A stretch of DNA of 34,510 bases from Anaerofustis stercorihominis (GTDB lineage: Bacteria; Bacillota; Clostridia; Eubacteriales; Anaerofustaceae). Shown here piece after piece: positions 1 to 34,510 of this stretch. The DNA lies in contig NZ_SPHL01000007.1 in the NCBI RefSeq assembly GCF_005844425.1, positions 30,107 through 64,616 of the forward strand. The letters are read 5' to 3'. Under the pieces are notes generated by a model, which was not told the origin of the DNA, searched no databases, and saw nothing but the letters and a program-made list of their open reading frames with translations. How positions within the stretch are numbered: the first letter of the stretch is position 1; each line of letters opens with the position of its first letter. Position numbers and translations under genes: made by a program.

Positions 1-72
1 CGTTTTTGTATATTTTCGGGAAATCCTACCAAACCTAAGTCGCAAAGTTTACTTAAATTATTGCCACTTTTA

Positions 73-96
73 AGACAGGAATTATCCTGTCTTTTT
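73..96 (+). terminator. Rho-independent terminator
   Basis: An 8-bp perfect stem (AGACAGGA / TCCTGTCT, 73-80 and 85-92) with a 4-base loop is followed by a T run on the plus strand. It would end a transcript entering from the left edge. One plus-strand frame (2-73) stops with TAA right at the stem, so the tail of an upstream gene may lie here, but 23 codons are too few to recognise and other frames are equally open. Confidence 0.8.
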
Positions 97-157
97 TACA
101 TTCAAAAAATATTCATCTCGATTTTCTTTACCAATGTTCTTATTTCAATGTTTTTTA

Positions 158-166
158 TGTTATAAT
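158..166 (+). promoter_or_regulatory. Extended -10 promoter for the ArsR gene
   Basis: TGTTATAAT is a perfect TATAAT (161-166) with the TG of an extended -10 one base upstream. No good -35 lies 17-18 bases before it. The start codon is at 197. The same TGTTATAAT string heads the alcohol dehydrogenase and the lipoprotein gene at 18334. Confidence 0.55.
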
Positions 167-196
167 CCGTTTAAAATTATAAACAAAGGAGTCATT

Positions 197-559
197 ATGA
201 ATAAATGTATAATAAAAAAACAAATTATAGCCAATGACCTAAACAAATGCCAAAACCTATTTATAGCACTGGGAAATGAAACCAGACTTAATATAATCAA
301 TACAATGCTCACAAATGAAAATACGGGAATACGAGTTGGAGAAATAACTAAACAGACACATCTTTCAAGACCTACCGTATCCAACCATCTGAAAATACTC
401 AAAGAATCCGGCATTATCTCATTAAAGAAAAAAGGCACAATGAATTTTTATTATATAAATACACAAACTTCAAAATGGAAAGAATTAAAAAAATTAATAG
501 ACGATATTTCCTTAATCATAAAAAGCATTGACAATCAGGAATATCAAAAAAACATATAA
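197..559 (+). CDS. ArsR/SmtB-family winged-helix regulator
   Basis: A 120-aa DNA-binding repressor of the ArsR/SmtB type. The first helix has the family pattern ALGNETRLNII; the recognition region LSRPTVSNHLKILKESGII is followed by a basic beta-wing (KKKGTMNFYYI), in the right order and spacing. The open frame extends upstream to 134, but AAAGGAG at 185-191, 5 bases before the ATG at 197, fixes the start. ArsR proteins usually sense metals or other small ligands. No clear paired-cysteine metal site is visible (one Cys near residue 4, one near 18), so the ligand is unknown. The gene lies 14 bases upstream of a broken nitroreductase, probably its original operon partner, so it may now regulate only itself or distant genes. 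Confidence 0.9.
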   Translation: MNKCIIKKQIIANDLNKCQNLFIALGNETRLNIINTMLTNENTGIRVGEITKQTHLSRPTVSNHLKILKESGIISLKKKGTMNFYYINTQTSKWKELKKLIDDISLIIKSIDNQEYQKNI

Positions 560-573
560 AAAAAAGAAGTAAT

Positions 574-1248
574 ATGAACTTAAAAGAAGCTGCACAAAAA
601 AGACATTCAGTAAGGAGCTATCTTAACAAAAAAATAGAAGATAACAAGATACAAAAAATTCAAAATATAATAAATGAATGTAACAAAAAAAATGATTTTA
701 ACATACAATTTTTACAAATGAACCAAATGCTTTTAACTGTTTTATGGCTCATTACGGAAAATTTGAAAATGTAAGCAACTATATTTTATTAATAGGGAAA
801 AAGGAGAAAATACAGAAGAAAAACTTGGATATTACGGAGCAAAAATTGCTCTTGAAGCACAATGTATGGGACTTAATACCTGTTTCGTTGCAATGACATA
901 CTCAAAAAAGAAATCACCTTGTAAATTAAAAAACAACGAAAAAATATACTGTGCAATTTCAATAGGATATGGAAAAACGGAAGGAATAAAACATAAGTCA
1001 AAATCATACGACGAAGTAACGGAAATAAAAACAGAAGAAAAAAACTGGTTTAAAGAAGGCGTAAATACCGCCTTACTTGCCCCTACCGCAATGAACCAAC
1101 AAAAGTTCAAAATTATTTTAAACGAAGACAATAGTGTTTCATTTAAAAGAGGAAAAGGAATTCTTACCAAAATGGATATTGGAATAGTAAAATATCATTT
1201 TGAAATAGGTTCCGGAAAATAAAAGAAAATGGATATATCCTCAAGTAA
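574..1248 (+). pseudogene. Nitroreductase-family protein, frameshifted
   Basis: Three reading frames together give one nitroreductase-family protein (FMN-dependent NAD(P)H oxidoreductase, TM1586-like). Frame 1 gives the N-terminus with KRHSVRSYLNKKI. From about 717 the homology moves to another frame (NEPNAFNCFMAHYGKFENV). At an A5 run near 798-802 it moves again, to the frame holding GYYGAKIALEAQCMGLNTCF and LLAPTAMNQQKF. A stop at 1220-1222 cuts the C-terminus; shifting one base there restores a KEN-type ending up to the TAA at 1246-1248. Three small indels in A-rich tracts imply a dead gene, unless they are assembly errors. The N-terminal ATG at 574 lies 14 bases after the ArsR stop, so both were one operon. 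The family assignment rests on recalled motifs. Confidence 0.8.
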
Positions 1249-1432
1249 TGTTAAGCCATATAATATTTTCAGGGAAACAAATTAAAGGTTAAGTTATTAA
1301 TAAACATATCAAATTTGTAAAAGACATTAATACCTAAAAAAGAATATTTTACTGAAATCAACAATATATATAAATGATATCAATTCATAGCTTTATATTA
1401 AAAACAAAATCTTACATAAATATAAAATAAAA

Positions 1433-1455
1433 AGAGTGCATAAGCACTCTTTTTA
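1433..1455 (-). terminator. Terminator of the ABC importer operon (bidirectional)
   Basis: Stem AGAGTGC (1433-1439) / GCACTCT (1444-1450) with a 4-base loop has T-rich flanks on both strands. It lies 15 bases past the ATPase stop codon. On the plus strand it can also end a transcript from the ArsR/nitroreductase side. Positions 1249-1430 hold nothing else recognisable. Confidence 0.8.
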
Positions 1456-1465
1456 TTTTTCTATA

Positions 1466-2260
1466 TTAAGAAAGAAGCATTCTGTCGTTTGCAAACTCAC
1501 CGCCGGAACACATTTCAAATTTTTCAAGCAAATCTTTAACTTGAAGATTTTTCTTTTCCTCTCCTCTAACATCATAAATAATATGTCCGTCATACATCAT
1601 AATAAGTCTGTTTCCATATTTAATAGCATCTCTCATGTTATGTGTTACCATTAATGCTGTTAAATTATCTTTATCTATGATTTTTTGAGTAAGCTCTAAA
1701 ACTTTTGCTGCTGTTTTAGGGTCAAGAGCAGCTGTATGTTCATCAAGAAGAAGAAGTTCAGGTTTTTTAAGTGTTGCCATTAATAAAGTTAATGCTTGTC
1801 TTTGTCCACCTGATAGTAAACCTACTTTATCGCTTAATCTGTCTTCAAGTCCTAAATCAAGAGTTTTTAGAAGTTCTCTATATTCATCTCTTTCTTCGTT
1901 TTTAATTCCCCAGCCTAGACCTCTTTTATCTCCTCTTCTATATGCCATAGCAAGATTTTCTTCAATCATCATGTCTGCGGCAGTACCTCTCATAGGATCT
2001 TGGAAAACTCTGCCTATCCATCTTGCTCTTTTATGTTCATCAAGAGTTGTAATCAAGTGGTCAGCTAATGTAATTTTACCGCTGTCAACAGGATAAACAC
2101 CTGCTATCATATTTAACATTGTTGATTTACCGGCACCATTACCACCAATAACCGTAACAAAATCTTGAGGGTATAGATGTAAGTTTATATCTATTAATGC
2201 TTTCTTTTCATTTATAGTACCTTCATTGAATGTCTTATTTATATTTTGAAGTTTAAGCAT
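1466..2260 (-). CDS. ABC transporter ATP-binding protein (tryptophan-type importer)
   Basis: A 264-aa ATPase that powers the importer encoded just upstream on this strand. Walker A GGNGAGKST is near residues 39-47, the ABC signature LSGGQ at 149-153, Walker B LLLLDEHTAALD at 169-180, and the switch histidine in MVTHN near 207. Length is normal for a single nucleotide-binding domain. It starts 3 bases after the permease stop, so translation is probably coupled, and a terminator follows it. The permease and binding proteins place the system in the ABC_sub_bind (PF04392) class, whose characterised members include TrpXYZ tryptophan importers. The substrate here is inferred from family only. Confidence 0.92.
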   Translation of the reverse strand: MLKLQNINKTFNEGTINEKKALIDINLHLYPQDFVTVIGGNGAGKSTMLNMIAGVYPVDSGKITLADHLITTLDEHKRARWIGRVFQDPMRGTAADMMIEENLAMAYRRGDKRGLGWGIKNEERDEYRELLKTLDLGLEDRLSDKVGLLSGGQRQALTLLMATLKKPELLLLDEHTAALDPKTAAKVLELTQKIIDKDNLTALMVTHNMRDAIKYGNRLIMMYDGHIIYDVRGEEKKNLQVKDLLEKFEMCSGGEFANDRMLLS

Positions 2261-2263
2261 TTT

Positions 2264-3217
2264 CTACACCTCCCCGCCATTCATTTCTTTGTTTAATTTT
2301 ATTTTTTTCTTTTCGTTTATCTTTCCTTTAATTATAGGAAGAGATAATGCAAGAGCAACTATTATTGCTGTTAATAGTTTTAAGTCGTTTGGATTCATAC
2401 CAAGTCTTAAAACAACTGCAATTATTACTCTGTATATGATACTACCAAGAACTACGCTTATAAGCTTTGTTTTAAATGATATAGCCTTATTTAAGATTAC
2501 TTCTCCGATAATAATAGATGCAAGACCAATTACGATTGTACCTGTTCCCATACCTACATCACCATATCTTTGAGATTGTGCAACCATTGCACCTGACAAT
2601 GAAACAAGACCATTTGAAATAATAAGACCGATAATTTTCATTGTGTCTGTATTAACACCAAGAGCTCTTACCATATCCCCATTATTTCCGGTAGCTCTTA
2701 TGGCGCATCCTATTTCTGTTCCAAAGAACCAGTATAAAATAACCATTGCTAAAATTACAATAATTAGCCCGAATAATAATGTTGCATTTGAACTTGAAAG
2801 TCCTGTTAAATCACAAACATAATCTATTACTGTTTTAACATTTCCTCCACCAAGTTGTGGCATTGCTAAGTTTGATTTACCTGCCAAAACTTTTAAGTTA
2901 ATTGAATAAAGTGCAAGCATAGACAAGATACCGGAAAGAATTGCAGGAATTTTAAGTTTAGTATGTAAAAATCCTGTTACACATCCGGCAAGCATACCGG
3001 CAATAGTAGCAACTATTAAACTTAAAATAGGATTAATGCCGTTAACAACAAGAGTTGCTGTAACACATCCTCCAAGAGCAAAAGTTCCGTCAACTGTCAT
3101 ATCTGCTATATCCAAAATTTTGAATGTAATGTATACTCCAAGACACATTACACCCCACAAAATACCTAAGCTTATGGCATCCGGCAGGTTTTTAAGTATA
3201 CCTGTAAGAAGTTCCAT
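2264..3217 (-). CDS. ABC transporter permease (branched-chain/tryptophan type)
   Basis: A 317-aa polytopic permease of the BPD_transp_2 (LivH/TrpY-like) family. It is hydrophobic throughout, with about eight or nine spans. The segment KILDIADMTVDGTFALGGC near residues 33-51 is typical of this family, and a cytoplasmic loop GTEIGCAIRATGNNGDMVRALG near 165-186 resembles the ATPase-coupling loop. AGGGGGT lies just upstream of the ATG at 3217. A 196-base gap holding a hairpin (3381-3404) separates it from the binding-protein genes, so it may be expressed at a lower level than they are. Confidence 0.9.
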   Translation of the reverse strand: MELLTGILKNLPDAISLGILWGVMCLGVYITFKILDIADMTVDGTFALGGCVTATLVVNGINPILSLIVATIAGMLAGCVTGFLHTKLKIPAILSGILSMLALYSINLKVLAGKSNLAMPQLGGGNVKTVIDYVCDLTGLSSSNATLLFGLIIVILAMVILYWFFGTEIGCAIRATGNNGDMVRALGVNTDTMKIIGLIISNGLVSLSGAMVAQSQRYGDVGMGTGTIVIGLASIIIGEVILNKAISFKTKLISVVLGSIIYRVIIAVVLRLGMNPNDLKLLTAIIVALALSLPIIKGKINEKKKIKLNKEMNGGEV

Positions 3218-3380
3218 ATTATACCCCCTGAAATTTGTATAATTTAATATTTAAAAAAAATGAAATTTTCTCAATTTTCACTATTATTTTATTTTACTAT
3301 TATTTTATCAACTTTTCAATATAAAAATAATATTTCTATGATGTATATTAAATCAAAAAAATAAATATTTATAAATAAAA

Positions 3381-3404
3381 AAAGAGGTATATAAATACCT
3401 CTTT
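3381..3404 (-). terminator. Intra-operon hairpin between binding protein and permease
   Basis: A 10-bp perfect stem (AAAGAGGTAT / ATACCTCTTT) with a 4-base loop, flanked by T-rich sequence on the minus strand, sits 10 bases past the binding-protein stop and 164 bases before the permease start. No separate permease promoter is obvious, so it probably acts as a partial terminator that gives more binding protein than membrane components. Confidence 0.7.
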
Positions 3405-3413
3405 AATTTTTTA

Positions 3414-4391
3414 TTATTTTACCAGTTTATCTTCTAAACTTGAAGGAATTTCCATATTTAATGTTTTTAATGTATCGTTATTAACAACAAGTTTTAAATC
3501 ATCCCCGCTTAAGTATTCAATAGGCATAGTAGAAACATCTGCTTCTCCTTTTAGAACTTTTACGGCTTGAAGACCTGTTTTGTATCCAAGATCATAATAG
3601 TCAATACCATAACAAGCAAGACCACCGTCTGTTGCCATTGCTTGTGCTCCACAGAATACTGGAACTTTTGCTTCATTTGTTACAAGAGCAACTGTAGCCA
3701 TACCTGCTGCAAATGTGTTGTCTGTAGGTATGTAAATTGCATCAACTTTATCAATTACAGAAGAAACAACTTGTTGAATTTCATTTGAGCTTGAAACAGT
3801 TGCTTCAACTAAAGTAAGACCAAGTTTTTCTGCTTCTTCTTTAGCTATCTTTGCTTGTAAAACTGAGTTCGCTTCATTTGAAGAATATAAAAGTCCTACT
3901 GTTTTTGCTTCAGGACAAAATTCCTTTAATACTTCAAGTTGATCTTTAACAGGTGTCATATCACTTGTACCTGATACGTTTGTTTCAGGTTTTTCGTTTG
4001 ATTTAACAAGTCCCGCATCTGCAGGATCTGTAACTGCTGTTACTAAAATAGGAATATCACTTGTTTTGCTTGCTGCTGCTTGAGCTGCAGGTGTTCCGAT
4101 TGCCAATATCAAATCTTTATTGTCATTTACAAATCCATCTGAAATTGTTTGACAGTTTGATTGATCCCCTGCTGCATTTTGGAAATCAAGTTCAATATTT
4201 TTTCCATCTTCATATCCGTTATCCTTAAGTGCTGCAACGAAACCTTCATAAGCAGAGTCCAAAGATTCATGTTGTATTAATTGAATAACTCCGATTTTTT
4301 TCACTTCATCACCTGAACTGTCTGAACCACAAGCACTAAATCCAAGGACAACTCCAAGGCAAAGTAATACTGAAATAATCTTTTTTAACAT
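3414..4391 (-). CDS. ABC transporter substrate-binding lipoprotein, copy 2
   Basis: A 325-aa solute-binding lipoprotein of the ABC_sub_bind (PF04392) family. The signal peptide ends in a lipobox with Cys 21 (GFSACGS). Family blocks include QNAAGDQSNCQTISD, GTPAAQAAASKT, VTAVTDPADAGLVKSN and GIDYYDLGYKTG. The frame opens at a TTG (4406), but GGAGGGG directly before the ATG at 4391 makes that the start, giving the same length as its neighbour. It is plainly a tandem duplicate of the gene at 4443-5420. A hairpin follows. TrpX of streptococci belongs to this family, so an aromatic amino acid is a reasonable but unproven ligand. Confidence 0.92.
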   Translation of the reverse strand: MLKKIISVLLCLGVVLGFSACGSDSSGDEVKKIGVIQLIQHESLDSAYEGFVAALKDNGYEDGKNIELDFQNAAGDQSNCQTISDGFVNDNKDLILAIGTPAAQAAASKTSDIPILVTAVTDPADAGLVKSNEKPETNVSGTSDMTPVKDQLEVLKEFCPEAKTVGLLYSSNEANSVLQAKIAKEEAEKLGLTLVEATVSSSNEIQQVVSSVIDKVDAIYIPTDNTFAAGMATVALVTNEAKVPVFCGAQAMATDGGLACYGIDYYDLGYKTGLQAVKVLKGEADVSTMPIEYLSGDDLKLVVNNDTLKTLNMEIPSSLEDKLVK

Positions 4392-4442
4392 TATTTTCCC
4401 CTCCAAAAAATAAATAAGAATTACAATTATTATATATTTATA

Positions 4443-5420
4443 TTATTTTTTTATTTGACTCATAATACTATCAGGTATTGTTATACCAAGAGTTTTGGCA
4501 GCTTCTTCATTTACAGCCATTTCCAAATCTTCTTCAGCTAAATATTCAATAGGCATATCTTCAACTTTCGCTTCACCTTTTAAAATTTTAACAGCTTGAA
4601 GACCTGTTTTGTATCCAAGATTATAGTAATCAATACCATATGTTGCTAAAGCACCACCTTCAAGCATACCTGATTCACCACAAATAATAGGAACATTTTT
4701 TTCATTTGCAACCATAGCTACTGTGGCTATACCTGCAGAAACCATATTATCAGTAGGAACATAAAGCACATCAGCTTTATCTACCAAAGAAGATGCAACT
4801 TGTTGAATTTCATTTGAATTTGATACTGTTCCTTCAACATATGTCATTCCCTTTGCTTCAATAGCTTTTTTTGCAATACCAGCTTGTAATATAGAGTTTG
4901 ATTCGTTTGAACAATACATAACTCCAACTGTTTTTGCGTCAGGAACAATTTGTTTTAATAAATCAATTTGTTCCTCAACAGGAGTTAAATCGCTTGTACC
5001 TGATACATTTGTTTCAGGTTTTTCATTTGATTTAACAAGTCCCGCATCAGCTGGATCTGTAACCGCTGTTACTAAAATAGGAATATCTTTTGTTTTATTT
5101 GCAACAGCTTGAGCTGCAGGAGTGCCTATTGCTAAAATCAAATCTTTTCCGTCATTTATAAAACTATCAGAAATAGTTTGACAGTTTGATTGATCTCCTG
5201 CTGCATTTTGATAATCAACTTCAATGTTTTCACCATCTTTAAATCCATTATCTTCCAATGCTTTCATAAATCCTTCGTTAGCTTTATCAAGAGCATCATG
5301 TTGAACTAACTGAAGAACGCCGATTTTGTATACTTTATTACTTCCGTCATTAGAACCACAACCGCTAATTCCTAGAAATAACGCTAAACAAATCGTAATT
5401 GCCAATAATTTTTTTGCCAT
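4443..5420 (-). CDS. ABC transporter substrate-binding lipoprotein, copy 1
   Basis: First gene of the importer operon: 325 aa, PF04392 family. The signal peptide ends in GISGCGS with lipid-attachment Cys 21. It shares long identical blocks with copy 2 (for example VTAVTDPADAGLVKSNEKP), while segments around residues 155-200 and the C-terminal helix differ, as after a duplication with some divergence. AGGGGAG precedes the ATG. A strong promoter lies 39-68 bases upstream. The 51-base gap to copy 2 holds only the second ribosome site. Two binding proteins sharing one permease could widen the ligand range. Confidence 0.92.
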   Translation of the reverse strand: MAKKLLAITICLALFLGISGCGSNDGSNKVYKIGVLQLVQHDALDKANEGFMKALEDNGFKDGENIEVDYQNAAGDQSNCQTISDSFINDGKDLILAIGTPAAQAVANKTKDIPILVTAVTDPADAGLVKSNEKPETNVSGTSDLTPVEEQIDLLKQIVPDAKTVGVMYCSNESNSILQAGIAKKAIEAKGMTYVEGTVSNSNEIQQVASSLVDKADVLYVPTDNMVSAGIATVAMVANEKNVPIICGESGMLEGGALATYGIDYYNLGYKTGLQAVKILKGEAKVEDMPIEYLAEEDLEMAVNEEAAKTLGITIPDSIMSQIKK

Positions 5421-5458
5421 TTTACTTCTCCCCTATAATTTAATTTATATTAAAAATT

Positions 5459-5488
5459 ATTGTACTATAACAATTAATATAATGTCAA
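5459..5488 (-). promoter_or_regulatory. Sigma-A promoter of the ABC importer operon
   Basis: On the minus strand a perfect -35 TTGACA (5488-5483), an 18-base spacer and -10 TACAAT (5464-5459, 5 of 6) lie about 40 bases upstream of the first binding protein. No T-box, tryptophan leader or terminator lies between promoter and start, so leader-type control by tRNA-Trp is not seen. Confidence 0.8.
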
Positions 5489-5586
5489 TAATTTTCTGAA
5501 AATTTAGGAGATTTAATGGGTTTGAATAATATATTAAATTTAAATTTATAGTTTTAATATAGTCATTTATCTAATGATATTTATAA

Positions 5587-6465
5587 TTATTCATCTTTAG
5601 AAGAAAGCCAAGCACCTATAGCCATTATAAATAGAGCAATGAAATATCTAATATCAGGAAAATCTCTAAAAATAATCAATGATATAATTGCCGATATAAA
5701 AGGTGCAACAGCATAATAAGCACTTGTACGAGCTGCGCCAAGCAATCTTTGAGCAAATACATAAAAATAAATACTTAAACCATATGCCACAAATCCCAAA
5801 AATAAAACAGCAATAATATTAATCCCAACTTCTACCTTTTCTCCAATACATAGCCCTATAATAACAGATCCTAATCCCGAAAATATCCCTTTTAATAAAA
5901 CAATCTGCAAAGGATCTTTTAAAGATATTTTTCTTGTGCAGTTATTTTCAAAGCCCCAACAAATAGCAGCAAGCAGCACAAATAACGAACCATATGAAAA
6001 CTTTATACTTGATACATCTTCAAAAGATAAAATTCCACAAGATAGTGAAACAAAAAATATCCCAAACCATAATCGTATACTTATTTTTTCTTTAAACACC
6101 ATAAAAGCAATTATTGCTGTTGCAACAATTTCAAAATTATTGAGTAATGACGTATTTGCTGCAGTTGTTAACCTTAAACCAAATAATAAGCAAATAGGAG
6201 CAGCAATATCTAAAACAATCATAGCTATAGTATAAGGTAATTCATCCTTTGTTAATTTTAATTCTTTAATTTGAGTATTTTTTATTTTTCTAATAATAAA
6301 AATAAAAAACATTCCTATTCCAGCACCCAAATAAAGAAAGCCAGCCATTAAAGTGGAAGGAATATAATCTAATAATATTTTTGAAAAAGGAGCATTAATT
6401 GCATATAGTGATGCCGCAAATATCGCAAAAGCTATTCCTCTTTTAATATTTAATTCTTCTTTCAT
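5587..6465 (-). CDS. EamA/DMT-family transporter
   Basis: A 292-aa membrane protein with ten predicted spans in two EamA repeats, the layout of drug/metabolite (DMT) exporters. Repeat 1 runs about 8-140 and repeat 2 about 155-288. Motifs such as NAPFSKILLDYIPSTLMAG, TTAANTSLLNNFEIVATAI and the RLLGAARTSAYYAVAPF segment are typical. AGGGAGTG precedes the ATG. It is divergent from a TetR regulator, with a repeated operator-like motif between them, so it is probably derepressed by a ligand of that regulator. Family members export amino acids or xenobiotics; the substrate cannot be read from sequence. Confidence 0.88.
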   Translation of the reverse strand: MKEELNIKRGIAFAIFAASLYAINAPFSKILLDYIPSTLMAGFLYLGAGIGMFFIFIIRKIKNTQIKELKLTKDELPYTIAMIVLDIAAPICLLFGLRLTTAANTSLLNNFEIVATAIIAFMVFKEKISIRLWFGIFFVSLSCGILSFEDVSSIKFSYGSLFVLLAAICWGFENNCTRKISLKDPLQIVLLKGIFSGLGSVIIGLCIGEKVEVGINIIAVLFLGFVAYGLSIYFYVFAQRLLGAARTSAYYAVAPFISAIISLIIFRDFPDIRYFIALFIMAIGAWLSSKDE

Positions 6466-6510
6466 TTTATTGACACTCCCTAAAAAAATATTATATAATT
6501 TGTATGTTAT

Positions 6511-6579
6511 CTTACATTTTGTTCGATTATATCATATGAATATTTTTCTTAACAACAAATAAATATATCGAAATGTAAG
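6511..6579. promoter_or_regulatory. Inverted operator candidates in the EamA/TetR intergenic region
   Basis: CTTACATTT (6511-6519) and its exact reverse complement AAATGTAAG (6571-6579) flank the centre of the divergent promoter region. The match extends weakly outward (TGTTAT versus TGTTCATTAA read inward). On the minus strand a TATAAT (6495-6490) for the exporter lies just downstream of the left arm. The placement suits TetR binding at both promoters, but it is inferred from symmetry only. Confidence 0.5.
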
Positions 6580-6617
6580 TTAATGAACAATTTTGTAGAT
6601 TTGTACGGAGAAATATA

Positions 6618-7196
6618 ATGGATAGACGACAACAAAAAACTCAAAAAGCAATCTTTCAAGCATTTAGCACATTAATTGGTAAGAAAAGCTACAATCATAT
6701 TACAGTACAAGAAATAATTGATACTGCAAACATTGGCAGAAGTACATTTTATGCTCATTTTGAGACTAAAGACGAATTATTAAACGCAGTATGCAAAGAA
6801 CTTTTTGAACATATTATAAATAGTGCAGTAAACACCTCCCACACACATGGACTTTATTCAAATGAAAAAGCTCCAAAATCCGTTTTTTGTCATCTTTTAC
6901 AACATTTACAAAAAAATGATAACAATATTTTAGAATTATTATCCTGTGAAAGTAACGAAATTTTCCTTCGTTATTTTAAAAACAGTTTAAACAAATTAAT
7001 AAAAACACAATTTATAAATCAAAATTTAAAATTAAACCCCAATATTCCGCAAGACTTTATTATAAATCATATTTCAAGTAGCTTTGTAGAAATGGTTTTA
7101 TGGTGGACAAAAGGAAACAAAAAACATACACCAAAGCAGTTAGATTACTATTTCCGTTGTGTTATAGAGCCGATTTTTAAAACGCCAGAAAACTAA
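6618..7196 (+). CDS. TetR/AcrR-family regulator
   Basis: A 192-aa repressor. The N-terminal TetR helix-turn-helix spans about 8-54 (ITVQEIIDTANIGRSTFYAHFETKDELL). The C-terminal half is a divergent ligand domain ending WWTKGNKKHTPKQLDYYF, resembling the TetR_C_8-like group found in Firmicutes. CGGAG lies 8 bases before the ATG. It is divergently arranged with the EamA exporter, the usual arrangement for a local repressor of efflux. It is followed by 232 bases of AT-rich DNA that holds only the cls promoter. Confidence 0.9.
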   Translation: MDRRQQKTQKAIFQAFSTLIGKKSYNHITVQEIIDTANIGRSTFYAHFETKDELLNAVCKELFEHIINSAVNTSHTHGLYSNEKAPKSVFCHLLQHLQKNDNNILELLSCESNEIFLRYFKNSLNKLIKTQFINQNLKLNPNIPQDFIINHISSSFVEMVLWWTKGNKKHTPKQLDYYFRCVIEPIFKTPEN

Positions 7197-7369
7197 ATTC
7201 TACCTTGATACAGTTGCTCCTTGCTTTAAATATAAATTTTTATATCATCGATTTGTTTTATTTATAAATTTATTATTTGAATCATTTATTTTTCTCATTT
7301 TTTCTTTTTAAATATATTTTTCATTCATCATCTAGAATTTCAAATAAAAAATATAATTAATGTAAAATA

Positions 7370-7398
7370 TGGACTTTAAAAGTTTGTAATGTTATATT
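7370..7398 (+). promoter_or_regulatory. Promoter of cls
   Basis: TGGACT (7370-7375), a 17-base spacer and TATATT (7393-7398) preceded by an extended -10 TG (7390-7391). It lies about 30 bases before the cls start. Confidence 0.6.
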
Positions 7399-7428
7399 AT
7401 ATACAAAGAAATTAAAAGAAGGGAAAAA

Positions 7429-8964
7429 ATGAAATTTTTAGATAAACTATTTAGCAGAATTGTTATTTTCGGCATATTACTTATATTACAGGTATTCATG
7501 TTATTTTTCGTTGTAGTAAAATTCAGCGAAGTAACCAACCAAATTTACGGATTATTTTTAATTGTAAGTATTATAGCGGTTGCTTATGTAAATACTAGGA
7601 ACATAAACCCTGCATACAAGCTGGGTTGGGCAATAGTTATAATGGCTTTCCCAATGTTTGGTATAATGTTTTACTTCTTTGTCGGTAACAAAAAACCTGC
7701 AAGAAAACTTATAAAAAAATTAAACAGATCTCAAGTTTTTACACAAAGAATGTTAAACCAAGATACTTCAATTATCGAAGAAATAATAAACGATGATCCT
7801 TATGGTGCCGGAAACATTATGTATATAGAAAACTACGGCCCATATCCTATTTACAAAAACACCAAAACAAACTTTTTTAAATTAGGTGAAGAAGCCTTTG
7901 AAGATATGCTTATTGAAATAAAGAAAGCAAAAAAATATATTTTCATTGAATATTTTATTGTTCATGAAGGCAAGATGTGGAATTCTATTTTGGATATACT
8001 TGAACAAAAAGTTAAAGAAGGTGTAGATGTAAGATTTATTTATGATGATATAGGTTCTGTTACGGTATTGCCGGCAAAATACAAAAGAATACTTGAAAAG
8101 AAAGGCATTAAGACAATAGCTTTTAATCCATTTGTTCCTTTCTTGTCTATGGTAATGAATAATCGTGACCATAGAAAAATAATGGTAATTGACGGAAAAG
8201 TCGGATATACGGGAGGAATAAATTTATCTGACGAATATATAAATGAAATCGAAAGATTTGGTCATTGGAAAGACAATGCAATTAAACTTGAAGGTGAAGC
8301 CGTTTGGAGTTTTACAATGATGTTTCTTGAAATGTGGAACGGACTAAGACCTACCGACAACGAGCTTGAATATGAAAAATTCAAACCTGATTACAATTTT
8401 GCAAAAGAATACTCAAATGAAGGTTACGTTCAACCATACAGCGACTCCCCTCTTGACAATGAAATTTTATCAGAAAATATATATATCAACATTTTAAATG
8501 CAGCAAAAGATTATGTCTATATCTACACGCCATATTTAATTATAGACAATGAAATGACCACTGCGCTAATTCTTGCAGCAAAAAGAGGTGTAGATGTAAG
8601 AATCGTAATTCCGGGAATACCCGATAAAAAAAATGCTTTCGAACTTACAAAATCATTTTGTCCGGAACTTATTGAAAACGGAGTTAAAGTTTATCATTAT
8701 ACACCAGGATTTATTCATGGAAAATGCTTCCTATCTGATGATAAAGTTGCAACTGTAGGAACGGCAAATATGGATTACAGAAGCCTTTATTTACATTTTG
8801 AGTGTGGTGTGTACTTATATAAAACAAACAGTATAAAAGAAATAAAAAAAGATATGCTTCAAACTTTTGAAGTAAGTACAAAAAGATACAACAAAAAAAC
8901 AAAACTTCCGTTTTTATTTAGATTATACAGAAGTTTACTTAGATTATTTGCACCGTTAATGTAA
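7429..8964 (+). CDS. cls: Cardiolipin synthase (phospholipase D family)
   Basis: A 511-aa membrane enzyme that condenses two phosphatidylglycerols to cardiolipin plus glycerol. Two or three N-terminal spans (about 10-85) are followed by two PLD domains, each with an HKD motif: HRKIMVID starting at His 248 with the downstream GGINLSDEY, and HGKCFLSD starting at His 430 with GTANMDYRS. Both catalytic His/Lys/Asp triads are intact, and the length is normal for bacterial Cls. AGAAGGG lies before the ATG. A DUF6506 gene follows after 23 bases and probably shares the transcript. Confidence 0.95.
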   Translation: MKFLDKLFSRIVIFGILLILQVFMLFFVVVKFSEVTNQIYGLFLIVSIIAVAYVNTRNINPAYKLGWAIVIMAFPMFGIMFYFFVGNKKPARKLIKKLNRSQVFTQRMLNQDTSIIEEIINDDPYGAGNIMYIENYGPYPIYKNTKTNFFKLGEEAFEDMLIEIKKAKKYIFIEYFIVHEGKMWNSILDILEQKVKEGVDVRFIYDDIGSVTVLPAKYKRILEKKGIKTIAFNPFVPFLSMVMNNRDHRKIMVIDGKVGYTGGINLSDEYINEIERFGHWKDNAIKLEGEAVWSFTMMFLEMWNGLRPTDNELEYEKFKPDYNFAKEYSNEGYVQPYSDSPLDNEILSENIYINILNAAKDYVYIYTPYLIIDNEMTTALILAAKRGVDVRIVIPGIPDKKNAFELTKSFCPELIENGVKVYHYTPGFIHGKCFLSDDKVATVGTANMDYRSLYLHFECGVYLYKTNSIKEIKKDMLQTFEVSTKRYNKKTKLPFLFRLYRSLLRLFAPLM

Positions 8965-8987
8965 TAAAAAGAAAGGAATAACAAAAT

Positions 8988-9272
8988 ATGAAATTTGCAT
9001 TTTTAATAATGGGTAATTTTAATTCAAAAAATGACACAGCATACATCCATGATGGAGATGCAAGAATAATTGGAGTTTCTAATTTAAAAGAAGCTTGTAT
9101 CATTGCAAAAAAACTTTACGAAGAAGGAATAAACTGTATTGAACTGTGCGGAGCTTTTAACGAAGAAGGCGCAAGAGAAATAATTAAAGCAACAAATAAT
9201 GAAATTCCAATTGGGTATGTAACTCACCTTAAGGAACAAGAAGAAATTTACAATAAAACATTTAATAAATAA
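8988..9272 (+). CDS. DUF6506 family protein
   Basis: A 94-aa cytoplasmic protein matching the DUF6506 pattern as I recall it: MKFAFLIMG at the start, then AYIHDGDARIIGVSNLKEAC, GINCIELCGAFNEEGAREI and PIGYVTH. No function is established. It has no signal peptide or span. It lies 23 bases after cls with its own AGAAAGGA site and just before a bidirectional terminator, so it is the last gene of a two-gene unit. The linkage to cls is seen here only and need not be functional. Confidence 0.8.
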   Translation: MKFAFLIMGNFNSKNDTAYIHDGDARIIGVSNLKEACIIAKKLYEEGINCIELCGAFNEEGAREIIKATNNEIPIGYVTHLKEQEEIYNKTFNK

Positions 9273-9278
9273 AAAAAG

Positions 9279-9304
9279 GACCATCTTAAAGATGGTCTTT
9301 TTTA
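9279..9304 (+). terminator. Bidirectional terminator between DUF6506 gene and fba
   Basis: Stem GACCATC (9279-9285) / GATGGTC (9291-9297), extended by A/T pairs, has A runs on the left and T runs on the right, so it can end both the plus-strand cls unit and the minus-strand fba operon. Confidence 0.85.
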
Positions 9305-9325
9305 TTATTTAATTTTTCATATAAA

Positions 9326-10261
9326 CTATTTAAGTGAGCCTTTACCAGCACAACCAAATACTTGCATTTTGTGAGCAACCATATCTTTAACAGCTGTTCT
9401 TGCAGGAGCTAAGTATCCTCTTGGGTCGAATACTTCTGGTTGTTCAACAAATACTTTTCTGATAGCAGCTGTCATTGCTAAACGAATATCTGTATCAACG
9501 TTGATTTTAGCAACACCAAGTTTAGCAGCTTTTGCTAACATTTCTTCAGGAACACCTTGAGCTCCAGGGATTTTTGCACCATATTTGTTGTTAAGTTCAA
9601 CAAATTCTTGAGGTACAGAAGAAGCACCGTGAAGTACGATTGGGAAGTTTGGAATAAGTTCACAAACTTTTTCAAGTCTTGCATAGTCTAAGCTTGGTTC
9701 TCCACTGAATTTGTAAGCACCATGAGAAGTACCGATAGCGATTGCTAAAGAGTCAACACCTGTTTTAGCTACGAATTCAGCAGCTTCTTCAGGATCTGTG
9801 TAAGTAGCATCTTTTGCAGCAACTTTAACAGCATCTTCAACACCTGCTAATTTACCAAGTTCAGCTTCAACTGTTACGCCATGATCATGAGCGTATTCAA
9901 CAACTTGTTTTGTAATTTCAACGTTTTTGTCAAAATCATATTTACTTGCATCGATCATTACTGATGTGAATCCATCATCAATACAAGATTTACAAATTTC
10001 AAAGCTATCACCATGGTCAAGATGTAATACAACATCAACACCTGTGTCTTTGATTGCAGCATCAACTAAAGATGTTAAGTAAGCTGATTTTGCATATTTT
10101 CTAGCACCTGCTGATACTTGTAAAATTACAGGAGCATTTTCTTGTTGTGCAGCTTCAACGATACCTTGGATAATTTCCATGTTGTTTACATTGAAAGCAC
10201 CTACTGCATATTTTCCTTCTTTTGCTTTTTGTAAAATTTCTTTACTTGAGATTAAAGCCAT
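9326..10261 (-). CDS. fba: Class II fructose-1,6-bisphosphate aldolase
   Basis: A 311-aa zinc aldolase that cleaves fructose-1,6-bisphosphate to DHAP and glyceraldehyde-3-phosphate. Asp 82 and zinc ligand His 83 are in HLDHGD, Glu 134 in VEAELG, His 180 in GTSHGAYK and His 211 in VLHGASS. The C-terminal NVDTDIRLA phosphate-binding segment is present. The length fits the class II-B enzymes of Firmicutes. The ATG overlaps the alarmone synthetase stop by one base (TAATG), with AAAGGAG upstream. A glycolytic enzyme needs high expression, so an extra promoter inside the upstream gene is likely, though I did not find an obvious one. Confidence 0.96.
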   Translation of the reverse strand: MALISSKEILQKAKEGKYAVGAFNVNNMEIIQGIVEAAQQENAPVILQVSAGARKYAKSAYLTSLVDAAIKDTGVDVVLHLDHGDSFEICKSCIDDGFTSVMIDASKYDFDKNVEITKQVVEYAHDHGVTVEAELGKLAGVEDAVKVAAKDATYTDPEEAAEFVAKTGVDSLAIAIGTSHGAYKFSGEPSLDYARLEKVCELIPNFPIVLHGASSVPQEFVELNNKYGAKIPGAQGVPEEMLAKAAKLGVAKINVDTDIRLAMTAAIRKVFVEQPEVFDPRGYLAPARTAVKDMVAHKMQVFGCAGKGSLK

Positions 10262-11079
10262 TATTGTTCTCCTTTGTTTTCTTTTTTTACTATTTTTTTT
10301 ACTTCCGCTTCCAGTTGTTTTTCTAAAAGAAGAAGTTGTAGGGTGTCATCTTTTTCAGATAACTTATTAAATATTTTAACATATTTATTCCCTAATTCCA
10401 AATACCCCATCTTATTTAGATAGGATATATATTGACTTGTCATTAATGTGGCATTTTTACTTGCCATAAATACTTTTTGAGCATGCATTACTTCATCACG
10501 TATTGCACTCATTTCCTTATCTAACTCTTCAACTTTTTTTGCTGCTGCTTTCAGTCTGTTGGAAAGCTCCTTTGGTATATCCCCCTCATATTTATAATTA
10601 AGGGAATGTTCTATGGTAGCCCAAAAGTTGATAGCTAAAGTTCTTATTTGTATTTCACATAGAATATCCTTAACCCCAAATGCTGTATTAACATGATATT
10701 CTATAATTAAATGAACGGAACGATAACCGCTTTCTTTCGGATTTGCAAGGTAGTCTTTTTTTATAACCACCTTCATATCATTCCTTTTCATTATATCACT
10801 GACAACCTTTGTTATATCTTCTTCAAATTGGCATATTATTCTTACACCTGCAACATCGGTTATCTTTGTTGAAATATCATTAATATTATAATGATTTTTT
10901 TCTAATTTTTCCAGTATGCTTTTTACTTTTTTTACTCTTCCGTGAACTTCTTCAATTTCTGAATACTGACCAACTGTTATCTTTTGATCTCTTATTGTTT
11001 TAAATTTTAAAACAAGTTCGTCAACAGCTTGCCTATACGGATATAAAAAGTCATCCCAATTCACGCCTGTTTCAAGCAC
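10261..11079 (-). CDS. relQ: Small alarmone synthetase (RelQ-type GTP pyrophosphokinase)
   Basis: A 272-aa single-domain RelA/SpoT synthetase that moves pyrophosphate from ATP to GDP/GTP (or GMP) to make (p)ppGpp. There is no hydrolase, TGS or ACT domain. Diagnostic segments are DVAGVRIICQF (about 76-86), NPKESGYRSVHLI with the G-loop tyrosine (about 112-124) and CEIQIRTLAINFWATIEHSLNYKY (about 140-163). It is longer than the roughly 210-aa RelQ of Bacillus because of a coiled, charged C-terminal extension. The start is GTG at 11079, placed 8 bases after AAAGGA; the ATG nearer the ribosome site is out of frame. It sits 12 bases after the radical SAM gene and overlaps fba by one base. Confidence 0.92.
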   Translation of the reverse strand: MLETGVNWDDFLYPYRQAVDELVLKFKTIRDQKITVGQYSEIEEVHGRVKKVKSILEKLEKNHYNINDISTKITDVAGVRIICQFEEDITKVVSDIMKRNDMKVVIKKDYLANPKESGYRSVHLIIEYHVNTAFGVKDILCEIQIRTLAINFWATIEHSLNYKYEGDIPKELSNRLKAAAKKVEELDKEMSAIRDEVMHAQKVFMASKNATLMTSQYISYLNKMGYLELGNKYVKIFNKLSEKDDTLQLLLLEKQLEAEVKKIVKKENKGEQ

Positions 11080-11091
11080 AATATCATTCCT

Positions 11092-12039
11092 TTATTTAAA
11101 CTTATCAAGCAAACCTTTGTTATATATATTATATTTTTTCCCTTGATAAGTATTTTGTTTTTTCATCTCATCCAGAATCATATCCTGTATTACCCAGTGA
11201 GATCTATCCCAGTTTAAAAAGAGGACATCTTCTTCTTTTGGTACTCTGGATACCAGTCTTTCCACTGCAATATTTTCATCCAAGTTTTCTAAAAATAAAA
11301 CTACTCTCCTTACATAATCTTCGATTGAAAGCATTTTTATTTTTCCATCTAAATACATTTTACCCAAAATTGTATTTCTTTCTACATATAATGAATGAAT
11401 TTTAACACTATCTGTTTTTAAAATACTAAGAATTTTTGCAGCTTCTATTATATCTTCATCGCTGTCATAGGGTATTGAAGCAATTATATGCGTACTTACT
11501 TCAAAACCATAACTTTTTATCATTAAAACAGCTTTAATATAATCAGCTAAAGTATGTCCTCTATTTAATTTTCTAAGTGTTTCGTTGTTTACGGACTGTA
11601 AACCAAGTTCAATTATTATATCAAGATGATACTTATTTTCTACTTCTTTCAAAAAGCTCAAATAATCATTATCAATACAGTCGGGTCTTGTTGAAATAGA
11701 CACCGCAACAACATTATCTAATACATTTACAGCTTCCAAAATGTTATCTTTAAAAGTAGAAAGTTTAATATACGTATTGGTAAAATTTTGAAAATATAAT
11801 ATAAATTTTTCGGCTTTATATTTATTTACAAAAATATCTAAATTATCGTTTATTTGTTTAGTAATTGATTCTTTGCAGTCACCATTTTCATAACCTGCAC
11901 CTTTTTCACCACAAAATATACATCCGCCTTTAGATATACTCCCATCTCTTACCGGACAGGTTGTGTCAATACTTATAGGAATCTTATAAACTTTTCCTTG
12001 GTACTTTTCTTTTAACTTAGTAGAAAATTTAGTATACAA
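11092..12039 (-). CDS. TIGR01212-family radical SAM protein (YhcC/YtqA-like)
   Basis: A 315-aa radical SAM protein. The cluster cysteines are Cys 28, Cys 40 and Cys 43 (TTCPVRDGSISKGGCIFC), the wide spacing that marks this family instead of CxxxCxxC. Further family blocks are FQNFTNTY near 84-91, VSISTRPDCI near 114-123 and GLQSVNNETLRKLNRGH near 146-162. The enzyme's reaction is not settled to my knowledge; homologues are E. coli YhcC and B. subtilis YtqA. It lies 2 bases after the P-loop gene and 12 before relQ, within one operon. Confidence 0.9.
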   Translation of the reverse strand: MYTKFSTKLKEKYQGKVYKIPISIDTTCPVRDGSISKGGCIFCGEKGAGYENGDCKESITKQINDNLDIFVNKYKAEKFILYFQNFTNTYIKLSTFKDNILEAVNVLDNVVAVSISTRPDCIDNDYLSFLKEVENKYHLDIIIELGLQSVNNETLRKLNRGHTLADYIKAVLMIKSYGFEVSTHIIASIPYDSDEDIIEAAKILSILKTDSVKIHSLYVERNTILGKMYLDGKIKMLSIEDYVRRVVLFLENLDENIAVERLVSRVPKEEDVLFLNWDRSHWVIQDMILDEMKKQNTYQGKKYNIYNKGLLDKFK

Positions 12040-12041
12040 TG

Positions 12042-12464
12042 TTACGCTTCTTGATATTCATATTTTTTTAGTAAATTTAATTCATCTTCATCTCTTGCGC
12101 CAAGAGTAAGAGTTATATCACATTCATACTCTTTTGTAAGAGCTTCCAATTGATCTAAAAATGCTATTGCAGTTTCAAGATGTTTAGCATTTAAAATTTC
12201 TAAAATATCATCAATGTATATTTGGTTAATATCATAGTTTCCGGCTATTAAACCACATAAAAATCCGAAAAACATTTCAGGAGATGCTACATGAAATTCA
12301 GATGTGTTAATAAATCTGATTTGTGTCATTACTTCTCTTGAATGGTTAAGTGAAGAATCAATATAAACTTGAAGTCCTTTTGCTTCTTTGTTTTCACTGT
12401 TAGCTAATTCAATAAGTTTTTGTGTTTTTCCAGTGCCTTCAGCACCACCGATAATTCTAACCAT
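12042..12464 (-). CDS. Small P-loop NTPase, function unknown
   Basis: A 140-aa protein with an N-terminal Walker A motif, IGGAEGTGKTQKL, near residues 4-16, and the segment INQIYIDDI near 79-87 that could supply a Walker B-like aspartate. The open frame extends 7 codons further, but GAGGTGA before the ATG at 12464 fixes this start. I do not recognise a named family; similar short proteins in Clostridia are usually annotated as hypothetical or ATP-binding. It is the first gene of the operon and sits behind a strong promoter with two palindromes. Confidence 0.75.
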   Translation of the reverse strand: MVRIIGGAEGTGKTQKLIELANSENKEAKGLQVYIDSSLNHSREVMTQIRFINTSEFHVASPEMFFGFLCGLIAGNYDINQIYIDDILEILNAKHLETAIAFLDQLEALTKEYECDITLTLGARDEDELNLLKKYEYQEA

Positions 12465-12500
12465 TTTAATCACCTCGTACGTCATTTTTTATTTTAATTT

Positions 12501-12548
12501 ATTATACAACATTTTAATCAAAATGTGAAGAGCATTTGTAACACAAAT
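12501..12548 (-). promoter_or_regulatory. Promoter with two palindromic operator candidates
   Basis: Minus-strand -35 TTCACA (12529-12524, 5 of 6), a 17-base spacer and a perfect -10 TATAAT (12506-12501). ACATTTTAATCAAAATGT (12509-12526) is a perfect 7+4+7 palindrome filling the spacer. ATTTGTAACACAAAT (12534-12548) is a perfect 6+3+6 palindrome just upstream of the -35. Both are at classic repressor or activator positions. The rest of 12549-12640 is featureless AT-rich DNA. Confidence 0.75.
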
Positions 12549-12641
12549 TAATTTACTGCCTTATATAAATAAGCAAATAAAAAGACTATTTATATTTATA
12601 TTTTTCATAATTTTATTTTTAATTCACAAAAAAGAAACAAT

Positions 12642-12668
12642 AAAAAAAGTGCATACGCACTTTTTTTA
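12642..12668 (-). terminator. Terminator of valS
   Basis: Stem AGTGC (12648-12652) / GCACT (12657-12661), extended by seven A/T pairs, with a T run on the minus strand. It partly overlaps the valS stop codon at 12666. Confidence 0.8.
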
Positions 12669-15311
12669 TTTTAGTTTATTTAAACTTTCTCTTACTTCGT
12701 TAAGTAATGCTTCATATTTTTTATATTTTTCTTTTTCACCTTCAACTACTTTTGCGGGAGCTTTATCTACAAAGTTTTTATTTGAAAGTTTCTTATCAAG
12801 TCTTTCTATTTCACCAATAAGTTTATTTTCTTCCTTTTGAAGTCTTTCAATTTCTTTGTCTTTATCTACAAGTTCTCCCATAGGTATATAGATTTTACCG
12901 CCGCTTGACACAACACTTAAACTTTCTTCTTTGTCATATTCGCTATCAATAAAACTTATATCTTTAAAGCCTGCAAGTTTACATAATATATCTTTACTTG
13001 ATGCAAAAACATTTTCCATGTCTTTATCATTTGCAAAAATATAACCGTCAGTTTTCTTTGAAGGTGGTATGTTCATATTAGCTCTCGCATTTCTTACAGC
13101 TCTTAAAGCTTCAACAATAATGCTTATATCATTTTCTTCTTTTGAGAAATTATATTCTTCTCTATATTCAGGATATTTTTCTCCAATAACCATTCCGTTC
13201 TTTCCTGGCATGAAAGAGTAAATATGTTCTGTAATGAAAGGCATATATGGATGTAACATTTTGATTATATCCATAAATACATGGTTTAGAGTATACTGTG
13301 TATTAAATCTGTCATTTACATTTTCAGAATTTAATCTTGGTTTTGCAAATTCAATGTATAAGTCACAGAATTCATTCCAAATAAATGTATATAGTTTTTC
13401 TGCTGCAATACCAAATTCATATTTTTCAATATTTGCAGTAACTTCTTTAACAATTTGATTCTTTCTTGAAATTATCCATTTATCTGTATCATGAAGTGTA
13501 TCAAAATCAACTTCTTTTTCTACGTCAAAATCTTCAAGGTTCATAAGAATAAATCTTGCGGCATTGTTAATTTTATTTGCAAAGTTTCTGTTTGCTTCAA
13601 CTTTACTTTCTTGCCATCTTGTATCATTTCCGGCTTTATTTCCTGTTACAAGAGAGAAACGAAGTACATCTGCACCATATTTATCTATTACTTCAAGTGG
13701 ATCAATACCATTTCCAAGAGATTTACTCATTTTTCTGCCTTGTGAATCTCTAACCAAACCATGAATATATACATGATGGAAAGGTGGTTTACCCATTTGT
13801 TCTATTCCGGAAAATACCATTCTTGCTACCCAGAAGAAAATAATATCAAAACCTGTTACCAAAACATCATTTGGATAGAATTTTTCAAGGTCTTTGGTAT
13901 TTTCAGGCCAGCCTAAAGTAGAAAATGGCCATAAAGCAGAAGAGAACCATGTATCAAGTGCATCTTCATCTTGTTTTAATTTAGAGCATCCACATTTTGG
14001 ACATTTTTCAGGTGCATTTTTGCTTACTACCATTTCACCACATTCTTCACAGTAATATGCAGGAATTCTATGTCCCCACCATAACTGTCTTGAAATACAC
14101 CAGTCTTTAATATTTTCCATCCAATTAAAGTATATCTTTTTAAATCTGTCAGGAACAAATTGTACTTCGGCATTTTTAACAACGTCAATAGCAGGTTTAG
14201 CAAGTGGTTCCATTTTTACAAACCATTGAAGTGAAGTTAAAGGCTCAACTGTTGTTCCACATCTGTAACATGTTCCAACATTATGCATATGATCTTCTAT
14301 TTTTTCTAATAAACCGGCTTCTTTTAAATCTTCTACAATTTGTTTTCTTGCTTCCTTAGTTGTTAAACCTTGATATTTTCCCCCAAGTTCATTTATTGTT
14401 CCGTCATCATTAAATACTCTTATTTGTTCAAGATTATGTCTTAAGCCTACTTCAAAGTCGTTAGGGTCATGACAAGGTGTAATTTTTACACAACCTGTAC
14501 CAAATTCTTTATCTACATAATCATCAAATACAATAGGAATTTCTTTGTTTACAAGAGGTAAAATCAAAGTTTTACCTTTAAGGTGAGTATATCTTTCATC
14601 ATCGGGATTAATCGCAACAGCACTATCCCCTAACATTGTTTCAGGTCTTGTTGTTGCAATTACAACATACTCATCACTATCTTTAATAGGATATTTTATA
14701 TGCCATAAATGACCTTTTTGTTCTTCATATTCAACTTCTGCGTCACTTAAAGCAGTTCTACAGCTTGGACACCAGTTTATTATTCTGTTTCCTCTATATA
14801 TTAAGCCTTTTTCATAAAGTCTTACGAAAGTTTCTTTTACGGCTTCGCTTACACCTTCATCCATAGTAAATCTTTCTCTTGACCAATCACATGAAGCACC
14901 AAGTTTTCTTACTTGATTTGCTATTTCTTTTCTGTAAGTTTTGGCCCAGTCCCAAGCTTCTTCTAGGAATGCTTCCCTGCCTAAATCTTGTTTTGTTTTT
15001 CCTGTCTCTTCCTTGATTTTATCAACAACCTTTACTTCTGTTGCAATACTCGCATGATCTTCACCAGGCAGCCATAATGCGGCAAAACCTTTCATTCTTT
15101 TATATCTTATAAGAATGTCTTGTAAAGTATCATCAAAAGCATGCCCTATATGAAGTTTTCCGGTAATGTTAGGAGGAGGCATAATTATGGTAAAAGGCTT
15201 TCCGTCTTTGTTTATTTCCGGTTTAAAATATCCACCTTTTTCCCATTTTTCATATATTTCCCCTTCTATTTTTGAAGGGTTATATTGTTTTTCCAATGTT
15301 TTATCACTCAT
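12666..15311 (-). CDS. valS: Valyl-tRNA synthetase
   Basis: An 881-aa class Ia synthetase that charges tRNA-Val. The HIGH motif ([15 protein letters not shown], His 54-His 57) and KMSKS (about 526) are intact. The editing domain lies around 190-350, with [10 protein letters not shown] typical of ValRS. Two Cys pairs (CEECG and CPKCG, about 420-442) look like a zinc site. The C-terminal coiled coil ends LRESLNKLK-like, typical of ValRS. The ATG at 15311 lies behind a weak AGGTTGT-type site. It lies 24 bases after the 59-aa membrane protein and shares its promoter. No T-box leader was seen. Confidence 0.97.
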
Positions 15312-15335
15312 TTTACAACCTCATTTTTTTATTTA

Positions 15336-15515
15336 TTAAGCTCCAAAAACTTTTATAAATGTAGCCATTATTACCATTAGTCCCATAGGAATGGCAAATA
15401 AAGCCAATATTTTAAAATATCTTTCATCAGGGTCTACATGATCAAGACGTCTTACGAAAAAAGCGCCTAAACAAACCATCAAAACACCGATTAATCTAAC
15501 TATCCATATTTTCAT
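15336..15515 (-). CDS. Small membrane protein, 59 aa, upstream of valS
   Basis: A short gene: MKIWIVRLIGVLMVCLGAF starts a first span (about 3-20), a polar turn VRRLDHVDPDERY follows, then a second span (about 34-55, ILALFAIPMGLMVIMATF) and the end KVFGA. GAGGTG lies 7 bases before the ATG at 15515, and a consensus promoter stands 36-65 bases upstream, so expression is well supported. It is the first gene of the valS transcript. I do not recognise a family. The hairpin shape of two short spans with a charged loop could suit a membrane-complex subunit, but this is inference. Confidence 0.75.
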   Translation of the reverse strand: MKIWIVRLIGVLMVCLGAFFVRRLDHVDPDERYFKILALFAIPMGLMVIMATFIKVFGA

Positions 15516-15551
15516 TTTGACACCTCTAAAAATTTACAAATTATAAAATTT

Positions 15552-15580
15552 ATGATAACAAATATAGCTTTTTTTGTCAA
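15552..15580 (-). promoter_or_regulatory. Promoter of the small membrane protein-valS unit
   Basis: A perfect -35 TTGACA (15580-15575), a 17-base spacer and -10 TATCAT (15557-15552). Nothing between 15581 and 15676 looks like a leader RNA or T-box. Confidence 0.8.
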
Positions 15581-15676
15581 TGAATTAGCCCTATAGACCT
15601 TATAAACATTACACATTAAACAAAAATAAAATATAGAAAATAAATATGTAAAATATAATTAAATTTTATAAAAAAA

Positions 15677-15698
15677 AGACTTCAAACTTATGAAGTCT
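15677..15698 (-). terminator. Terminator after the 56-aa protein
   Basis: An 8-bp stem AGACTTCA (15677-15684) / TGAAGTCT (15691-15698) with a T run on the minus strand, 5 bases past the stop codon at 15704. Confidence 0.8.
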
Positions 15699-15703
15699 TC
15701 TCA

Positions 15704-15874
15704 TTAATCGTCAAACTCTTTTGAATAATTGTAATCAACTTTTATTAATTTTCCACCAAGTTTCTTTTTGTTAAGTTTATCCTTAACATATAAATACGTT
15801 CCAAAGGCTCCAATTATCATTACAGAACCAACTACAGATGCTAAAATAATTTTTCCGGTATTGTTCTTTTCCAT
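15704..15874 (-). CDS. Small single-span membrane protein, 56 aa
   Basis: A short gene with a polar start MEKNNTGK, one span about residues 8-30 (IILASVVGSVMIIGAFGTYLY), a basic segment KDKLNKKKLGGK and an acidic end YSKEFDD. GAGAGGA precedes the ATG at 15874. It has its own promoter (15934-15906) and terminator, so it is an independent one-gene unit. The family is unknown. The basic stretch after the span predicts a cytoplasmic C-terminus by the positive-inside rule. Confidence 0.75.
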   Translation of the reverse strand: MEKNNTGKIILASVVGSVMIIGAFGTYLYVKDKLNKKKLGGKLIKVDYNYSKEFDD

Positions 15875-15905
15875 TGTTCGATCCTCTCTTAAAATTTATA
15901 TTATA

Positions 15906-15934
15906 ATTATACATCACATAAGATAAAAATTCAA
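15906..15934 (-). promoter_or_regulatory. Promoter of the 56-aa protein gene
   Basis: TTGAAT (15934-15929), a 17-base spacer and a perfect TATAAT (15911-15906) on the minus strand, directly past the stop of the 159-aa gene. Confidence 0.6.
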
Positions 15935-15938
15935 ACAT

Positions 15939-16418
15939 TTAATCCAATTCTAATACTAATTTAAGAGTAGTTATCCCCAAAAAAGTAGCTATATCATCTA
16001 TATTTTTAATTCTTTTCACTTTAATTTCCATTGGTTCATATTCTTTTAAAAATACAGATGAAAAACTTCTTTGTACACATACAATAGGCTTATCATTTTC
16101 CATTTCGTCAATACTGGAAACATTAACTGTAGATTTTTCATCAAGACCATATGATATTGTTTTTATATTAAAATGCCTTATATTTATATTACTGGCAGAA
16201 TTAACTATTAATATATCAGACAAGTTTAAAGCTTTGCACAAATTTAGTATTTTATCCTTTTTTGATATTTTATCTACCAACGTTATCTTAAACTTTACAT
16301 TTTTACTATCTTTACAAAAATGTTCATGTTCTAATATATTTTTTAATGATATTTTTTTATCCATAAAAGAATAAACCTTTATTCTTTCCCCGTTAAGTTC
16401 AATACATAATTCTTCCAA
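15939..16418 (-). CDS. Hypothetical protein, 159 aa
   Basis: I do not recognise this protein. It is soluble, with no signal peptide or span, alternating beta/alpha character and many Lys and Ile residues. A segment KTISYGLDEKSTVNVSSID near residues 85-103, followed by VCVQRSF, faintly recalls the C-terminal part of Mur-ligase-like proteins, but no ATP-binding motif is present. The start is TTG at 16418, supported by AGGAG 7 bases upstream; no ATG fits better. It lies downstream of the two tRNA-Lys genes, separated by their terminator, and no clear promoter was seen. Confidence 0.65.
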   Translation of the reverse strand: MEELCIELNGERIKVYSFMDKKISLKNILEHEHFCKDSKNVKFKITLVDKISKKDKILNLCKALNLSDILIVNSASNINIRHFNIKTISYGLDEKSTVNVSSIDEMENDKPIVCVQRSFSSVFLKEYEPMEIKVKRIKNIDDIATFLGITTLKLVLELD

Positions 16419-16488
16419 ATCAATTCTCCTGATTTTAATAATATTATCTTTTCAATTATGTACGTTTATTATTCAAAAAAATAAAAAA

Positions 16489-16508
16489 ACCATATCAAAA
16501 GATATGGT
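16489..16508 (-). terminator. Terminator of the tRNA-Lys genes
   Basis: An 8-bp stem ACCATATC (16489-16496) / GATATGGT (16501-16508) followed by T7 on the minus strand, 15 bases past the CCA end of the second-transcribed tRNA. Confidence 0.85.
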
Positions 16509-16523
16509 AAATGGGCAAAAAAA

Positions 16524-16599
16524 TGGTGACCCATCGGAGATTCGAACTCCGGACACCTTGATTAAAAGTCAAGTGCTCTGCCAACTGAGCTAATGGGTC
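16524..16599 (-). tRNA. tRNA-Lys (anticodon TTT)
   Basis: A 76-base tRNA with encoded CCA. The acceptor GACCCAT pairs with ATGGGTC; the anticodon arm is CTTGA-CTTTTAA-TCAAG with anticodon TTT, and the T arm is CGGAG-TTCGAAT-CTCCG. It is identical in sequence to the gene at 16704-16779. A consensus promoter lies 24 to 52 bases upstream. Confidence 0.97.
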
Positions 16600-16622
16600 A
16601 CTTAATATTTGACAGCTTAATT

Positions 16623-16651
16623 AGTATACTAAAACATTATAAATTTGTCAA
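16623..16651 (-). promoter_or_regulatory. Promoter of tRNA-Lys copy at 16524
   Basis: A perfect -35 TTGACA (16651-16646), a 17-base spacer and -10 TATACT (16628-16623). It is nearly the same as the promoter of the other copy. Confidence 0.85.
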
Positions 16652-16703
16652 TACTAAATTTTAAATTTATTTATATAATTTTCAATCACTTTTGACAAAA
16701 AAA

Positions 16704-16779
16704 TGGTGACCCATCGGAGATTCGAACTCCGGACACCTTGATTAAAAGTCAAGTGCTCTGCCAACTGAGCTAATGGGTC
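16704..16779 (-). tRNA. tRNA-Lys (anticodon TTT), second copy
   Basis: Identical to the copy at 16524-16599, including the encoded CCA. A short T run directly follows the CCA on the minus strand but no hairpin terminator lies between the copies, so read-through into the next tRNA is likely. Confidence 0.97.
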
Positions 16780-16804
16780 ACTTAATTAATCTGACAGCTT
16801 AATT

Positions 16805-16833
16805 AGTATACTAAAACATACAAATATTGTCAA
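16805..16833 (-). promoter_or_regulatory. Promoter of tRNA-Lys copy at 16704
   Basis: A perfect -35 TTGACA (16833-16828), a 17-base spacer and -10 TATACT (16810-16805). From 16834 to 17068 the DNA is AT-rich with no other feature I can support. Confidence 0.85.
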
Positions 16834-17068
16834 TACTTTTTTATTTTTTTTATAAAATTTTTATTTATATATATTATTTTACTAAAATGTCGAGTTTTAT
16901 TCATATATTTATTATCTTTTAAGAATCCCTGTTATTTTGTACATTTAAGCATTATATGACTTCTCTCATTAAAACATTTTATTTATTATTAATTTATAAA
17001 AAAGTTTATAAACCTATGGAAATCAAAATAATAATTATTATAATTTATATAAATAAAAGGAGAAAGAT

Positions 17069-17674
17069 ATGAATTATTTAAAATATAGAGAACATAAGGG
17101 AAAAGAATATTTTGATTTTCCAAATGACTACTGCGTAATCGATATTGAAACCACAGGGCTTGACTCTGAATATAATGAAATAATAGAAATAGGTGCACTT
17201 AAAATAAGAGCAACTAAGATAAGTGATGAATTTTCAATTTTGGTAAAACCTCAAAAAGAAACTATTTCTGAACAAATACAAGAGCTAACAGGTATTGATA
17301 ACGAAATGATTAAAGATGCTGCTAACATAAAAGATGCAATACTTAAGTTTAATGATTTCGTTGGAAAAGATATTTTAGTCGGACAAAACGTTAATTTTGA
17401 TATAAATTTCTTATATGATAATTATGAAAAAAATACAAATTTTTATCTTAGTAATGATTATGTAGACTTACTTAAAATATCAAGAAAAATAAGTCCTGAA
17501 TTTGAAAATCATAAACTTGAAACAATACTAAAAAAATTAAATATACAAAGAGACCAAAAGCATAGAGCCTTATCTGACTGTATAGACACATATCACTGTT
17601 TTGAAAAATACAGAAATATTATTTTAGAACAATATGGTGATATAAATATGTATAAAATGATTTTTAACTTATAA
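17069..17674 (+). CDS. DnaQ-like 3'-5' exonuclease (DEDDh)
   Basis: A 201-aa stand-alone exonuclease of the DEDDh (DnaQ/PolC epsilon-like) class. Exo I is DIETTG with Asp 25 and Glu 27, Exo II is VGQNVNFDINFL near 111-122, and Exo III is HRALSDCIDTY with His 165 and Asp 170, all in the expected order. There is no polymerase or helicase domain, so it is not PolC itself; it could act in repair or RNA turnover. AAAGGAG precedes the ATG. It is a single gene with a perfect palindromic terminator after it. Confidence 0.9.
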   Translation: MNYLKYREHKGKEYFDFPNDYCVIDIETTGLDSEYNEIIEIGALKIRATKISDEFSILVKPQKETISEQIQELTGIDNEMIKDAANIKDAILKFNDFVGKDILVGQNVNFDINFLYDNYEKNTNFYLSNDYVDLLKISRKISPEFENHKLETILKKLNIQRDQKHRALSDCIDTYHCFEKYRNIILEQYGDINMYKMIFNL

Positions 17675-17677
17675 AAA

Positions 17678-17699
17678 AGAACATACATATGTATGTTCT
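17678..17699 (+). terminator. Bidirectional terminator (exonuclease / lipoprotein)
   Basis: A 22-base perfect palindrome, stem AGAACATAC / GTATGTTCT around ATAT, with A and T runs outside, between two convergent genes. Confidence 0.85.
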
Positions 17700-17719
17700 T
17701 TTATTTATAAATTTACTTT

Positions 17720-18334
17720 TTAAAAATAATCGTTAATATTATTGTTTACATCATTCATATCGCTCATCGCATCGGAAAATAATTCATCCATAGCAGAATT
17801 CATATTATCTATATTCCAAACACCATCTTCTTTACTCATAATAAAAGTAACAGTTTTTTCAACAGAAGTGTCTTTTTGTGCAGCATCGTTTATTTCATTT
17901 GTAAAATTATCCATTATTTTATTTGTTATATCACTTGTTGAAGCCGATAAATTATTTTTAAACCATGAAATGGTGTCTTTAACTGCTTGCTCATAGATGT
18001 TTCCAAAATCAACCATATAGAATGTAACTTTTCCTGTAGCCGTATCTCCGTTTTCTTCAACACTTACTACTTTATAATCAAGATTTTTATAAAGAGCCAA
18101 CATAAATTCATCTAAACCACTTGATTTAAAATATTGGAAATCATCTCCTAAAAATTCTTTATAATCTTCATCAACTTCTTCCCCGTTTATATATTTTTCC
18201 AATACTTTATCTTCATCCTTACAGCACATAACATCCAAGTACGATGTTAAAGACTCCTCTGCACTTGGTCCTCCACAACCTGTAAATCCGAACATAATAA
18301 AAATCGCCATAATTAGTGCCATTATCTTTTTCAT
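17720..18334 (-). CDS. Secreted lipoprotein, function unknown
   Basis: A 204-aa lipoprotein. The signal peptide MKKIMALIMAIFIMFGFTGCGG has its lipid-attachment Cys near residue 20. The mature part is acidic, with a VSVEENGDTATGKVTFYMVDFG beta segment and a KTVTFIMSKEDGVWNID strand ending in Trp. This layout is common in the DUF5105/DUF4878-like lipoproteins of Firmicutes, which I suggest only as a fold class. A GTG 3 codons upstream is in frame, but AGAAGGTGG fits the ATG at 18334. The promoter is the extended -10 TGTTATAAT near 18371-18379. Confidence 0.8.
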   Translation of the reverse strand: MKKIMALIMAIFIMFGFTGCGGPSAEESLTSYLDVMCCKDEDKVLEKYINGEEVDEDYKEFLGDDFQYFKSSGLDEFMLALYKNLDYKVVSVEENGDTATGKVTFYMVDFGNIYEQAVKDTISWFKNNLSASTSDITNKIMDNFTNEINDAAQKDTSVEKTVTFIMSKEDGVWNIDNMNSAMDELFSDAMSDMNDVNNNINDYF

Positions 18335-18370
18335 AATTTCCACCTTCTTTCTTATACTTTAATTGTAAAT

Positions 18371-18379
18371 ATTATAACA
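18371..18379 (-). promoter_or_regulatory. Extended -10 promoter of the lipoprotein gene
   Basis: On the minus strand TGTTATAAT, with TATAAT at 18376-18371, lies 37 bases upstream of the start. The -35 is poor, as expected for an extended -10. It is divergent from a similar TGTTACAAT (18466-18474, plus strand) that serves the 83-aa gene. Confidence 0.55.
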
Positions 18380-18501
18380 CAATAAATTTAAACGTTACCA
18401 AATTATATTATTTTTTTACAAATATTTATAATATTTTATATTTTTATAAAGTTTTTTCCTTTTTATGTTACAATTATAAAAACGTCTACAGGGGTATAAA
18501 A

Positions 18502-18753
18502 ATGATAAATAATGTAATAAAAGTTATAGAAGATTATTTAAATAAAAAAACAGAAAAAAATATTTTCAAAAATAAAATACACAAACTAATAGACAAAAAT
18601 CAAGAAACATTATACAAAGAAGATGAAGAAATTGCGGATTTAATAACATACGAACTTATAGAAATATGCAACAAAGACATTGAAGACGATGATAAATTCA
18701 AAGAAGAAATAAGTGCAATATTTGAAGAAATAAAAATCATAATAGAATTATAA
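18502..18753 (+). CDS. Hypothetical acidic protein, 83 aa
   Basis: A small soluble protein, almost wholly helical and strongly charged, with clusters such as KEDEEIADLITYELIEI and NKDIEDDDKFKEEI and no Cys pair or span. I do not recognise a family. CAGGGG precedes the ATG, TGTTACAAT at 18466-18474 is a plausible extended -10, and a strong terminator follows, so it is a well-formed single-gene unit. Confidence 0.7.
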   Translation: MINNVIKVIEDYLNKKTEKNIFKNKIHKLIDKNQETLYKEDEEIADLITYELIEICNKDIEDDDKFKEEISAIFEEIKIIIEL

Positions 18754-18755
18754 AA

Positions 18756-18777
18756 AGAGAATGCAATAACATTCTCT
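18756..18777 (+). terminator. Bidirectional terminator (83-aa gene / nucleoside kinase)
   Basis: An 8-bp stem AGAGAATG (18756-18763) / CATTCTCT (18770-18777) with A and T runs outside, between convergent genes. Confidence 0.85.
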
Positions 18778-18780
18778 TTT

Positions 18781-20430
18781 TTACTCATACAAACTTCCAC
18801 CGATAAATTCTTTTAACAATGATACCCCGGGAATAAACTCTTCAGATTGTATCTCTTTAAACAAAGATAAAAAATCAATAAGGTGTTTTGCTTCGTAATA
18901 ATATTTATTATTTTGTTTTATCTGTGATAAAAGAGGAAGAGCATATTTTTTAAGTACAGGAATTTCATAAATTAAAGTTGAATTAATTATATAATCAGCC
19001 TCTTCTCTATAAGGAACAATGTTTATCTTTTCTCCTTCCCTTACATCTTCCCACATGCTTATAGTATCACAAGCACTGTTACCTCTAAAATGTGCATCTC
19101 TTACAATTCTTCTTAACATTCTTATTTTTGATGTTGTAATCCTATTATATTGGTCTATTCCCATAACTGTTAACGGTGCAATATATATTTTAAATTTTTT
19201 GCTTTCTACAATATCTAAGGTAAGACGTTCATTAAGTCCATGAATACCCTCAATAATAATTGGATTATGCTCGTCAACTTTTATTTTTCTTCCAATTTTT
19301 CTTCTTTTCCCGCTTTTAAAATCAAATACAGGTATACTAACCTCTTCTCCCCTTATAAGTCTTATTAAATGTTCATTAAATAAAGGGATATCAATTGCTT
19401 CTATTGATTCATAAAGAGGTTTACCCTCTTCATCTCTTGGTGTAAATTCTCTATCTAAAAAATAATCATCAAGTCCTATTGTAACAGGACTTAAGCCTCT
19501 TGCCATAAGATGCGTTTTAAGCCTTTTTGAAGTGGTTGTTTTACCTGAAGAAGATGGTCCTGCTATTAATATAATTCTTTTTTCATTTTTTGAAGTAATA
19601 ATTTTATCGGCAGCTTTAGCAATTAAATATTCGTGTCTTGCCTCACTTGCCAAAATAAGTTCTTCGCATTCTCCGTCTTCTATCTTTTTATTTAAAGATG
19701 CAATATTTATTACATTAACATCTTTTAACCATTTATCAAATGCTTCATACTCCTTAAATAATTTAGGATTATCATAAAATTTATGAAGCTTATTAGGATG
19801 AAGTTTATCGCATCCAAGCAAAACTGCCCCATGATTGTATTTTATTATATCAAAAACCTTCAAATATCCCGTAGATGGTAATAAATCACCATAGAAATAC
19901 CCATAACAATCACCTAACTCATACAAGGTCAAAAGACTTTTATCATCCAAATAGTCAACGACTTCTTTATTTGTTAAAAAAATATTTTTATTTATTGATT
20001 CTTTCATTTCCTCTTTTGTAGTTTTTAATTTCACAATAGGAAGATTTAAATCTATAAATTCTCTCATTTTTTCTTTTAGCTTTAAAATATCATCTTCAGA
20101 TAAATCACTTTCATCTTTATATTCAAAAAAAATACCGCCTCCAATAGAATATCCTATGGAAACCTCTCTACTTTTAAAAACTTTTTTTGAGCTTACAGCA
20201 AGTAAAAACAGTAAAGTTTTTTCATAAATTTTTTTACCTAAAAACGTGTTAAGATAAACAAAATTAAAATCACAATCTTCTTTAAAATGATAATTCAAAC
20301 TTTCAACTTCATTATTAACAAGACCCCCCACAATCAAGTCTTTTTTTTCACTTAAACTAGCAAGGTCTTTAATGGTTATGTCTTCTTTTATATTTAAAAT
20401 TTTTTTATTATCAAATTTTATCCTTATCAT
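18781..20430 (-). CDS. Nucleoside kinase with TGS-like N-terminus and uridine-kinase domain
   Basis: A 549-aa two-part protein. Residues 1-60 form a TGS-like ubiquitin-fold start, residues about 65-250 resemble the second additional domain of threonyl-tRNA synthetase, and residues about 280-500 are a phosphoribulokinase/uridine kinase P-loop domain with Walker A GPSSSGKT at 291-298 and DDYFLDREFTPRDEEGKPLYE. This architecture is common in Clostridia and is usually annotated as nucleoside kinase or uridine kinase; the substrate has not been shown here. It starts one base after recU, as the last gene of the operon, and its stop abuts a shared terminator. Confidence 0.88.
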   Translation of the reverse strand: MIRIKFDNKKILNIKEDITIKDLASLSEKKDLIVGGLVNNEVESLNYHFKEDCDFNFVYLNTFLGKKIYEKTLLFLLAVSSKKVFKSREVSIGYSIGGGIFFEYKDESDLSEDDILKLKEKMREFIDLNLPIVKLKTTKEEMKESINKNIFLTNKEVVDYLDDKSLLTLYELGDCYGYFYGDLLPSTGYLKVFDIIKYNHGAVLLGCDKLHPNKLHKFYDNPKLFKEYEAFDKWLKDVNVINIASLNKKIEDGECEELILASEARHEYLIAKAADKIITSKNEKRIILIAGPSSSGKTTTSKRLKTHLMARGLSPVTIGLDDYFLDREFTPRDEEGKPLYESIEAIDIPLFNEHLIRLIRGEEVSIPVFDFKSGKRRKIGRKIKVDEHNPIIIEGIHGLNERLTLDIVESKKFKIYIAPLTVMGIDQYNRITTSKIRMLRRIVRDAHFRGNSACDTISMWEDVREGEKINIVPYREEADYIINSTLIYEIPVLKKYALPLLSQIKQNNKYYYEAKHLIDFLSLFKEIQSEEFIPGVSLLKEFIGGSLYE

Positions 20431-20431
20431 A

Positions 20432-20968
20432 TCACTTCTCCTTTAACTGCAAATATTTGCTTATTCCTTCAAGATAATGAATAGGATATTTATGATCTAA
20501 ATATACCTTCAATTCCTTATTAAACGCATCATAGGGTATAGATTTTCTTCCACCATTCATTGCATTATTATAATACTTTATTAGGGTTTTTATATCTAAA
20601 ATAAAATATTCATCAAAAATTTTAAAATGGACAAGTAAGAATGCAATGCCGCCTTGCATATCAAACTTATCCATAAATTTCACTTGATGTTCATGTATAT
20701 TTGCAATGGGAAGACTTTTCCCAGATATTTCTTTTGCATCGAAGCAAACAGGTATACCTTGAATATTACCTATATAATCAACTGTACTTTTTTCATCAAA
20801 ATAAGCAAGAGATATTACGCCTCGTTCATTATCAAGCCTAACAGGCTTTATTGCCGTAGGAATCTTTTGAACGACAGCCAAATCATCATCAAAATATATC
20901 TTATTGGTTCTGTTTATTAAATCCTCGAATTCGCTTCCTCGAAGACCTCTGCTTTCCCAGTACCCCAT
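20432..20968 (-). CDS. recU: Holliday junction resolvase RecU
   Basis: A 178-aa RecU-family resolvase that cleaves four-way junctions during recombination and chromosome segregation in Firmicutes. It has the family start WESRGLRGSEFEDLINRTN, QKIPTAIKPV near 34-43, the catalytic block STVDYIG...CFDAKE with Asp 64, Asp 77 and Lys 79, and NIHEHQVKFM with GGIAFLLVHF downstream. The length is slightly short of the Bacillus protein (about 206 aa) because it lacks an N-terminal extension. In many Firmicutes recU is paired with a penicillin-binding protein; here it is followed by a nucleoside kinase and preceded by a membrane protein. Confidence 0.93.
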   Translation of the reverse strand: MGYWESRGLRGSEFEDLINRTNKIYFDDDLAVVQKIPTAIKPVRLDNERGVISLAYFDEKSTVDYIGNIQGIPVCFDAKEISGKSLPIANIHEHQVKFMDKFDMQGGIAFLLVHFKIFDEYFILDIKTLIKYYNNAMNGGRKSIPYDAFNKELKVYLDHKYPIHYLEGISKYLQLKEK

Positions 20969-20984
20969 TTTCTCTCCTTGTTAA

Positions 20985-21875
20985 TTATAATTTTTCGTTA
21001 TTTCTTCTTTTTACTCTTATATTCTTTCTTTCTTTTTTTCTCTTCTTATATTTTTTCTGCTTATAAATATATACCCCTAAAGACACAAAAACAGCTAAAA
21101 TTAGTATCCCGCCAATAAAATATGAAAATACAATTGCAGTATTATTCGTACTATCCTCTTGATTTTGTACTTGTGTATTTTCAGTATTTTGTGTATTTGA
21201 AGTTGTAGTTTTTTCTTCTTGTTTAGTTATAGTTGTAAGTTCTGTTTGTGTTGGAATATATACATCAGTTATCTCATAAGACTCAATTATTTTATTTATT
21301 GTAGATTTATTTTCTGACATATCAGCCATATATGAATCTATTTGTAGAATATAAAGCCCCCCATTATTAACAGTAAGATAATATTCACCTTCACTTTTTA
21401 CGCTTTTGCCTTCATAAGAGCATTTCCATGCAGGTATCCCGCTAATGGTAGTTTTACTTATCTTATAATTATAACTGCTTTTAGCATCGTCTAATATATC
21501 TTTAAAATAATTATTTATATAATCTTCACTATTCCAAGTATCTTTTACAAAATCACTTTCTATATAAACTTGTTTTCTAAGTAACTCTTTATTAGATAAT
21601 TTATTACTTTTTAAAACCTCCTCATATACATCACCATATGAAATTCTAACCGTTAAATTAAAATTTACAGGAAATTCTCTTGCATTTTCACTTATTTTTT
21701 CCATATCACTTTTTGCAGAAGAAGGAATTTTAAAACTCATATGTAAATCTTCATTTGAATAGGAAACAAATTTTTCTGCACCTAAAATATATGGTGTTAC
21801 TATACTTAATATCATAAAAAAAACTAACAAGCCTACAATTATTCTTGCAATTAATTGTCTGGTTTTAGATTTCAT
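20985..21875 (-). CDS. Membrane-anchored extracellular protein, function unknown
   Basis: A 296-aa protein with an N-terminal span (about 9-31), an extracellular domain (35-205) of beta-strand character (YLTVNNGGLYILQIDSYM), a Thr/Gln/Asn-rich linker (about 208-243) and a second span (about 246-271) followed by a very basic tail (KQKKYKKRKKERK and RVKRR). Such an outside domain held on a flexible stalk is typical of envelope sensors or PsbP-like proteins, but I cannot name it. AGGAGGG precedes the ATG. It heads an operon with recU (16-base gap) and the nucleoside kinase. Confidence 0.75.
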   Translation of the reverse strand: MKSKTRQLIARIIVGLLVFFMILSIVTPYILGAEKFVSYSNEDLHMSFKIPSSAKSDMEKISENAREFPVNFNLTVRISYGDVYEEVLKSNKLSNKELLRKQVYIESDFVKDTWNSEDYINNYFKDILDDAKSSYNYKISKTTISGIPAWKCSYEGKSVKSEGEYYLTVNNGGLYILQIDSYMADMSENKSTINKIIESYEITDVYIPTQTELTTITKQEEKTTTSNTQNTENTQVQNQEDSTNNTAIVFSYFIGGILILAVFVSLGVYIYKQKKYKKRKKERKNIRVKRRNNEKL

Positions 21876-21903
21876 ATTACCCTCCTAATAGATACTATTG
21901 ATA

Positions 21904-21932
21904 ATGATATCATATTTATTTTTTTTTATCAA
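21904..21932 (-). promoter_or_regulatory. Promoter of the membrane protein-recU-kinase operon
   Basis: TTGATA (21932-21927), a 17-base spacer and TATCAT (21909-21904). The -10 lies inside the palindrome ATGATATCAT (21904-21913), and further TTGATA/TATCAA elements flank it, so a dimeric regulator is possible. Positions 21960-22110 are AT-rich with nothing else seen. Confidence 0.6.
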
Positions 21933-22112
21933 TAATATCAATATTGATTAATATATAGAATAAATCATATAATAAAAAGCAATAATTTTAAATATAAACA
22001 ATATATTTTTTTTAATTTTCAGTTTAAATTCAATTTTTGTTTTAGATAATTTTAAATTTAGTTTTCCCTAAACAAATTTCTAACAAATCAATCTTTCCCA
22101 ATAAAACAAAAA

Positions 22113-22145
22113 AGCTACAATCCTTTAAATAAAAGGACTGTAGCT
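22113..22145 (-). terminator. Terminator of the alcohol dehydrogenase gene
   Basis: A 14-base stem with one mismatch (AGCTACAATCCTTT / AAAGGACTGTAGCT, 22113-22126 and 22132-22145) followed by T6 on the minus strand. Confidence 0.85.
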
Positions 22146-22167
22146 ATGTAAAAAGAAATTATGGATT

Positions 22168-23211
22168 TTATTCCCAAGGTTTCAAAACAACTTTAATAGC
22201 TTCACCTGTTTTAACTAAGTCGATACCTTTTTTGATATCTCTTAAAGGAATAACGTGTGTGATAAATTTAGTAGCATCAATTTTACCTGTTGTGATAAGT
22301 TCGATAGCTTTTCTAAATACTGATGGAGCATAAGCATATCCACCGTATAATACTAATTCTTGGTAGTGAATTAAGTTAGAGTCAAAAGCTACGTGGCAGT
22401 TATCTTTTGGTAGACCACCGAATAAAATAACTTTTCCTCTTGGTTTTAATAAATGAGTAGCTTCAACTTGAACAGAACCTACTGGGCAAGCTGTAATAAC
22501 AACGTCTGCACCGATACCATCTGTTTCTTGCATAACGAAATCATGTAAATCACCTGCAACTGGGTTTACGAAATCATCAGTTGTTGAGAATCTTGTTGCC
22601 ATATCAAGTCTATGTTCGCTTGGTTCTGAAATAATAACTTTTTTAGCTCCTCTTGCTTTTGCAACTGCACTATGTAAGTTTCCTAAAGGACCGGCACCGA
22701 TAACAACAACAACATCGCCTTCTTTAACATTAGCAAAATCTTGTGTAGAGTAAACACTTGATAATGTTTCAGCTAAAGGAATTAAGTCTAAGTTAAATCC
22801 TTCTGGAACTTCTACGATACCATCATCTGTACAACAATCAGCTGGGATTGGAACGTATTGAGCATATCCACCAGGCATTTCTGAACCTAAAAGTTTTTTG
22901 TTGATACAATGGTTTTGTAAACCATTTTTACAGAAATAACATTCACCGCAAAGTTTGATAAGTGGATTTAGAACTACTCTTTCTCCTGCTGGATATTTTT
23001 CATTATCACTTTTTTCAATAACACCTGCAACTTCATGACCTAAAATATGAGGAGGTGTAACATCTTTATGACCAGAACCAAATGTTCTAATATCTGATCC
23101 ACAAAGACCTACTGCTTCAACCTTTACTAAAATACCACCTTCTGGACATTCAGGTGTTTCAACGTTTTCTAAACCAAAATCATTTGGTCCTCTAAATACG
23201 ACTGCTTCCAT
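22168..23211 (-). CDS. Zinc-dependent alcohol/polyol dehydrogenase (MDR family)
   Basis: A 347-aa medium-chain dehydrogenase with two zinc sites. Catalytic ligands are Cys 37 (GLCGSD), His 59/Glu 60 (GHE) and Glu 148; the structural site is Cys 88, 91, 94 and 102 (CGECYFCKNGLQNHC). The Rossmann glycines VIGAGPLGNL lie near 172-181, and Glu in IISEPSEHR suggests NAD preference. Sorbitol, threonine and butanediol dehydrogenases share this layout, so the substrate is open. An upstream in-frame ATG at 23286 is ignored because AAGGAG sits just before the ATG at 23211. It is a single gene with its own promoter and terminator. Confidence 0.9.
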   Translation of the reverse strand: MEAVVFRGPNDFGLENVETPECPEGGILVKVEAVGLCGSDIRTFGSGHKDVTPPHILGHEVAGVIEKSDNEKYPAGERVVLNPLIKLCGECYFCKNGLQNHCINKKLLGSEMPGGYAQYVPIPADCCTDDGIVEVPEGFNLDLIPLAETLSSVYSTQDFANVKEGDVVVVIGAGPLGNLHSAVAKARGAKKVIISEPSEHRLDMATRFSTTDDFVNPVAGDLHDFVMQETDGIGADVVITACPVGSVQVEATHLLKPRGKVILFGGLPKDNCHVAFDSNLIHYQELVLYGGYAYAPSVFRKAIELITTGKIDATKFITHVIPLRDIKKGIDLVKTGEAIKVVLKPWE

Positions 23212-23268
23212 TATAATATTCTCCTTAAAATTAATTTTTTTATTTGTTTTATTTTTTTTGTTGAATTG

Positions 23269-23277
23269 ATTATAACA
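23269..23277 (-). promoter_or_regulatory. Extended -10 promoter of the alcohol dehydrogenase gene
   Basis: TGTTATAAT on the minus strand, with TATAAT at 23274-23269, lies 58 bases upstream of the ATG. The region upstream (23316-23374) holds two imperfect palindromes that may bind a regulator. Confidence 0.55.
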
Positions 23278-23358
23278 CAAAGTCAAGCAGAATAAAATAT
23301 ATAAATTAAAACTTTTGTAACTTGATAAGGTTTACATTTTAATTTTTTAATTTTAGCA

Positions 23359-23374
23359 TGTTACAAATGTCACA
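23359..23374. promoter_or_regulatory. CRP/FNR-type operator candidate
   Basis: TGTTACAAATGTCACA matches the TGTGA-N6-TCACA pattern of CRP-family proteins at 9 of 10 positions. It lies between the divergent dehydrogenase and spmA. A second, looser inverted pair TGTAA...TTACA lies at 23316-23336. This is pattern matching only. Confidence 0.3.
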
Positions 23375-23406
23375 TTTTGCATTTTTTAAGGAGGTAAATA
23401 AAATAA

Positions 23407-23988
23407 ATGTTAAAAAAAATCTGGTATTTCCTTATTCTATTTTCGGTAATATTTGGAATTTTTACAGGTAAAACAGAAAATATCGCAAATGCATTTTCAA
23501 GTGCAGGACAAGATTGCGTAAAAATATGTTTTTCTCTAATTGGAACAATGTGTTTTTGGAGTGGAATGATGGAAATAATAACAAAAAGCAAATTAACAGA
23601 TAAAATAAATACTGTTTTCAATCCACTTATCAATCTATTATTTAATGACATAAAGAAAGATAAAGAAGCTTCAAATGCCGTTATTTTAAACCTTTCCGCA
23701 AATTTTTTAGGTCTTGGCAATGCTGCCACACCTCTTGGAATAGATGCAATACACAAAATGAATAAACTTAATACAAAAAAAGATACCCTAAGCGATGATA
23801 TGATTATGTTCTTGATTTTAAACACAACATGCCTACAACTTCTCCCAACCTCTATATTTGCTTATAGAATTTCATTTGGCTCAAAAAATCCAACCATAGT
23901 ATTTCTTCCTATTTTGATTTCAACACTATTTACAACTATTATCGGTATTGTTCTTGCGAAATTATTTAAAAGAGGCAGAAAATGTTAA
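23407..23988 (+). CDS. spmA: Spore maturation protein A
   Basis: A 193-aa membrane protein of the nucleoside-recognition (Gate) family, about five spans. The segments CFSLIGTMCFWSGMMEII near 41-58 and NLSANFLGLGNAATPLGIDA near 95-114 are characteristic of SpmA. In Bacillus SpmA and SpmB act in spore-core dehydration; non-sporulating relatives can retain the pair, so it signals lineage more than a present ability to sporulate. AAGGAGG lies 12 bases before the ATG at 23407, a little far but with no better start. It overlaps spmB by 7 bases. Confidence 0.92.
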   Translation: MLKKIWYFLILFSVIFGIFTGKTENIANAFSSAGQDCVKICFSLIGTMCFWSGMMEIITKSKLTDKINTVFNPLINLLFNDIKKDKEASNAVILNLSANFLGLGNAATPLGIDAIHKMNKLNTKKDTLSDDMIMFLILNTTCLQLLPTSIFAYRISFGSKNPTIVFLPILISTLFTTIIGIVLAKLFKRGRKC

Positions 23989-24506
23989 ATTTCATATCTT
24001 CTTTTGTAATTATTTCAATAATTTTAGGTGTTTTAACCTATGGAATGGTAAAAAATATTGATATTTATGCGACATTTGTAATAGGTGCAAAAAAGGGGCT
24101 AAAAACCACTTTAAACATTTTTCCGTTCCTTTTGACATTCATAATAAGCGTAAATATTTTTAAAGAAAGCGGGCTAAGCGATTTTTTAATTTCTATTCTT
24201 TCCCCTATTTGCAATATATTCCATTTTAAAAGTGAGTTACTACCTTTGATGATATTTAGACCAATTTCAGGCTCAGGAGCCAGTGCAATTCTTTGCGATA
24301 TATTTAAAGTATACACTCCCGATTCTTTTATCGGACTTACCGCAAGTATAATGATGGGTTCTACTGAAACAACTTTATATGTTTTAAATGTATATTTGTC
24401 AAATGAAAAAATAATAAATCTAAGATATGCACTTAAAGCATGTCTTCTTGCGGATTTTTTTGGATTTTTAATGGCTTATATTATATCTTTATTGTTTTTT
24501 ACATAA
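23982..24506 (+). CDS. spmB: Spore maturation protein B
   Basis: A 174-aa partner of SpmA, also of the Gate family, with about five spans. The hallmark RPISGSGASAILCDIF lies near 93-108, then GLTASIMMGSTETTLYV near 118-134. The ATG lies within the spmA end (7-base overlap) behind AGAGG, so the two are translationally coupled. No hairpin terminator follows; the next 27 bases lead into the repeat array before the glycosyltransferase gene. Confidence 0.93.
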   Translation: MLNFISSFVIISIILGVLTYGMVKNIDIYATFVIGAKKGLKTTLNIFPFLLTFIISVNIFKESGLSDFLISILSPICNIFHFKSELLPLMIFRPISGSGASAILCDIFKVYTPDSFIGLTASIMMGSTETTLYVLNVYLSNEKIINLRYALKACLLADFFGFLMAYIISLLFFT

Positions 24507-24533
24507 ATATTTTTTTAGTTTTTTTAAAGAAAA

Positions 24534-24571
24534 TTAACAACATATTAACAAAAATTAACATTCTCTTAAGT
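24534..24571 (+). promoter_or_regulatory. Four direct repeats, Pho-box-like response-regulator site
   Basis: TTAACA at 24534, 24545 and 24555 and TTAAGT at 24566 are spaced 11, 10 and 11 bases apart, one DNA turn each. PhoP-type (OmpR-family) regulators bind such TT(A/T)ACA repeats. The array ends 21-26 bases before two possible -10 boxes, TATGAT (24592) and TATATT (24597), with no good -35, as is usual for activated promoters. The start codon is at 24658. Confidence 0.65.
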
Positions 24572-24657
24572 TACGTTTTTAAGGCTTTTTTTATGATATA
24601 TTGTGTTTAAAGAAATTAAAAATTAAATTACATATCATATAAAAAGAGAGGGAAAAA

Positions 24658-25716
24658 ATGAATACATTAATTTTAACAGCTCGCTTCGGAATGGGACATA
24701 TATCCGCAGCAAAGGCAATAGAGGAAGAACTTAAATTAAAAAATAATAATTCCAATGTTTACATTGTTGATGTAGTAGATTATCTTTTCCCATCATGGGC
24801 AAATTTAATTTACTCAGGATTCAATCATCTTACAAGCAAGTTTTCAACAGTATATAACTTTTTTAATAAAACAGCGGGAAATTATAATGAAACAATACCA
24901 TTAAAAAAAGCGCTTGTTAAAAAATTAGATAGATTAATAGAAGAATATAATGCAGATGTAATTATCTCAACAATACCAATTGCATCAAAATATATATCTT
25001 TATATAAAGAAACAAAAAATATAAATATACCTTTATATACATATATAACAGATATATCAGCACATAACGAATGGTTAGGCAAAGGAACAAATTTATATTT
25101 TGTGGGAAGTAAAGAAACTAAAATCGAATTAATTGGAAAAGGTGTTGAAGAAGAAAAAATACTAATTTCCGGTATACCTGTAAAACAATCATTCAAAAAC
25201 CTAAAAATAATTAAAGGAAAAAAACAAAAAGAATTATTAATTATGGGTGGCGGACTTGGATTAATACCTGGAATAGAAGATATTTTAAAAACTTTTAACG
25301 AAAACGACTCTATCAATGTCACATTAATATGCGGAAAAAATAAAGAAATGTTTAATAAGATGAAAGAAAAATTTCCTAATATTAATGTAGTGGGATTTAC
25401 AAATGATGTTCATAAATATATGAATAAAGCTGACCTAATAATAACAAAATCAGGTGGAATAACAACATTTGAAGCAATTCATGCACTTTGTCCTTTATAT
25501 ATAATACATCCTTTCTTAATGCAAGAAGTTGGAAATGCTTTATATATAGAAAAAAATAATATTGGAATGATCAAATGGAAGAAAAAAGAAAACATATCAA
25601 AAGATGTAATAGAGTTAATCAATGATGAAAAAAGATTAAATCAAATGAAAGAAAACATGAGAAGAATAAAAAATGAAACTCAAAACGATTATTTAGAAAC
25701 TATTATATCTGCTTAA
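24658..25716 (+). CDS. hexS: Glycolipid glycosyltransferase (MGDG-synthase/UgtP type), HexS-like
   Basis: A 352-aa GT28-type glycosyltransferase acting on diacylglycerol or glycosyl-diacylglycerol at the inner membrane face. The N-terminal MGDG-synthase domain starts with TARFGMGHISAAKAIEEEL (residues 7-25); the C-terminal sugar-nucleotide domain has LLIMGGGLGL near 193-202, VVGFTNDVHKYMNKADLIITKSGGITTFEAI near 244-274, then HPFLMQEVGNALY. The next genes encode a polysaccharide deacetylase and an LPG-synthase-like flippase, the gene order of hexSDF in C. difficile, where HexS adds the N-acetylhexosamine of the glycolipid HNHDRG. The assignment therefore leans on synteny; a plain UgtP glucosyltransferase is the alternative. 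GAGAGGG precedes the ATG. Confidence 0.75.
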   Translation: MNTLILTARFGMGHISAAKAIEEELKLKNNNSNVYIVDVVDYLFPSWANLIYSGFNHLTSKFSTVYNFFNKTAGNYNETIPLKKALVKKLDRLIEEYNADVIISTIPIASKYISLYKETKNINIPLYTYITDISAHNEWLGKGTNLYFVGSKETKIELIGKGVEEEKILISGIPVKQSFKNLKIIKGKKQKELLIMGGGLGLIPGIEDILKTFNENDSINVTLICGKNKEMFNKMKEKFPNINVVGFTNDVHKYMNKADLIITKSGGITTFEAIHALCPLYIIHPFLMQEVGNALYIEKNNIGMIKWKKKENISKDVIELINDEKRLNQMKENMRRIKNETQNDYLETIISA

Positions 25717-25729
25717 AGGTGAAAGACAT

Positions 25730-26419
25730 ATGAAAATTTTATTTTATATTATATTAATATTTATATCATTAATTATTTTATACGGAATAATTCCAACTTA
25801 TGTTTATAAGATAAAACATAAAATAGAAAAAAAGAATATAACAAATAATGGTAAAAACATATACCTTACATTCGATGACGGCCCAGATCCAAAATATACT
25901 TTGGAACTTCTTGATATATTAAAAGAAAATGACATCAAAGCATCCTTTTTTGTGGTAGGTGAATTTGCAAAAAATAATTCTGACATAATAAAAAGAATGC
26001 AAGAAGAAGGGCATAAAATAGGACTTCATTGGTATGAACATAAAAGCGCACTCATACAACATCCTCTAAAAACCAAAACGAACTTTCAAAAAGGAATAAA
26101 TACCTTAAATAATCTAGGCGTAAAAGACCCAAGTTTCAGACCTCCCTGGGGACAATTCAACTGGGTAATGATATACCTTATGAAGTCCTATAATTTAAAA
26201 CCTTTCCTTTGGGATGTCATGGCAGAAGATTGGCAAAAAAACACGACAAGTGAAATAATAAAAAACAAACTTGAAAAAAGAGTAAAAAACAATGATATTA
26301 TATGTCTCCATGACGGACGCGGCAGAGATGATGCTCCAAAAAGAACAATTGAAGCATTAAAAGAAATTCTTCCAAAATGGAAAAATGAAGGATACATTTT
26401 TAAAACAACCGGAGAATAA
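25730..26419 (+). CDS. hexD: Polysaccharide deacetylase (NodB domain), HexD-like
   Basis: A 229-aa membrane-anchored deacetylase. One N-terminal span (about 3-24) precedes a NodB domain: motif 1 TFDDGPD with Asp 49 and Asp 50, motif 2 HWYEH with His 100 and His 104, motif 3 RPPWG at 137-141 and motif 5 CLHDG with His 194. The metal ligands and catalytic base are present; Trp replaces the usual Ser or Thr after the first histidine of motif 2. In the hexSDF setting it would remove the N-acetyl group from a hexosamine-bearing glycolipid, leaving a free amine. Chitin or peptidoglycan deacetylase is the general alternative. It lies 13 bases after hexS and one base before hexF. Confidence 0.82.
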   Translation: MKILFYIILIFISLIILYGIIPTYVYKIKHKIEKKNITNNGKNIYLTFDDGPDPKYTLELLDILKENDIKASFFVVGEFAKNNSDIIKRMQEEGHKIGLHWYEHKSALIQHPLKTKTNFQKGINTLNNLGVKDPSFRPPWGQFNWVMIYLMKSYNLKPFLWDVMAEDWQKNTTSEIIKNKLEKRVKNNDIICLHDGRGRDDAPKRTIEALKEILPKWKNEGYIFKTTGE

Positions 26420-26420
26420 A

Positions 26421-27467
26421 ATGAAGGATAATAAAATAAAAAATATTTTTAAATCTACAATATTTTTTGTAGTAATGCTTATTCTTACGTCTTATATGTT
26501 GTTTAAAGATTCAAATTTAACATCTATAATTGAGACTATTGAAGACGTAAATACAAACTATATACTACTTGCCATTATGGCGATGTGTGTATTTATAACC
26601 TGTGAAGGAATAAACATACTTAGAAATTTAAATATACTGGGATATAATGTAGGACTTATAAAAGGAATAAAATATGCCCTTGTAGGCTTTTTCTTTAGTT
26701 CAATTACCCCATCAGCATCAGGTGGACAACCTATGCAGGTTTATTTTATGAAAAAAGATAACATAGAAATATCACACAGTATAGTAGCTTTACTTATAGA
26801 ACTTGCAAGTTTTCAAATCAATACTGTAATTATTTCTCTTCTTGGTTTTTTCCTTAATATGAATTTCTTTATGGAAAAAATAGGAAGCATAAAATATCTT
26901 TTATTTATAGGAATTACAATAAACATAATTGCATTTTTATTTATATTATGTGCACTTTTTAATAGAAGATTAATGGAGAAATTATTAAATTTTGCAACAA
27001 AAATTTTAACAAAACTAAAATACAAAAATATTGAAGGATTTAAAGAAAAATCAAAAGAACAACTTGAAGAATACGCAAGCGGTGCAAAATACATAAAAAA
27101 CAACAAAAAAGCACTTATAAAAACTTTAATGATTACATTTATACAACTAACAGCAATGTATTCTGTAACATTCTTTGTATATAAATCTTTTGGACTTTCA
27201 CAGTTTAATTTTATACAAATAATATCAATACAAGCTGTACTTTATTCATCTGTTATGGCTCTTCCATTACCGGGTGGAGTGGGTGCAAGTGAAGGAGGAT
27301 TTTTATCACTATTCAAATACATTTTCCCTCTTACACTTACAAGCCCTGCAATGTTACTTTCAAGAGGGATAAACTTCTACTTATTCGTTCTTGTTTCAGG
27401 ACTGGCAATAATGTTTTTTCAACTTATTTATATTAAAAACTCCAACATGAGCAAGGAAACCGCATAA
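26421..27467 (+). CDS. hexF: LPG-synthase-TM flippase family protein, HexF-like
   Basis: A 348-aa membrane protein of the lysylphosphatidylglycerol synthase transmembrane/UPF0104 family, related to the flippase half of MprF. It has about eight spans; the family blocks SITPSASGGQPMQVYFM near 94-110 and LPLPGGVGASEGGFLSLF near 277-294 are clear. There is no aminoacyl-transferase domain, so it is a flippase-only form. An ATG at 26385 inside hexD is open, but GGAG before the ATG at 26421 is the better start. As third gene after glycosyltransferase and deacetylase it matches HexF, proposed to move the aminoglycolipid to the outer leaflet. A terminator overlaps its stop. Confidence 0.8.
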   Translation: MKDNKIKNIFKSTIFFVVMLILTSYMLFKDSNLTSIIETIEDVNTNYILLAIMAMCVFITCEGINILRNLNILGYNVGLIKGIKYALVGFFFSSITPSASGGQPMQVYFMKKDNIEISHSIVALLIELASFQINTVIISLLGFFLNMNFFMEKIGSIKYLLFIGITINIIAFLFILCALFNRRLMEKLLNFATKILTKLKYKNIEGFKEKSKEQLEEYASGAKYIKNNKKALIKTLMITFIQLTAMYSVTFFVYKSFGLSQFNFIQIISIQAVLYSSVMALPLPGGVGASEGGFLSLFKYIFPLTLTSPAMLLSRGINFYLFVLVSGLAIMFFQLIYIKNSNMSKETA

Positions 27468-27486
27468 GGGTTTCCTTGATTTTTTT
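27452..27486 (+). terminator. Terminator of the hexSDF-like operon
   Basis: A perfect 10-bp stem CAAGGAAACC (27452-27461) / GGTTTCCTTG (27469-27478) followed by a T7 run on the plus strand, overlapping the hexF stop. On the minus strand no T run follows, so it would not be an efficient end for the phage genes arriving from the right. Confidence 0.88.
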
Positions 27487-27487
27487 A

Positions 27488-27859
27488 CTAATTTGACATT
27501 TTTTTTTCTATTTCTTTTATTCTAATCTGTTTTTTTATTGCTTCATTATCAAGAGAATTAATATCTTTATCAAAAGCTATTCCAAGCCTTGAGCAACGCT
27601 CATATTGTTTAACTTGATTATCATATTCAACAAACCACTCATAAATACTATTTAATTCATTAAAAAGTTCTTCTTTGTTTACTTTTTCTTTTATTTTACT
27701 TAAATCTTTAACTAAAATATTATTATCAAGATAATAAGCATAATAGAATTCATCAAAATCTGAAGGAATTTCTCCGTTAAACGCAACACCACCATCTATT
27801 CCTCCAAGTGTAGAAAATCCTACAACATAATTATTATCATCATATTTTATTTCCATCAT
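27488..27859 (-). CDS. Small phage protein at the distal end of the tail operon
   Basis: A 123-aa protein. The N-terminal part (EIKYDDNNYVVGFSTLGGIDGGVAF, then PSDFDEFYYAYYLDNN) looks like the short proteins that follow tail-fibre genes in Firmicute siphophages, where the segment YD.(D/N)(G/N)Y(V/I) recurs. The C-terminal half is a charged coiled helix (KIKEKVNKEELFNELNSIYEWF). GGGGTGA lies before ATGATG, and the first ATG directly follows the TAG of the DUF859 gene. It is the last phage gene, 20 bases from hexF. The role is unknown. Confidence 0.7.
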   Translation of the reverse strand: MMEIKYDDNNYVVGFSTLGGIDGGVAFNGEIPSDFDEFYYAYYLDNNILVKDLSKIKEKVNKEELFNELNSIYEWFVEYDNQVKQYERCSRLGIAFDKDINSLDNEAIKKQIRIKEIEKKMSN

Positions 27860-29893
27860 CTATATCACCCCATAAATTTCTGAAATTACTATATTATTTA
27901 CATAAGCATGTGAACTTGCATTATGACCTGTTGACCTCGCATAAACTACATTTATTATATGACCGCTCCCACTTTCACTTATAGTTGAACCAAAATGGTA
28001 AGTTACGGAAGAAGGTGAATCTGAAGCATACCCACCGATACCTCTTAAGTAAGAACCTTTTCTTATACCTAATATGGCAGTACCATAGTCTTTTAATACT
28101 ATCATATATAATCTATATCTTGTGAGTCCTGTTATTACACCTGTTTTTTGTCCAGAAGTTATACTACCTTTAAATAAAGCTGTTATACTTGTTGTAAGTT
28201 CTTTACTTCCATAAAAAATAGGTTTATTGAATACAAATTTTTTATTTTGATCATCATAATACATTACTGAAACATCTTCTATAGCATCTTTAATACCAAA
28301 ACCCGTATTACTATCCCCATTTCCACCATATAATGCCATATGATGTTTATTTTGTGCAATATCAGCATTATTAAAATGCAAATATCTTACATTTGCAGTT
28401 CTTTTATCACCACCCATATATACATTATTTGATAAATATGTAGTTGCAAGCCCTACATCAAAATTATCTTCAACTTCCGAACTTTTTCCTATTGCAACAC
28501 CTTTTCCACCTGATTTTAAATCAACAGTAACAAATTCAGTCTTTAAAATAAAAGGAACTTCCATAGAAGACGCAAAGTCATTAAAAATAGCTCTAATAAT
28601 AAAAGTTTTATTTGGAGAAAAATCCCCATATTCTTTTGGTATATTAATATTTATTACTGAATTACTGCTATCAACTACAACATTCTTTTGCACTCCTTCA
28701 ACTATACCATTATCTTTATTACTATCTCCTATTGACACCTCACCTTTAAAAAACTCAATATCTTTTTCTTCGTTTGGTGTTTTGGAATATAATATATAAT
28801 TAATTTTATTCTTATTACCAACCGATGCAAAATCAGCATTAAAACTTACAATAAGAGAATTACCACTACTCTCTTCAGCTCTTTTTACATTAAAATTGGA
28901 AATATTTAAATTGCTGTAAGGATATACAGCTATTGTTGAGTTTAAAGCTGTACTTTCATACCCTCTGCTGTCTACAACGCTGGTTAAAATTTTTATTCCT
29001 TCCCCACTACTTGGAAGTGCAATCCCTTTTATATGTGAAGAAGTTGAAGAATAAGCTTTCCCTCCAACATTAACCTTATATGTCTTTATCGTAGAATTAT
29101 TTTTTCCAACAGCCGTTATTAAAGAATCAATAGTACTAACATTTTGAACCAAAAGACCTTCAAGAGTACTATTACCTGTTATCTCATTACTTGAAACGGT
29201 AGGCTTAAATGTATCAGTATTTGGAACTTTTACAGTTAAATTAACATACTTACTTCCTATATTTGTACTACCATTGTATGTAGTACATGTTATTTTCATT
29301 GTTGCCGAAGTAGCCGAAGTAATATAATCTGCCAAAGAAGTATCTAAACTTAAAGATGTGCTGCTTCCAACATTACTTATAGTCTTTGAATAACTTCCCA
29401 TTGCACATACTATTTTATGCGTAAAAGAACTACTCTTTCTATTTGTATAAATTGTAACACTACTTCCTACATTTACTGATGATGCACTAAGTGTAGGAGT
29501 AGAAGCTCTTGGGATAGTCGCAAGTTTATAACTTCCCGATAAACTTCCTGTTCCAAGACTTATACCCGTTGGATGAGATGCACTAACCGATACGGTCTTT
29601 GTTCCATCTGCGTTATGTGCTATCGTTTTTGTTACAGAAAATAATTTATTATAAGTTCCTGTTCCCTTACTTCTAAAATCAAAACTTACGGATTTTGTAT
29701 ATTTAACTCCGTTAATTTTATAAGTAAATGTTTGAGAGTTTAAATTGTAACTTTGAGAGTTAGCGCTTGCTTTATACATTCCAAAAGTAAAAGTAACACT
29801 TGAACTGTTGTTTGTAACACTTTGAGAGTTTGTAGAACAAGTTACATATAAATCATAACTACTTGAAGCATAATTTCCTTTTATTGTTGCCAT
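27860..29893 (-). CDS. Phage minor structural protein (DUF859-like)
   Basis: A 677-aa beta-rich, Ser/Thr-rich siphovirus structural protein. The N-terminal 125 residues carry the DUF859-type repeat pattern (SSSVTFTFGMYKAS, TKTIAHNADGTKTVSVSASH), an Ig-like section follows (about 130-225, starting PRASTPTLSASSVNVGSSVTI), then KSGGKGVAIGKSSEVEDNFDVGL near 455-477, a segment common at the base of phage receptor-binding domains. The last 90 residues form a separate beta domain likely to contact the host surface. The ATG overlaps the upstream stop by one base. DUF859 is named from memory of the pattern. Confidence 0.82.
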   Translation of the reverse strand: MATIKGNYASSSYDLYVTCSTNSQSVTNNSSSVTFTFGMYKASANSQSYNLNSQTFTYKINGVKYTKSVSFDFRSKGTGTYNKLFSVTKTIAHNADGTKTVSVSASHPTGISLGTGSLSGSYKLATIPRASTPTLSASSVNVGSSVTIYTNRKSSSFTHKIVCAMGSYSKTISNVGSSTSLSLDTSLADYITSATSATMKITCTTYNGSTNIGSKYVNLTVKVPNTDTFKPTVSSNEITGNSTLEGLLVQNVSTIDSLITAVGKNNSTIKTYKVNVGGKAYSSTSSHIKGIALPSSGEGIKILTSVVDSRGYESTALNSTIAVYPYSNLNISNFNVKRAEESSGNSLIVSFNADFASVGNKNKINYILYSKTPNEEKDIEFFKGEVSIGDSNKDNGIVEGVQKNVVVDSSNSVININIPKEYGDFSPNKTFIIRAIFNDFASSMEVPFILKTEFVTVDLKSGGKGVAIGKSSEVEDNFDVGLATTYLSNNVYMGGDKRTANVRYLHFNNADIAQNKHHMALYGGNGDSNTGFGIKDAIEDVSVMYYDDQNKKFVFNKPIFYGSKELTTSITALFKGSITSGQKTGVITGLTRYRLYMIVLKDYGTAILGIRKGSYLRGIGGYASDSPSSVTYHFGSTISESGSGHIINVVYARSTGHNASSHAYVNNIVISEIYGVI

Positions 29894-31899
29894 TATTCTT
29901 CTCCTCCTTGTAAATATGTTATTGTGAGATTTCCTTCGCTTCCGTCAAACATGAAATCTCCTATTCTTAAATTTTTATTTATATTTGCCATTGAAGTTTC
30001 AAGCCCCATTGTATTTATCTTAGTTGAAACATTTTCTCCAACCTTAAAATCAATATTTCCGTTTGCTAAATATATACTCGCTCCTGTTTGAGTTTCTTCT
30101 AAAGAATCAGTATTTTCACCATCTAAATTAGTTTCTGTTAAAGAGAAACTTTGAACAACAGGATTATTTTCTTTTACTTCATCGCTTGATTCAACATTTA
30201 TCCATTTTGCATTTATCCCAACAGTACTTATGTAATTTGCAATAAACGAACCTTCATCACTTAAACCAAAGGACCAAATCGGCTCTTCATCGTTGTAATT
30301 ATTTGTCCATCTAAAACCATTCCCCGAAAGTTCATATACAATATTACTTTCTTTTAATGTTTCTTTATTGTGATAATAATAAACAACACTGCCGTCATCA
30401 TATCGTTTAGATGTAGAATAAAGCCCAAGCATTGCTCCTGGTATTTTATTTAAAGCAAGTATGTCTTTTTCTCTTTTTGAAAGCTCTTTTTTAAGTTCTT
30501 CCTTAACATTGCTTATTATGTTAGATTCATGCTTTGTAAGAGGATTTGCTGAAGCATAACTAGCTTTTTGCTCTGTTGTCCCCTTTGCTTCAATTTCAGA
30601 AGAGCCATTCAAATTAAAAGTATGGTGTGTAACAATACTTTCAAACCCATTGCCCATATTATCTGTAAAAACTATTTTTGCAAGAGGCCATAAAAACGGA
30701 AGTGATATCGTTGTAGCTTTAAAAGGTAGATAGTTTATTACTTTCATATTAGAAAGACCATTTATAACCTTGTTTACATATGTTTCATCATATGATATTA
30801 CCTCTTCTTCATCATCTGTAAAATCTAATGAGCCATCTTCACCACCAGAAACATCACCCTCATCTGGTGTATCTTCTTTGTTTTCAAATATTTCAGGTGA
30901 TGTAATAAGCTCATTTCCCTCAATAGTATAAGAAAGAAGAGTATTAACACTTTCATCTCCTTTGTTTTCTTCACCTTCAATCTCACTTGTATCAGATGGT
31001 AAAGTATATTCATTTGTAAGCTTAACTTCTTTTGTTACATTACCGTCTTTACTGTTTACAACAAGTTTATTTAATGTAAGAGATGTGTTTGAGTATTCTG
31101 ATGAATATCTGATATTTGGCGTAATATTAAAAACTTCTGTTGTATTTGGCACAAAGAAATAATCATAGAATTCTAATTTCAAATTCCCCTCTGCATCCAT
31201 ATATGCACAACTTCCTGTTATCTCACAAATCCATTGTAAAATCTGTCTACAGGTTATTTCTTCTCCCTCCGGATAAGAACTTGGGACATAATCAAGATTA
31301 GGTAAATCAAGATTTATAAAATATTCATCAGGTGAAATATCATTTACGCATTTTGAAAAAATAGCATAAAGTATCTGCCTAATGTTCATACCTTTAGGAT
31401 ATATGGAAAAATCAAATACTTTATCAAAAGCCACCAAACCGTCAAGAGCAGTAAGTTCTACGGTTGTTTGATTTTTAACCTGTTCATCTACCATAAATAC
31501 ACCCATTGGAATATATGAAATAAGCCCGTCATCTGTTTTAACTTTTAACCTTACATAAAGTTTTGCACCGTTAAAATCAACATCATCAAAATTTCCTTTG
31601 TGGTTATCCAAAGTCATTTTTAATTCTGCCGCTATGGCACTGCCAATTTCTATGTTATCCCCACTTGCAACATATCTATCAATAGAAAAAGAACCTGCAA
31701 TAATATTTTTTTCTGTTATATTCATTGAAGTTTCTTCATTTTTTACAGTTTCTTCAGTAAGTAATTCTGTATTACCATTTTCGGAAGTATCTATCGGTGG
31801 TAAATTAACTGCCGATGAAAAAAAGACAGAGATATCAACTCCCTGTCTTGTATTTTCCATTACTTTATCAAATGTTTTCCTATCAATTTTATATGACAT
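29893..31899 (-). CDS. Phage tail-tip / minor structural protein
   Basis: A 668-aa protein in the place where siphophages encode the tail-associated baseplate protein. FSIDRYVASGDNIEIGSAIAAEL near 70-92, PMGVFMVDEQVKNQTTVELTALDGL near 130-154 and RQILQWICEITGSCAYMDAEGNL near 218-240 are the gp27-like hub pattern seen in prophage tail proteins. An acidic low-complexity insert lies about 300-370 (for example GDVSGGEDGSLDFTDDEEE), and the C-terminal third (about 460-668) has a coiled segment and beta domain. No peptidase motif was recognised. GAGGAGG for this gene lies within the end of the preceding gene. Confidence 0.78.
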   Translation of the reverse strand: MSYKIDRKTFDKVMENTRQGVDISVFFSSAVNLPPIDTSENGNTELLTEETVKNEETSMNITEKNIIAGSFSIDRYVASGDNIEIGSAIAAELKMTLDNHKGNFDDVDFNGAKLYVRLKVKTDDGLISYIPMGVFMVDEQVKNQTTVELTALDGLVAFDKVFDFSIYPKGMNIRQILYAIFSKCVNDISPDEYFINLDLPNLDYVPSSYPEGEEITCRQILQWICEITGSCAYMDAEGNLKLEFYDYFFVPNTTEVFNITPNIRYSSEYSNTSLTLNKLVVNSKDGNVTKEVKLTNEYTLPSDTSEIEGEENKGDESVNTLLSYTIEGNELITSPEIFENKEDTPDEGDVSGGEDGSLDFTDDEEEVISYDETYVNKVINGLSNMKVINYLPFKATTISLPFLWPLAKIVFTDNMGNGFESIVTHHTFNLNGSSEIEAKGTTEQKASYASANPLTKHESNIISNVKEELKKELSKREKDILALNKIPGAMLGLYSTSKRYDDGSVVYYYHNKETLKESNIVYELSGNGFRWTNNYNDEEPIWSFGLSDEGSFIANYISTVGINAKWINVESSDEVKENNPVVQSFSLTETNLDGENTDSLEETQTGASIYLANGNIDFKVGENVSTKINTMGLETSMANINKNLRIGDFMFDGSEGNLTITYLQGGEE

Positions 31900-31901
31900 C
31901 T

Positions 31902-32435
31902 TTAAACCTCCTCACTTGGAACTTCACCATTATCTTCGTTTTCAACCTCTTCAAAATCTGTATTGGCTTTTCTTTGAGATAGTGTAAGAGAAAAGCCATC
32001 CCAAAATCCAAGTGCACCATTATAAAGAGGCACGCTTGTTTCACCAAGATAAAATTCATCTATTAAATATGCGTTTTTCTTTGGATCAAAATAACATATT
32101 GTTACATATTCATCCGAAAAATTATTAAGAACAATGCTTAAGTCGTTACTGCTCATTGCCCTGTATGAAACCGATAATTCAACATATTCACCAAGCTTCA
32201 TTTTATTATAAGTAGTATCTTCCGTTCTTCCGCTGTCAGAAGATAAAAGCTCTTTTAATGCACAACTGTAAGATGAAGGGCAAACCTGTAAATCAATGTA
32301 TTTTATCATTTTAACGCCTTCTTTATCGTACGTATCAACTATTAAAAAAGGAAGGGGATTTTTTATCTTTTCAAGCCCTTCCTTTATATAATTATTAAAT
32401 TCTTCATATGTTTTTTCAATTATAACTTTTTCCAT
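31902..32435 (-). CDS. Phage distal-tail-like protein (DUF6711-like)
   Basis: A 177-aa tail protein between tape measure and tail tip, the slot of distal tail proteins. After an N-terminal extension of about 40 residues comes IKYIDLQVCPSSYSCALKEL, then LGEYVELSVSYRAMSSNDLSIVL and YVTICYFDPKKNAYLIDEFYLG; this order resembles DUF6711 proteins of Firmicute prophages, where the N-terminal extension is absent. The last 18 residues are strongly acidic. It starts 2 bases after the tape-measure stop and ends 2 bases before the tail-tip gene, so the genes are tightly coupled. Confidence 0.65.
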   Translation of the reverse strand: MEKVIIEKTYEEFNNYIKEGLEKIKNPLPFLIVDTYDKEGVKMIKYIDLQVCPSSYSCALKELLSSDSGRTEDTTYNKMKLGEYVELSVSYRAMSSNDLSIVLNNFSDEYVTICYFDPKKNAYLIDEFYLGETSVPLYNGALGFWDGFSLTLSQRKANTDFEEVENEDNGEVPSEEV

Positions 32436-32437
32436 TT

Positions 32438-34327
32438 TTATACCCCCAATGCAATAATAGTTTTACCGTCTCTTCTGTTTCTTCTTTCGATAGCTGTAAT
32501 AATATCTTGAGATTTCACTCTGCCGTTATTATCAACTATTTGAATTGTCCAATCTCCTCCGACCATATTTGAGCCAAAAGCAGCGCTTACAGCAGAATAT
32601 ACACCTTTTGAAACAGATGCAACAATTTGGTCATTGTTCATGACAGCTGTTTTTCCGTTAAATGAGCCTACAAGTTCAGGTCCTGCCTCTCTTGCTATAA
32701 ACATTTGTCCCGCATCAACAATACCGCCTTTTGCAAGTCTTGGTAAAGAAACTCTTGCTATTACGGGAATTTCTACCCCAGGTATTTTATTTATTAATCT
32801 GATTGCTCCATTTATGGCACCGATAAACCCATTAATAATACCGCTTGCAAAACTTATAACTGCATTAACCACAGACTTAAAAGCTCCTGATATTCCATTA
32901 CCTATTGCAGTACCAATTTTACTGAACATGCTTTTTATATTGCTCCAGATATTGCTAAAAAACTTTACACATCCGGAAAATGCGTTTTTAATTCCATTCC
33001 AAGCACTTTTAAATATGCTTCCAAACCATGAGCCGACTTTTGAAAATACATTCTTTATTCCACTCCATACGTTCGAGAAAAACTCACCAACAAAGGAAAA
33101 TGCATTTTTAATTGCTTCCCAGCCTGTTGAGAATACATTTCCAAAGAATTCAGCCACAACAGAGAAAATACCGCAGATAACTTCCCATGCCATGGAGAAG
33201 ATTGAACCTACAAACTCAAGCCCAGCAGAGAATATACCGCATATACCTTCCCATAATGAACTTAAACCTTTTTGAATCATTTCTCCGTTACCTGTAAATA
33301 ATCCAACAATTATATCAAAAACACCTTTTACAATTTCAACGGCTCCTGAAATTAATTCTGAAATAAAATCAAAAAATCCTGTTACATATTCTGTTATCAT
33401 TGGTCCATATTCTTCCCATAATTCAATTAATACATCAAAAAGTCCAACAATAATTTCAGATATTAATCCAACTGCTTCTGTAATAGACTCTATTAGCCCT
33501 TCAATTCCGGAACAAACCCCCTCTACAAATGGAGTCATTTCGTCTCCTTCTCCACCAAATATAGCTTCTTTAAACTCCGTAAAGGCTAATATTGCAGGCT
33601 CAAAAGCATCTTTAACACCATTCCATGCCGTTGTAATTTTATCTCTAAACTCTTCATTAGACTTCATTAGTTCTTTAAATATAGCAATAAGAGAAACAAC
33701 TGTTGCAACAATCAAGGCAATAGCAGCAACTATCCCTCCTGACAAAAGAGAACCCGCCATGGAACCAATCTTACTTGCATTTGCTGTAAGTGCATTTCCT
33801 GCTGCGCTCATTTTATCTGATACTAAATTTGGAAGCCCCTTTATTCCGTCTTTAATGCTTTTAAAACTAACATTAGATATTGATTCTTTAAATCCTTTTA
33901 TGTTTTCTACAGAATCATTTCCAAAATCTTTAATTTTTTCTTTAAACGACAAAAAATTATTTTTCCCTTTACTTACAAAATCCGAAAATGATACTTTACT
34001 GTTATTTAATTCTCCTTTAAAATCTTTTAAATATTTTCCGGCTTTAATTGTTCCGTCTGATACTGCATTTGAAAAAGATTTTATAGCCTCACTCTTATTT
34101 ACACTTGAATATAAATCTTTTATTGTATTTTTTATACTTTTAACCGCATTAATACCTTCTGATACAGAAGTTACAATGTCTCCCATACCTCCAATAAAAG
34201 ATCCAAAACTTACCAAACAATTATCCACGGCTCCCGTTAATACTCCCACATTATTTTGAAGCTGTGTTATATTATCTGCCAATGTTGTAATATTTTTTGT
34301 CATATTTCCAATATTTTTATTTGCCAT
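32438..34327 (-). CDS. Phage tail tape measure protein
   Basis: A 629-aa tape measure protein, which sets tail length. Residues 1-190 are helical and polar, a hydrophobic span lies at about 198-217, and a Trp-centred repeat region spans 359-480, with Trp at 359, 381, 403, 421, 443 and 461 (steps 22, 22, 18, 22, 18) and units like WSGIKNVFSKVGSWF. The C-terminal AREAGPELVG and TAVMNNDQIVASVS are standard tape-measure endings. An upstream in-frame ATG at 34351 is rejected because AAAGGAG lies directly before the ATG at 34327. At 629 aa it predicts a short tail, near 95 nm if the usual 1.5 angstrom per residue holds. Confidence 0.93.
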   Translation of the reverse strand: MANKNIGNMTKNITTLADNITQLQNNVGVLTGAVDNCLVSFGSFIGGMGDIVTSVSEGINAVKSIKNTIKDLYSSVNKSEAIKSFSNAVSDGTIKAGKYLKDFKGELNNSKVSFSDFVSKGKNNFLSFKEKIKDFGNDSVENIKGFKESISNVSFKSIKDGIKGLPNLVSDKMSAAGNALTANASKIGSMAGSLLSGGIVAAIALIVATVVSLIAIFKELMKSNEEFRDKITTAWNGVKDAFEPAILAFTEFKEAIFGGEGDEMTPFVEGVCSGIEGLIESITEAVGLISEIIVGLFDVLIELWEEYGPMITEYVTGFFDFISELISGAVEIVKGVFDIIVGLFTGNGEMIQKGLSSLWEGICGIFSAGLEFVGSIFSMAWEVICGIFSVVAEFFGNVFSTGWEAIKNAFSFVGEFFSNVWSGIKNVFSKVGSWFGSIFKSAWNGIKNAFSGCVKFFSNIWSNIKSMFSKIGTAIGNGISGAFKSVVNAVISFASGIINGFIGAINGAIRLINKIPGVEIPVIARVSLPRLAKGGIVDAGQMFIAREAGPELVGSFNGKTAVMNNDQIVASVSKGVYSAVSAAFGSNMVGGDWTIQIVDNNGRVKSQDIITAIERRNRRDGKTIIALGV

Positions 34328-34425
34328 TTTTTTCTCCTTTCTATTTTTCATTTTGGCTAAAAAAATAATTATTTAATTTATTCTTTCAATTCAACCACCC
34401 CCTTTCAAAATTCGTAATAAAAAAG

Positions 34426-34450
34426 CACCAAACTCTCGTTTGATGTTTTT
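34426..34450 (-). terminator. Hairpin terminator upstream of the tape measure gene
   Basis: On the minus strand CATCAAAC and GTTTGGTG (34445-34438 and 34433-34426, one G-T pair) form an 8-bp stem with a GAGA loop followed by C and T6. It lies 16 bases past the stop of the edge gene and may reduce transcription of the tape measure relative to the abundant proteins upstream. Confidence 0.65.
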
Positions 34451-34465
34451 AGCTAATTTTATATT

Positions 34466-34510
34466 TTATAATCCTAATTCTTCAAAACTGTATTTTGAAA
34501 ATGTTTCTAT
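34466..34510 (-). CDS. C-terminal end of an upstream phage gene (partial)
   Basis: Fourteen codons (ending FSKYSFEELGL) run from the window edge to a TAA at 34466-34468, just before a terminator. The position before the tape measure gene is where tail assembly chaperones or small tail genes sit. The identity cannot be told from 14 residues; the reading frame itself is the best of three but not certain. Confidence 0.45.
   Translation of the reverse strand: METFSKYSFEELGL

Follow-up and report, generated by a model that had tools for sequence, protein, structure and literature searches.

In C. difficile, the hexSDF genes make a positively charged membrane lipid on an acceptor lipid made by UgtA, according to the parts of two reports consulted here (PMC10128005, PMC11898633). 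Flipping by HexF and the side of the membrane on which HexD acts are putative in that work. Excerpts from a third report give Pseudomonas gpgSDF as the source of glucosaminyl-phosphatidylglycerol (PG), term it analogous to hexSDF, and assign GpgS to family GT4 and GpgD to COG3233 (PMC12713373). MprF is a lysyl-PG synthase and flippase whose synthase part is an aminoacyl transferase. We compared these systems with a three-gene operon in the window, the whole stretch of 34,510 nucleotides of Anaerofustis stercorihominis DNA that was analysed. Like C. difficile hexSDF, the operon has the order S-D-F, the same three protein families and TTAA motifs in its promoter, but it has no adjoining hexRK, and its TTAA subsites are more numerous and more regular. 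It follows the glycosyltransferase, deacetylase and flippase logic of gpgSDF, with a glycosyltransferase and a deacetylase of other families. Its third protein matches the MprF membrane domain (PF03706), whereas a glycosyltransferase stands where MprF has its aminoacyl transferase.

All three genes lie on the + strand. The hexS-like gene (24658..25716) encodes a 352-aa glycosyltransferase of the MGDG synthase family (MGDG_synth, PF06925, 1.7e-25; Glyco_tran_28_C, PF04101, 2.6e-11), and its protein matched diacylglycerol beta-glucosyltransferase 9wde in phmmer (1.2e-30). The hexD-like gene (25730..26419) encodes a 229-aa NodB-family deacetylase with a hydrophobic N-terminus (Polysacc_deac_1, PF01522, 2.1e-26), in which the stretches TFDDGPD, HWYEH, RPPWG, AEDW and LHD were found in alignments. 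The hexF-like open reading frame was listed as 26385-27467, and its start is most likely the ATG at 26421, which is preceded by GGAGAA. From that ATG, hexF (26421..27467) encodes a 348-aa protein with the MprF flippase domain (LPG_synthase_TM, PF03706, 2.2e-41). HexF had no phmmer match in the PDB at E ≤ 0.01 and scored 35.5 bits against the NCBIfam GlcN-PG flippase model, below its cut-off of 320. An intrinsic terminator on the + strand (27452..27486) overlaps the hexF stop. It consists of a 10-bp stem (27452-27478), a loop of 7 and a T run, and it accounts for the end coordinate, 27478, given in the earlier note. Open reading frames, Pfam domains and the terminator agree with the claim of that note that glycosyltransferase, NodB deacetylase and LPG_synthase_TM protein form one operon. 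Alignment to the C. difficile proteins, in the same gene order, gave 43% identity for HexS (352 residues), 51% for HexD (224) and 40% for HexF (346), which bears out the proposed hexSDF likeness. Judged by homology and gene order, the three-gene set is a hexSDF-type operon.

The promoter of hexS carries a phased array of TTAA subsites (24524..24571, + strand), which we predict to be bound by a response regulator of the OmpR family. Direct reading of the letters gave TTAACA at 24534, 24545 and 24555 and TTAAGT at 24566, with the spacing of 11, 10 and 11 that had been reported, and an additional in-phase TTAAAG at 24524 (steps 10, 11, 10, 11). The four reported subsites lie 58, 47, 37 and 26 bp upstream of a −10 hexamer, TATGAT (24592..24597, + strand). 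TTAAGG (24579..24584, + strand) is a possible last subsite, after a step of 13 bp and displaced by 2 bp from the usual 15-bp position. The promoter scan found no −35-like hexamer paired with TATGAT. The CiaR box of streptococci, TTTAAG-N5-TTTAAG, is likewise a TTAAG-type direct repeat with an 11-bp period, but it has two repeats and belongs to other organisms.

The array is beyond chance. Its strict three-copy pattern has a single match in the genome of 2.03 Mb. A looser pattern of four TTAA occurs in four places, compared to 0 or 1 in each of eight simulated genomes, and the 168 kb of sequence used to train the simulation model include those four places. A pattern of three TTAA and a −10 hexamer gave too weak a signal to be useful in the genus genomes G000, G001 and G002 (4, 2 and 1, versus 2, 1 and 1 for the reversed control), and 1, 2 and 1 matches versus 0 reversed in three Emergencia-type genomes. 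Even with three mismatches allowed, the complete spaced pattern was not found at the hexS locus of G002 (L025), where the letters differ (TTAAGA/TTAAAT/TTAAAT) and the register is kept. Both the G002 promoter and an Emergencia hexS promoter (L069) have the same TATGAT hexamer and array register as the promoter described here.

Across 64 non-redundant hexS promoters (82 less 18 redundant), TTAA pairs clustered at 10-11, 21-22 and 32 bp. Pair counts were 27 at 11 bp, 25 at 22 bp and 18 at 32 bp, compared to 3.4, 3.2 and 3.0 in shuffled sequences. At the 80 loci, a motif rule fixed some of the hexS starts; those few starts that are visibly off (e.g. L098, L105, L106, L110 and L114) were kept, which adds noise only. 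Chains of at least three TTAA were present in 8 of the 64 promoters, compared to 1 of 236 other promoters of the same loci. Upstream of −10-like hexamers, TTAA lay at 15, 26, 37-38 and 47-48 bp. With the 13 promoters that have no such hexamer set aside, 26 of 51 had at least two in-register subsites, versus 0-4 of 51 after a register shift of 3-6 bp; in-register TTAA was absent from 18 of the 51. TTAAGA was the commonest form at the 15 and 47-49 positions across species, and the letters at 26 and 37 were mixed. The array is common to hexS here and in genomes that encode hexRK: in the C. difficile promoter (L124), the distances of TTAA to a −10-like hexamer are 38, 48 and 60 bp, and a locus with HexR-like and HexK-like open reading frames (L142) has, by eye, related subsites at 47, 37, 26 and 15 bp, two of the four being TTAA. 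Absence of the array from relatives had been named as evidence against the earlier interpretation; it is present, in register, in orthologous operons.

The gene set is widespread. HexS, HexD and HexF were separate open reading frames in 63 of 80 related loci of named genomes, among which L124 and L128 are the C. difficile reference. Two further loci had fusions, one of HexS with HexD and one of HexF with HexS (L112), the latter mimicking the flippase-synthase layout of MprF. HexS-like matches in genus g15 had no hexD or hexF neighbours.

No two-component system adjoins the operon, in agreement with the earlier statement that hexRK is missing from the window. We found no HexR ortholog linked to the operon; the closest response regulator of this genome, C33, lies on another contig, is 45% identical to HexR and falls outside the C. 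difficile-type HexR branch of the tree. In several genomes, a regulator gene next to hexSDF belongs to a HexR/VanR-like clade. C33 and a second regulator of this genome, C21, were the two best own matches by score for 13 of 15 hexSDF-neighbouring regulators compared, out of 22 loci with a two-component-like open reading frame. Three other regulator loci (L014, L187 and L192), in which the rule used yielded no open reading frame, were excluded from the ortholog table. Twelve of those 13 neighbours form one branch with C33 and C21 (14 rows, support 98/94), apart from PhoP and from C66, the regulator of a SapRS-like system; the thirteenth, L140, is absent from the tree. HexR, the regulator encoded with the Emergencia operon and C33 all scored best against VanR models, below cut-off in each case; for C33 the top model among all NCBIfam models was VanR of the ABDEGLN type (273.7 bits, cut-off 350). 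These comparisons suggest that the regulator is most likely a member of the HexR/VanR-like clade.

In this genus the array is also found at other promoters. It precedes the VanRS-like pair that includes C33, the SapRS-like system and, less fully, the VanG operon (3/3 genus genomes each). The VanG D-Ala-D-Ser operon, which with VanRS has a C. difficile case in the consulted part of PMC11326576, has TTAA in the same register (three, two and two in-register copies in the three genomes) and a biochemistry different from that of hexSDF. At least three in-register TTAA were present in 6 of 103 promoters of the genus sequence, one of them (L212, 128-1441, minus strand) without an evident link; vanG, sapRS and ftsH were found through the pattern search, so their arrays are no independent test. 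Because the C33 pair carries the array in register in its own promoter and the array also precedes the VanG ligase operon, we consider this pair the first candidate regulator. The promoter of its Emergencia ortholog has TTAAAA and TTAAGA 11 bp apart, in a register that is not clear by eye.

A Bacillus-type PhoP box has a TTAACA-like consensus, which the three TTAACA subsites resemble, and elsewhere the genome has pstS, pstC, pstB and phoU followed by a PhoB-like regulator and a PhoR-like kinase, both below cut-offs. Regulation by PhoP, with the operon serving a phosphate-starvation lipid swap, is nevertheless very unlikely. The pst promoters of G000, G001 and G002 carry four, three and four TTTAC and zero in-register TTAA, and the C of TTAACA is not kept in orthologous hexS promoters. 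PhoP is 31-41% identical to the hexSDF-neighbouring regulators where it is among their four best own matches, and it lies outside their clade. A loose PhoP-box search of this genome (TTWAYA three times) gave no signal, with seven matches versus seven for the reversed pattern, and a literature search turned up nothing on PhoP in combination with TTAACA direct repeats. The array is a better fit for the HexR/VanR-like clade than for PhoP. Of the earlier interpretation, the hexSDF-like operon and the conserved regulator-type array hold, a HexR-like regulator is plausible in view of the clade members beside hexSDF and the C33 array in 3/3 genomes, and the PhoP and phosphate-starvation part is not supported, since the pst promoters differ in 3/3 species.

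Control by C66 would instead tie the operon to peptide antibiotics sensed by a SapRS/BceRS-like system, whose 338-aa kinase has a short sensor and scored 225.6 bits against the SapS model (cut-off 550). Four TTAA stand in its own promoter, at 49/38/27/16 in G000 and, in both G001 and G002, at 48/37/26/15, and regulators of its clade adjoin hexSDF in both Evtepia loci compared. We regard this as improbable, although less so than PhoP: the C66 regulator is outside the branch of the hexSDF-encoded regulators of C. difficile, Emergencia and Terrisporobacter, no such array was seen in four Evtepia-type regulator upstream regions (two with uncertain starts), and G001 keeps the C66 system and the array yet has no hexS at E ≤ 1e-20. 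Phased TTAA might also act through intrinsic curvature or as an UP-element-like feature, with no specific regulator, as the array is AT-rich, helically phased and near the −10. We give this little credence. Among 72 in-register TTAA (promoters with at least two), the fifth base was G in 36 and A in 4, whereas among 64 out-of-register TTAA, taken from all 51 promoters, it was G in 14 and A in 29; this preference for G and avoidance of A argues for protein recognition. The periodicity peak is missing from the 236 other promoters of the same loci, and the array is evident by eye in GC-richer promoters too (e.g. L099 and L101). The idea that the operon modifies polysaccharide of the wall or capsule, and not a lipid, draws on HexD, whose nearest models are of PdaB/PdaA/NodB/PgdA type, every one below cut-off. 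It is the least probable of these readings, because HexS belongs to a diacylglycerol glycosyltransferase family, HexF is of the family with an LPG-synthase membrane domain, and the C. difficile homologues produce a lipid (PMC10128005, in the part consulted).

The C. difficile product should not be assumed here because HexS is the only PF06925 protein of this genome: no second one was found, compared to four matches in the L124 genome, two of which are pieces lying next to each other. Three other family-4 glycosyltransferases are present in the genome of this organism; by eye, two resemble surface-polysaccharide enzymes and the third a glycogen synthase. A UgtA-made acceptor may be missing in this organism, and the product may differ from that of C. 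difficile. As the PF06925 search found no UgtA-type protein, we propose that the direct acceptor of HexS may be diacylglycerol or phosphatidylglycerol.

Overall, we favour, as probable, a hexSDF-type amino-glycolipid operon that is switched on through the phased array by a regulator of the HexR/VanR-like clade and serves envelope defence. By homology and the C. difficile work, HexS would transfer N-acetylhexosamine onto a lipid acceptor at the inner membrane face, HexD would remove the acetyl group, and HexF would flip the amino-glycolipid outward, making the surface less negative. A phosphorylated OmpR-family response regulator would turn the operon on, predicted to occupy four to five TTAA subsites, one per DNA turn, near RNA polymerase; the last subsites lie approximately where a −35 box would be. 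The array-bearing genes look more like a regulon for defence of the cell envelope than like a response to phosphate starvation. More tentatively, it is possible that in this genus one VanR-like two-component system, acting through one four-subsite TTAAGA-type operator, induces both VanG wall remodelling and a cationic HexSDF glycolipid, and that HexS without UgtA yields a new amine-bearing lipid (aminohexosyl-diacylglycerol or aminohexosyl-PG).

The consulted portion of PMC11898633 describes the lipid as present only in C. difficile, whereas hexSDF operons occur in many Clostridia-type genomes. In the portion of PMC10128005 consulted, 'binding site' stands only inside a reference title. For HexR-type regulators, the shared promoter array is a concrete operator prediction. 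Together with the gene set, it makes testable which regulator and signal control this lipid defence, and onto which acceptor HexS transfers its sugar in genomes where the search turned up no UgtA-type protein.

Direct reading of the plus strand placed TTAACA at 24534, 24545 and 24555 and TTAAGT at 24566, exactly as the earlier note had claimed, and a further TTAAAG, in phase with them, at 24524. Downstream of this array, at 24592, comes the −10 hexamer TATGAT. Three plus-strand ORFs follow: a hexS-like ORF at 24658-25716 (Pfam MGDG synthase and GT28 C-terminal domains), a hexD-like ORF at 25730-26419 (Pfam polysaccharide deacetylase) and a hexF-like ORF at 26385-27467, whose start is probably at 26421 (Pfam LPG-synthase membrane domain). 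In sequence and alignments, the N-terminus of HexD is hydrophobic and the expected NodB-type stretches are present. Overlapping the end of hexF lies a terminator (27452-27478, plus strand) whose stem is 10 bp long. Directly past it, phage-type genes on the minus strand converge on the operon (27488-34351), as judged from the two members scanned, DUF2977 (27488-27859) and a DUF859 siphovirus protein (27860-29893). Two ‘Gate’ nucleoside-recognition membrane proteins are encoded immediately upstream of the operon (23407-24506); this pair also precedes hexSDF in the same-genus genome G002 (L028), and had no match in the 80 named loci.

To collect these loci, named genomes were searched with eight aligned HexS relatives as query, and the best 80 of 314 relatives were kept. 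Two were from Clostridioides difficile (L124 and L128). L124 reads glyA-like ORF (by eye), hexS, hexD, hexF, response regulator, kinase, which matches the published hexSDF layout (PMC10128005). Aligned to L124, the window’s proteins were 43% (HexS), 51% (HexD) and 40% (HexF) identical, which bears out the hexSDF-like identity proposed earlier; judged by sequence, the operon is of the hexSDF kind. In L128 (9117-10726), other ORFs, one resembling a TnpB-type transposon protein (by eye), occupy the place after hexF held by hexRK in L124.

Separate S, D and F ORFs were present in 63 of the 80 loci, S and F only in nine, S and D only in five and S only in three, counts affected by some loci that end at contig edges. 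L102, counted among the nine, encodes a HexS-HexD fusion (3600-5264, 554 aa). L112, counted among the five, encodes a HexF-HexS fusion (4933-7056, 707 aa) in which the flippase domain comes before the glycosyltransferase, an arrangement like that of MprF but with a sugar transferase. Such fusions lend support to joint action of the proteins. Where hexS and hexF occur but no hexD was recognised in the same locus (L098, L105, L106, L111, L113, L116, L121 and L131), the product may retain the acetyl group or use another sugar. The HexS relative in L047 (G048:C10:76240-77235) carries one in-frame TAG.

The nearest HexS among the best 80 named loci was that of Emergencia timonensis (53%). Within the genus, G002 has a syntenic hexSDF (70, 61 and 59% identity for S, D and F), and HexS was absent from G001 at E ≤ 1e-20. 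At that threshold, 3/13 genomes of the family had a match, own genome included; one of these, in G006, was just 27% identical, and its neighbourhood gave no match for D or F. In the order, 11/67 genomes, again with the own genome, matched at E ≤ 1e-40.

We compared the 160 bases before hexS in 82 promoters (80 loci, the window and G002), of which 64 were retained after removal of near-copies. TTAA pairs spaced by 10, 11, 21, 22 and 32 bp numbered 16, 27, 12, 25 and 18, where dinucleotide shuffles gave 3-4; 236 other promoters of the same loci had no TTAA periodicity peak. Chains of at least three TTAA were found in 8/64 hexS promoters versus 1/236 others. Upstream of 86 candidate −10 hexamers, TTAA peaked at 15, 26, 37-38, 47-48 and 58-60 bp. 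A −10-like hexamer was present in 51 promoters, of which 26 had at least two subsites in this register, seven had one and 18 none; moving the register by 3-6 bp left just 0-4/51 with at least two. The fifth base was G in 36/72 and A in 4/72 in-register TTAA (promoters with at least two), compared with 14/64 and 29/64 out of register (all 51 promoters). In Emergencia (L069), the promoter shares the TATGAT hexamer and places its subsites at 15, 26, 37, 47 and 59. Periodicity and register recur in orthologs, so the absence of the array from orthologous operons, which the earlier note had named as grounds for refuting its reading, was not what we observed. The array is real and the most informative part.

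In the own genome, the fourfold TTAA pattern had four occurrences: before hexS, a SapRS-like two-component system (C66), a VanG-type D-Ala-D-Ser ligase (498.6 bits, cut-off 495) and ftsH (named by eye). Simulated genomes under a background model gave 0 or 1 such chain each (n = 8). The last three places were found via the pattern itself, which makes them consistency, not proof. In the Emergencia genome (G067) the pattern occurs twice, once at hexS. Four in-register TTAA recurred at the SapRS-like site in both G001 and G002, and before vanG these genomes have two plus TTCAAG (by eye) at the 26 position. Among 103 upstream regions of genus sequence, a set including regions chosen for their arrays, at least three in-register TTAA occurred in six: two hexS, VanRS-like, vanG, ftsH and a last one with no obvious connection. 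In the ftsH-like locus (L212, before 3786), TTAA lie at 15, 26, 37 and 47 from TATGAT. The VanG-type ligase loci (L209 2688-5128, L210 3577-7500, L211 648-3479) continue in all three genus genomes with a VanXY-like and a membrane acyltransferase-like gene (by eye), then in L210 a racemase-like gene; vanRS was not recognised by eye within 8 kb.

The earlier note had proposed a HexR- or PhoP-like regulator. Of 15 hexSDF-adjacent response regulators compared with the 11 own OmpR-type regulators, 13 had C33 (VanRS-like) and C21 as top two by score, C33 first (40.6-54.5% identity). In a tree of 25 regulators, C33 and C21 branched with the neighbours from C. difficile, Hungatella, Emergencia, Terrisporobacter and similar (14 rows, support 98/94). 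The highest NCBIfam scores for HexR, the Emergencia regulator and C33 were to VanR models, all below cut-offs. C33, selected by protein relationship independently of the motif, has promoter TTAA in all three species (49, 38, 15 in the own genome; 48, 37, 15 in G001 and G002). Seven other own regulator promoters had 0 or 1 by the same script, with C66b left out and PhoP represented by the pst promoter. In L033 (2213-6822), the VanRS-like pair is divergent from an adjoining FtsE/FtsX-like ABC pair (named by eye).

These data moderately favour HexR/VanR-like control as the best reading of the array. Control by the SapRS-like system is a live rival, if a rather unlikely one: its own fourfold sites and two Evtepia hexSDF neighbours, whose best own match is the C66 regulator (36.9 and 38.4%), speak for it, but that regulator falls outside the branch shared by C33, C21 and most hexSDF neighbours. 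PhoP, also outside that branch, very probably does not control the operon. Its contig, C11, carries pstS, pstC, pstB and phoU above cut-offs and pstA by position only, with a PhoB-like regulator and a PhoR-like kinase (both below cut-offs) after phoU. The pst promoters hold 4, 3 and 4 TTTAC copies in the own genome, G001 and G002 and zero in-register TTAA, which argues against PhoP; the HexR-like half of the earlier proposal is the one that the tree and the C33 promoter favour.

In published work (PMC11898633), C. difficile HexSDF in B. subtilis lacking ugtP made the lipid only if ugtA was co-expressed. The own genome, G002 and Emergencia each have one PF06925 protein (HexS in the own genome), a search of G001 found none, and the genome of L124 gave four matches, of which two are adjacent pieces. 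Apart from HexS, the family-4 glycosyltransferases of the own genome resemble, by eye, two enzymes for surface polysaccharide and one glycogen synthase. Since HexS is the sole PF06925 protein and no UgtA-like enzyme was seen in family 4, the acceptor here may be other than monohexosyl-diradylglycerol. Compared with C. difficile hexSDF, the window’s operon sits in a setting with different regulation and, apparently, a different supply of acceptor.
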